Assembly (NCBI GenBank): GCA_001604275.1
Contig: LVBD01000072.1
Coordinates: forward strand, 1 to 44,463
Direction: 5' to 3'
Source: Spirochaetales bacterium Spiro_02
GTDB taxonomy: Bacteria; Spirochaetota; Spirochaetia; Sphaerochaetales; Sphaerochaetaceae
Length of the DNA: 44,463 bases
The notes below the pieces were generated by a model. The model saw only the letters and a program-made list of their open reading frames with translations, had not been told where the DNA came from and did not search any database. Position 1 is the first letter of the stretch. Every line of letters starts with the position of its first letter. Of this stretch, positions 1 through 44,463 are shown in pieces. Both the position numbers and the translations under genes were made by a program.

Positions 1-211
1 GGTCGCCCACCCAAGCGAGCGACCGAAACGGATTTATAGTATAAAAAGTCTTAAAACTCACGTTGTGAACAGACAATACGGACCTTTTGTCTTCCTTTTC
101 TCCCCCAAAACGTACCGAAATGCTTACCGCGAGAGGAATGAAGACGAAAAAAAAGCAATTCCCACGCAGTAACCCATTACTACATGCAAAATTGCCTCAA
201 ACTGAAAAATT

Positions 212-284
212 TAGCGGCGAAGGGACTCGGACCCCTGACCGAACGGATATGAGCCGTTTGCTCTACCAACTGAGCTACGCCGCC
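212..284 (-). tRNA. tRNA-Met (CAT), elongator type
   Basis: The minus strand folds as a 73-nt cloverleaf. The acceptor stem begins GGCGGCG and closes with CGCCGCT. The D arm is GCTC/GAGC, and the anticodon stem AACGG/CCGTT encloses loop CTCATAT with anticodon CAT. No CCA is encoded. G1 pairs with U72, so it lacks the 1:72 mismatch of initiator tRNA, and the body matches elongator tRNA-Met better than tRNA-Ile(CAU). The T loop reads TCCGAGT where almost all bacterial tRNAs have TTCGANT, so position 55 is C instead of U. The rest of the molecule is regular, so I call it a gene and not a pseudogene. Confidence 0.95.
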
Positions 285-311
285 ATATGTCGCGAATTTG
301 CGACAACGGCT

Positions 312-340
312 ACTATATAGATGATGTTCGGCTCTGTCAA
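312..340 (-). promoter_or_regulatory. sigma70-type promoter of the tRNA-Met gene
   Basis: On the minus strand TTGACA (335-340) and TATAGT (312-317) are separated by exactly 17 bases. Transcription would start near 305, about 20 bases before the mature tRNA 5' end. The short leader includes a TGTCGC/GCGACA stem (288-305) that may be part of the 5' processing region. Confidence 0.8.
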
Positions 341-424
341 GCAGGCTCCGACATAAAGATTCAAAAACTCGCCGGCGGAATGCGCAACGCAGGAAATCCA
401 CGCATCCATGCATCCGGAGCATCG

Positions 425-913
425 CTACAGATCGCGCATCGATACCAGATACCATTTTCCATCCCCATCGGAAAAGCGCCAGTTCACAGAGAAAGCAGGA
501 GACGCCGAAGAGGAATCGCTGAATATCCGTAGGGAAACCGTTTTCGAGGATTCATCCCCGACCGGAGAGGAACACACCATGCGCCCGACAGGAAGCAACG
601 CCGCCAAGGTTTCGTCCCACGCCAGCGTGAACATCCGTCGCACAGGCTCATCGACGTACGCCAGTACCCACTGCGCGGACCAAGGCTGCGAGAACGCCTC
701 GACCGTCAGGTCGACCAGCGGATCCGACGTCCGTTCGACGACCTTGCCGATGACCGGATCCATCGGAAGCCGCGGTTCGAACCGCCGGGAAGGGAGATAG
801 TCCTTGACCCCGACAGCGGAAAAGATCGGAACGACGGCAAGGAACAGGCACAGCAACAGAACCATACGCTTCATCGCCGACGGGCATGACTTCGGATTCT
901 TGGAACGCTTCAT
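425..913 (-). CDS. small exported protein of unknown function
   Basis: A 162-residue protein that I do not recognise. After a basic start (MKRSKNPK) there is a hydrophobic stretch (VLLLCLFLAVVPIFSA) typical of a Sec signal peptide, so the rest is probably periplasmic. The mature part is about 125 residues, with no cysteine cluster or known motif, and contains a short serine-rich stretch before the C-terminus. The start at 913 gives the full basic n-region. A second ATG at 874 (MKRMVLLL) also precedes the signal sequence and neither has a good ribosome site. It stands alone between the tRNA gene and a long non-coding gap. Coding status rests on the signal peptide and reading-frame length only. 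Confidence 0.55.
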   Translation of the reverse strand: MKRSKNPKSCPSAMKRMVLLLCLFLAVVPIFSAVGVKDYLPSRRFEPRLPMDPVIGKVVERTSDPLVDLTVEAFSQPWSAQWVLAYVDEPVRRMFTLAWDETLAALLPVGRMVCSSPVGDESSKTVSLRIFSDSSSASPAFSVNWRFSDGDGKWYLVSMRDL

Positions 914-1486
914 GGCACCATAGTGCAACGCTTCCTCTCGTTTGTCAAATCGCATCGCGCGTCCGACGACGGAGCAGGGGCGTCGGGACAGCGAATACGG
1001 ACACAGTACGGGCAAGCATTTTTCAATTTACTCCGGACAATCTTGCTCATATAATTCTGGATTTAATGGAAGCCCGAAGGAAAGAACCAACAAGAGCCGG
1101 TGATGGAGGATAGGACCGCAAGAGTAGCGATCAATGCTCTACAGTCTGAGATAGATTTCTACTCCAACTCAATCAAGGAAGAGTAAGATAACGCATGATC
1201 TTCCATCAGCAGAGCAAGTCGAGTTATGTTTTTACCTTTGTGTTGAGGAAAATCTGAAACCTGCCGACCGGACGTTCTCTCTTTTTCCCATTCGGCGATC
1301 TGACTTGGGACAATAAGTTTCGTGTTGCTGCAACGGTATTTCATCGCAGGTTTGACAAGCTGAGCGGTAAAAGGCTAGTGGGAATACGAGGGGACCTCGC
1401 AACGAATCATCATCCATACAGGCTTGCATTTCCTTGTGCATCCATGGTTTCATATCCTGACGTTATGTCGGAGAAAGGAAACAATC
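914..1486. other. 573-base gap without a convincing gene
   Basis: No open frame here has a ribosome site, a domain or GC-rich codon use like its neighbours. A 61-codon minus-strand frame (1159-1344) and a 27-codon plus-strand frame (about 1102-1185) exist but match nothing I know. The base composition is lower in GC than the flanks. A TTGACA (1352-1357) points toward the LysR gene but lacks a clear -10 partner. It may hold decayed coding sequence or an unrecognised small RNA. Confidence 0.5.
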
Positions 1487-2422
1487 ATGACGCTGACGCA
1501 ATTGCGCTATGTGCTGGCGGTCGCAGAAGAAGGCTCGTTTTCCGAGGCTGCCAGAAAAGTGTTCATCTCCCAGCCGAGCCTCACTGTGTCGATCAAGGAA
1601 CTCGAACAGGAACTGGGGATCGTCATTTTCACCCGGACGAACAAAGGAGTGAGGATTTCCTCGGAGGGAGATTCCTTCCTCGGCTATGCCCGCCAAGTGG
1701 TGGAGCAGGTGTCCTTGCTGGAAGAACGCTACCACGGTAAACGTTCGGGAAAGCAGTCGTTCAGCGTTTCTTCGCAGCATTTTTCATTCGCCGTGGAGGC
1801 GTTCGTCGATCTGGTGAAGAAATTCGGCCAGAACCGATATGATTTCACGATCCGGGAAACGCAGACATACGAAATCCTCGAGGATGTGGCGAAGCTGAGA
1901 AGCGAAGTCGGCCTGCTCTATCTGAACCGATACAACGAAGCCGTGCTGAGCAAGGCGCTTTCCCAACACAGCTTGGAATTCCATTCCTTATGCATCGCCC
2001 GGCCGCATGTCTTCATAGGGACGGACAGCCCCCTTGCGGGCAGGGACTCGGTACATCTCTCCGATCTGGCCGATTTCCCTTATCTCTCCTTTGAACAAGG
2101 AGAGCACAATTCCTTTTTCTTTTCCGAAGAACTGCTCAGTGAAATCGAGCGCAGGAAGAACATACGTGTCCGTGACCGCGCCACATTGTTCAATCTGCTG
2201 CGCGGCATCAACGGCTATACGATCAGCAGCGGCATGATCAGTTCCGCATTGAACGGCGACGACATCCTTTCCATACCGCTTGACGTCGACGACTACATGG
2301 ATATCGGCTATATCGTCCACAAGCGGATCGATCCGGGCGCTCTCGGACGTTTCTATATCGATTCTCTCCACATCCATATAGAACGATATCGAGCGCTTGG
2401 TATAGTCAAAGACTATAGCTAA
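1487..2422 (+). CDS. LysR-type transcriptional regulator
   Basis: A 311-residue LTTR. The N-terminal winged helix-turn-helix is clear: MTLTQLRYVLAVAEEGSFSE, then AARKVFISQPSLTVSIKELE, then LGIVIFTR. It is followed by a periplasmic-binding-protein-like effector domain (about 90-300). The ATG at 1487 is preceded by GGAGAAAGGAA and starts exactly where LTTRs usually start. It lies 119 bases upstream of metE on the same strand. LTTRs that control sulfur and methionine genes (MetR, CysB, MtaR families) are often next to their targets, so it is a good candidate activator of the two methyltransferase genes that follow. That assignment is inferred from position, because the effector domain does not reveal the ligand. 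Confidence 0.9.
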   Translation: MTLTQLRYVLAVAEEGSFSEAARKVFISQPSLTVSIKELEQELGIVIFTRTNKGVRISSEGDSFLGYARQVVEQVSLLEERYHGKRSGKQSFSVSSQHFSFAVEAFVDLVKKFGQNRYDFTIRETQTYEILEDVAKLRSEVGLLYLNRYNEAVLSKALSQHSLEFHSLCIARPHVFIGTDSPLAGRDSVHLSDLADFPYLSFEQGEHNSFFFSEELLSEIERRKNIRVRDRATLFNLLRGINGYTISSGMISSALNGDDILSIPLDVDDYMDIGYIVHKRIDPGALGRFYIDSLHIHIERYRALGIVKDYS

Positions 2423-2541
2423 CTAGGAAAAAAAAGTATTATACACAGGGAAACCCCTTCGATATACTTGTGAGTCGATAGGCGTATGCTATGCGTTGGT
2501 TTTGATCGCACGTACCGCAATGGTGTTCGGAGGAGTTTTCC
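2423..2541 (+). promoter_or_regulatory. metE upstream region, likely LTTR target
   Basis: The 119-base spacer has the direct repeat TCGATA spaced 16 bases apart (about 2459-2480), an imperfect palindrome TATGCTATG just after it, and a strong ribosome site GGAGGAG before the metE ATG. There is none of the cobalamin-riboswitch core (GCCACTG box, AGCCAGGAGAC box) seen at the two nrd loci, and the leader is too short for one. Direct LTTR control is the simplest reading. No MetR box (TGAA-N5-TTCA) is evident. Confidence 0.4.
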
Positions 2542-4824
2542 ATGGCAAGTTCAGTGATCGGGTTCCCACGATTCGGTATGGACAGGCAGCTGAAGAAAGC
2601 GACGGAACAGTATTTTTCTGGAAAGATCGGACGAGAAGCTCTCCGCCTTGTCGCCGATGATTTGAAACGTTCCCAATGGACGATGCTGCAGAATGCCGGC
2701 GTTTCGTTCATTCCATCGAACGATTTCTCGCTGTACGACGGGATGCTCGACACCATGTGGATGCTCAACGCCATACCGAAACGCTATCTGGAACTCGGCC
2801 TTGATGATTTCGATACCTATTTCGCCATGGCCCGAGGCTATCAGAGCAAGGCCGGCGACGTCGGATCGCTGGGGATGCGCAAGTGGTTCAATACGAACTA
2901 CCACTACAGGGTTCCGGAACTGGACGCGGAGACGACGTTGTCCCTGAGATCAACGGATTTCCTTTCCGACTATCGTCTGGCGAAGGACATGGGGGTCGAG
3001 ACGAAGCCGGTCGTCATCGGGCCGTTCACATTCCTCAAGCTCGCCAGGCATGCGGACGGGTTGGATAGCAGCCACTTCGTCGAGCAGATGATCGATGCCT
3101 ATCGGGCGGTGATCGCGGCCTGCGATGAGGATCATGTGCGATGGCTCCAGATCGACGAACCATATCTCGTCATGGATCTTTCTGACGACGATATTGCACT
3201 CTTTTTCGCCATCTATGGCGCGATCCTGGAACTTCCCCGGACAGTCGACGTGCTGTTGCAGACGTATTTCGGCGATATCTGCGATTGCTATCGTGCCGTA
3301 TGCGACCTTCCGTTCGACGGTATCGGGCTCGATTTCGTCGAAGGACGGGAGACCGCGGCTCTGATTGAGCGCGAAGGATTTCCTGGAGGCGCTCTGCTGT
3401 TCACGGCCGTAGTAAACGGAAAGAACGTATGGCGCTGTAACTACGATGAGGCGCTCCGGACCCTGGCATCGCTGCCGATTCCTTCCGAACGGATCGTAGT
3501 TGGAACCTCATGTTCCCTGCTCCATGTTCCGTACACGGTGGCGAGAGAGACACGGCTGTCTGTCGAAATCAGAAGCAGGCTTGCCTTCGCGCTGGAGAAG
3601 CTGGAGGAACTGGCGGAACTTTCTTCTCTTCTTGGCAAGCCGTCGTTTCGTGACGATGTAGCGTTCATCCATAATCGAGAACTGTTCCAGCATCCGCTTT
3701 CCGGTTGCGATGGAGCGCTCCGTCATCGGATCGAAGCCCTTCGCCCCGAGGATTTCTCACGCAAGGATCGTCGTGCCGTCAGGAGGGAGTCGCAGAAGCA
3801 ACGGCTCGGGTTGCCGGTGCTCCCTACCACGACCATCGGCTCGTTTGCCCAGACAGCGGAGGTCAGGCAGAACCGGGCACGCTTGAAAAGAGGAATGATA
3901 TCTTCGCAACAGTACGAGAAAATCGTCCGTATGTTCATCAAGGACTGTGTGCGGCAGCAGGAACGGCTCGATCTAGATGTACTGGTCCACGGTGAGTACG
4001 AACGCAACGACATGGTCGAGTACTTCGCCCAGCAGCTGGATGGGTTCGTCACGACTGACGATGGCTGGGTTCAGTCCTATGGAACCCGCGGAGTGAAGCC
4101 GGCGATCATCGTCTCCGATGTCCGCAGACCACGGCCAATGACCGTACCATACATTTCCTATGCGCAGTCCCTGACCGACCGGCCTGTGAAGGGGATGCTG
4201 ACCGGACCTGCCACGATCCTCAACTGGTCCTTTCCCCGCGAGGATATCCCTCTGAAGGAATCGATGTTCCAGATCGCCCTTGCAATCCAGGATGAAGTAC
4301 TCGACCTGGAACGGGCTGGCATCGGGATCATCCAGATCGACGAAGCGGCGCTTCGGGAGAAACTGCCGCTGCGTAAGGCTGATTGGAAGCCGCAATATCT
4401 CGATTTCGCCATCGACGCGTTTCGACTGTGCCATGCGAAAGTCAAAGCTGAGACGCAGATACATACCCATATGTGTTACAGTGAATTCGAGGACATCATC
4501 GAAGAAATCGATGCGATGGACGCCGATGTCATTACGTTCGAAGCGTCGAAATCGCGCTTTTCCATCGTCGATGTTCTGCGGAGCCATCAATTCCAGACCG
4601 AAGTCGGCCCCGGTGTCTATGACATCCATTCTCCTCGGATCCCTTCTGTCGAAGAAATTGAGCGGCACATCCAGCGCCTGCTGGAGAAGATTCCGGCCGA
4701 CCGGCTTTGGATCAATCCCGACTGCGGACTGAAGACACGGAACCCGCAAGAGGCGATTCCGAGCCTCGAGCACATGGTTTCCGCTGTCAAGAATATACGA
4801 AAGACGCTGGGCGGTCTCCGGTAG
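2542..4824 (+). CDS. metE: cobalamin-independent methionine synthase MetE
   Basis: A 760-residue, full-length MetE that transfers the methyl group of 5-methyl-tetrahydropteroyl-tri-glutamate to homocysteine in the last step of methionine synthesis, without B12. The N-terminal half starts in the usual way (SSVIGFPRFGMDRQLKKA). The C-terminal catalytic half begins near PTTTIGSFAQTAEVR. The four zinc ligands are present: H643 and C645 (THMCYSEF), E667 (TFEASKSR) and C728 (NPDCGLKTR). The ATG is preceded by GGAGGAG. It is probably co-transcribed with the following MetE-like gene (40 bases to its start) and likely controlled by the LysR gene upstream. Confidence 0.97.
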   Translation: MASSVIGFPRFGMDRQLKKATEQYFSGKIGREALRLVADDLKRSQWTMLQNAGVSFIPSNDFSLYDGMLDTMWMLNAIPKRYLELGLDDFDTYFAMARGYQSKAGDVGSLGMRKWFNTNYHYRVPELDAETTLSLRSTDFLSDYRLAKDMGVETKPVVIGPFTFLKLARHADGLDSSHFVEQMIDAYRAVIAACDEDHVRWLQIDEPYLVMDLSDDDIALFFAIYGAILELPRTVDVLLQTYFGDICDCYRAVCDLPFDGIGLDFVEGRETAALIEREGFPGGALLFTAVVNGKNVWRCNYDEALRTLASLPIPSERIVVGTSCSLLHVPYTVARETRLSVEIRSRLAFALEKLEELAELSSLLGKPSFRDDVAFIHNRELFQHPLSGCDGALRHRIEALRPEDFSRKDRRAVRRESQKQRLGLPVLPTTTIGSFAQTAEVRQNRARLKRGMISSQQYEKIVRMFIKDCVRQQERLDLDVLVHGEYERNDMVEYFAQQLDGFVTTDDGWVQSYGTRGVKPAIIVSDVRRPRPMTVPYISYAQSLTDRPVKGMLTGPATILNWSFPREDIPLKESMFQIALAIQDEVLDLERAGIGIIQIDEAALREKLPLRKADWKPQYLDFAIDAFRLCHAKVKAETQIHTHMCYSEFEDIIEEIDAMDADVITFEASKSRFSIVDVLRSHQFQTEVGPGVYDIHSPRIPSVEEIERHIQRLLEKIPADRLWINPDCGLKTRNPQEAIPSLEHMVSAVKNIRKTLGGLR

Positions 4825-4864
4825 CGACCGGAATGCCAGGCGCATGAACAAGGAGCACAAGACA

Positions 4865-5980
4865 ATGCAACGTACGATACCCCCGTTCCGATATGATTTC
4901 ATAGGGAGCTTCCTTCGCCCCCAATATCTGAAGGACGCCAGAGCGCGATTTTCCGCGGGAGCGATCTCCGCTGAGGAACTGTGGGCGGTCGAGGACCGTG
5001 CGATAGAAGAACTGGTCGCGAAGCAACAGGACGCAGGCTACCATGGGATCACCGACGGCGAATTCCGCCGATCGACGTGGCACCTCGATTTCATGTGGGC
5101 GTTCGATGGAGTCGGACACAGACCGACCAATACCGGACTGCCGTTCCACGATGAGGCCGCATTGATCGACGATACGTTCCTTACCGGCAAGATATCGATC
5201 GGCGTTCATCCGTTCGTCGAGCATTTCTCGTTCCTCAAGGGATTGGAGCGGCCCGGTTCCGTGGCTCGTCAGACGATACCCGCTCCTGCTCAGTTCCTTG
5301 AACAGATGATCATGCCGATGAACGCGGCTTCGACGTCCGCTATCTATCCCGACACCGAGGAACTGATCCATGATATCGCCGCCGGCTACCGGAAGGTGAT
5401 CGCCGATCTGTATGCGGCGGGATGCCGGAACATCCAGTTCGACGACTGTTCCTGGGGTGTCTGCGTTGATCCGAACGCATTGTTGTTCTTCGGAACCGAC
5501 GAGCCCGGTCTGCTGCGGGTCAAGGAGCAATTGCTTCGCGTGAACAATCTCGCCCTTGCAGGCAAGCCCGAGGATCTGGTGGTGACGACCCATATCTGTC
5601 GCGGGAACTTCCACTCCACATGGGCATGCAGGGGAGGGTACGACATGGTCGCCGGCACGTTGTTCGGCAAGGAACATGTCGACGCCTACTACCTGGAATT
5701 CGACGATGAACGTTCCGGTGGCTTCGAACCGTTGCATGAAGTGCCGGGCGGCAAGGTCGTCGTCCTCGGTCTGGTGACGACGAAGAATCCCCGGCTGGAA
5801 AGCAAACGGGCGGTGATCGAACGGATCGAACAAGCGGCGAAGATCGTACCGCTGGATCGACTATGCCTCAGCCCCCAGTGCGGCTTCGCCTCCTGCGAGA
5901 TCGGCAACAAGCTGACCGAGGATGAGCAGTGGGCGAAACTGGCCCTTGTCAAGGAAATCGCCGAAGAGGTATGGGGATAA
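4865..5980 (+). CDS. MetE C-terminal-domain protein (YxjG/YxjH-like methyltransferase)
   Basis: A 371-residue protein homologous only to the catalytic C-terminal half of MetE. It has DFIGSFLRPQYLKDAR at the N-terminus, GITDGEFRR, IQFDDCSWG, THICRGNF and a final LSPQCGFASC. The H, C and C positions of the zinc site (THICRGN, PQCGFAS) are kept, with YYLEFDDERSGGFE in the position of the glutamate ligand. Such short MetE-like proteins (Bacillus YxjG/YxjH) are thought to methylate homocysteine or a related thiol from an alternative methyl donor. I chose the ATG at 4865 because AGGAG lies 9 bases before it; an ATG at 4844 has no such site. It forms an operon with metE. Confidence 0.88.
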   Translation: MQRTIPPFRYDFIGSFLRPQYLKDARARFSAGAISAEELWAVEDRAIEELVAKQQDAGYHGITDGEFRRSTWHLDFMWAFDGVGHRPTNTGLPFHDEAALIDDTFLTGKISIGVHPFVEHFSFLKGLERPGSVARQTIPAPAQFLEQMIMPMNAASTSAIYPDTEELIHDIAAGYRKVIADLYAAGCRNIQFDDCSWGVCVDPNALLFFGTDEPGLLRVKEQLLRVNNLALAGKPEDLVVTTHICRGNFHSTWACRGGYDMVAGTLFGKEHVDAYYLEFDDERSGGFEPLHEVPGGKVVVLGLVTTKNPRLESKRAVIERIEQAAKIVPLDRLCLSPQCGFASCEIGNKLTEDEQWAKLALVKEIAEEVWG

Positions 5981-6043
5981 GTTCGTAGACGAAAAATGGG
6001 TTTATCAGTCCATGGAGGCGTATTGAAGCGTTACATTCCGAAG

Positions 6044-7123
6044 TCATTGTTCGAGTTTTGATGACAGGATAATTCTCCTTGCATCCATTTCCGGTTCTTC
6101 GATGGCTTGTAGGAGTAGCCTTGCGGACTCTTTTCCGACTTCATAATCCGGCTGGATGATCTGAATGAGATTTCTAGGACGTGGATGTTCTAGCGAATAT
6201 GCATCATGGAGACCTATCTGAATTTCATCCACCCGAGTCGGGGAGATATGTTCCATTGCACGCAAAAATCCATTCAGTAGTCGGTTGTTGAGTGCGAGAA
6301 CTGCGGTAAAATCGCTAGTTTCATGGAGTTTCTTTTCGATTTTTTCGATTTCTTCTTCGTCAACATCTCTATAGAGTCGATTGTCATTTTGCTGTATAAA
6401 CAAAGCTTGATCAGTGCGAACGCCGGCATCTGCGAGTGCTACCTTGAATCCTTTCTCCCGTTCTTCCATGCTTGTGCAGGACAATCCTTTCAATAACAGT
6501 ATTCTCGTATGCCCTCTGGCAATGAGCTCCTTTGTAAGCTTGTATGTACTCTCATAGTGGTCTGAAGATACGAAATTTGCCTCCAGCCCGGGAATTTCTC
6601 TGTCGATCAAGACGAAAGGGATCTTTTTTTTCTGGAGAATATCGGTGATCAGCAAATTATGTGAACTATCCGTACTTTCATCGATTACCGGAGAAAAAAT
6701 GACGCCGTCAATATTGTTTTCTGTCAATGAATCAAAATAATCTTTCACTTTGCGAAAATTCCGGTCTCCGTTGCATATCACTGTATGGATCTTTTTTCTC
6801 CAGAGATGGTCCTCGATCCCGCGTAGCAGCGTAGATCCGAATCTGTCTGATACATCGTCGATGGCTACTCCAATCAATTTGACATGCTGGAGGCTTTCCC
6901 TGGTGCCTTTTTCATTGACGAATGTCCCTCTGCGATTTTTAGGACGGATGAGCAGTTCTTCGTCGACAAGGATTTGCAATGCTTTCTTGATAGTTATTCT
7001 GCTGACATTGAACATATCCACTAACGTACGCTCTGATGGAATTTGCTCACCTGGTTTCCAGCTTCCGTTCAGAATCTGTACCTTCAATTCAGCAATTATG
7101 GTTTCATATTTATATTCATTCAT
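6044..7123 (-). CDS. GntR-family repressor with sugar-binding (LacI/PBP-like) C-terminal domain
   Basis: About 359 residues. The N-terminal GntR winged helix (KYETIIAELKVQILNGSWKP, then GEQIPSERTLVDMFNVSRIT, then IKKALQILVDEELL) is followed by a Peripla_BP_3 ligand domain (VKLIGVAIDDVSDRFGSTLL onward). This is the AraR/GntR-LacI hybrid design, normally a sugar-responsive repressor. It is divergent from the ABC transporter/GH63 operon and probably regulates it and itself. A minus-strand promoter (-10 at 7152-7157) would place the transcription start near 7145, so I prefer the ATG at 7123. In-frame ATGs at 7144, 7150 and 7174 would be at or upstream of that start. GC content is clearly lower than in the metE side. 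Confidence 0.88.
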   Translation of the reverse strand: MNEYKYETIIAELKVQILNGSWKPGEQIPSERTLVDMFNVSRITIKKALQILVDEELLIRPKNRRGTFVNEKGTRESLQHVKLIGVAIDDVSDRFGSTLLRGIEDHLWRKKIHTVICNGDRNFRKVKDYFDSLTENNIDGVIFSPVIDESTDSSHNLLITDILQKKKIPFVLIDREIPGLEANFVSSDHYESTYKLTKELIARGHTRILLLKGLSCTSMEEREKGFKVALADAGVRTDQALFIQQNDNRLYRDVDEEEIEKIEKKLHETSDFTAVLALNNRLLNGFLRAMEHISPTRVDEIQIGLHDAYSLEHPRPRNLIQIIQPDYEVGKESARLLLQAIEEPEMDARRIILSSKLEQ

Positions 7124-7151
7124 ATTTTTTTCATATTTGGACATGTCCATA

Positions 7152-7265
7152 ATTCTAGGAAAAGCTTTATACAATTGTCAATATGATCAGCTGATATTTT
7201 TTTTATTTGACAGGTGAAAATATGTGAAATAGAATAATTGGTAGATACCGTTCATCTAAATGAAC
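7152..7265. promoter_or_regulatory. divergent promoters and candidate operators between the GntR gene and the ABC operon
   Basis: Plus strand: TTGACA (7207-7212), 17 bases, TAGAAT (7230-7235). Minus strand: TTGACA (7176-7181), 18 bases, TAGAAT (7152-7157). Between the two -35 boxes lies the perfect palindrome ATCAGCTGAT (7185-7194). Just downstream of the plus-strand start is GTTCAT-CTAA-ATGAAC (7250-7265). Both are well placed for repressor binding by the adjacent GntR protein. Assigning either one as its operator is inference. Confidence 0.7.
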
Positions 7266-7285
7266 ATATCCAAATAGGAGGGCTT

Positions 7286-8269
7286 ATGAAACGTAATGCT
7301 GTGGTTTTGTTACTTTTGGTATGTATCGTCGGCTTCGGGTTCGCTGCAGGACAGAGCGAATCGTCCAAGTCTCCTGCCGAGGTCGCAGGAACTGTGAATC
7401 TTTACACGCCGCACGGTTCGGAAATCACCGATCCCATTCTGGATGCTTTTCGTGCAAAATATCCGAACGTCAAAGTCCAGATCGTGACCTCGGGTACCGG
7501 CGAACTGCTTGCAAGGCTGGAGGCGGAAAAAAATAATCCATCCGCCGATGTCATGTGGGGAGGGGACACGACTTCTTTTGATTCCTATCAAGCGCTGTTC
7601 GCTTCGTATGAATCTCCCGAAGATGCGGCTATGCAAAGTGTCGATCCGAATCATAAGTGGCATCCGTTTGCAGTACTCTGTCAGCCGATTCTTGTGAATA
7701 CCGATTTGCTGAAAGAAGATCAATATCCGGCAACGATTAAGGAACTCGTCGAATTGCAATGGAAAAGTGGAAAGGCGATAGCGCTTTCAGATCCGAACAA
7801 GTCCGGTACCGGGTATACGATTGTTTCAGGGTTGGTCAATGCGTACGGTTGGGATTTTGTGAAAGAACTGGTAGAAAAATCCGTTGTCATGCCCAGCTCG
7901 GATTCTATGTTCAAGGCGGTAAAGGATGGAGAACTTCCTGCCGGATTTATCAATGAAGATCTTGGGGCAAAATGGGAAGCTGAGGGGCTGCCGGTAAAGA
8001 TGATCTATGCTACGGATGCAGTGACTGTTCAGATGGATGCTGTCGCGTTGGTGAAGGATGGTCCAAATCCTGAATTGGGTAAACTCTTGCTAGATTTCAT
8101 TTGTTCAGCGGATTCCCATAAGATCGCAGTTGAAAAAATATCCCGAAGATCAGCGCGTAAGGATGTTGATCCTCCATCATTCCTTCCGGCTCTCGGAGAC
8201 TTGAAGCTTTATGCGGCAAATGAACCCCGGCAAATTGTCAATGCAAAGTTCGATAGCTTGTTGAAATAA
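7286..8269 (+). CDS. ABC transporter substrate-binding protein, Fe(III)/phosphosugar (AfuA/FbpA) family
   Basis: A 327-residue secreted binding protein. The signal peptide MKRNAVVLLLLVCIVGFGFAA is followed by GQSES with no cysteine, so it is not a classical lipoprotein. The mature protein opens with VNLYTPHGSEITDPILDAFRAKYP and continues SGTGELLARLEAEKNNPSADVMWGGD, the hallmark of the FbpA/AfuA/PhnS-type group of the family 1 solute-binding proteins. Members bind ferric ion, hexose phosphates, 2-aminoethylphosphonate or thiamine. The ATG at 7286 follows TAGGAGGG. It is the first gene of an operon ending in a glycoside hydrolase, which favours an anionic sugar ligand over iron. Confidence 0.9.
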   Translation: MKRNAVVLLLLVCIVGFGFAAGQSESSKSPAEVAGTVNLYTPHGSEITDPILDAFRAKYPNVKVQIVTSGTGELLARLEAEKNNPSADVMWGGDTTSFDSYQALFASYESPEDAAMQSVDPNHKWHPFAVLCQPILVNTDLLKEDQYPATIKELVELQWKSGKAIALSDPNKSGTGYTIVSGLVNAYGWDFVKELVEKSVVMPSSDSMFKAVKDGELPAGFINEDLGAKWEAEGLPVKMIYATDAVTVQMDAVALVKDGPNPELGKLLLDFICSADSHKIAVEKISRRSARKDVDPPSFLPALGDLKLYAANEPRQIVNAKFDSLLK

Positions 8270-8288
8270 GGGGAAGTGCATGTATTTT

Positions 8289-8330
8289 GGTCGCATCTTC
8301 GTTTCTCAATAAAGAAATAAAGATGCGACC
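8289..8330 (+). terminator. intercistronic hairpin after the binding-protein gene
   Basis: A perfect 11-bp inverted repeat: GGTCGCATCTT (8289-8299) and AAGATGCGACC (8320-8330). A further TTTCT/AGAAA pairing lies inside the loop. No T run follows, so it more likely works as a partial terminator or 3' mRNA stabiliser that keeps the binding-protein transcript in excess over the permease and ATPase genes. Confidence 0.7.
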
Positions 8331-8352
8331 GGTATTCAAGTGAGGAGAAATA

Positions 8353-10401
8353 ATGCCCCGTATCATGAATTTCTTGAAAGATCCATGGAAACTGTTTACT
8401 GCCGTGGCATTGGTCTGTTTGTCATTGTTAATTGGCGTCTCCCAGTTCTGGATACTCAGAACTTCTTTTCAGCAGGAAGGGGGAGAATTGACGATTACGA
8501 CGGATCGGAAGACCGGCGGTTTATATGTCGAACAAACTGCGGTCAAAGGGTTCCATGTCGATATTCCAGACTCCCGTCACATTGTTCTGAGCCAAAACGG
8601 GAACGAGGTTTGTTTTTTGGAAGCTGTTGCATCTGGGACTATCCGTATAACCTATGCGGGTTTCGACGAAAAAATTGGCATCGGTCTGAAAGATACTGAG
8701 CTGATACTCGAAGGGAAAAGTCTGACGCTACAACTTTCTCAAAAGATTTTTGGCAATTTATTTTCCGGCAATGCAATGGTTGCTCCTTTGCATGCGATTC
8801 CTGTTGGGCCTTCGCAGATTGAAATTTCCTATCACCCAGGAGCCTACCTGCACATAGCTGATAAAAGCAAGCATTTTACATTCGACAACTACAAGAGATT
8901 CTTGCAGGAATCGAAATATCTCGAGGCGATACGCAATAGCTTGATCGTCATGATCTCTTCCACGTTGCTTGGAGCTGTCTTTGGAGTTGGCTTGGCATAT
9001 GTGTATGCGCGGTTCAGATTGCGTGGAACGAGTTTTGTGATCACGATGATCACGATGGCTTCCATATCGCCGCCTTTTCTTGGAGCATACGCTTGGAGAA
9101 TTTTGCTCGGGAGTTCCGGAATCATTACCCGCGCTTTAGGCTTGAATTGGTCGATCGTAGGCATGCACGGAGTAATTTGGGTGATCGCGTGGCTTGTTTT
9201 TCCGATTATTTTTCTTCTTTCATACGACTCGTTTACTTCCTTGGACCATTCATTGAGAGAGTGTTCGATGAGTTTGGGAGGGGATAGACGCAAAACATTG
9301 TTCAAGGTTGAGATCCCATTGGCGATGCCCGGAATCATCAATGGATTGTATATGGCGATGATGACTTCCTTCACCGATTTTGGAACGCCGTATGTAATAT
9401 CTTTGAATCTGAATGTGTTGCCCGTCATGATCTATAAAGAGTACATGAATGAAATCGGAGGGAATCTTTCCATTGCAAGCGCAGGGAGCATGTTGATGGT
9501 TTTCCTTTCATTTCTTTTGCTTTCCGCTCAAAAAATCTATTTGGCCCGTCGTTCTTATGCATCGATCAAGACGCACCAGCCATCGGTTCGTCTTGCGAGT
9601 CCTAAACAGAAACTGGCGAGCGGCATCGTGACTTTCATAATTTTATTTTGCGCATTCATACCTCATTTAACCGTGCTTATCACTTCTTTTTTCGAATGGA
9701 AAGTCGGAATTCTAACCAATCAGGTGACTGTGGCGAACTATACGAGATTGTTCCGGACAAATCTCAACTCGATCTGGGTGACTCTGTTTACCGGAGGAGT
9801 CGCTACCGCATTGAATTTTGTTTTTGGAATAGGGATCGCATATGTGATTGTCAAAAAAAAGCACTGGAAGGCGGCAGGATGGCTGAACCAACTGGTGATG
9901 GTTCCATATTTGATTCCCGGCACGGTACTCGGAATAGGGTTCATTCTCATGTTCAATCAGAAACCTATCTTGCTTACCGGAACATGGTTGATACTTGTTC
10001 TTGCGTATTTTGTACGGAAATTGCCTTATTCTGTAAAAAGCGCGGAATCCGCGTTATATCAGGTTCATTCCGCATTAGGGGAGGCCGCGGAAAGTCTAGG
10101 AGCGAAACCGTTGAGAAGCTTCTGGCAAATTACTTTTCCATTAATGATCGGTGGTGTGATCAGCGGCATGACTCTGTCCTTTCTCCAGATTATGACGGAA
10201 ATCAGTGCGACCATCATTCTGTACCGTCCGCCATGGAAGCCGATGACTGCCGTTGTGTTTGAAAATACCATTGATGCCGGATCGGATTTTGGAGTCGCGT
10301 CTGCGATGACTGTTCTGCTAATGGTTATGCTGTATGTCCCTTTGTACATCGTTACAATCAAGACAAGGAAACCAAAGGAGGCTCGCATTGAAAGTATCTG
10401 A
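8353..10401 (+). CDS. ABC transporter permease, fused two-domain FbpB-type, with extra N-terminal extracytoplasmic domain
   Basis: A 682-residue inner-membrane protein with two permease domains in tandem, as in FbpB/AfuB. A first membrane helix (about 14-36) is followed by roughly 135 residues that are polar and beta-rich (about 38-172), and then FTFDNYKRFLQESKYLEAIRNSL, the usual entry to the permease core. The two EAA-type loops that dock the ATPase are seen: LRECSMSLGGDRRKTLF in the first half and LGEAAESLGAKPLRSFW in the second. The inserted region is not part of the standard fold. The start has GAGGAGAAATA before the ATG. The stop overlaps the next gene by 14 bases. Confidence 0.9.
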   Translation: MPRIMNFLKDPWKLFTAVALVCLSLLIGVSQFWILRTSFQQEGGELTITTDRKTGGLYVEQTAVKGFHVDIPDSRHIVLSQNGNEVCFLEAVASGTIRITYAGFDEKIGIGLKDTELILEGKSLTLQLSQKIFGNLFSGNAMVAPLHAIPVGPSQIEISYHPGAYLHIADKSKHFTFDNYKRFLQESKYLEAIRNSLIVMISSTLLGAVFGVGLAYVYARFRLRGTSFVITMITMASISPPFLGAYAWRILLGSSGIITRALGLNWSIVGMHGVIWVIAWLVFPIIFLLSYDSFTSLDHSLRECSMSLGGDRRKTLFKVEIPLAMPGIINGLYMAMMTSFTDFGTPYVISLNLNVLPVMIYKEYMNEIGGNLSIASAGSMLMVFLSFLLLSAQKIYLARRSYASIKTHQPSVRLASPKQKLASGIVTFIILFCAFIPHLTVLITSFFEWKVGILTNQVTVANYTRLFRTNLNSIWVTLFTGGVATALNFVFGIGIAYVIVKKKHWKAAGWLNQLVMVPYLIPGTVLGIGFILMFNQKPILLTGTWLILVLAYFVRKLPYSVKSAESALYQVHSALGEAAESLGAKPLRSFWQITFPLMIGGVISGMTLSFLQIMTEISATIILYRPPWKPMTAVVFENTIDAGSDFGVASAMTVLLMVMLYVPLYIVTIKTRKPKEARIESI

Positions 10402-11440
10402 TTCCCATGAACGAAGGTCGACGACAGTTACTATAGAAGATCTCGTAAAGAAGTTTGGATCGTTACAAGCCTTGAAAGGGGTATCCCTTGATATCCATGA
10501 AAAGGAGTTCTTTACACTTCTCGGGCCATCCGGATGTGGAAAGACTACGTTGCTGAGAAGTATCGCCGGATTCGAAAAACCAAATTCCGGCAGAATCCTT
10601 TTCAATGGAATCAATACCACTGAACTGCCTCCTTGGGAAAAGAACATTGGTTTTGTCTTCCAGAATTATGCACTTTGGCCGAACAAGACGGTATTCCAGA
10701 ATGTATCCTATGGGCTCGAACTACGAAAAAAGAGCAAGGATTATATCAATGAGAAAGTACAATGGGCTCTCGCTATGGTCGAACTTACGGGTGTTGAAAA
10801 AAAGTATCCGGAGGAGATGAGTGGCGGCCAGCAGCAGAGAGTGGCGATAGCGAGGGCGCTGGTGATCGATCCTGATATTCTATTGCTTGACGAACCGTTG
10901 TCAAATCTCGATGCAAAATTGCGGATATCGCTGAGAAAACAAATTCGGCAAATTCAGAAAGCTCTTGGCATTACCGCAGTCTATGTCACACATGATCAAG
11001 AAGAGGCCTTGGAGATTTCCGATAGGATCGCGGTCATGAACAACGGTGTGGTGCTGCAAGTAGGGCGCCCCGATGAAATATACCGCAACCCAAAAGACAT
11101 ATTTGTCGCGGATTTCATCGGAAAAGCCAACCTGATCGAAGGGAATCTCGATGATGGAATATTTCTTTCAGCTGCCGGATCCCGGATTCCATTATCCAAG
11201 TTCGTGAAATCGCAACAAGGGGGAGCCGTTCTGTTCACGCGTCCAGAATTGTTGGTCCATGATTCCGTTCCGATCGACGGCGGTATTCCTGCGATTGTTT
11301 CCGAGCGTTTCTATCTGGGAAATATAAGCAGATACTCTCTCGAGCTCGATGGTGGAAGCCAAATGTTGCTGGAAACCAATAAAGAATATAAAAGTGGCGA
11401 TACGATTTATATTAAGGTGGAAAAATATGAGATTTTCTAG
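10388..11440 (+). CDS. ABC transporter ATP-binding protein (FbpC/PotA-like)
   Basis: A 350-residue ATPase for the preceding permease. Walker A is GPSGCGKTT (46-54), Q-loop VFQNYALWP, signature SGGQQQR (about 145), Walker B ILLLDEPLSNLD (about 164-175) and H-loop VTHDQEEAL. A C-terminal TOBE-like regulatory region follows (about 270-350). I place the start at a TTG (10388) because AAAGGAGG ends seven bases before it; no ATG in the area has a comparable site. The start lies inside the end of the permease gene, so the two are translationally coupled. The 3' end overlaps the hydrolase gene by 14 bases. Confidence 0.93.
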   Translation: MKVSDSHERRSTTVTIEDLVKKFGSLQALKGVSLDIHEKEFFTLLGPSGCGKTTLLRSIAGFEKPNSGRILFNGINTTELPPWEKNIGFVFQNYALWPNKTVFQNVSYGLELRKKSKDYINEKVQWALAMVELTGVEKKYPEEMSGGQQQRVAIARALVIDPDILLLDEPLSNLDAKLRISLRKQIRQIQKALGITAVYVTHDQEEALEISDRIAVMNNGVVLQVGRPDEIYRNPKDIFVADFIGKANLIEGNLDDGIFLSAAGSRIPLSKFVKSQQGGAVLFTRPELLVHDSVPIDGGIPAIVSERFYLGNISRYSLELDGGSQMLLETNKEYKSGDTIYIKVEKYEIF

Positions 11441-13730
11441 ATATGAAAGCATTGAGGAGTTTTTTGCGACATTACCAGTTATGGATGCCCAATTCGGGAA
11501 TTTGATTACTCTCAGGGAAAAAGACGGGGATTCGAATCCTGGGTTGCAACAGTGTTTTCTTTCTTCCGTCATGCAATTCCAACCGTTGCTGGAGATATCT
11601 GTGTATGATCCACAGAAACGGAAACTTGTTTTTTCTCGAGCGGAAGAACAAATTGATCCGTGCAGGAGAGTAATCGTATTTATTTCCGATGAAATCGAAT
11701 TTGTACAAAAAGTCGTGGTCAAGGACGATCAACTACTTCTCGACCTGTCTTTGAAGGCTTTGAACGGGGCGAAAATAGATGGATATACTGTTTTATTTTC
11801 TGGTGCTTGCCTGTTTTCGCCGCAAGGGATTCCATATCATTGGGAGGATGAGGGGAAAATTACTCTGGACATTCGACAGGGGAACGCTTTTTTCGGTATA
11901 TGGAACAATCTTCGTTTCTCTTTGCAGTTTTCACAGCAGTTATCGGATCTTTGGCTTAGGAAAATTCAGTCGGATGATGTTGAAAAGGAGATATATTTTT
12001 CAAGCTTCAATTTGAAAAAGCGCTATACCTATTGGGTGAAAGAAGAAAGTAGGATTCGTAATGACGAATCTGGACTCGAGAAGATTTCAGAAAGAAATGT
12101 CGGTTACGGAGCGCAGTGGGAGCCCTGTACCTCTGCAGATGGATGCGCGCGGTTGTCTGTTTGCTTTTCGGTATTTCCTGGGGACTCCGAAAAGATGCCC
12201 GATTTGCAGGAGAATCAGAACTCCTTTGAAGCCTTCAACTCTTCCGTACGGTCCAAATGGGTAGATTTCTACAATTCGATTCCAAGATTCCATGCCAAGG
12301 AGAAAGCGATCGAACGTATGTATAATACGAGTTGGTACATCCTTAAGGCCGGTAGAATCGAATTCCCCGAAAACCGGTTGAAATTCCCATTTACATCTGT
12401 CAATAAATTCCACTATTATAACCAATTCTTCTGGGATTCCGCATTCCAGAATATCGCATTGATTTGGGAAAACACACCGGATGCCGCTGAAAGTGAAATG
12501 AAGAATTTCGTTTCGAACCAGTGGCGAAACGGCATGATTCCCTATGAACTGTTCATGTATCCCGTGAATGGTCGAGAATGGATGGATGGCGATGGGTTGA
12601 CCTCCGGGACGACGCAGCCTCCTGTCATTGGCATCACGTTGCGGGAAGTATATAACAAGTTTGGCAACAACGAATACTTATTGTTCTTTTTTGATTGTCT
12701 GGTAAGATATGAAAACTGGCTGTCTCTTTATAGAGATTTAGGAAATCGAGGGCTGGCTGCCTATGTGAATATCTGGGAAACCGGCTGGGACAATAGTCCC
12801 CGATTTGATAAAGCGGCGAGAAACAGAGTGCTGGATCCATATGTCGAAGGTGTCGATTTCAATGTCTATATCTATTTGATGCGTGATACGATTCTCGAGA
12901 TAGCTCATATTTTGGGGAAACCGGAACCTGACGGCATTCGTGAACGACAGCGTCGGACGAAGGACAGCATGAATTCTTTGATGTACAGTGACATCGATGG
13001 CTTCTATTATGACCTTGAAGCTGGGACGGATATCAAAATACCTGTAAAAACCGCAGCCGGATTGTTACCGTTGCTGACCGATATCCCGAGTCCTGAACAA
13101 AAAGAACGGTTGATCACTCGTTATGTCTTGTCTGAGAAGGAATTCTTGACAGGGACACCGATTCCTTCCGTAAGCCGAAGCGAACCTAGTTATGTGTCGT
13201 ATGATTTTTGGCGTGGTGCGAATTGGCCTCAGATTACATGGTCGATTATCTATGGTTTGCAAAACGAATATCCCGATGTAGCTGCGGAAATACTTGATAG
13301 ATTTCTTTCCCATACCATGATGAATGAGAATTGCTATGAATATTATGATTCTGAAACAGGACAGGGAGCCGGACTTCCGTTCCAAGGCTGGGGGGCCTTG
13401 TACATTGACTTCATCAATCGTTATGTCGTAGGTATCCATCCAGATCTTCAAGGCTTCCAGTACAAGCCGATTTCAAGGGTATATCAAGAATTCATGCTGG
13501 ACAATCTGGAAATCAAAGGGATTGTATTTTCTATAACGCATGAACTTGGAACCTGTACTTTCGAAGTATCCGGTTTTGGAACGTTTGCCATGCCTGAAAA
13601 ACTACGATTCAACGCTGTTCTGAATGAAGAATGTCCACGATTTGAATTTGATGGACCTGATGTCTCTGCTCTCGTTTGTGTTACGGGCAAGCATGAGTGG
13701 CGTGGGAACTCTTTACGGTTTTTCCCCTGA
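11427..13730 (+). CDS. glycoside hydrolase, GH63-like (alpha/alpha)6-barrel
   Basis: A 767-residue protein without a signal peptide, so cytoplasmic. The first 260 or so residues look like a beta-sandwich domain. The catalytic barrel follows with YYNQFFWDSAFQNIAL (W336, D337), SGTTQPPV, WETGWDNSPRFD (D455, candidate general acid) and NCYEYYDSETGQGAG (E638, candidate base). This order is typical of GH63 and the related YgjK and mannosyl/glucosylglycerate hydrolases. The ATG at 11427 follows AAGGTGG and overlaps the ATPase gene by 14 bases. Being the last gene of a transporter operon, it most likely cleaves the imported solute. The substrate is not visible from the sequence; an alpha-glycoside carrying an acid or phosphate group would fit the transporter family. 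Confidence 0.88.
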   Translation: MRFSRYESIEEFFATLPVMDAQFGNLITLREKDGDSNPGLQQCFLSSVMQFQPLLEISVYDPQKRKLVFSRAEEQIDPCRRVIVFISDEIEFVQKVVVKDDQLLLDLSLKALNGAKIDGYTVLFSGACLFSPQGIPYHWEDEGKITLDIRQGNAFFGIWNNLRFSLQFSQQLSDLWLRKIQSDDVEKEIYFSSFNLKKRYTYWVKEESRIRNDESGLEKISERNVGYGAQWEPCTSADGCARLSVCFSVFPGDSEKMPDLQENQNSFEAFNSSVRSKWVDFYNSIPRFHAKEKAIERMYNTSWYILKAGRIEFPENRLKFPFTSVNKFHYYNQFFWDSAFQNIALIWENTPDAAESEMKNFVSNQWRNGMIPYELFMYPVNGREWMDGDGLTSGTTQPPVIGITLREVYNKFGNNEYLLFFFDCLVRYENWLSLYRDLGNRGLAAYVNIWETGWDNSPRFDKAARNRVLDPYVEGVDFNVYIYLMRDTILEIAHILGKPEPDGIRERQRRTKDSMNSLMYSDIDGFYYDLEAGTDIKIPVKTAAGLLPLLTDIPSPEQKERLITRYVLSEKEFLTGTPIPSVSRSEPSYVSYDFWRGANWPQITWSIIYGLQNEYPDVAAEILDRFLSHTMMNENCYEYYDSETGQGAGLPFQGWGALYIDFINRYVVGIHPDLQGFQYKPISRVYQEFMLDNLEIKGIVFSITHELGTCTFEVSGFGTFAMPEKLRFNAVLNEECPRFEFDGPDVSALVCVTGKHEWRGNSLRFFP

Positions 13731-13750
13731 CAATCGTTTTGAGTGTTTTT

Positions 13751-13801
13751 CCTGCATTCACCGACAATTATGGAACGATTTTTTGTCTTTGTGAATGCAG
13801 G
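13751..13801. terminator. hairpin between convergent GH63 and nrdB genes
   Basis: CCTGCATTCAC (13751-13761) pairs perfectly with GTGAATGCAGG (13791-13801). Inside the loop GACAA pairs with TTGTC, so a long two-part hairpin forms. It sits in the 103-base gap between two converging genes and can serve both directions. It lacks a clean T run, so a rho-assisted or processing role is possible. Confidence 0.65.
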
Positions 13802-13833
13802 GGATATTGATTTTCAATTGATGTCGATTGCCC

Positions 13834-14877
13834 CTACAGGTCGTCGACCAGCGCCGTACTCTTTGCATAGGCGGTGGAACGGGCCTCGAAGAAATCGGTC
13901 TTGACCATGTTTGCGTTCGAATACTGGGCGACCCATTTCATATCCTTCGGTTCCTCCTCGTACCCTGGATAGAGCGTGTCGAAACCAAGGCTCGTCCAGC
14001 GAAAGTTCCCCAGATAGAGGATATAGTCCTCGACCATCTTCCTGTTCAGCCCCGGGATGTCGTCCCCGATGGCATACTGCCCCCAGGCGATTTCCTGTCT
14101 CACCCCCTCCTTGAGCATTTCCCGATAGACTTCGATCCTGTCGTCGGTGAACATCTCCGGTTCCTCTTTCTTCAGTTCCAGGATGATGCTGCGGAACAGC
14201 CATAGGTGGGTGTTCTCGTCCCGGTTGATGTATCGGATCTCCTGCGCGGAGCCCGGCATCTTTCCATTTCTCGACAGGTTGTAGAAGAACATGAATCCGG
14301 AATAGAAGTAGATACCCTCAAGAATGTAGTTCGCGATCATCACTTTCATCAGATGAAACAGGTCGCGGTTTACCAGAAAATCATTGTAGCAGTCTCCGAT
14401 GAACGTATTGCGGCGCAACAGGTGCTCGTCGTTCTTCCACAGGAACAGCACGTTGTTCCGTTCCTCCGGAGAGCAGATGGTGTCGAGCATGTATGAATAT
14501 GCCTGGGAGTGGAGGCATTCCTGGAACGTCTGGATATGCAGGCAAAGGTTCACCTCGTTGGCCGTCACATAGTCCGAGACGTTGGGTAGGTTCGCCGTCT
14601 GCAGCGAATCGAGGAACACAAGGAACGACAGTATCCTGTCGTATGCCGTCCGTTCGGCTTCGCTGAGCTTATGGTAGTCCTTCAGATCCTGGTTGAGATT
14701 GATTTCCTCGGGGATCCAGAAGTTGTTCATCGCCTGCCGGTACCAGTCGGATACCCATGGATACTTCATGTTGTTGAAGTCGTTGAGGTTCGTCGTGTTG
14801 CCTCCGACCATCCGTCGAAGGTTGACGTCCGTATCCCCGTCGGGATTGAACAAAGGTTTTTGTCTCAAAGTTTCCAT
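13834..14877 (-). CDS. nrdB: class Ia ribonucleotide reductase, small (radical) subunit NrdB
   Basis: A 347-residue ferritin-like subunit that houses the diiron-tyrosyl radical cofactor. With the start at 14877 the ligands are D90 (FLVFLDSLQ), E120 and H123 (FQECLHSQAY), E187 (YILEGIYFY), E221 and H224 (RDENTHL), and the radical tyrosine Y127 is present. It is therefore a tyrosyl-radical and not a class Ic (Phe) enzyme. I chose this ATG because GGAGG (14886-14890) lies 8 bases before it; ATGs 6 and 15 bases upstream are badly placed. It is 30 bases downstream of nrdA in one operon and should share its cobalamin-riboswitch control. Confidence 0.96.
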   Translation of the reverse strand: METLRQKPLFNPDGDTDVNLRRMVGGNTTNLNDFNNMKYPWVSDWYRQAMNNFWIPEEINLNQDLKDYHKLSEAERTAYDRILSFLVFLDSLQTANLPNVSDYVTANEVNLCLHIQTFQECLHSQAYSYMLDTICSPEERNNVLFLWKNDEHLLRRNTFIGDCYNDFLVNRDLFHLMKVMIANYILEGIYFYSGFMFFYNLSRNGKMPGSAQEIRYINRDENTHLWLFRSIILELKKEEPEMFTDDRIEVYREMLKEGVRQEIAWGQYAIGDDIPGLNRKMVEDYILYLGNFRWTSLGFDTLYPGYEEEPKDMKWVAQYSNANMVKTDFFEARSTAYAKSTALVDDL

Positions 14878-14907
14878 TCTCATTTCCTCCAAAGAAATAC
14901 CGAGCGG

Positions 14908-17427
14908 CTAGCTCGAGCAGCTTTCGCACTCGTCGACTTCCAGGCTCTTGCTCCTGACGTAGTAGATCGTCTTGACGTTGGACTTCCATGCCAGGATGTA
15001 GAGGTTCAGTACCTGCCGCATCGTATAGTCGTTCGTGATATAGAGGTTCATCGACTGCGCCTGGTCGATATGCCGCTGCCGGATGCCGCTCGCCCTGACC
15101 GACCAGCTCTGGTCGATTTCGTGGGCGTTCTTGTAGTACCACCATGTGGCGGCGCTCAGTTGCGGCGCCAGACGAGGAAGCATCGATCCTTTCTTTTCTT
15201 CATAGAAGAAGCGTTTCATCACGGGATCCACGCCCGCCGTCGTCCCGCTGATGATGCTCGTCGAGGATGTCGGAGCTATGGCCAGCAGATAAGCATTGCG
15301 CATTCCGTTCTGCCTCACTTTGGCCGCAAGTTCCCGCCATCGAGTGGAATCATACGAACGACGGGCGAAATATGCCCCGGTTTCCCATTCGCTTCCTGCG
15401 AACAGTGGATATGCGCCTTTTTCCTCAGCGAGCTCGTTCGATGCTTGGATCGCCGCATAATTGATGTCTTCGAACAGTGCGTCGACGAACGCCAGATGTT
15501 CTTCGCTTTCCCATCGGATGCCGTTTTTCGCAAGCATGTGGTGATAGCCGGATACGCCCAGCCCGATCGATCGATACCGATTGTTGGTCAGCTGCGCATA
15601 GGGCAGCGGATAGAAGTTCAGCGAGATGACGTTGTCCAGCGCCCGCAGCACGGTCTTGACGACGCTGCTCAGATGGGAGCGGTCGTTGACATCCATGTTG
15701 CCCAGACTCAGCGAGGCAAGGTTGCAGACGACGAAATCGCCCGGTTTCGTTTTCGTCACTACCATGGGATCTCCGTCAGGACTCTCCACGGTGATGCTCT
15801 CCAAGTCGATGTCCGACATGTTCTGAGCGATTTCCGTACAGAGGTTCGAGCAATAGATAGCGCCCGCATGCTTGTTCGGATTGGCCCTGTAGACCGCGTC
15901 GCGATTGAACGTGAACGGGGTTCCGGTCTCTACCGCGCTCTTGAGGATCAGCCGGATCAGCTCCTTCAGGACGATGCCTCGTTTGGAGATGCGGTTGTCG
16001 GCGACGCAGTCGAGGTATCGTTTCTCCCATTCCTCGCCGAACGAGTCTTCGAGATGATATCCCTTGACGGTGAATATTTCATGCGGACACATCATGTACC
16101 ACATCTGGTCGAGATCCTGCTCGCAGAGCTTCCAGAAGTAGTCAGGGTAGCAGACGGCGGGAAACACATCGTGGGCCTTCATCCTGTCGTCGCCGTTGTT
16201 GGTCCGCAAATTGAGGAATTCAGGCAGGTCCTTGTGCCAGACGTCTAGGTAGACTGCGATCGCCCCCGCTCGTACGCCCAGCTGGTCTACTGCCACCGCC
16301 GTGTCGTTCGCCAGCCGGATCCATCGGATCACGCCACCGGCGGCGCCTTCGAAACCGCGGATCGCCGATCCGTTCGCCCTGACTTTGCCGAAATACATCC
16401 CCATGCCGCCGCCGAACTTGCTTACTTTGGCGAAGTTGTCGATCGACCGGAAGATTCCGTCGAGGCTGTCCGGTACGGTGTCGATGAAGCATGATGACAT
16501 CTGATGGAACGGTTTGCGTGCGTTTGCCATCGTGGGGGTGGCCATCGTCACCTCCATTTTCGATAGAATGTCGTAGAAGTCCTTCACGACATCCAGGCGG
16601 ATGTCCCGCTTTTCATCTTTCGCAAGATGGAGCGCGATGCCGAGGAACATCTGCTGCGGCGTCTCCAGCGGTACATGCCGATGGTTCGATATGACATACC
16701 GTTTGAGGACGAGGTCGAGGCCGGAGTAGGTGAACAGCTTGTCCCGCTCCCGGTCGATGAATCGTGCCGCATGGTCGAGTTCCTGGGCGCTGTATGCTTC
16801 GATGATGTACTGGCCGTAGAGGCCTTGTTCCGCAAGGTATTTCACCTGGCTCGAGAAGGTGTCGATCGAAAGTCCGTCCAACGTCCTGCCGAAGTTCCGG
16901 TAGAACCCGAACAGGAGGAACCTCGCCGCGATGAATTCCCATCTGGGGGCTTCGGGCGAGGCGAGCTCGACCGCCGCCTTGACCAGCGCATCGAGCGCAT
17001 CCTGTTCGCTCATCGCGGGTTTCGAGAATGAAAGATATTTCGCGCTGAGCACTTTCAACGAGTAAACCTGTTCGTCGAAATCTTTCTGGATGCCTATGAG
17101 CGTCGGTTCGATGGACGCATCCCCGTACAGTGTCAGCAGTTCCTTACGCTGCGCTCGCAGTTCGCTTCGCTTTTGCCGAAACAGGATGAAGCTCTTCGCC
17201 ACCGCATAATAGTCCAGACGCATCAGCGTCTCTTCGACAAGATCCTGAATATGTTCGACACTGAAATCAGTGCTTTTTTCCAAGCGCTCCTCGACTTGCG
17301 CCGCTACTTGCTCCACGGCTTGCTGTGAGAACACCCCCTCGACGCTGATGAATGCCTTTTCTATTGCTCTGCTGATTTTCGATCGGTCGAAAGCTTCGAT
17401 CCTGCCGTCTCGTTTCGTGATTTCCAT
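14908..17427 (-). CDS. nrdA: class Ia ribonucleotide reductase, large subunit NrdA
   Basis: An 839-residue catalytic subunit. An ATP cone (residues 1-90, MEITKRDGRIEAFDRSKI) gives overall activity control by ATP/dATP. Catalytic residues are all there: C313 (MSSCFID), N528-x-C530-x-E532 (SNLCTEI) and C568 (VVCNLASL). The C-terminal tail carries C834 and C837 (CESC), which relay electrons from thioredoxin. The ATG at 17427 fits the family start, but there is no ribosome site directly before it and an in-frame stop (TAG) lies three codons upstream. The strong AGGAGG of the leader is some 90 bases upstream and serves another frame. The leader contains a cobalamin riboswitch. Confidence 0.96.
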   Translation of the reverse strand: MEITKRDGRIEAFDRSKISRAIEKAFISVEGVFSQQAVEQVAAQVEERLEKSTDFSVEHIQDLVEETLMRLDYYAVAKSFILFRQKRSELRAQRKELLTLYGDASIEPTLIGIQKDFDEQVYSLKVLSAKYLSFSKPAMSEQDALDALVKAAVELASPEAPRWEFIAARFLLFGFYRNFGRTLDGLSIDTFSSQVKYLAEQGLYGQYIIEAYSAQELDHAARFIDRERDKLFTYSGLDLVLKRYVISNHRHVPLETPQQMFLGIALHLAKDEKRDIRLDVVKDFYDILSKMEVTMATPTMANARKPFHQMSSCFIDTVPDSLDGIFRSIDNFAKVSKFGGGMGMYFGKVRANGSAIRGFEGAAGGVIRWIRLANDTAVAVDQLGVRAGAIAVYLDVWHKDLPEFLNLRTNNGDDRMKAHDVFPAVCYPDYFWKLCEQDLDQMWYMMCPHEIFTVKGYHLEDSFGEEWEKRYLDCVADNRISKRGIVLKELIRLILKSAVETGTPFTFNRDAVYRANPNKHAGAIYCSNLCTEIAQNMSDIDLESITVESPDGDPMVVTKTKPGDFVVCNLASLSLGNMDVNDRSHLSSVVKTVLRALDNVISLNFYPLPYAQLTNNRYRSIGLGVSGYHHMLAKNGIRWESEEHLAFVDALFEDINYAAIQASNELAEEKGAYPLFAGSEWETGAYFARRSYDSTRWRELAAKVRQNGMRNAYLLAIAPTSSTSIISGTTAGVDPVMKRFFYEEKKGSMLPRLAPQLSAATWWYYKNAHEIDQSWSVRASGIRQRHIDQAQSMNLYITNDYTMRQVLNLYILAWKSNVKTIYYVRSKSLEVDECESCSS

Positions 17428-17530
17428 GGCATGCTACGCAAGGGCAGGGTCCGAAATCGAATAGGACGGCTATGTCGTATCCGGAAAGAAGAACCCTCGC
17501 TTCCTTCACGTCAACCTCCTGTGGTGATCG

Positions 17531-17673
17531 TCCGGAATCGTCTCCTGGCTTCCGAGTCGTCCTCTCCCCGGTCCTTCTCATCCTTTCCAGGACAATGGTT
17601 TTCTTCCGGGTTTCGTCGTCGGTTACAGTGGCGGGACCGCTGGGGATTCTCACCCCATTCCGTTGTTTCCAGA
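17531..17673 (-). ncRNA. cobalamin riboswitch upstream of nrdAB
   Basis: On the minus strand the conserved core is present: GGGGTGAGAATCCCC (P5 hairpin), GGTCCCGCCACTGTAACC and, near the 3' end, GAAGCCAGGAGAC. The outer stem P1 is TCTGGAA (17667-17673) with TTCCGGA (17531-17537). TCACC just after P1 can pair with GGTGA in the P5 loop, as in the usual kissing interaction, and is followed within a few bases by AGGAGG, so control is probably at translation. B12 would then switch off this B12-independent reductase. A similar arrangement is known for Streptomyces nrdABS. Confidence 0.92.
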
Positions 17674-17684
17674 CCAGTGGCTCC

Positions 17685-17714
17685 ATCGTATCCTGTAAAC
17701 CAAATCTTCGTCAA
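17685..17714 (-). promoter_or_regulatory. promoter of the nrdAB operon
   Basis: Minus strand TTGACG (17709-17714), 18 bases, TACGAT (17685-17690). Transcription would begin near 17678, directly at the 5' edge of the cobalamin riboswitch. I found no clear NrdR-box pair. The 11-mer repeat array starts four bases beyond the -35 box. Confidence 0.7.
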
Positions 17715-17717
17715 TGA

Positions 17718-17815
17718 GGGTGCTGGTAGGGTGCTGGTAGGGTGCTGGTAGGTGCTGGTAGGGTGCTGGTAGGGTGCTGGTAGGGTGCTGGTAGGGTGCT
17801 GGTAGGGTGCTGGTG
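17718..17815. repeat. 11-bp tandem repeat array (GGGTGCTGGTA), about nine units
   Basis: Eight full copies of GGGTGCTGGTA and a ninth ending in TG follow each other without spacers. The fourth copy (17751-17760) has lost one G and is 10 bases long; the others are identical. The array fills the space between the nrdAB promoter and the region upstream of the aminopeptidase C gene. Near-perfect identity implies recent expansion and copy-number variability. The unit length is not a multiple of three and no gene reads through it. Confidence 0.95.
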
Positions 17816-17929
17816 CGGTGGGTGGCGTACCTACCGCAAAGACTCCACAATGACCCTGCAATTACCCTTACCCTCATTCACAAAAGAGAAGATTATGAGT
17901 ACTATGAAGAGACAGGAGACAACAGCACC

Positions 17930-19264
17930 ATGAAAGAAATATTGGAAAACAATACGATCGACCGCCTCCGACGTTCGTTCGAAGAAAACCCGAAACACCT
18001 GGTCGCCCAGCGTGCGACCGTGAAGAACGGAATCAACGACAGCTCGATCGACGGAGAAACACTGCGATCCGTCAGACATTGCTTCTCGAACGAAGTATAT
18101 GCGGGCACGATCACCAACCAGAAACAGTCGGGGCGATGCTGGATGTTCGCCGCGTTGAACGTCCTTCGGCTTGAAATCATGAAGCGATACAATATCGCCA
18201 ACGTAGAACTCTCGCAGAACTACCCCCTGTTCTGGGACAAACTGGAGAAAGCGAACTACTTCCTCGAAAGCATCATGGACACCGTTTCCGAACCGCTGGA
18301 CGGCCGACTGGTCGCCCACTTGCTATCGGCCCCGATGCAGGACGGCGGACAATGGGACATGTTCGCCAATCTGGTGCGAAAATACGGAGTAGTGCCCAAA
18401 GACGCCATGCCCGAGAGCGCCGCATCTTCAGCTACTCGTGAGATGGACCGCTACCTGACCCTGAAACTGCGCGAATATGCCATGCTGCTGCGAACCGACG
18501 CCGCCGCCGGAGCGAAGACGGAAACGCTTCGCAAACGCAAGGACGACATGCTCAAGACCATCTACGACATGCTGTGCATCAGCCTCGGCACTCCGCCCGA
18601 ACGGTTCGACTGGGAAGCTCGAGCGAAGGACGACACGTTCGTCAGGGTTGAGGACGTCACCCCGCTGGAGTTCTACGAAAAATGCGTCGGGCTGAATCTT
18701 GACGACTACGTATCGATCATCAATGCGCCGACGGCCGACAAACCATTCCATAGAACCTACACGGTATCGTATCTGGGAAACGTGAAAGGAGGCTCCCCCG
18801 TAACCTATCTGAACCTACCCATCGAAGAATTCAAGGAACTGGCGCTCTCCCAGCTGAAGGAAGGGGAGGCCGTGTGGTTCGGATGCGATGTCGGCCAGTG
18901 GCATGAAAAGAAAAGTGGCGTGATGGATACCGACGTGCTGAAGGTGGACGAACTGTTCTCCACGACATTCCCGCTGACGAAAGCCGAACGACTGGACTAC
19001 GGGGAAAGCTGCATGACCCATGCGATGGTATTCACCGGAGTGAACCTCGATGAATTCGGCGTTCCCGATCGATGGAAAGTCGAGAATAGCTGGGGTACCG
19101 AAAACGGGAACGAAGGCTTCTACGTCATGAGCGACCGCTGGTTCGACGAATATGTCTACCAGATCGTCGTAAACAAGAAGTACCTGTCGGTGAAACAACT
19201 GGAGGAGTTGGCGCTGGTTCCGACCATCCTCGCTCCATGGGATCCGATGGGAAGCCTCGCCTAG
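17930..19264 (+). CDS. pepC: aminopeptidase C (bleomycin hydrolase family, peptidase C1B)
   Basis: A 444-residue cytosolic papain-fold cysteine aminopeptidase that normally forms a hexameric barrel. The catalytic triad is C70 (QSGRCWMFAA), H364 (CMTHAMVFTG) and N386 (VENSWGTENG), with the oxyanion glutamine in NQKQSGRC. The length is normal for PepC. The ATG at 17930 follows ACAGGAG with 11 bases between. The same frame runs further upstream into the 11-mer array, but that part has no family similarity. It is divergent from nrdAB and ends in a strong terminator, so it is a single-gene unit. Confidence 0.96.
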   Translation: MKEILENNTIDRLRRSFEENPKHLVAQRATVKNGINDSSIDGETLRSVRHCFSNEVYAGTITNQKQSGRCWMFAALNVLRLEIMKRYNIANVELSQNYPLFWDKLEKANYFLESIMDTVSEPLDGRLVAHLLSAPMQDGGQWDMFANLVRKYGVVPKDAMPESAASSATREMDRYLTLKLREYAMLLRTDAAAGAKTETLRKRKDDMLKTIYDMLCISLGTPPERFDWEARAKDDTFVRVEDVTPLEFYEKCVGLNLDDYVSIINAPTADKPFHRTYTVSYLGNVKGGSPVTYLNLPIEEFKELALSQLKEGEAVWFGCDVGQWHEKKSGVMDTDVLKVDELFSTTFPLTKAERLDYGESCMTHAMVFTGVNLDEFGVPDRWKVENSWGTENGNEGFYVMSDRWFDEYVYQIVVNKKYLSVKQLEELALVPTILAPWDPMGSLA

Positions 19265-19280
19265 CGAACTGCATGCTCCG

Positions 19281-19313
19281 ATGCCTGCGAAAACCTTCTT
19301 TCGCAGGCATTTT
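19281..19313 (+). terminator. intrinsic terminator of pepC
   Basis: ATGCCTGCGAAA (19281-19292) pairs perfectly with TTTCGCAGGCAT (19299-19310) across a 6-base loop and continues into TTT and a pyrimidine tract. It lies 17 bases after the pepC stop. The opposite strand has no T run, so it is mainly a plus-strand terminator. Confidence 0.9.
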
Positions 19314-19322
19314 CCTTCCCGG

Positions 19323-20123
19323 TCATGAGAACAGCACGAGCGAAGCACCCATGACCGCCATGCCCGCCACTACTCCGCCGATGACCAGATGGTGCTCCCC
19401 GTATTCTTCTGCGGTCGGCAGCAACTCATCGAACGAAATATAGACCATGATGCCCGCCACCATGGCGAAGATCAAGCCGAACGTGACATCGTTGAATATT
19501 GACCGTAGCAGGAAGAACCCTATCAAGGCGCCGACCGGTTCCGCAAGACCGGAAAGAAAAGAATAGACGAAGGCCTTCCTTCTGTTTTTCGTCGCATAGT
19601 AGATCGGGACGGAAACGGAAATCCCTTCGGGGATGTTATGGATCGCGATAGCCACGGCGATGCTGATTCCCAGCGACGGTTCCACGAGGCCCGCCATGAA
19701 CGTTGCCAGTCCTTCCGGGAAATTATGGATCGCGATCGCGATAGCGGAGAAGACCCCGGTCCGCATCAGCTTTCCGTCTCCCGCATGCGCGTGCTCCATG
19801 TTCGATATCTCGTGAGGATTCTCTCCTTCGGGAATCAGCTTGTCGATGATCGCGATGACGGCGATGCCGACGAAGAATCCGGCAAGCGTCATCCAATACC
19901 CGGATTTCCCGGGGTAGACGGAGGACAGGGAGTCCTTTGCCTTGACGAAGATTTCTATGAGCGATACGTAGATCATCACTCCGGCGGAGAACCCGAGGCT
20001 GACGCATAGGAACTTCGGGTTGAATTTCTTGGAAAAGAAGGCCATGATCGATCCGACGCCGGTAGCGAGTCCCGCGAAGATAGTCAATGCCAAGGCGAAC
20101 AGTATGTCGTGTGTGTTGAACAT
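19323..20123 (-). CDS. ZIP-family metal ion transporter (ZupT-like)
   Basis: A 266-residue inner-membrane protein with about eight membrane helices. The ZIP signature is clear in the two metal-site helices: AIAIAIHNFPEGLATF and VAIAIHNIPEGISVSVP, both H-N-x-P-E-G. The variable loop is short with a few histidines (SNMEHAHAGDG). It would import zinc or other divalent cations. The ATG at 20123 has AAGGAG five bases before it; a GTG six bases upstream is too close to that site. It follows a DsrE-like gene on the same strand by 71 bases, probably in one transcript. Confidence 0.93.
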   Translation of the reverse strand: MFNTHDILFALALTIFAGLATGVGSIMAFFSKKFNPKFLCVSLGFSAGVMIYVSLIEIFVKAKDSLSSVYPGKSGYWMTLAGFFVGIAVIAIIDKLIPEGENPHEISNMEHAHAGDGKLMRTGVFSAIAIAIHNFPEGLATFMAGLVEPSLGISIAVAIAIHNIPEGISVSVPIYYATKNRRKAFVYSFLSGLAEPVGALIGFFLLRSIFNDVTFGLIFAMVAGIMVYISFDELLPTAEEYGEHHLVIGGVVAGMAVMGASLVLFS

Positions 20124-20194
20124 GCGCACTCCTTCGTATGCTGTTTGTTCTTCATGCCATGTAAGGGCGTTTCCGCTGCCGTCCTCTGTCCCAT

Positions 20195-20533
20195 CTACAT
20201 GGAGACGACCGAATATCCCGCCTCGATATAGCGCTTCATCCCGGCATGCCCTGACATGTCGTCGAGCATCGCCAGACCTGACGAACTGTTCTGTTCGTAA
20301 ACCCCCATGACCTTCGAGCAGGCTAGACAGACGCCTGCGATCAGTCCGCCCCGTTTCGCTTGCTCATACAGCGGATGATGTTCGTTCTCGAACATCGGCA
20401 CCAGCTTGACCGAAGCGCCTTCGAAGATGATCTTCACCTCTTTGCCGGAAGCGCTGAGATCGAGCGCATTCAGCAGGACATGCTGGAAACACATCTTCTC
20501 TCCGGTCATTCCGTAGAACAGTATCTTTTCCAT
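20195..20533 (-). CDS. DsrE-like small protein
   Basis: A 112-residue cytoplasmic protein beginning MEKILFYGMTGEKMCFQHVLLNALDL and containing VKIIFEGASVKLVP and GLIAGVCLACSKVMG. This is the beta-alpha pattern of the DsrE/DsrF fold, with a CLAC cysteine pair in the usual place of the active loop. Family members take part in sulfur relay or have unknown roles. The ATG follows AAAGGAG with 9 bases between. It precedes the ZIP transporter on the same strand, which might link it to metal-thiol handling; that is speculation. Confidence 0.8.
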   Translation of the reverse strand: MEKILFYGMTGEKMCFQHVLLNALDLSASGKEVKIIFEGASVKLVPMFENEHHPLYEQAKRGGLIAGVCLACSKVMGVYEQNSSSGLAMLDDMSGHAGMKRYIEAGYSVVSM

Positions 20534-20865
20534 GATCATAGACTCCTTTGTCCGGAAAAATCGTACGGACTCTTTCCGATGATACAGCATGACCTGCCGA
20601 TAGCCAAGATGAATCCATATGGATAGCGGCGTCCCGCCGGTTCCGCCGTACGGAACGACTTGCCGAAGGAGCGAATCCCGATAGGTTCACCTAGCGGCGA
20701 ACGGAGCCTTTGACGGGGCCGTATCTTTGCCGAAAGTTCACTTTTTCGCAACCATGCGGCGACGTAGCCTGGCGACTTGCGGATCGTATCCTATTCTCCG
20801 ATACGGGAATACGTCTCGCAATCGGACCGGCGAACCGGTTTCTTGATTTTTCTACCAATGGCTAC
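20534..20865. other. 332-base gap between divergent transcription units
   Basis: No gene is evident. It holds several GC-rich hairpins, for example GTTCCG/CGGAAC (about 20640-20657) and CGTATC/GATACG (about 20785-20806). None has a T run on either strand. It must hold the promoter of the DsrE-like gene, which I cannot pinpoint. Confidence 0.5.
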
Positions 20866-20895
20866 TTGACAGGAGATTCTCCGTACTGCTACCGT
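20866..20895 (+). promoter_or_regulatory. probable promoter of the nrdDG operon
   Basis: TTGACA (20866-20871), 18 bases, TACCGT (20890-20895). The -10 box is weak but the position fits a transcript that begins shortly before the cobalamin riboswitch at 20943. Confidence 0.45.
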
Positions 20896-20942
20896 TGATA
20901 GCGCATATGCAGATGCAATGACGCTATATATTGCGTATGCTT

Positions 20943-21100
20943 GGTGCAGGTGCTGGAAGTAGCCCAACAAGGAAGCGAGGTGGAAATCCTCCGCGGTCCC
21001 GCCGCTGTGACCGGGAAGGACGCGACGAAACATGCCACTGACGGATGTCGGGAAGGCCGTCGCGGACGATGATCCGGGAGCCAGAAGACTTGCCTGCGCC
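20943..21100 (+). ncRNA. cobalamin riboswitch upstream of nrdDG
   Basis: The core elements are in order: GAGGTGGAAATCCTC (P5), GGTCCCGCCGCTGTGACC, ATGCCACTGACGG, and GGGAGCCAGAAGACTTGCC. P1 is GGTGCAGG (20943-20950) with CCTGCGCC (21093-21100), complete with one G-U pair. Downstream TATGTC/GACATA forms a stem (about 21104-21133) whose loop has GCCAC, complementary to GTGG of the P5 loop, so a kissing interaction is possible. B12 binding would repress the class III reductase. The reading start is about 130 bases further on. Confidence 0.94.
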
Positions 21101-21233
21101 GGTTATGTCGCCACGGAGCATGGAGTTGACATACGACGATGATCTCTGACTGACGTTTCGCGTCCTCGTCCCAGGTCTCATGTCGAGTCTCCGTGCACGC
21201 ATGGCCCTTGCGAACGACGAGGAGGATATGTAT

Positions 21234-23591
21234 ATGGTGCAGAGCATCGTCAAGCGGGACGGCAGGGTCGTTCTGTATGATGAACGGAAGATCGCCCAGG
21301 CGATCATGAAGGCGATGGAAGCCTCCGGAACCGCCGAGCCGGCGACGGATGCGGCGAAAGTTGCCAATGCGGTCGGTGAATTCCTGGAATCCCACTACGG
21401 GACTACGCCGCCTCCGATCGAAGGCATCCAGGATGCGGTCGAGCGTGAGCTGATGCATCAGGGCTATGACGGAGCGGCGAAGAAGTACATCCTCTACCGG
21501 AACGAACGAACCCGCAAACGAGAGATGAACAGCCGGCTCATGAAGATTTTCGACGAACTGACGTTCGCCGATTCCCGTGCCAGCGACATGAAGCGGGACA
21601 ACGCCAACATCGATGGGGATACGACGATGGGGACGATGCTCAAGTACGGTTGCGAATCCGCCAAGGACTATTACAGCAAGTATCTGCTGACCCCGGAGCA
21701 ACGGGCCGCCCATATCGATGGATATATCCATATCCACGACTTCGATTTCTATGCGCTGACCACTACGTGCTGCCAGATCGATCTCCTCAAGCTCTTCAAG
21801 GGGGGGTTCAGCACCGGACATGGATTCCTTCGCGAGCCGAACGACATCCAAAGCTACGCGGCCCTTGCGTGCATCGCGATCCAGAGCAACCAGAACGACC
21901 AGCACGGGGGGCAGAGCATCGTCAATTTCGACTACGGTCTCGCACCGGGAGTCGTCAAGACCTATAGGCGCATCTACATCGAGAATCTGTTGAAAGCCAT
22001 CGATATTCTCAGGGAAATCGAAGGGTTCGACAGTGATGTGACTAAAACTCAGCTGAAGGCTATGGTCACGGCGATCGAGGAAGGGACGGGGCTGTATCCT
22101 CGCCTCGATACCGATCCCTTGTATCTTGCTCAGGAACTTCCGCGTCTGACCGAGCTGCTCGGCGGCGACGAAGCGCTCGCCCGGAACGTACAGAAGTTCG
22201 CCGTATCCCACACGGAAGGGGAGACCGACCGATCCACCTATCAGGCGATGGAGGCGTTGATCCACAACCTCAACACGATGCATAGCCGCGCCGGCGCACA
22301 GACTCCGTTCAGCTCGATCAACTACGGAACCGATACGTCCAGCGAAGGGCGGATGGTCATGAAGAACGTGCTGCTCGCCACCGAAGCGGGGCTTGGTCAT
22401 GGCGAGACGCCGATCTTCCCCATCCACATCTTCCGTGTCAAGGAAGGGGTAAACTACAACCCCGGGGACCCGAACTATGATCTGTTCAAGCTCGCCTGCC
22501 GCGTCAGCGCCAAACGTCTGTTCCCCAACTTCAGTTTCCTCGACAGTCCGTTCAACGCGCAGTACTACAAGCCGGGACGGCCGGAGACCGAGGTCTCCTA
22601 CATGGGTTGCAGGACCCGTGTGATGGGCAATGTCCACGACCCCGACCGGCAGATCGCCAACGGGCGGGGCAATCTGAGCTTTACATCGATCAACCTCCCG
22701 CGGCTCGCCATCGAGTCTGCCGGGGATGAGGCGCTGTTTTTCCAGAAGCTCGACGAAACGATGGAGCTGGTCGCCGGCCAGCTCGCCGATCGCTTCGAGA
22801 TCCAGGCGACCAAGCATATGCGCAATTTCCCGTTTTTGATGGGGCAGGGGGTGTGGCTCGATTCCGAGACGCTCAAGCCTGATGATGAATTGCGGGAGAT
22901 TCTCAAGCATGGGACGCTATCGATCGGGTTCATCGGGCTTGCGGAGACGCTCACCTCGCTGTACGGCCATCATCACGGAGAAAGCGACGAGATGCAGGCC
23001 AAGGGGCTGGAAATCGTCGGCCACATGAGGGAGTTCTGTGATAGGCGCAGTCAGGAAACGAAAATGAACTATACGTTGCTCGCCACCCCTGCGGAAGGAT
23101 TGTCGGGACGGTTCATACGGATGGACAAGAAGCGATATGGAGTGATCCCGGGAGTGACGGACCGACAATATTACACGAACAGCTTCCATATCCCTGTGTG
23201 GTACGAGATCTCCGCGTTCGACAAGATCGCCAAGGAAGCTCCGTACCATGCGCTGACCAACGCAGGACACATCTCGTATGTCGAGCTCGACGGGGATGCG
23301 AGCCGGAATGTCGAGGCGTTCGAGACTATCGTGCGGGCGATGCACGACGCCGGGATCGGCTACGGATCGATCAACCATCCTGTGGACCGGGATCCGGTCT
23401 GCGGCTACAACGGGATCATCGGTGATACCTGTCCCGGCTGCGGAAGGCACGAGGATGAGGGGGACTATGGGTTCGAGCGCATCCGTCGCATCACCGGGTA
23501 TCTGGTCGGGACGCTGGATCGGTTCAACGACGCCAAACGCGCCGAGGAGCATGATCGTGTCAAGCATAGCACCGCTAGGTTCGGGTTCTGA
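21234..23591 (+). CDS. nrdD: anaerobic ribonucleoside-triphosphate reductase NrdD (class III)
   Basis: A 785-residue oxygen-sensitive glycyl-radical enzyme. An N-terminal ATP cone (MVQSIVKRDGRVVLYDERKI) is followed by the NrdD barrel. The radical glycine is G755 in RRITGYLVG near the C-terminus. The zinc-binding cysteines include C723, C733 and C736 (VCGYN, TCPGCG). I place the start at the ATG at 21234, 8 bases after GGAGG and at the family start. The frame is open further upstream to 21180 but that part is not conserved. It lies behind a cobalamin riboswitch and one base before nrdG. Confidence 0.96.
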   Translation: MVQSIVKRDGRVVLYDERKIAQAIMKAMEASGTAEPATDAAKVANAVGEFLESHYGTTPPPIEGIQDAVERELMHQGYDGAAKKYILYRNERTRKREMNSRLMKIFDELTFADSRASDMKRDNANIDGDTTMGTMLKYGCESAKDYYSKYLLTPEQRAAHIDGYIHIHDFDFYALTTTCCQIDLLKLFKGGFSTGHGFLREPNDIQSYAALACIAIQSNQNDQHGGQSIVNFDYGLAPGVVKTYRRIYIENLLKAIDILREIEGFDSDVTKTQLKAMVTAIEEGTGLYPRLDTDPLYLAQELPRLTELLGGDEALARNVQKFAVSHTEGETDRSTYQAMEALIHNLNTMHSRAGAQTPFSSINYGTDTSSEGRMVMKNVLLATEAGLGHGETPIFPIHIFRVKEGVNYNPGDPNYDLFKLACRVSAKRLFPNFSFLDSPFNAQYYKPGRPETEVSYMGCRTRVMGNVHDPDRQIANGRGNLSFTSINLPRLAIESAGDEALFFQKLDETMELVAGQLADRFEIQATKHMRNFPFLMGQGVWLDSETLKPDDELREILKHGTLSIGFIGLAETLTSLYGHHHGESDEMQAKGLEIVGHMREFCDRRSQETKMNYTLLATPAEGLSGRFIRMDKKRYGVIPGVTDRQYYTNSFHIPVWYEISAFDKIAKEAPYHALTNAGHISYVELDGDASRNVEAFETIVRAMHDAGIGYGSINHPVDRDPVCGYNGIIGDTCPGCGRHEDEGDYGFERIRRITGYLVGTLDRFNDAKRAEEHDRVKHSTARFGF

Positions 23592-23592
23592 T

Positions 23593-24153
23593 ATGACCTA
23601 TGAAGAGGCCGAGGGGCTGCTTCGGCCTCTCGACCCGAGTGGGGAGACCGTGGAGCTGGCCGGTTTCGTCGACGATAGCATTGTCGACGGTCCCGGCCTC
23701 CGTTTCGCTATCTTCGCCCAAGGATGTCCCCACCGATGTCCTGGATGTCACAATCCCACGACATGGTCTCGCGGAGACGGCAGGGTCATGACTGTCTCCC
23801 AGGTCGTCGATCGGGTTTCCCGCTGCCCGGCTCAGATGGGGGTGACCTTGTCCGGCGGAGACCCGTTCTTCCAAAGCCGACCGTTCGCCTTGCTCGCGAA
23901 CGCCCTGCGGAAGGCGGGGCGGGAAGTAGCCTGCTATACCGGCTGGACGCTCGACCAGTTGATGGAAAGCCATGATCCGTATGTGCTTGCGCTGTTGTGG
24001 ATGCTGGACGTTCTGATCGATGGTCCGTTCGTCCTGGCATTGAAAAGTCTCGATTTGAAATTCAAGGGAAGTTCCAACCAGCGGACGCTGGATGCCCGGG
24101 AAAGCATGCGGCAAGGTCGTGCCGTGCCGATGCCCGCCGGACGATGGAACTGA
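23593..24153 (+). CDS. nrdG: anaerobic ribonucleotide reductase-activating protein NrdG
   Basis: A 186-residue radical-SAM activase that generates the glycyl radical on NrdD. The 4Fe-4S motif is C45-x3-C49-x2-C52 (GCPHRCPGCHNP), followed by the SAM-binding LSGGDPFFQ. It starts one base after the nrdD stop codon, so translation is coupled. The length is in the usual range, and the N-terminal 20 residues are a small extension ahead of the conserved VDDSIVDGPGLR. Confidence 0.95.
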   Translation: MTYEEAEGLLRPLDPSGETVELAGFVDDSIVDGPGLRFAIFAQGCPHRCPGCHNPTTWSRGDGRVMTVSQVVDRVSRCPAQMGVTLSGGDPFFQSRPFALLANALRKAGREVACYTGWTLDQLMESHDPYVLALLWMLDVLIDGPFVLALKSLDLKFKGSSNQRTLDARESMRQGRAVPMPAGRWN

Positions 24154-24184
24154 CGGTACGGCTTTCTCTCCGGCCCCGATCATC

Positions 24185-24210
24185 ATCGATTAATATCGAT
24201 TATCATCGAA
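24185..24210 (+). promoter_or_regulatory. three direct repeats at 10-bp spacing before the alkaline phosphatase gene
   Basis: ATCGATTA at 24185, ATCGATTA at 24195 and ATCGAAAT at 24205 lie at exactly one helical turn from each other, 75-100 bases before the phosphatase start. Phased direct repeats are typical of OmpR/PhoB-type response-regulator sites. The sequence does not resemble the E. coli Pho box, so the link to phosphate control is inferred from position only. Confidence 0.45.
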
Positions 24211-24286
24211 ATCTCATGGTTTTTTCATTGCCGATTCATCGGAACGGTCTACGGTTCTCCATAGAAATCTACTGGAGGTAGACAAC

Positions 24287-26038
24287 ATGAAGAAAGCAAT
24301 GGGATTGTTCATCGCGCTTGCCGTTATGCTGTTCGCTACGCAGGTGTTCGCGGCCACGGTCTATCCGCTGGACAAGGCGACGATGCTCGCCGGAGCGAAG
24401 TTCGATTTCAAGGTTGAGTTCGATACCGTCGTGCGGCCGCAGGACGTACAGGTCACCATCAACGGCAGAAACTATGCCGAAGTGCTCGGCGCGACAGGTT
24501 CCTGGATGGAGGAGCGGCTGGCCGACGGTTCGTCCGCAACCGCGTTGATAGTCAGGGACGTGGCGCTGGCCAACGACAACTATACGGTCCGCGTCAAGAC
24601 TGCCGGAGGTACGGATCGCGTCGACTGGACGGTGTTCCCTCCCTCCGGACAAGCGAAGGCGAAGAACGTGATCGTTCTGATCGCCGACGGACTGTCCGTT
24701 GGGCATCGGACCGCAGCCCGTCTGATCTCAAAGGGCAATGTGGAGGGGACCTCGCAAGGGGTGCTGAATATGGACAGGATGGAGCGCCTTGGCATGTTGG
24801 GCACCAGTTCCGTCGATGCGATCACAGTCGATTCGGCTAATTCGATGAGCGCCTACATGACAGGGCATAAGTCCAGCATCAACGCTATCGGCGTCTACGC
24901 CGACCGGACCGAAGATCCGTTCGATGACCCGAAGCAGGAGAATATCGCAGAGTTGCTACGCAGGACGACCGGCAAGTCGATCGGCATCGTCTCCGATGCG
25001 GAACTCGAGGACGCTACTCCAGCCGCCGTCGTCGCCCATACCAGACGTCGGGCGGAGAAGGCTGAGATCGTCAAGGCGTTCGCCGCGATCGAACCCGAAG
25101 TGCTGCTCGGAGGCGGGGCCTCCTATTTCCTCCCTCAGTCGGTCACCGGCTCCAAGCGGAAGGATGATATCGATTTCATCAAGGAGTTTTCCCGAAAAGG
25201 CTATGCGGTGGTCACCAGCAATACGGAATTGACGTCCCTTGACAAGGATTCGATGCCGGAGAAGCTGCTTGGGCTGTTCCATCCCGGGAACATGGACGGT
25301 GCGCTCGACCGCCTGTTCCTGAAGAAGAACACCGTACCCAAGTATCCCGACCAGCCGGATCTCACCATGATGACGAAAGTCGCGCTGGATATCCTTTCCC
25401 GGAACGACGAAGGGTTCTTCCTGATGGTCGAGGCCGGTTCCGTCGATAAGTTCGCACATCCGATGGATTGGGAGCGTTCCGTCTACGATACGATCATGTT
25501 CGACCAAGTCGTCGGTATCGCCCAGCAATTCATGAAGAGCAATCCCGACACGCTGCTGATCGTCACCGGCGACCACACCCATTCGATCAGCGTCTACGGA
25601 ACGGTCGATGATGAGAAGGAAGTCGTCGCTTCGATCCGGGACAAGGTCGGCACCTACGCCAACGCCGGGTTCCCCAACTATGCGGACAAGAATGGGGACG
25701 GATATCCTGACGATGTCTATCCGACCAAGCGCCTGGCCGTGGGATTCGGAAATCATCCGGACTACTATGAATCGTTCGCTCCGCATCTCGAGGGGACGTT
25801 CACCCCTGCGGTCAAGGACGAGAACGGCAGGTATGTCGCCAACGAAGCATACGACAAGGACGGGGCGCTATTCATGCAGGGGAATCTCTCGTATGACGAA
25901 TCGCAGGAGGTCCATTCGGTCGATGACCAGATACTGTCGATGAGCGGTCCCGGTAGCGAACAGGTCAAGGCCTACCAGGAGAACACCGCTACGTTCCGAT
26001 ATATCGTGGAGGCATTGGGCATCGATCCCCGGTCGTAA
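24287..26038 (+). CDS. secreted alkaline phosphatase (PhoA superfamily)
   Basis: A 583-residue periplasmic or secreted phosphomonoesterase. Signal peptide: MKKAMGLFIALAVMLFATQVFA. Residues 25-118 form an Ig-like beta domain not found in E. coli PhoA. The catalytic domain has D134 (VLIADGLS), the nucleophile S183 (VDSANSMSAYMTG), E382 and D387 (VEAGSVDKFAH), D429, H430 and H432 (TGDHTHS) and H543 (EVHSVDD), so the metal sites are complete. An EF-hand-like loop DKNGDGYPDD (467-476) suggests calcium binding. The start has TGGAGG seven bases ahead of the ATG. It stands downstream of nrdG with its own upstream region. Confidence 0.93.
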   Translation: MKKAMGLFIALAVMLFATQVFAATVYPLDKATMLAGAKFDFKVEFDTVVRPQDVQVTINGRNYAEVLGATGSWMEERLADGSSATALIVRDVALANDNYTVRVKTAGGTDRVDWTVFPPSGQAKAKNVIVLIADGLSVGHRTAARLISKGNVEGTSQGVLNMDRMERLGMLGTSSVDAITVDSANSMSAYMTGHKSSINAIGVYADRTEDPFDDPKQENIAELLRRTTGKSIGIVSDAELEDATPAAVVAHTRRRAEKAEIVKAFAAIEPEVLLGGGASYFLPQSVTGSKRKDDIDFIKEFSRKGYAVVTSNTELTSLDKDSMPEKLLGLFHPGNMDGALDRLFLKKNTVPKYPDQPDLTMMTKVALDILSRNDEGFFLMVEAGSVDKFAHPMDWERSVYDTIMFDQVVGIAQQFMKSNPDTLLIVTGDHTHSISVYGTVDDEKEVVASIRDKVGTYANAGFPNYADKNGDGYPDDVYPTKRLAVGFGNHPDYYESFAPHLEGTFTPAVKDENGRYVANEAYDKDGALFMQGNLSYDESQEVHSVDDQILSMSGPGSEQVKAYQENTATFRYIVEALGIDPRS

Positions 26039-26067
26039 AGGGGCTGGTACCGTGGGTGCGGAAAGTC

Positions 26068-26090
26068 GGAGCCGGTTTGTTCCGGTCTCC
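26068..26090 (+). terminator. hairpin after the alkaline phosphatase gene
   Basis: GGAGCCGG and CCGG-T-CTCC pair across a 6-base loop, leaving one bulged T; a pyrimidine-rich tract follows. It lies 30 bases after the stop codon. It is a plausible but not ideal intrinsic terminator. Confidence 0.45.
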
Positions 26091-26170
26091 GGCCTCCCGT
26101 TTCCCTGTTTTCCGGCAAGGTCATGGACTGGCCGGCGGGCCTTCGCACGGCTGCTGCCGAAGGAGATGGG

Positions 26171-26593
26171 ATGAAACGGCTTGTGATACTGTCGCTGTTG
26201 CTTTTTTGTGTCGTCGATCTGTTCTCCGCCGAGCGTCTTTCGTTCGACGAGCTGTACGACTTTACCGTTCTTGGGATGGACTTCTCGACGAAGACGCGGT
26301 CCCTGGAAGGAAAAACGGTCCAGGTAGACGGATTCATGGCGCCGCCGCTCAAGGCGAAGGGAAACTTCCTCGTGCTGACGAAAAGTCCGGTCTCCCTCTG
26401 TCCGTACTGCAATTCCGACGCCGACTGGCCGGCGGACATCATCGTCGTGTATCTGTCGAAAGATGAGGTCTTCCGTCAGAGGAATCGGACGATACGCGTC
26501 ACTGGGCGGCTGGAGACCGGTTCCTTCACGGATCGGGAAACCGGGTTCGTCAGCCAGTTGCGGCTCGTGGACGCCTCATATCAGGATGTATGA
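26171..26593 (+). CDS. exported protein with a CxxC motif, partner of a metal-linked ABC system
   Basis: A 140-residue protein with signal peptide MKRLVILSLLLFCVVDLFSA. The mature part looks like an OB-fold: GKTVQVDGFMAPPLKAKGNFLVLTKSPVSLCPYCNSDADWPADIIVVYL, then IRVTGRLETG. It recalls the small DUF3299-like periplasmic proteins that accompany FtsX-type ABC transporters in some Proteobacteria. C77 and C80 (CPYC) could bind a metal or do thiol chemistry. The ATG follows AAGGAGATGGG. It overlaps or abuts the ATPase gene, and the operon order is exported protein, ATPase, permease. Confidence 0.7.
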   Translation: MKRLVILSLLLFCVVDLFSAERLSFDELYDFTVLGMDFSTKTRSLEGKTVQVDGFMAPPLKAKGNFLVLTKSPVSLCPYCNSDADWPADIIVVYLSKDEVFRQRNRTIRVTGRLETGSFTDRETGFVSQLRLVDASYQDV

Positions 26594-26594
26594 A

Positions 26595-27314
26595 ATGCCT
26601 ATGAACATGAATGGAAGGTTACGGATACGGGATCTGTCATGGAGTTTCCCTGGGACGGATGAGCCGTTCCTCATGGTTCCTGAATTGGAGATTCCCGCCT
26701 CGAGCGTCGTAGCGCTGGTCGGTCCGTCAGGATCCGGCAAGTCGACGCTGCTGTTTCTGCTTGCAGGTCTTGAGGAAGGGCTGGAAGGATCGGTCGCATG
26801 GGGGGAGCATGATGTCGCCAAAATGGGCGCCAAGCGGAAGGAGATTTGGAGACGCAAACATCTGGGGCTGGTTTTTCAGGATTTCCAGCTGATGCCCGGC
26901 ATGTCCGCTCTGGAGAACGTGCTGCTTCCACAGACTTTCGAGCGCTGGTCGGTTCCCTTTTCCATGCGCGAGCGTGCCATGTTCCTGATGCGGGAGATGG
27001 GACTGGAACGGAGGATGCGGGCGGATGCGTCGAAGCTGTCGCGTGGCGAAATGCAGCGCGTCGCGATAGCCCGCGCATTGCTCGACGAGCCGGACGTGTT
27101 GCTCGCCGACGAGCCGACGGCGAGCCTCGATGCGGAAAACGAGGAGTCTGTGGCGCGGCTGCTGCTCCGCCTTGCGAAGGAAGACGGCTGTACGCTGATC
27201 GTCTCGACTCATCATGTCGCCTTGCGGGATCAAGCGGATATCGTGCTGTCCCTCTCTCATGGGAAGATCGTACGTACGTCTCATGGAACGAAGAACCAGG
27301 AGGGGAGATCATGA
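26595..27314 (+). CDS. ABC transporter ATP-binding protein (LolD/MacB type)
   Basis: A 239-residue ATPase with Walker A GPSGSGKST (43-51), Q-loop VFQDFQLMPG, signature LSRGEMQRVAIARAL (R in place of the second G of LSGGE), Walker B VLLADEPTASLD and H-loop VSTHHVAL. The size and these motifs fit the LolD/MacB/FtsE group that works with FtsX-type permeases. I chose the ATG at 26595, just after the previous stop codon, with AGGA some 9 bases ahead. ATGs at 26586 and 26601 are alternatives. Its stop overlaps the permease start (ATGA). Confidence 0.92.
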   Translation: MPMNMNGRLRIRDLSWSFPGTDEPFLMVPELEIPASSVVALVGPSGSGKSTLLFLLAGLEEGLEGSVAWGEHDVAKMGAKRKEIWRRKHLGLVFQDFQLMPGMSALENVLLPQTFERWSVPFSMRERAMFLMREMGLERRMRADASKLSRGEMQRVAIARALLDEPDVLLADEPTASLDAENEESVARLLLRLAKEDGCTLIVSTHHVALRDQADIVLSLSHGKIVRTSHGTKNQEGRS

Positions 27315-28585
27315 GCAATCCGTTTCCCGTCATATTCGCCGATATGAAGAAGAACATCGTTTCCTCGGTCGGCGTGTTGCTGCTGTTGGCGTTCGCTTGT
27401 TCAGTACAATTCACTGCGAACGCATTCATCCGTAATCTGATCGATTCCGCGGCGTCGGCATCGGATGACTACGATCTGGTCGTCGGGGCTCCCGGAAGCA
27501 AGCTCGATCTGGTGATGGCTTCCGTCTTCCTCCGTTCCGAGGAGTCGCTTCCTCTGCTCGACGGTTCCTACATCGGACGGCTCGAGGCCGACCCTCGCGT
27601 CGCCTCGCTTTCTCCGTTGGTGTTCGCCGACAGCTACCAAGGGCTGCCAATCGTCGGCGTGGGTGAACAGTTCCCTGCGATCCGTTCCTCCCTGCGCCTG
27701 GCCGACGGAACGTGGCCAGTCGATACGTTCGACGCCGTCGTCGGGGCGGATGTTCCCCTAGCCGTGGGGGATGAGTTTCACAGTGTCCATGAGGGGGGCG
27801 GCAACGCTCATGGACATGACCATGACCATGACGCCTATACAGTGGCGGGGAAGCTTGACCGGTCCGGGACGCCATGGGATCGGGCGATCGTCGTCCCGTA
27901 TGTCAGTCTGTGGGAAGTCCATGGTTACCACGTCCATGATGAATATGGGCACGACGGGCATGACCATGTCGAAGAGGGGAGTTCCGATCTTTCCGCTGCG
28001 TTGCACGCCAGCGTCGCGGATCATGACGAAGCCGCGGGCCATGATCTTCCCGGGGTATCGGCGATTCTGGTCAAGCCGGCCGACTTTGCATCGGCGTACG
28101 CCCTCCGTTCCGAATATCGGGAGGACGGCGTCGTCAGCGTATTCCCCGGCGAGATTTTGTCCGAACTGTTCGGCATGTTCCATGACGTGCAGACGATTGC
28201 GGTCAGCCTGGGCTGGATGACGGAACTGCTCGTCGTCGCGGCGGTCCTGCTGAGCCTGCTCGCCAGCATGCCCTCGAAATACCGGTGGATCGGTCTGCTG
28301 CGGAGTCTGGGCGCTGGACGGTGGTACATATTCTTCACCGTATGGTTCCAGTCTGCGGCGGTATTTCTGATCGCAGGGCTGGGAGGTCTGGGCGTCGGGT
28401 ATCTTGCCTTCGGACGGATCGCCGCATGGGTGGGCTCCGGGACAGGAATGCGCATCGCCATGTCGGTCTCGATCCAGGACTTTCTGTTCCTGGCGATTTT
28501 CTGGGGGATCGGTCTGATCGGGTCGTTGATTCCGGCCTTCGTAGGTTTCCGGGTTTCCCCGCGGAAAGTATTGCTCGGACAGTGA
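27311..28585 (+). CDS. FtsX-type ABC permease with histidine-rich extracytoplasmic domain
   Basis: A 424-residue protein: one N-terminal helix (about 14-37), a large extracytoplasmic domain (about 45-295), then three helices (about 303-320, 345-367, 390-412), the MacB/LolC/FtsX layout. The outer domain has three histidine/aspartate clusters at 157-174, 204-219 and 232-244 (for example AHGHDHDHD and YGHDGHDHV). Such clusters are common in zinc, nickel or copper handling proteins. Together with the CxxC protein and ATPase it forms a three-gene system. Vibrio zinc-regulated zrg-type transporters have a comparable make-up, so zinc is my first guess. The direction of transport cannot be told. Confidence 0.85.
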   Translation: MSNPFPVIFADMKKNIVSSVGVLLLLAFACSVQFTANAFIRNLIDSAASASDDYDLVVGAPGSKLDLVMASVFLRSEESLPLLDGSYIGRLEADPRVASLSPLVFADSYQGLPIVGVGEQFPAIRSSLRLADGTWPVDTFDAVVGADVPLAVGDEFHSVHEGGGNAHGHDHDHDAYTVAGKLDRSGTPWDRAIVVPYVSLWEVHGYHVHDEYGHDGHDHVEEGSSDLSAALHASVADHDEAAGHDLPGVSAILVKPADFASAYALRSEYREDGVVSVFPGEILSELFGMFHDVQTIAVSLGWMTELLVVAAVLLSLLASMPSKYRWIGLLRSLGAGRWYIFFTVWFQSAAVFLIAGLGGLGVGYLAFGRIAAWVGSGTGMRIAMSVSIQDFLFLAIFWGIGLIGSLIPAFVGFRVSPRKVLLGQ

Positions 28586-28635
28586 CCTGCCCGGAAAGGC
28601 TCGCATAAGAGCTTGGTTCGCTGTATGATCGGGGC

Positions 28636-28956
28636 ATGGACGTATCGTTTCGAGACAGAGTATATGATCTGGTGGGACGAATTCCCTCCGGCAGCGTCGC
28701 TACCTATGGGCTGGTGGCGTTTCTGGCAGGCAATCCTCGCGCGAGCAGGATCGTCGGTTCTCTTATGGCCCACGTTCCTGAAGGGCTGGGGCTTCCCTGC
28801 CATCGGGTCGTCTACCGGGACGGCTCCTTGTGCAAGGGATTTTCGTTCGGTGGTGCGGATGAAGGGTATCAGCGCTGGCTACTGGAGCAGGAAGGCGTCG
28901 TGTTCAGCGTCGACGGAAAGGTCGATATCGCCCGATGTCTGTGGGACGGCTCATGA
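28636..28956 (+). CDS. MGMT-family DNA alkylation protein, short form
   Basis: A 106-residue protein made only of the DNA-binding domain of O6-alkylguanine-DNA alkyltransferases: FRDRVYDLVGRIPSGSVATYGLVA, ASRIVGSLMAH and LPCHRVVYRDG. C55 in PCHRV is the methyl-accepting cysteine of true alkyltransferases. The short size is that of the alkyltransferase-like (ATL) proteins, which instead have PWHRV. It could be a minimal methyltransferase or an ATL-type lesion flagger. There is no good ribosome site, and a TATGAT (28624-28629) ends six bases before the ATG, which would make the mRNA nearly leaderless if that box is used. Confidence 0.85.
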   Translation: MDVSFRDRVYDLVGRIPSGSVATYGLVAFLAGNPRASRIVGSLMAHVPEGLGLPCHRVVYRDGSLCKGFSFGGADEGYQRWLLEQEGVVFSVDGKVDIARCLWDGS

Positions 28957-29060
28957 AACGGAAACGGGTCGCATCATCGACGCCGGATTGGAATCGCATC
29001 GGCGGTGCTACACGTTGTGACATGAAGTGTCCGAATTGCCCCGTTTTTTCTCGATAGTTC

Positions 29061-29089
29061 TTTCAAATTCATACTATCCTTGCTACAAT
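29061..29089 (+). promoter_or_regulatory. promoter of the nucleoside transporter operon
   Basis: TTTCAA (29061-29066), 17 bases, TACAAT (29084-29089). It lies about 45 bases before the binding-protein start in an AT-rich stretch, and is the only good candidate in the 175-base spacer. Confidence 0.6.
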
Positions 29090-29131
29090 CACTGGTGAGT
29101 TTTCTTTACGACTGTACACAGGAGGGTTCGT

Positions 29132-30238
29132 ATGAAAAAACTACTTACCGTCGTCATGGTATTTCTCATGGCCATGACGCTTTTCGCCCAGGGCGGCAAG
29201 GAAGCCGCTTCGGCAGAAGCCGGCGGCAAGCCGACGATCAGACTGCTGACCGACGCTACCGGTATCGATGACAAGTCCTTCAACGCCGCCGCATGGCGCG
29301 GTATTGTCACTTTCTACGGCGACACCGTCGAGAATCCGTCTCAGCGCGGCAAATACTACGATGTGGTGACCGCCCAGAGCCAGGACATGTATGTTCCCAA
29401 CTTGCGGCAGGCGGCTGACGAAGACTACGATCTGATCGTCGTCACCGGTTTTACCTGGGCGGATGCGCTGAATGAAGTCGCTCCCCAGTATCCCGATCAG
29501 AAGTTCGCGATCGTCGACGTAGACTATGTGCTGCACCCGAACGTGGTCGATTTCATCTATTCGGAAGAACAAGGCTCGTATCTTGTCGGACTTGCCGCGG
29601 CGTTGCAAGCCAAGGCCGACGGTATCTCCAATCCGAAGTTCGGTTTCATCGGCGGAGTTCCCGGAGCTACCATCACCAAGTTCGAGATGGGCTATATCCA
29701 GGGCCTCCGTTCCGTGTTCCCGAACGCCCAGGTAGTCGATTATTACGCCAATGACTGGGGCAAGCCGGAGCTGGCCAAGGCCCAGGCGAAGAACTGGTAT
29801 GACAACGGCGTGTACTGTATCTTCAGCGCAGCCGGCGGTACCGGCAACGGAACGATCGCACAGGCCAAGGAATATCGGATGCAGGGCAAGAACGTATGGG
29901 CGATCGGCGTCGACAGCGACCAGTACGAGGACGGCATCTATTCCGGCGACAAGAGCGCTGTATTGACTTCGATGCTCAAGAGAGTCGAGAACTCCACGAT
30001 CAAGGCGCTGACCGATATCGAGAACGGAACGTTCGCCGGCGGCGTGGTGAAGATGAGCATGGTCGACGACGGTGTCGGTTATTCGACGGCGAATCCCGAA
30101 CTGTCCGCTGATGTCATCAAGCAGGTCGATGCCGCGAAGGCCGATATCATCAACGGCAAGATCAAGATCTACGGAACCTACAAGGATGCGCTTGCCGCCG
30201 GGGTCGTGCCCAAGGGGCTCGCAGCACTCGACGACTGA
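29132..30238 (+). CDS. BMP-family nucleoside-binding protein (PnrA/TmpC-like)
   Basis: A 368-residue secreted binding protein for purine nucleosides. Signal peptide: MKKLLTVVMVFLMAMTLFAQ, then GGKEAA. There is no lipobox cysteine, unlike Treponema TmpC. The fold markers are LLTDATGIDDKSFNAAAWRG, IVVTGFTWADAL, FIYSEEQGSYLVGLAAAL, GFIGGVPGATITKFEMGYIQG and AIGVDSDQYEDG. The ATG follows ACAGGAGGG. It heads an operon with a double ATPase, two permeases and purine nucleoside phosphorylase, which supports nucleosides as ligand. Confidence 0.94.
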   Translation: MKKLLTVVMVFLMAMTLFAQGGKEAASAEAGGKPTIRLLTDATGIDDKSFNAAAWRGIVTFYGDTVENPSQRGKYYDVVTAQSQDMYVPNLRQAADEDYDLIVVTGFTWADALNEVAPQYPDQKFAIVDVDYVLHPNVVDFIYSEEQGSYLVGLAAALQAKADGISNPKFGFIGGVPGATITKFEMGYIQGLRSVFPNAQVVDYYANDWGKPELAKAQAKNWYDNGVYCIFSAAGGTGNGTIAQAKEYRMQGKNVWAIGVDSDQYEDGIYSGDKSAVLTSMLKRVENSTIKALTDIENGTFAGGVVKMSMVDDGVGYSTANPELSADVIKQVDAAKADIINGKIKIYGTYKDALAAGVVPKGLAALDD

Positions 30239-30261
30239 TCGTTTTCCAGATGCTATCTTGC

Positions 30262-30289
30262 AGTCGGCATACCCACGGGTATGCCGACT
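30262..30289 (+). terminator. intercistronic hairpin after the nucleoside-binding protein gene
   Basis: AGTCGGCATACCC and GGGTATGCCGACT are perfectly complementary with only two bases between, giving a very stable stem. No T run follows. It lies 23 bases after the stop and 95 before the ATPase start. A role in protecting the abundant binding-protein message, with partial read-through to the transporter genes, is likely. Confidence 0.75.
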
Positions 30290-30383
30290 CCGTATCTCCA
30301 TGGGGGCGAGCGTCGTTTTTCGCATCCATGGGAATGCGTCTCCTTTGCGGGGGATTGCCGCAGATTCGTACAGGAGGATACGT

Positions 30384-31913
30384 GTGCCGGAATATGCGAT
30401 CGAGATGGTGGACATCACCAAGACGTTTCCTGGTGTCGTAGCGAACGACAACGTGACTTTGCGGGTATACGACCGCGAGATACATGCGTTGCTCGGAGAG
30501 AACGGCGCGGGCAAATCGACGCTCATGTCGATTCTCTTCGGTGCGTACAGCGCTGACAGCGGGATCATCAGGATCCACGGGAACCTGGTCGATATCAAGG
30601 ATCCGAATGTGGCGACCGAGCTGGGTATCGGGATGGTTCACCAGCATTTCAAGCTGGTGCAGAACTATACGGTCACCGAAAACATCGTGCTTGGCATGGA
30701 ACCTCGCAACCGCTGGGGCATTCTCGATTTATCCAAGGCCGAAAAACGGGTCCGGGAACTGTCCGAGTTGTACGGCCTGTCCGTCGATCCGAAAGCGATG
30801 GCCGAGTCCATCACTGTCGGACAGCAGCAGCGTGTCGAGATCCTCAAGACGCTGTACCGGAATGCGAACATCATCATCTTTGACGAGCCTACCGCAGTGC
30901 TGACGCCGCAGGAGATCGATGAACTGATGGATATCCTCCGTCGGCTGAGGGAGGAAGGCAAGACGATCGTATTGATCACCCACAAGCTGAAAGAGATCAA
31001 GGCGGTCGCCGACAGATGTACGGTCCTGCGCCGCGGCAAGTATATAGGGACCGTGCAGGTGGCCGATGTCACCGAGCAGGATCTGGCGGAGATGATGGTC
31101 GGTCGCGCCGTGAAATTCGAGATCGACAAGGCTCCGGCGCATCCTGGACCGGTCATGCTCTCCGTCCAGCATCTGACTGTCAAGGATGCCGTCGGAAACG
31201 TCAAGGTGCATGACCTGAGCGTCGATGTCCGGGCCGGAGAGATCGTCGGGGTGGCCGGCGTCGACGGCAACGGCCAGTCGGAGCTGCTCTACGGACTGAC
31301 CGGACTGTCTCCCGTCGTCGAGGGAAAGGTGTTCATCGACGGGGAGGATGTCACGAATCTGACGATCCGCCGTCGCATCGAGCGCGGACTGGGGCACATC
31401 CCCGAGGATCGACAGAAGCATGGGCTCGTCAGCGAGTTCTCGATCAGCGAGAACTGCGCCATCAAGAACTACTATCTGCCGCCGTACAGCAACCAGTACG
31501 GTTTGCTGAACTACCAGAAGATGACCGAGCACGCCGATGAACTGATCGAGCAGTTCGATATCCGTGCCGGAGAGGGGGCGGGCACTCCCGCAGGCAGCCT
31601 GTCCGGAGGGAATCAGCAGAAGGTCATCGTTGCCAGGGAGATCAGCCTGTCTCCGAAGGTGCTGCTTGTGGCACAGCCCACCAGGGGCCTGGATGTCGGG
31701 GCGATCGAATACATTCGCAAGCGAATCATCGCAGAACGGGACAAGGGGCGGGCGATTCTGCTCGTCTCGTTCGAACTGGATGAAATTATGAACCTGTGCG
31801 ACAGGATCGCGACGATCAGCAAGGGGAGCATCGTCGCCATCAATGACCAGGATCAAGTCACTGAACGGGAAATCGGCCTGATGATGGCTGGCTCGAAGAA
31901 AGCGGAGGCCTGA
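30384..31913 (+). CDS. nucleoside ABC transporter ATPase with two ABC domains (NupA/YufO-like)
   Basis: A 509-residue double ATPase of the RbsA/BMP-transporter kind. The first domain has Walker A GENGAGKST, a VGQQQR signature and Walker B IIIFDEPTAVL. The second has a degenerate Walker A (GVDGNGQSE, no GKS/T), signature LSGGNQQKV and Walker B LLVAQPTRGLD, with Q where D/E is usual. This asymmetry is normal for the family. The start is a GTG at 30384, six bases after AGGAGG; the first ATG of this frame (30405) would cut off part of the conserved N-terminus. The next gene starts two bases after its stop. Confidence 0.93.
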   Translation: MPEYAIEMVDITKTFPGVVANDNVTLRVYDREIHALLGENGAGKSTLMSILFGAYSADSGIIRIHGNLVDIKDPNVATELGIGMVHQHFKLVQNYTVTENIVLGMEPRNRWGILDLSKAEKRVRELSELYGLSVDPKAMAESITVGQQQRVEILKTLYRNANIIIFDEPTAVLTPQEIDELMDILRRLREEGKTIVLITHKLKEIKAVADRCTVLRRGKYIGTVQVADVTEQDLAEMMVGRAVKFEIDKAPAHPGPVMLSVQHLTVKDAVGNVKVHDLSVDVRAGEIVGVAGVDGNGQSELLYGLTGLSPVVEGKVFIDGEDVTNLTIRRRIERGLGHIPEDRQKHGLVSEFSISENCAIKNYYLPPYSNQYGLLNYQKMTEHADELIEQFDIRAGEGAGTPAGSLSGGNQQKVIVAREISLSPKVLLVAQPTRGLDVGAIEYIRKRIIAERDKGRAILLVSFELDEIMNLCDRIATISKGSIVAINDQDQVTEREIGLMMAGSKKAEA

Positions 31914-31914
31914 T

Positions 31915-33045
31915 ATGAAGAAACTGGATCAGAACAAGACATTCCTCAATCGGGTCCTGGATTCGGACGGGATTATTTCGGTGCTCGTCGTGTTGCTCGG
32001 ATTCCTATGCGGGACGATCCTCATCGCGATGGTCGGTCGGAATCCATTGAATATGTACAAGGCGATCCTGCAGTCGCTGACAGGATATAATATCGACAAC
32101 GGGAAGATGAACGTCCGGTATATCGGCGAAACGCTCAACTATTCGGTGCCGTTCATCCTTTGCGGTTTATCGATGGCCTTCGCCGCTCGCGTCGGGCTGT
32201 TCAACATCGGCGGTGAAGGGCAGTACATCATGGGGCTGACCGTCGCCCAGGTGATCGCGTTGCTCGGTCCCCAGGTTCCGGTGTTGCATTGGTTGCTCGC
32301 CATTTTCGGCGCCATCGCCATCGGTGCCGTCTGGGGCGGAGTCGTCGGCATTCTCAAGGCGAAATACGAAGTTTCCGAGGTCGTTTCGACGATCATGCTC
32401 AACTATATTTCGCTGTACCTGTCCCGTATCATCTGTCTCCATCTTCCTGGAGCTACGACATACAAGACGGCGAACTATCCCCAGACGGCGTTGCTGACCA
32501 ATTCGTTCTTCGAAAGAATCACCAATAATTCTCTGTTGAACGACGGGTTTTTCATGATGGTCATCGCCGTCGTGCTGTATTGGTTCATCATGGAGAAGAC
32601 GAAACTCGGTTACGGGATGCGCGCCACCGGCTTCAACAAGGAAGCTGCGCGCTGCAGCGGCATTCCGGTCGTCAAGAGCATCGCGCTTTCAATGGCCATA
32701 GCCGGAGCCTTCGCCGGTCTTGCCGGCGGTATCGTGGCCCTCGGTTCCTTCAAGTACGGCCGGGTTCTCTCCGGCATGGACAACTACGGCTTCAACGGAA
32801 TCGCCGTCGCATTGGTGGGCAACAGCACTGCGTTGGGAACGATGCTGGCGGGCTTCCTGTTCGGCATGCTGAAGAACGCCCAGGCGTTGATGCAGAGCAA
32901 GCAGATCCCCAAGGAAATCACGTTCATCATCCAAGGCTTGATCGTCGTGTTCATCGCGCTGCGGTCCGGACTGAAACTATACCAGCAATGGCTGAACAAA
33001 CGGCAGCTACAGAAAGAGATCATGAAGGAGGGCGTCGCGAAATGA
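31915..33045 (+). CDS. nucleoside ABC transporter permease (NupB/YufP-like)
   Basis: A 376-residue membrane protein of the BPD_transp_2 family with about ten helices. Recognisable blocks are PFILCGLSMAFAARVGLFNIGGEGQYIMG, VVGILKAKYEVSEVVSTIMLNYISLYL, GYGMRATGFNKEAARCSGI and IAVALVGNSTALGTMLAGFLFG. These match the first of the two permeases of BMP-type nucleoside transporters. The ATG is preceded by GGAGGCCTGAT and the end overlaps the second permease by ATGA. Confidence 0.94.
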   Translation: MKKLDQNKTFLNRVLDSDGIISVLVVLLGFLCGTILIAMVGRNPLNMYKAILQSLTGYNIDNGKMNVRYIGETLNYSVPFILCGLSMAFAARVGLFNIGGEGQYIMGLTVAQVIALLGPQVPVLHWLLAIFGAIAIGAVWGGVVGILKAKYEVSEVVSTIMLNYISLYLSRIICLHLPGATTYKTANYPQTALLTNSFFERITNNSLLNDGFFMMVIAVVLYWFIMEKTKLGYGMRATGFNKEAARCSGIPVVKSIALSMAIAGAFAGLAGGIVALGSFKYGRVLSGMDNYGFNGIAVALVGNSTALGTMLAGFLFGMLKNAQALMQSKQIPKEITFIIQGLIVVFIALRSGLKLYQQWLNKRQLQKEIMKEGVAK

Positions 33046-33950
33046 GTACTATCCTTGGGATGATTCCCTCGATTCTGATGATTGTTTCTCCGATCCTCAT
33101 CACCGCGATCGGCGGCATGATTTGCGAAAAATCGGGTGTGGTGAATATCGCGCTGGAAGGGTTGATGGGTATCGGAGCCTGCACGGCCGCTTCCGCCCAT
33201 GTGCTGATGGAGGCCGCCGGGGTGGGCGGCGGTTCGGTCTGGATCGCACTGTTGCTCGGCGCATTGGTCGGCGGTCTGTTCTCGGTCATCCATGCGGTTG
33301 CGGCGATCAATCTCAACGCTGACCAGACGATCAGCGGCACCGGCATCAACCTCCTTGCCGACGGGGTGACGATCTTCGCCGCACAGATCCTGTTCTCCGC
33401 CGACCGGACCAAGGAGTTCCGGATGGGAATGCAGACCGATGCACTCGGAATCTATCCGACGGCGTACATAGCCATCGCAGTGGTGATTCTGTCGTGGTTC
33501 GTGCTGTACAAGTTGCCGTTCGGCATGCATCTGCGTGCATGCGGCGAACATCCGAGCGCCGCGGACAGCGTCGGAATCAACGTCAGGAAAATCCGCTATA
33601 TCGCTGTGATCACCAGCGGCATCCTCGCGGGACTGGCCGGCGGCTGTTGCGTGCTGACCCAGACGATCCAGTACACGTCGAACACGATCAACGGCAAGGG
33701 CTTCATTGCGCTGGCCGCCGTTTCGTTCGGCCGATGGCGGCCTGCGGGTGTAGCCGGCGCCGCGTTGCTGTTCGGAACCGCACAGGCGTTCTCGATCATA
33801 GCTACCAATTTCCCGTCGTTGAAAGTTCTGCCCTCCGAAGTGTTCAATATCCTGCCGTACGTTGTGACGCTGGTAGCCTTGGTGTTGTTCAGCGGCAAGA
33901 ACTATGCTCCGACAGCTTCCGGTAGGCCGTATGTGAAGGGGGCTTCCTGA
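33042..33950 (+). CDS. nucleoside ABC transporter permease (NupC/YufQ-like)
   Basis: A 302-residue second permease of the BPD_transp_2 family. It opens with MIPSILMIVSPILITAIGGMICEKSGVVNIALEGLMGIGA, the usual start of YufQ-type proteins, and contains LPFGMHLRACGEHPSAADSVGI and GKGFIALAAVSFGRWRP. It pairs with the preceding permease. The ATG has AAGGAGG upstream. The stop TGA overlaps the ATG of the deoD gene by one base, so all the genes from the ATPase to the phosphorylase are translationally linked. Confidence 0.94.
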   Translation: MSTILGMIPSILMIVSPILITAIGGMICEKSGVVNIALEGLMGIGACTAASAHVLMEAAGVGGGSVWIALLLGALVGGLFSVIHAVAAINLNADQTISGTGINLLADGVTIFAAQILFSADRTKEFRMGMQTDALGIYPTAYIAIAVVILSWFVLYKLPFGMHLRACGEHPSAADSVGINVRKIRYIAVITSGILAGLAGGCCVLTQTIQYTSNTINGKGFIALAAVSFGRWRPAGVAGAALLFGTAQAFSIIATNFPSLKVLPSEVFNILPYVVTLVALVLFSGKNYAPTASGRPYVKGAS

Positions 33951-34675
33951 TGACACCTCACAATCGAGCCAGCAAGGGGGATATCGCTCCGGTGGTGCTT
34001 GCTCCCGGCGATCCGTTCAGAGCGAAGATGGTCGCACAGCGGTATCTGACCGATGCCCGGCTGGTGACCGATGTCCGCAATATCCTCGGATATACGGGAC
34101 AGTTCCAAGGAAAGTCGATCAGCGTGATGGCTACGGGAATGGGTGCCCCTTCGATAGGCATCTATAGCTACGAGTTGTTCACCGAATATGATGTCCGTAC
34201 GATCGTCCGCATCGGGACATGCGGTGGGCTGCAGCCACAGATCACCGTGGGAGAGCTGATACTTGCCCTGACTGCGAGCACAGATTCCGCATGGGCGCAT
34301 CAATATCGGTTGGACGGGACATACAGTCCCTGTTGCGATGCGGCCTTGCTATTTGCCGCGGTCGAGCAGTGCAGAAGCCGTTCCATACCGTTCCATGCCG
34401 GCATGGTGTTTTCCAGCGACCTGTTCTCTTCCTACAATGCGCTGGGCGCCGATAGCTGGAAGCCTTGGGCACGTATGGGTGCTCTTGCCCAGGACATGGA
34501 GACCTATGCGCTGTACAGTACGGCGGCATGGACGGGAAGGACGGCGCTGTCGATTCTGACAATGACCGACAGCTGCGTGAGCGGCGAGGGACTGCCGTCC
34601 GAGCAGAGGATGTCCGCGCTGTATCCGATGGTCGAACTGGCGCTGGAGGTCGCAAGCAACTGTCAGGATGCGTAG
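33950..34675 (+). CDS. deoD: purine nucleoside phosphorylase (DeoD type)
   Basis: A 241-residue hexameric-type phosphorylase that splits imported purine nucleosides into base and (deoxy)ribose-1-phosphate. It has the DeoD start [28 protein letters not shown] (H4 and the phosphate-binding PGDP-x-R), [36 protein letters not shown] and the MTDSCVSGE region with the catalytic aspartate. The start overlaps the permease stop. Its place as last gene of the transporter operon says the nucleosides brought in are mainly purine nucleosides. Confidence 0.93.
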
Positions 34676-34681
34676 CGGGGG

Positions 34682-34902
34682 ATGGACGCCTTGATGGTGG
34701 GGCGGACTGTATTCGTGATCGCCCATCGCCCATCGCCCATCGACTGTCGACGGTCGACGGTCGACGGTCGACGGTCAAGAATGCTGATGTCATCATGGTT
34801 CTCGACCATGGCAGAATCATCGAGCGCGGCACTCATGACTCATTGATAGCCGCCGGAGAACGGTACTACCGGCTCTACACAGGGGCTTTCGAGTTGGAGT
34901 GA
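34682..34902 (+). pseudogene. decayed C-terminal fragment of an ABC exporter ATPase
   Basis: The first part reads [16 protein letters not shown] and, in another frame, the sequence goes on as [20 protein letters not shown] and ends in [15 protein letters not shown] and a stop. This is the end of a typical MdlB/LmrA-type ABC exporter (H-loop [20 protein letters not shown]). The membrane domain, Walker A and signature are absent, as deoD ends seven bases before it. Removing 35 bases of extra heptamer copies at 34721-34776 would restore one frame through the H-loop. So it is a relic in which the repeats have broken the frame. Confidence 0.85.
34721..34776. repeat. two adjacent heptamer arrays: GCCCATC x3 and GACTGTC + GACGGTC x4
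   Basis: GCCCATC at 34721, 34728 and 34735, then GACTGTC at 34742, then GACGGTC at 34749, 34756, 34763 and 34770. The ancestral H-loop coding sequence would need one copy of each unit, so two extra GCCCATC and three extra GACGGTC have been added (35 bases, a net frame change). All copies are exact, which points to recent slippage. Confidence 0.92.
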
Positions 34903-34914
34903 TCGAGCACCCGG

Positions 34915-34943
34915 TTGATTCCTTGTTCGCTCGGGTGTATGCT
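34915..34943 (+). promoter_or_regulatory. promoter of the DUF975/nitroreductase unit
   Basis: TTGATT (34915-34920), 17 bases, TATGCT (34938-34943), about 40 bases before the DUF975 start. It is flanked by the CACCCG/CGGGTG inverted repeat (about 34908-34937), which overlaps the spacer and could be a weak hairpin or an operator. Confidence 0.5.
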
Positions 34944-34984
34944 GTGGATGCAAAATTCTATCGCAAGCATGTTGGAGGTGCGCT

Positions 34985-35692
34985 ATGGCAGCAAGAGAGT
35001 ATCGACACGCCGCTCTCTCCAGCCTTTCGGGCAACTGGGGGATCGGGGTTCTCATTACATTTTCGTTCCTGATGATCATGGGCTTCCTCGGATATCCGAT
35101 GTATCTGGTTTCGGTACTTGCTGATGCGCCTGCTTTCAGCATGGTCGTTTTTTCTCCGATTCCTCCGTTTGGGCTGTTCCTGGCGGGAATGGGCATCATC
35201 GTGCCGGTCCTGTCGTGGTCGTTCACCCTTGAGTTCCTCCTTCCGGTCAGAGGTCGTGAACTGAAACTGAAAGCCCTGACATACGGTTTCCACAATTTCA
35301 AGCGGGTCTGGTGCCTGCAGATGCTGATATTCGTGTACGAATTTCTCTGGTCCCTGTTGCTGATCGTTCCTGGGATAGTCAAGGCCTATTCCTATGCGAT
35401 GGCTCCATATATCCTTGCGGATAATCCCGGGATGGGGGCGAACGAAGCGATTACCAGAAGCCGGAAGATGATGGACGGCCATAAATGGCGGTTGTTCTGT
35501 CTCGAGATTTCCTTTATCGGCTGGGCGTTGCTCAATGCGTTGACGCTGGGCTTCGGTACGTTGTGGCTCGCCCCGTACCAGGCGACTGCGTTCGCCCATT
35601 TCTACGACGAACTGAGCCGTGCCGCATCGACGGACGAAGCTGTGTCCGAAGGACCGTCGGATGCGGGGGCATCCGACTCGGAGGAAGGTTGA
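34985..35692 (+). CDS. DUF975-family membrane protein
   Basis: A 235-residue integral membrane protein with four to five helices. The family pattern is visible: ALSSLSGNWGIGVLITF near the start, VWCLQMLIFVYEFLWSLLLIVPGIVKAYSYAMAPYILADNPGMG, EAITRSRKMMDGHKWRLFCLEISFIGW and TLWLAPYQATAFAHFYDEL. The function of this family is not established. The C-terminal 30 residues are acidic and low-complexity. The ATG follows TTGGAGG. The next gene starts two bases after its stop, so they form an operon. Confidence 0.85.
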   Translation: MAAREYRHAALSSLSGNWGIGVLITFSFLMIMGFLGYPMYLVSVLADAPAFSMVVFSPIPPFGLFLAGMGIIVPVLSWSFTLEFLLPVRGRELKLKALTYGFHNFKRVWCLQMLIFVYEFLWSLLLIVPGIVKAYSYAMAPYILADNPGMGANEAITRSRKMMDGHKWRLFCLEISFIGWALLNALTLGFGTLWLAPYQATAFAHFYDELSRAASTDEAVSEGPSDAGASDSEEG

Positions 35693-35694
35693 AT

Positions 35695-36372
35695 ATGGGA
35701 GAACTGATGCAAGCTCTACAGGCCAGGCATTCTGTGCGCAGCTATTCCGACGCTCCGATTCCGAAGGATATCCAGGAACGGCTCGAGGCCGAGATCGAGG
35801 AATGCAACAACCGTGAACATCTTTCCATTCGTCTGGTGACCGACGAACCGGATGCGTTCGGTGGGTTCCGGGCCCACTACGGCGCATTCCGCAATGTCAG
35901 GAACTATATCGCGCTGGTCGGACCAAAAGGTCCGTCATTGGAGGAGCGTCTGGGGTACTGCGGGGAACGGATCGCCATCCTTGCGCAGAGTCTCGGATTG
36001 AATTCCTGCTGGGTGGCCATGTCGTTTCGCAAGGGCCGTACTGCGCGGGCGCTGGTCGGATCGAATGAAAAGCTCGTGTGCGTCATCGCCCTCGGCTATG
36101 GGACGACGCAGGGAACACCGCATCGGAGCAAGCCGTTGGAGAAACTGTACCGGAGCGAAGGTTCCGCCCCAGGATGGTTCCTTGATGGCGTGGCTGCCGC
36201 CTCCCTTGCTCCGACTGCTGTCAATCAGCAGAAATTCCGTTTTACGTTGGTGGATGAAAACCATGTCCGTGCGGAAAGCTCTACGGGGCCGTATTCGAAG
36301 GTTGATCTGGGAATCGTGATGTATCATTTCGAACTTGGCGCGGGGAAGGATGCGTTCCAGTGGGAGAGATGA
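35695..36372 (+). CDS. nitroreductase-family protein
   Basis: A 225-residue flavin-dependent reductase-like protein. It begins MGELMQALQARHSVRSYSDAPI, the typical FMN-binding RHSVR-x-Y start, with YCGERIAILAQSLGLNSCWVA and VCVIALGYGTTQGTPHRSKP further on. The C-terminal half (LDGVAAASLAPTAVNQQKFRF) holds the usual A-P-T/S-A-x-N-x-Q element. Such proteins reduce nitro compounds, quinones or flavins with NAD(P)H; the natural substrate is unknown. The start follows GAGGAAGG, and it overlaps the next gene by four bases. Confidence 0.88.
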   Translation: MGELMQALQARHSVRSYSDAPIPKDIQERLEAEIEECNNREHLSIRLVTDEPDAFGGFRAHYGAFRNVRNYIALVGPKGPSLEERLGYCGERIAILAQSLGLNSCWVAMSFRKGRTARALVGSNEKLVCVIALGYGTTQGTPHRSKPLEKLYRSEGSAPGWFLDGVAAASLAPTAVNQQKFRFTLVDENHVRAESSTGPYSKVDLGIVMYHFELGAGKDAFQWER

Positions 36373-36863
36373 GTACTGGCATGCTTTCCGATGGCGAAAT
36401 GAAGAGGATCGCGGATTTCGACTCCGCATCCGGGAAACTTTTCTGTAGCATCCCCGATCACCTGCTCATGGTACTGTCCACTTCCTCGGAAGGACGTGTT
36501 TCCTCTCGGACGATGAGCGTCGTCGTGATCGGGGACCGGTTCCTGTTCCAGACCGACCGGAGAATGCTCAAATGCCGGCAGATTCTCTCCAACCCTCAGG
36601 TCGCGCTATGTGCCGGCAATCTGCAGGTCGAGGGAGTCTGTACGATGCTCGGCGTCCCGACGGAATCGCCGGCATTCGCACATGCATACAAGGCTTGTTT
36701 TCCAGGTTCGTACGACCGTTATTCGGCATTTCAGGACGAACGGGTGTTCGAAGTCGTTCCTTCGTTTATCCAGCGCTGGGTGTACGAAGACGATGTGCCG
36801 TTCATCGAGCGGTTCGATATGCACGGACAGCGGTACGTGAAGGAACAGTATCGGCTTTCTTGA
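36369..36863 (+). CDS. pyridoxamine 5'-phosphate oxidase-like FMN-binding protein
   Basis: A 164-residue split-barrel flavoprotein. The pattern MVLSTSSEGRVSSRTMSVVVIGDRFLFQTDRRMLKCRQILSNPQVALC is characteristic of PNPOx-related proteins that bind FMN or F420-like cofactors. It lacks the C-terminal part of true PdxH, so vitamin B6 synthesis is unlikely. The start at 36369 overlaps the stop of the nitroreductase gene (ATGA); 36360 and 36381 are alternatives. The two flavoprotein genes are translationally coupled and may act on the same substrate. Confidence 0.82.
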   Translation: MSTGMLSDGEMKRIADFDSASGKLFCSIPDHLLMVLSTSSEGRVSSRTMSVVVIGDRFLFQTDRRMLKCRQILSNPQVALCAGNLQVEGVCTMLGVPTESPAFAHAYKACFPGSYDRYSAFQDERVFEVVPSFIQRWVYEDDVPFIERFDMHGQRYVKEQYRLS

Positions 36864-36875
36864 CGGAGAGAGTAG

Positions 36876-37790
36876 CTACGGAAGGTTCCTGAAGGCTGTG
36901 TCGAGCATGTTCCAGAACTGCTCCGGTTTCGTCTTCTTTGCGATCAACGCGCCGCCTTCGTCAAGATGCGGTCCGACGACAGTGCGCCCATAGGTGAGCG
37001 CTCCCTGCAGTTCGATCTGTAGCTCCCTCCGTTCGAACGAGAACATGTCCCGGTCCAGCAGATAGGCGATGCAGCACGGATCATGCATCGCAGGGTAGTC
37101 GTGCCCATGTCTGCGGCAGCTTGCCATATAGTTGTCCATGCTCGCGCAGAACATCGATGCGGCTTTTTTCGGGAATTCGCGATACGTATCCAGACGCTCG
37201 TCGGTGAGCATGACTTGCAACGTGACGTCGAGACCCATCATCACCAGCGGGGCTCCGCTGGTACAGACGATCTGAGCCGCTTCCGGATCCGCGAAGATGT
37301 TGAATTCCGCCGAGTACGTAACGTTTCCTTCTCCTGTCGAACCGCCCATGAAGACGATTTCCTTTACCAGATCGGCTACAGCAGGTTCCATGCGGATCGC
37401 CATGGCGATGTCGGTAAGCGGACCGGTCGGCACGAGCGTGATTTCGTGTGGATTTGCCAAAACGGTATCGATGATGAACCGAACGCCGTTTCCCGGATGG
37501 ACTTGTTTTGTCCGGGGAGGGAAGACCGGACCGTCGAGACCTGTCTTTCCATGGATGTTTCCTGCGGTGATCTGCCGTCTGACGATCGGCCTGTCCAAGC
37601 CGGCGAACACCGGGGCTTCGATATCGAGATAGTCGCAGACATTCAGTGTATTCTCCAAGGTCCGTTCCCTGACTTGGTTGCCGGCGACCGCGACGATTCC
37701 TTCTATTTGGATCTGCGGGGACCCTGCCGCCAGCACGAGCGCGACGGCATCGTCATGCCCGGTGTCGACATCCATGATGATTCGTTCCAT
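36876..37790 (-). CDS. inosine-uridine-type nucleoside N-ribohydrolase
   Basis: A 304-residue enzyme that hydrolyses nucleosides to base and ribose. The calcium-binding N-terminal motif is IIMDVDTGHDDAVAL (DxDxGxDD). Other family blocks are ENTLNVCDYL, LVPTGPLTDIAMAI, EIVFMGGSTGEGNVTYSAEFNIFADPEAAQIV and AMHDPCCIAYLLD with the last metal-binding aspartate. The start has GAGAGGAAAC before the ATG. The upstream spacer holds GATAG/CTATC (about 37813-37837) as a possible operator. It is downstream of an NCS2 base permease on the same strand, so base and nucleoside salvage are side by side. Confidence 0.93.
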   Translation of the reverse strand: MERIIMDVDTGHDDAVALVLAAGSPQIQIEGIVAVAGNQVRERTLENTLNVCDYLDIEAPVFAGLDRPIVRRQITAGNIHGKTGLDGPVFPPRTKQVHPGNGVRFIIDTVLANPHEITLVPTGPLTDIAMAIRMEPAVADLVKEIVFMGGSTGEGNVTYSAEFNIFADPEAAQIVCTSGAPLVMMGLDVTLQVMLTDERLDTYREFPKKAASMFCASMDNYMASCRRHGHDYPAMHDPCCIAYLLDRDMFSFERRELQIELQGALTYGRTVVGPHLDEGGALIAKKTKPEQFWNMLDTAFRNLP

Positions 37791-37935
37791 GTTTCCTCTC
37801 GGTTACTCCTGCGATAGTACGTGATTGTGATGCTATCATACCAGTACGGCGAAATGAATGCAAATAGGGGATATGGGTGATGTGCCGCAGGTGACAAGCC
37901 GCTGTCCGGCGGCGCTGGAAAAAAGCTATCGGACG

Positions 37936-39249
37936 TCAGTCTTTCTTTGGAAGCACGATGTTCAGGACGACGGCGACCAATGTAGCGATGACGACCGGAG
38001 ATTTCCCGAAGATGATCAGGAACCACTGGGGGAACGACGACAGTGCGTCGGTCGCCTGGGAGATGCCCATGCCGAGCGCCGCGGCGAGCCCGACGATCGA
38101 GGTGTTTCGGTAGTTCATAGGTTGCGATACGACCAGCTTCATCCCGGTCATTGCGATCGATGCGAATACCGAGATCGTCGCACCTCCCAGTACGCATTGC
38201 GGAATGGTCGTCAGGAGCGCCGAGAACTTGGGAACGAGACCCGCTACAAGGATGATCGCCGCGGCGAGTCCGAGGACGAATCGGTTGACGACTTTCGTCG
38301 TGGTCACGATACCTACGTTCTGGCTATAGGTAGCAGTCGGAAGTCCTCCGATTACGGAGCCCAGGATGTTCCCGACCCCGTATCCGATGATGCCTGCCTG
38401 CAGTTCCCGGTCGGTCGGTTCACGCTCCAGCCCGCCGATGGTCGTGGCGGAGAAATCTCCGATGGCCTGTATCGAATTGATGGCGAACAATATGCCGATC
38501 GCTATGCAGGATGAAAGTTCGAACTTGATGCCGAAATGGAGAACGCGCGGTAATTGGAAGACTGTCGCTTCCGATACGGTGGTGAAATCGACCATGCCGA
38601 AAAACAGAGCGACGAGATAGCCTGCGACGATCCCGATCAGTATCGATGCGAGTTTCCATATCCCCTTGCCGAAATGGTTGAGAATGGTGACGACCGTCAG
38701 CGTGAATACGGCGATCGCCCAGTTCTGCCAGCTTCCGTAGCCGGGACTCCCGACTCCTCCCGCCATGTAGTTGATCGCCGTCGGGTAGAGGGAGAGCCCG
38801 ATGGTGAATACCACTGTGCCGGTGATCAGCGGCGGGAAGAATTTTCTGAGTTTCTTGATGCAGATTCCGACGACGACGGCGACTGCGCCACCGACCAGTT
38901 GTGCGCCGAAGATGGTCGCGATGTCGAAACCGAGGGCGATGGCCTGCATGCTCGACAGGTAGGCGAAGCTGACTCCCATGATGACCGGCAGTCCGGAGCC
39001 GAGGAACCGGCCGATAGGGAATAGCTGTAGAAAGGTCGAGAGCGCGGCAATTACCAGCGCGCCCTGAACAAGGAGGACGCTATCCGTTCTGGACAGATTT
39101 CCGACGCTGGCAATGATCAGCGCAGGAGTGACGCACCCGACGATCATCGCCACCACATGCTGGATCGCCAGCGGTAACGCCCGCTTGAGACTCGGCACAC
39201 CCCCTAGACTGAAGATTGTCGCGTCGCTTCCGCTTCTTGAATCCGGCAT
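37936..39249 (-). CDS. NCS2-family xanthine/uracil permease
   Basis: A 437-residue transporter with about 12-14 helices. NCS2 markers are ALPLAIQHVVAMI (the QH motif in helix 1), SGLPVIMGVSFAYLSSMQAI, FSATTIGGLEREPTDRELQAG and GGLPTATYSQNVGIVTTTKVVNRFV. The set resembles PbuX/UacT xanthine and urate carriers more than UraA, but the substrate cannot be fixed by eye. The start at 39249 lies downstream of a good promoter. A longer frame to 39303 would start inside the -10 box and is rejected. Confidence 0.92.
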   Translation of the reverse strand: MPDSRSGSDATIFSLGGVPSLKRALPLAIQHVVAMIVGCVTPALIIASVGNLSRTDSVLLVQGALVIAALSTFLQLFPIGRFLGSGLPVIMGVSFAYLSSMQAIALGFDIATIFGAQLVGGAVAVVVGICIKKLRKFFPPLITGTVVFTIGLSLYPTAINYMAGGVGSPGYGSWQNWAIAVFTLTVVTILNHFGKGIWKLASILIGIVAGYLVALFFGMVDFTTVSEATVFQLPRVLHFGIKFELSSCIAIGILFAINSIQAIGDFSATTIGGLEREPTDRELQAGIIGYGVGNILGSVIGGLPTATYSQNVGIVTTTKVVNRFVLGLAAAIILVAGLVPKFSALLTTIPQCVLGGATISVFASIAMTGMKLVVSQPMNYRNTSIVGLAAALGMGISQATDALSSFPQWFLIIFGKSPVVIATLVAVVLNIVLPKKD

Positions 39250-39301
39250 AGTTGGCCACCACCTCGCGCTATCATGATTGTTGCAATTTGTTGCTTTGAA
39301 C

Positions 39302-39329
39302 ATTTTACGCCATAATTGAGAAATGACAA
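39302..39329 (-). promoter_or_regulatory. promoter of the NCS2 permease gene
   Basis: Minus strand TTGTCA (39324-39329), 16 bases, TAAAAT (39302-39307). The leader would be about 45 bases, too short for a purine riboswitch. Between promoter and start the plus strand has TTGTTGCAATTTGTTGC, two TTGTTGC copies 10 bases apart, a possible regulator site. Confidence 0.6.
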
Positions 39330-39437
39330 CAGAAAATTTGTGGAAAAAGAAGTTTTTATCATGAAAAAGTACAGATAGATCATATTTAGTGACGAATATG
39401 ACTTGTTCAATTTAATTTGGTGCGCCATAGTTCCAGT

Positions 39438-39950
39438 ATGGAAAAGAAAGAAATCTATTTCGCCGGCGGTTGTTTTTGGGGACTGGAGAAATACTTTGGA
39501 CAAGTGGCCGGGGTGCTTTCCACCGATGTCGGATATGCCAACGGAACTACGGAGCGTCCGTCGTATCATGATGTCTGTACCGATGCCACTGGATTCGCGG
39601 AAACAGTACATGTCGTCTATGATGCGGATCGTGCCCCACTTTTGTTTCTGCTCCGGCTTTTCTTCCATGCGATCGACCCGACCAGTCTCAATCGACAGGG
39701 GGGAGACGTAGGAACCCAATATCGGACCGGGATCTACTATTCGGATGTGGACGATCTGCCTGTCATTGAAACGGAATTGTCCGCTTTGGCCGGAAAGTAT
39801 GCGTCTCCGGTCGTGGTGGAATGTCTTCCGCTACGCAACTATTTCAAGGCGGAAGAGTATCATCAGAAATATCTGGACAAGAATCCCGGCGGATACTGCC
39901 ATCTGGGGGCGGCGCAGTTCGCATTCGCTCGGAACGCTACGCCGAACTGA
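39438..39950 (+). CDS. msrA: peptide methionine sulfoxide reductase MsrA
   Basis: A 170-residue repair enzyme that reduces methionine-S-sulfoxide in proteins. The active site is YFAGGCFWGLEKYF with the catalytic cysteine in GCFWG. Conserved VGYANGTTERPSYHDVC, FHAIDPTSLNRQGGDVGTQYRTGIYY and AEEYHQKYL follow. No MsrB domain is attached. The ATG at 39438 is the family start; there is no clear ribosome site in the 12 bases before it. It is divergent from the NCS2 permease, with a 188-base AT-rich spacer. Confidence 0.95.
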   Translation: MEKKEIYFAGGCFWGLEKYFGQVAGVLSTDVGYANGTTERPSYHDVCTDATGFAETVHVVYDADRAPLLFLLRLFFHAIDPTSLNRQGGDVGTQYRTGIYYSDVDDLPVIETELSALAGKYASPVVVECLPLRNYFKAEEYHQKYLDKNPGGYCHLGAAQFAFARNATPN

Positions 39951-39989
39951 TACCGACCCGAAGTTCCAGTGTCCGGGGGCCGGAATCGT

Positions 39990-40484
39990 TCAGCGTTCGC
40001 TTTCCGCAAGTGCTGCGAGCGCATCCCCGGTCAGCCGGTACAGCGTCCATTCATCCATCGGTACCGCGCCAAGGCTTTTGTAGAAGTCGATGCTAGACTG
40101 GTTCCAGTCGAGACAGTTCCATTCCACTCTTCCGCAACCGCGTTCCACCGCGATTCTGGCAAGTTCGCGCAACAGAGCCTTTCCGCAACCAGTCTTGCGC
40201 GCCTCTTTTCGGACGTACAGGTCTTCGAGATAGATGCCGGCTTTTCCTAGGAATGTTGAAAAATTGTGGAAGAACAGGGCGAATCCGACGGCTTTTCCGT
40301 CGATGCATGCAAGGAGTACTTCCGCTATCTTCCGGTCGAACAACCAATGGCGCACCGAGGCTTCCGTCGCTGTCACTTGATCGAGCATATGTTCATATTC
40401 GGCGAGTTCCTTCACGAACGTCATGATCGTCGGAATATCGTCCGCAGTGGCGAATCTGAGGCTGCATCCTTGGTTATCGGTCAT
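39990..40484 (-). CDS. GNAT-family N-acetyltransferase (diamine acetyltransferase-like)
   Basis: A 164-residue acetyl-CoA-dependent acetyltransferase. The fold is seen in SLRFATADDIPTIMTFVKELAEYE, VGFALFFHNFSTFLGKAGIYLEDLYVRKEARKTGCGKALLRELA (acetyl-CoA loop R-x-x-G-x-G/A-like) and VEWNCLDWNQSSIDFYKSLGA. The YLEDLYV-x-x-x-x-R and W-N-x-x-S-I-D-F-Y blocks are those of spermidine/thialysine acetyltransferases. GAGGAGC lies 11 bases before the ATG. It converges with msrA and stands alone. Confidence 0.9.
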   Translation of the reverse strand: MTDNQGCSLRFATADDIPTIMTFVKELAEYEHMLDQVTATEASVRHWLFDRKIAEVLLACIDGKAVGFALFFHNFSTFLGKAGIYLEDLYVRKEARKTGCGKALLRELARIAVERGCGRVEWNCLDWNQSSIDFYKSLGAVPMDEWTLYRLTGDALAALAESER

Positions 40485-40700
40485 CGCTTGTACGCTCCTC
40501 GCATCGGATCTGATTTCATCATGATAGCAAAACCGGAGGATTTGACCAAGCCCGGACGACCGTCTTCGGACTTCGCAGAATGTGCGCCGAGAGACTTTTT
40601 TCTCGGACGGGGGTTGTCTATTTGATGCGGAGCATGTACTCTATCCAGAGACAGGTTCCGTGCGACTCAAGGCCTGTCCTGGGGTGGAACGGAGGAAACG

Positions 40701-41477
40701 GTGGTCGGTTTTTTTTTCAAGAAGGCTTTTTTCGACGGTTGGGACAATCTGATCGGGCTCGTCGTGCTGAACCTCGGCTATCTGGTCGTATTGGCCGGGC
40801 TGTATGGAGCCATGACCGTGGCGTCGATGAATTCGTTGCTTGGCATCGTATGCGTCATCGCCGTCATTGCGCTGTTTTCTTTGTATTCCGGTGCTGTCGC
40901 ATACCAATGCCACTACTATTCCAACTATACCCGTGGCGGGTGGAGCGGATTCAAGGAAGGGTTCGCCAGGATGTGGCGGCATTCAATGGTTCATTTCGGA
41001 CTTTCGGCGCTGGTGTTCCTGCTGGTGATGTTCGTGATTCCGTTCTATTTCTCCTATAACAACATGTTCGGGTTCATCCTCTCGATCATTCTGTTCTGGG
41101 TGTTGCTGGCCGTCTTGCTCGCCATCCAGTATTTTTTCCCGCTGGCTTGCATGATGCCTGGGGATCGGCCGCTGAAATCGTTGAAGAAATCCTTCATGGT
41201 CGTGGCGGACAATCTGTGGTTCTCGGTGTTTCTCGGCATCTATACGTTGGTCTGCTTTGTGCTTACCGTCGTGGTCGCCGGTCTGATTCCCGGAGCGGCA
41301 GGCATTATGCTGGCGCAGATGGATGCGATGAAGCTGCTGATGTTCAAGTACGATTATCTCGAGGTGAATCCTGATACCCCTCGCAAGAAGCTTCCATGGG
41401 AGGAGTTGCTGTACGACGAACGTGAGAAGGTCGGCCATCGTTCGCTGAAGAACATGATCTTTCCCTGGAAGGACTAG
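40701..41477 (+). CDS. integral membrane protein of unknown function
   Basis: A 258-residue protein with about five to six membrane helices (22-45, 50-70, 100-125, 130-150, 172-200) and a charged C-terminal tail ending KKLPWEELLYDEREKVGHRSLKNMIFPWKD. It has no motif I recognise. The layout loosely resembles DUF624/YesL-like membrane proteins. The start is a GTG with GGAGGAAAC directly before it. It stands alone, downstream of the divergent GNAT gene. Confidence 0.75.
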   Translation: MVGFFFKKAFFDGWDNLIGLVVLNLGYLVVLAGLYGAMTVASMNSLLGIVCVIAVIALFSLYSGAVAYQCHYYSNYTRGGWSGFKEGFARMWRHSMVHFGLSALVFLLVMFVIPFYFSYNNMFGFILSIILFWVLLAVLLAIQYFFPLACMMPGDRPLKSLKKSFMVVADNLWFSVFLGIYTLVCFVLTVVVAGLIPGAAGIMLAQMDAMKLLMFKYDYLEVNPDTPRKKLPWEELLYDEREKVGHRSLKNMIFPWKD

Positions 41478-41634
41478 GACGCTTGTTCAGTTTCCATTTT
41501 CTTATTTGTGGATCGTACTAAGTAACTCTTTGTTATGCAAAACGATTGATACTTCTGGCAAATCTTTTGCCATGTTGATGCCTTTCATATTATGCACACG
41601 TTTGTGCCTGCCTTTTCCGTTGTGTCCGCATCTC

Positions 41635-41663
41635 TGGCAATCCCTCGGCGATCGGTGTACAAT
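41635..41663 (+). promoter_or_regulatory. promoter of the CYTH-domain gene
   Basis: TGGCAA (41635-41640), 17 bases, TACAAT (41658-41663), 32 bases before the start. The upstream part of this 218-base spacer is AT-rich and has two small hairpins, TGGCAAA/TTTGCCA (41556-41572) and GCACA/TGTGC (41594-41607), which might end transcription from the membrane-protein gene; neither has a strong T run. Confidence 0.6.
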
Positions 41664-41695
41664 GCGAGTACGTGATAGCTGGCGGAGGTGGTGAT

Positions 41696-42286
41696 ATGGG
41701 AATCGAGGTAGAGCTGAAGGCGCATGTTTCAGATGCTTATGTCCTGAAGGCGAGGATCTCCTCTCTGGTAGGTGCTTCCGAAGGTATCAGCGAGCACAAG
41801 AGCGATGTCTACTGGTCGTTTCCTGATGGAGAACCCTTGTTCCGGGTGCGAGAGGAATCGACAGGTCCGATGGATGACGCGCCGCGACAGGGGAGCCTGA
41901 AAGTCACACGAAAGGACAAGCAGCTCCAGGGCGCCATTGAAGTCAATCATGAAATCGAATTTACCGTTCCTCTGATCGACGCCGATGCTGTCGATGCGTT
42001 CTGTCGTTCCCTCGGCTATGTCGTCGCTGTTAGGAAAGAGAAGACCGGATGGGCGTGGCGCTATCGGTCGGAACGTTTGTCCGGTCCGGAAATCTATATC
42101 GAACTGATCGACGTGACCTCGCTCGGCTGGTTTCTCGAAGTGGAATGCGTTCTGCCCGACGATGCGCCGGCATCCAGCGTTCAGGAAGCCCGTGGCGTGT
42201 TGCTTGCGTTGCTTGATGTTCTGCAGGTTCCTCGGTCTGCGATTGAGGAACGCTACTACATGGATATGCTCATGGGGCGCAGCTGA
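41696..42286 (+). CDS. CYTH-domain protein (class IV adenylate cyclase / triphosphatase-like)
   Basis: A 196-residue protein of the CYTH/triphosphate tunnel metalloenzyme family. It starts with the family signature MGIEVELKAHV (E-x-E-x-K), followed by SDVYWSFPDGEPLFRVREES, SLKVTRKDKQ and EVNHEIEFTV, and later YIELIDVTSLGWFLEVEC. Members convert ATP to cAMP (CyaB), hydrolyse thiamine triphosphate or inorganic triphosphate. The sequence alone does not decide between these. The start is set by GGAGG seven bases ahead of the ATG. It converges with the membrane protein gene at 42299. Confidence 0.88.
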   Translation: MGIEVELKAHVSDAYVLKARISSLVGASEGISEHKSDVYWSFPDGEPLFRVREESTGPMDDAPRQGSLKVTRKDKQLQGAIEVNHEIEFTVPLIDADAVDAFCRSLGYVVAVRKEKTGWAWRYRSERLSGPEIYIELIDVTSLGWFLEVECVLPDDAPASSVQEARGVLLALLDVLQVPRSAIEERYYMDMLMGRS

Positions 42287-42298
42287 CACCGGCTTTTG

Positions 42299-43192
42299 TC
42301 AGCCGATGAATTTCATGATCATCCCCAGCAGGAAGAATAGACAGCCCATTCCCATGATCGGAAAGATGTTGTTCGACCTGCCGCGAGCCTCCTTGCCACT
42401 GAATCTTGCAGGAAGAATCAGCGGAAGGAAACTCCATAGCCCTGTCATGATCGTTTCCGCGACAAGCAGCGGAAGGATCTTCATGACGGATTCTTCAGGA
42501 ATGTTCCGTGAGACGATGAACAGGAGGAACGGCATCGCGGTGGAAAACATCAACGATGCGCGGATTCCGCCTTTCGTGCCGAACGAAAGCATGAACAACG
42601 CAAGAGCTGCGATCAACGTGGAGACGAACACCAGTACCGCTGAATTAGGAGCGCCTTCCAGTAGTAGCGAAACAAGGATATTGACCAGTAGCAGCGAGAT
42701 GATTTTGCATGCGGTGGTCAAGTTGAAAAAGATCGGACGGACCTGGCTTTCGCTCGGAAACAGATGGTAGATGGCCGCCAGGACGAAATAGCAGATGAAC
42801 AGGGTAAATACGAATACCGACAGTACGCCTGCGATTCCGAACGACGGAAGACGGTTGAGCGTGATTGCGACGACGACCATGAGCGCAATGGCCAGCAATG
42901 CGCCGATGATATCCACGATCGCATTGAACGGCGCCGCGGGCGCATAGCGTTCCGGTTCCTGTTTCGTGTCGGGAGAGAACTTCCGTCTCCACTGTTCGCT
43001 GTTGAAAGTGAACGAGAACCCGGTTCCGTTCTTCAGTCGTGCGGAAAAATCGATGCGATGGACTTGTTCGGCATGGTCGGCGATGTCCTCCACATGGGTC
43101 TTGAAATCTTCGAACAAGACTTTCAACTCCCGTTCCGTGTCGACATCAGCACCGGTCTTCCGCGATATTTCTTTTTCTTTTTCGTTATCCAT
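42299..43192 (-). CDS. membrane protein of unknown function with soluble N-terminal region
   Basis: A 297-residue protein. The first 90 residues are charged and probably cytoplasmic (ERELKVLFEDFKTHVEDIAD). Then come about seven helices. The segment CYFVLAAIYHLFPSESQVRPIFF recalls the S/A-x-x-Y-H-x-x-P element of hemolysin III/PAQR proteins, but the other PAQR histidines are not seen, so I leave it unassigned. It starts three bases after the PlsC stop, with GGAG ahead of the ATG, hence in one operon with the acyltransferase. Confidence 0.75.
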   Translation of the reverse strand: MDNEKEKEISRKTGADVDTERELKVLFEDFKTHVEDIADHAEQVHRIDFSARLKNGTGFSFTFNSEQWRRKFSPDTKQEPERYAPAAPFNAIVDIIGALLAIALMVVVAITLNRLPSFGIAGVLSVFVFTLFICYFVLAAIYHLFPSESQVRPIFFNLTTACKIISLLLVNILVSLLLEGAPNSAVLVFVSTLIAALALFMLSFGTKGGIRASLMFSTAMPFLLFIVSRNIPEESVMKILPLLVAETIMTGLWSFLPLILPARFSGKEARGRSNNIFPIMGMGCLFFLLGMIMKFIG

Positions 43193-43194
43193 GG

Positions 43195-43866
43195 TCAGCT
43201 CCAGAACTTGTTTGTCTTGATATCGTCGATCAGGCGGGATACTTCTTGCTTGACCGCGTCCATGATCATTGCCTCAGCCAGCTTGGGATCCGTTTTCGCT
43301 ACTTCGAGCGCCTGCGGAAACTCCATCGGCTTTCCGATATTTGCATAGTAGTTCTTCGATACCACCGTCATTTCCCGTCCCGCGACCTGCGATTTCTTTC
43401 TGCGGACCCTTCGCTTTGGCGCGATCAGCCCGATGGGAATCACCGGGACGGGATGTTTCAGATAGATGCGGGCGAGTCCTCCACGGAACACATCCAGTTG
43501 CTCGATCGTGTTGAGCCGCCCTTCGGGAAAGATATACACGCTGTCGCCTCCTTCCAGATATCCGACGGCGGTATCGACGACCTGTCGTTTGTCTTCCGGC
43601 GTCAAGGCAGGTATCTGTTCCGTCCACCGGAGGAATTTCCCCACGATCGGGATTCCGAATCCCGGACCGATCACCATATGGAGATTCTCCGGCATCAAGG
43701 TGGTGACGAAATGGGCGTCGCTGGATGAAAAATGATTCGAGCAATACAGTTTCGGTCCCTGCGGCAGGTCGTTTTCCCGCCAGACTTGGAAATCATAGTG
43801 CAGTTGCAAGGTGAGTCGTATGATGGTTCTGTAGATGCCGTGGAGGAATCGCGCCCGTTTTTTCAC
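43195..43866 (-). CDS. 1-acyl-glycerol-3-phosphate acyltransferase (PlsC family)
   Basis: A protein of about 223 residues. The acyltransferase motifs are SNHFSSSDAHF (H-x4-D, catalytic), YIFPEGRLN (motif III, F-P-E-G-x) and VPVIPIGLIAPKRRV (motif IV). It would acylate lysophosphatidate or a related lipid at the inner membrane face in phospholipid synthesis. The start is uncertain: I take a GTG at 43866 (then KKRARFLHGIYR) with GGAG about 11 bases ahead; a TTG at 43920 in the same frame is the other choice but adds an unconserved stretch. Confidence 0.85.
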   Translation of the reverse strand: MKKRARFLHGIYRTIIRLTLQLHYDFQVWRENDLPQGPKLYCSNHFSSSDAHFVTTLMPENLHMVIGPGFGIPIVGKFLRWTEQIPALTPEDKRQVVDTAVGYLEGGDSVYIFPEGRLNTIEQLDVFRGGLARIYLKHPVPVIPIGLIAPKRRVRRKKSQVAGREMTVVSKNYYANIGKPMEFPQALEVAKTDPKLAEAMIMDAVKQEVSRLIDDIKTNKFWS

Positions 43867-44028
43867 ATTCAGTGATGCTCCGTTTCCGCAAGTGTACGAG
43901 CATTGTCGTGTTCGGGTCAACGGCTTTGGTCGTCTTTACTATGATTCCCGTCGACGTGCCTGTCATGACGGAGTGGGGGGATGGCTTTTTTGCGATGATG
44001 GCGAAAAAGAACCTTGAGTCGGAATCGC

Positions 44029-44057
44029 TTCACAGGCTTTGCATGATGCGCTACAAT
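44029..44057 (+). promoter_or_regulatory. promoter of the parvulin gene
   Basis: TTCACA (44029-44034), 17 bases, TACAAT (44052-44057), 32 bases ahead of the GTG start. Confidence 0.65.
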
Positions 44058-44088
44058 GCAGGATATACCGTTTCTGGAGGGTCATGCC

Positions 44089-44367
44089 GTGGAATGGAGA
44101 GCGAGCCACATTCTGGTCAAGGATAAGGCTTTGGCGGATCAGATATATCAGAAAGCGAAAGCGGGCGCGAATTTCGCTATGCTTGCGAGACAGTATTCGA
44201 CCTGTCCCAGCAAGAACCAAGGCGGGGATCTCGGTTGGTTCGGCCCCGGAAAAATGGTGCCTGAGTTCGAGCGGGCTACGCAGAGACTTTCATATGGAGC
44301 CATTAGCGCACCGGTGCATACCCAGTTTGGCTACCATATCATCAAGAAGACTGGAACTCGCGATTGA
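44089..44367 (+). CDS. parvulin-type peptidyl-prolyl isomerase (PpiC-like)
   Basis: A 92-residue, single-domain rotamase. It matches the PpiC layout from end to end: ASHILVKDKALADQIYQKAKAG, FAMLARQYSTCPSKNQGGDLGWFGPGKMVPEFERA and VHTQFGYHIIKKT. There is no signal peptide, so it is cytoplasmic, as E. coli PpiC is. The start is a GTG at 44089, eight bases after GGAGG. An ATG in the same frame at 44056 overlaps the -10 box and cannot be used. About 96 bases follow it to the window end with nothing evident. Confidence 0.92.
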   Translation: MEWRASHILVKDKALADQIYQKAKAGANFAMLARQYSTCPSKNQGGDLGWFGPGKMVPEFERATQRLSYGAISAPVHTQFGYHIIKKTGTRD

Positions 44368-44463
44368 AATGGCTCTTGCGGCAGGGTTTTCCGTGATTTG
44401 TATGGCCTTTCGCTGTTTGTAGTGGGTAGCTCTACATGATTGGCTGCAGGGGGAGAGACAATT

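Follow-up and report, generated by a model that had tools for sequence, protein, structure and literature searches.

Alkaline phosphatase (AP) is held to acquire its zinc in the periplasm unaided, and we know of no requirement of E. coli PhoA for an ABC system. For copper delivery to nitrous oxide reductase, NosDFY and NosL provide an ABC system and a small exported helper, encoded next to the periplasmic metalloenzyme that they would serve. Among ABC systems, those of type VII perform mechanical work outside the membrane, usually without moving anything across it, and a path across the membrane is usually absent from their folds (PMC12646458). Zrg-type operons, which combine an ATPase with a four-helix FtsX-type permease, are known to serve zinc homeostasis (PMC9820375, PMC11481552), and the V. 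cholerae zrg genes aid growth at low zinc (PMC9820375). The P. aeruginosa PA4063–PA4066 operon is Zur-regulated, and its authors favour pyochelin-cobalt export rather than zinc delivery (PMC11481552). Even where such an operon has been studied, then, what it does is in dispute, with a role in zinc-limited growth in V. cholerae set against an export proposal in P. aeruginosa. The zrmABCD genes were set aside as a relative, given that they form a different P. aeruginosa operon from PA4063–PA4066, namely the pseudopaline system (PMC11481552). A search of the literature returned no description of an AP operon with ABC genes of the kind reported here.

We analyzed a 44,463-nucleotide stretch of the Spirochaetales bacterium Spiro_02 genome (the window). 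Three tightly packed genes on the + strand at 26171–28585 encode an exported CPYC protein, an ABC ATPase and a four-helix permease, and the ATG of the permease gene overlaps the stop of the ATPase gene by 4 bases. The original prediction described a three-gene ABC unit placed after an AP gene. All the features of that unit are present where they were placed, and the AP gene lies upstream at 24287–26038; however, the true unit has four genes, with AP in first place, and AP is more than a neighbor. The genes at 26171–28585 close an operon in the order AP, CPxC protein, ATPase, permease, and AP stands directly upstream of the CPxC gene in all 91 loci that we compared.

These 91 loci consist of the best-matching 80 of at least 526 places confirmed by a CPxC profile scan of genome contigs, which are no random sample, and 11 others. 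The ATPase and permease genes follow the CPxC gene in 90 of them, the exception being a locus at a contig end. The loci are spread over Pseudomonadota, Campylobacterota, Desulfovibrionaceae, Deinococcota and the window's own lineage. A protein search of plasmid records found alphaproteobacterial relatives at 32–38% identity, and the order AP, small exported protein, ATPase, permease recurs in Paracoccus, Shinella, Azospirillum, Cereibacter, Deinococcus radiodurans and Allomeiothermus. A relative at 55% identity in the window's own family likewise keeps the four-gene order.

A less biased sample comprised 150 genomes from one order. A clear CPxC gene occurs in 21 of them, with AP beside it in 21 of 21; a 22nd match is weak and probably a DUF3299 protein. 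Some AP occurs in 38 of the sampled genomes, and 17 have AP without the CPxC gene. The presence of the CPxC genes thus predicts AP while the converse does not hold, which is the pattern expected of an AP accessory; the 17 genomes with AP alone also mean that some APs mature without the ABC and CPxC genes. Two AP subtypes fill the same operon slot, a long one with D153/K328 and a short one with H153/H328 (His153 and His328 as read in the two copies checked). The short subtype accounts for 9 of the 21 CPxC loci in the sampled order, and in each of the nine short-AP loci read (9/9) the CPxC, ATPase and permease genes lie downstream. Two subtypes in one slot point to function rather than to an inherited neighborhood, and the genomics shows a fixed partnership of the ABC and CPxC genes with AP. 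The stand-alone APs that were read (L198–L203 and L213–L217) include both subtypes and have no adjoining ABC genes; they could serve as ready controls when features of APs are compared.

The AP gene of the window (24287–26038, + strand) encodes a PhoA-type enzyme of 583 aa with a signal peptide and an N-terminal extension of ~100 aa (PF00245, E 8e-66). At every position that corresponds to a metal ligand or to the nucleophile in E. coli PhoA the residue is kept, the extension being the difference between the two enzymes. Across the operon APs, the nine positions that correspond to the three-metal site and the nucleophilic Ser are conserved in 90–91 of 91 sequences aligned with E. coli PhoA. 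Inspection of the sequence shows a signal peptide of its own and no lipobox. The AP is the only match found in a PF00245 search of the source genome, and E. coli scored as AP-positive in the same kind of search.

The CPYC protein (26171–26593, + strand, ATG at 26171 and stop at 26593) has 140 aa and a signal peptide. Both cysteines of its motif (26399–26410, + strand) are invariant in two alignments (A2 and A5). No Pfam match was obtained for the protein, the DUF3299 model (PF11736) matches neither it nor the other members of alignment A2, and a PDB sequence search returned nothing. Its AlphaFold model adopts an OB fold (mean pLDDT 88), as the original prediction had guessed, and the best fold match among PDB chains is PA4066 (4hsp; Z 10.1, rmsd 3.2 over 112 residues), with further OB-fold proteins at Z 8.6 or less. 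A profile comparison also aligns the CPxC family with DUF3299 (hhalign: 95.6%, 1.3e-8). Profile and predicted fold together identify the CPxC protein as a divergent relative of DUF3299, with CPxC in place of the ACIHxPxPP core motif. A crude count finds twin arginines in the CPxC signal, as in Tat export, at 68 of the 91 loci, many of them alphaproteobacterial. TIGR03943, a putative permease subunit family, matches the CPYC protein weakly and below its cut-off (E 0.04), possibly a sign that the OB-fold family extends further.

The ATPase gene (~26595–27314, + strand, with a start possibly at 26586) encodes an ABC nucleotide-binding subunit (PF00005, E 6e-32) with the P-loop GPSGSGKS, and its nearest NCBI family is LolD. 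The altered ABC signature LSRGE, which had been singled out beforehand, is present at 27036–27050 (+ strand), but it is no oddity of a single copy: the relatives mostly have LSRGE, MSRGE or SRGQ, and the variant is typical of the AP-linked clade.

The permease (27311–28585, + strand, ATG at 27311) has 424 aa arranged as TM1, an outer domain and TM2–4 (PF02687, E 4e-10). Its AlphaFold model (pLDDT 89.6) matches a non-canonical ABC protein of S. pneumoniae (5xu1_M, Z 23.4), LolE (Z 21), HrtB (Z 20) and MacB (Z 19), and the fold search also returned YbbAP and LolCDE. As modeled, the permease belongs to the type VII ABC subunits, has the MacB/LolC fold and carries its large outer domain in the segment that links TM1 to TM2. 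Fold and topology are those of MacB, LolCDE, FtsEX and YbbAP-TesA, and the ATPase is near LolD; the AP operon differs from these systems in its histidine-rich outer domain, in the separate permease and ATPase and in its AP and CPxC partners. A plain LolCDE or MacB system was rejected: the LolD and MacB equivalog cut-offs are missed, the conserved unit has no MacA-like gene and the AP has no lipobox.

The outer domain does contain the three His/Asp clusters that were originally noticed. Fifteen histidines fall within residues 157–244 (17%, versus ~2% in neighboring ATPases), so the clusters are not due to chance. Cluster 1 (27779–27832, + strand) includes the near-invariant His160 and His171, found in 51/51 AP-linked and 14/14 Zrg-like permeases (65/65 together), and cluster 2 (27920–27967, + strand) starts with His204, found in 51/51 and 13/14 (64/65). 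Cluster 3 (28004–28045, + strand) is variable, and most relatives have gaps or other residues in place of its histidines. The rest of the loop after His204 varies in length and contains histidines in 48 of the 51 AP-linked permeases; the long histidine loop is nearly absent in Deinococcota. Asp107 and Asp190 are kept in AP-linked and Zrg-like permeases alike. Homologs lacking histidines throughout the family had been named as the observation that would speak against a metal-related role, and the three histidines are present in 51 of 51 aligned AP-linked permeases, even where the long loop is missing, so that a metal-related role is not refuted on this count.

The Zrg and PA4063–PA4066 operons resemble the AP operon in having an ATPase, a four-helix FtsX-type permease with the histidine triad and an OB-fold partner of the DUF3299 type. 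The suggested comparison with Vibrio zrg genes was apt. The AP operon has AP in first place and no DUF2796 (ZrgA) gene among its four genes, its partner carries CPxC and not ACIHxPxPP, and its C-loop reads LSRGE and not LSVGQ. A quick tree separates the AP-linked permeases from the Zrg-like ones by a single branch with support 97. A Phaeobacter relative, by comparison, is a full Zrg operon with a Fur-family regulator, DUF2796, ATPase, permease and DUF3299. Searches of the source genome gave no match to DUF3299 (PF11736) and none to DUF2796, although the control for DUF2796 was also without a match; a full Zrg operon was rejected for want of either match. DUF3299 matches occur in 17 of 247 genomes of the window's phylum, largely the ones that also gave distant permease matches.

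Sites upstream of AP suggest how the operon is controlled. Of 86 proteobacterial loci, 47 have a Pho-box-like site (up to 3 mismatches) ahead of AP, mostly 57–91 bases before its start, where the remaining sequence of these loci would predict 0.9. In a non-redundant set, the sites occur in 40 of 72 loci versus 1.0 in shuffles, all of them in sense orientation. A Zur-like palindrome lies at −93 to −111 in 7 loci, all alphaproteobacterial, with 0.02 expected; the pattern used is degenerate and was widened after some of the AP sites had been seen, and it fits boxes before znuA-type genes in the same genomes. With a stricter znuA-based pattern, the counts are 2 versus 0.05 at one mismatch and 7 versus 0.6 at two. 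It would be odd for AP, a zinc enzyme, to be repressed when zinc is plentiful. The window has no Zur- or Pho-consensus site. Where the proteobacterial relatives have theirs, it has three direct repeats similar to CGATCATCATCGA with a 10-base period (24177–24209, + strand, 78–110 bases before the AP start), which differ in motif and have no second copy in the source genome. From their position, the repeats are a possible candidate operator.

In our judgment, the chances are about even that the operon encodes a zinc-handling machine dedicated to AP, which would load Zn2+ into the exported enzyme; that the metal is zinc and that it is loaded into AP are what we infer beyond the genomic partnership. 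The original prediction of a metal transporter or delivery system, possibly for zinc, gains indirect support for zinc handling from the near-invariant triad shared with Zrg, the DUF3299-related partner, the Zur-like sites and the constant PhoA-type partner. Delivery fits better than transport, since type VII folds usually work outside the membrane without a substrate crossing it. ATP-driven zinc delivery accounts most simply for the constant pairing with a zinc enzyme, the conserved histidine triad and the DUF3299-like helper. Two ATPase and two permease subunits would, as the fold implies, assemble into a type VII complex whose outer domains could collect Zn2+ at a putative three-histidine site and along the flexible histidine loop. 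In the periplasm, the OB-fold CPxC protein would pass on the metal or dock AP, and ATP binding and hydrolysis in the cytoplasm would move the outer domains and release Zn2+ into newly made AP. In this way AP could obtain its metal even at low zinc, or when it is made in bulk under phosphate starvation. Somewhat more tentatively, we propose an ATP-driven zinc insertase in this full form, a type VII ABC system that loads AP by way of a DUF3299-like helper and answers to both phosphate and zinc, with Zur possibly acting upstream of the Pho-box-like site. NosDFY and NosL offer a comparison of how such a system might work; metal and enzyme differ, and no homology is claimed.

An unlikely but credible alternative is a Zrg-type zinc importer that is co-expressed with AP, uses the CPxC protein as a helper and offsets the zinc spent on a bulk periplasmic phosphatase. 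The kinship of the permease to Zrg-like ones with the same triad, the aid that zrg genes give V. cholerae at low zinc (PMC9820375) and the Zur-like sites in some relatives would all agree with this. However, a general importer would be expected to turn up without AP as well, and in our samples the gene set always comes with one. A path through the membrane is usually missing from type VII folds (PMC12646458), and the source genome gave no ZrgA match, with the same caveat of a silent control. The operon could also be a machine that extracts a phosphorylated lipid, or another substrate lodged in the inner membrane, and hands it to AP, much as YbbAP does for TesA, a pairing of a type VII ABC system with a periplasmic hydrolase (PMC12646458). 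We consider this rather improbable: YbbAP and LolCDE are among the fold matches of the permease and Pho-box-like sites precede AP, but three near-invariant histidines, a histidine-rich loop, the Zur-like sites and the kinship to zinc-linked Zrg permeases would be left unexplained.

Two further explanations are less likely still. Outward movement of AP, a metallophore or a metal complex, as proposed for PA4064–PA4065 of the P. aeruginosa relative (PMC11481552), would suit the MacB-like fold of the permease. It is nonetheless very unlikely, in that the conserved unit contains neither a MacA-like adaptor nor a metallophore gene (an HlyD-type gene lies upstream of AP in Azospirillum only) and AP carries its own signal peptide, without a lipobox. 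We give a slimmer chance still to zinc recovery, in which the ABC system would strip zinc from AP or the periplasm as zinc falls and return it to the cell. The same parts could run in reverse, and the Zur-like sites imply that zinc shortage is involved, but sharing one operon with AP under Pho-box-like sites speaks for making AP and not for stripping it.

If AP loading is correct, the operon would be a definite candidate for a system that actively supplies an exported enzyme with zinc, apparently under phosphate and partly under zinc control. The Zrg/PA4063–PA4066 family, for which zinc import and pyochelin-cobalt export are in dispute, might then likewise manage metal outside the membrane. 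A metal other than zinc is possible in some members, since in Paracoccus liaowanqingii a gene for the copper chaperone PCu(A)C directly follows the permease gene (L039, 7222–7698).

The CPxC gene is clear in just 2 of 387 genomes of the window's phylum, which suggests that the operon was gained horizontally in this lineage; no donor is visible in the quick permease tree. Around the operon, a ZIP-family zinc transporter gene lies ~4 kb before the AP gene (19323–20129, − strand; PF02535, E 5e-34) and is the carrier that had been called ZupT-type. Directly 3′ of the permease gene, 28636–28956 encodes a short methylguanine-DNA methyltransferase domain protein (PF01035), and annotated relatives have different genes in this place. 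Locus L136 comes from a record titled Bacillus subtilis SK6B4; its operon is very like those of Brucella and Ochrobactrum, and the record is probably misnamed or contaminated.
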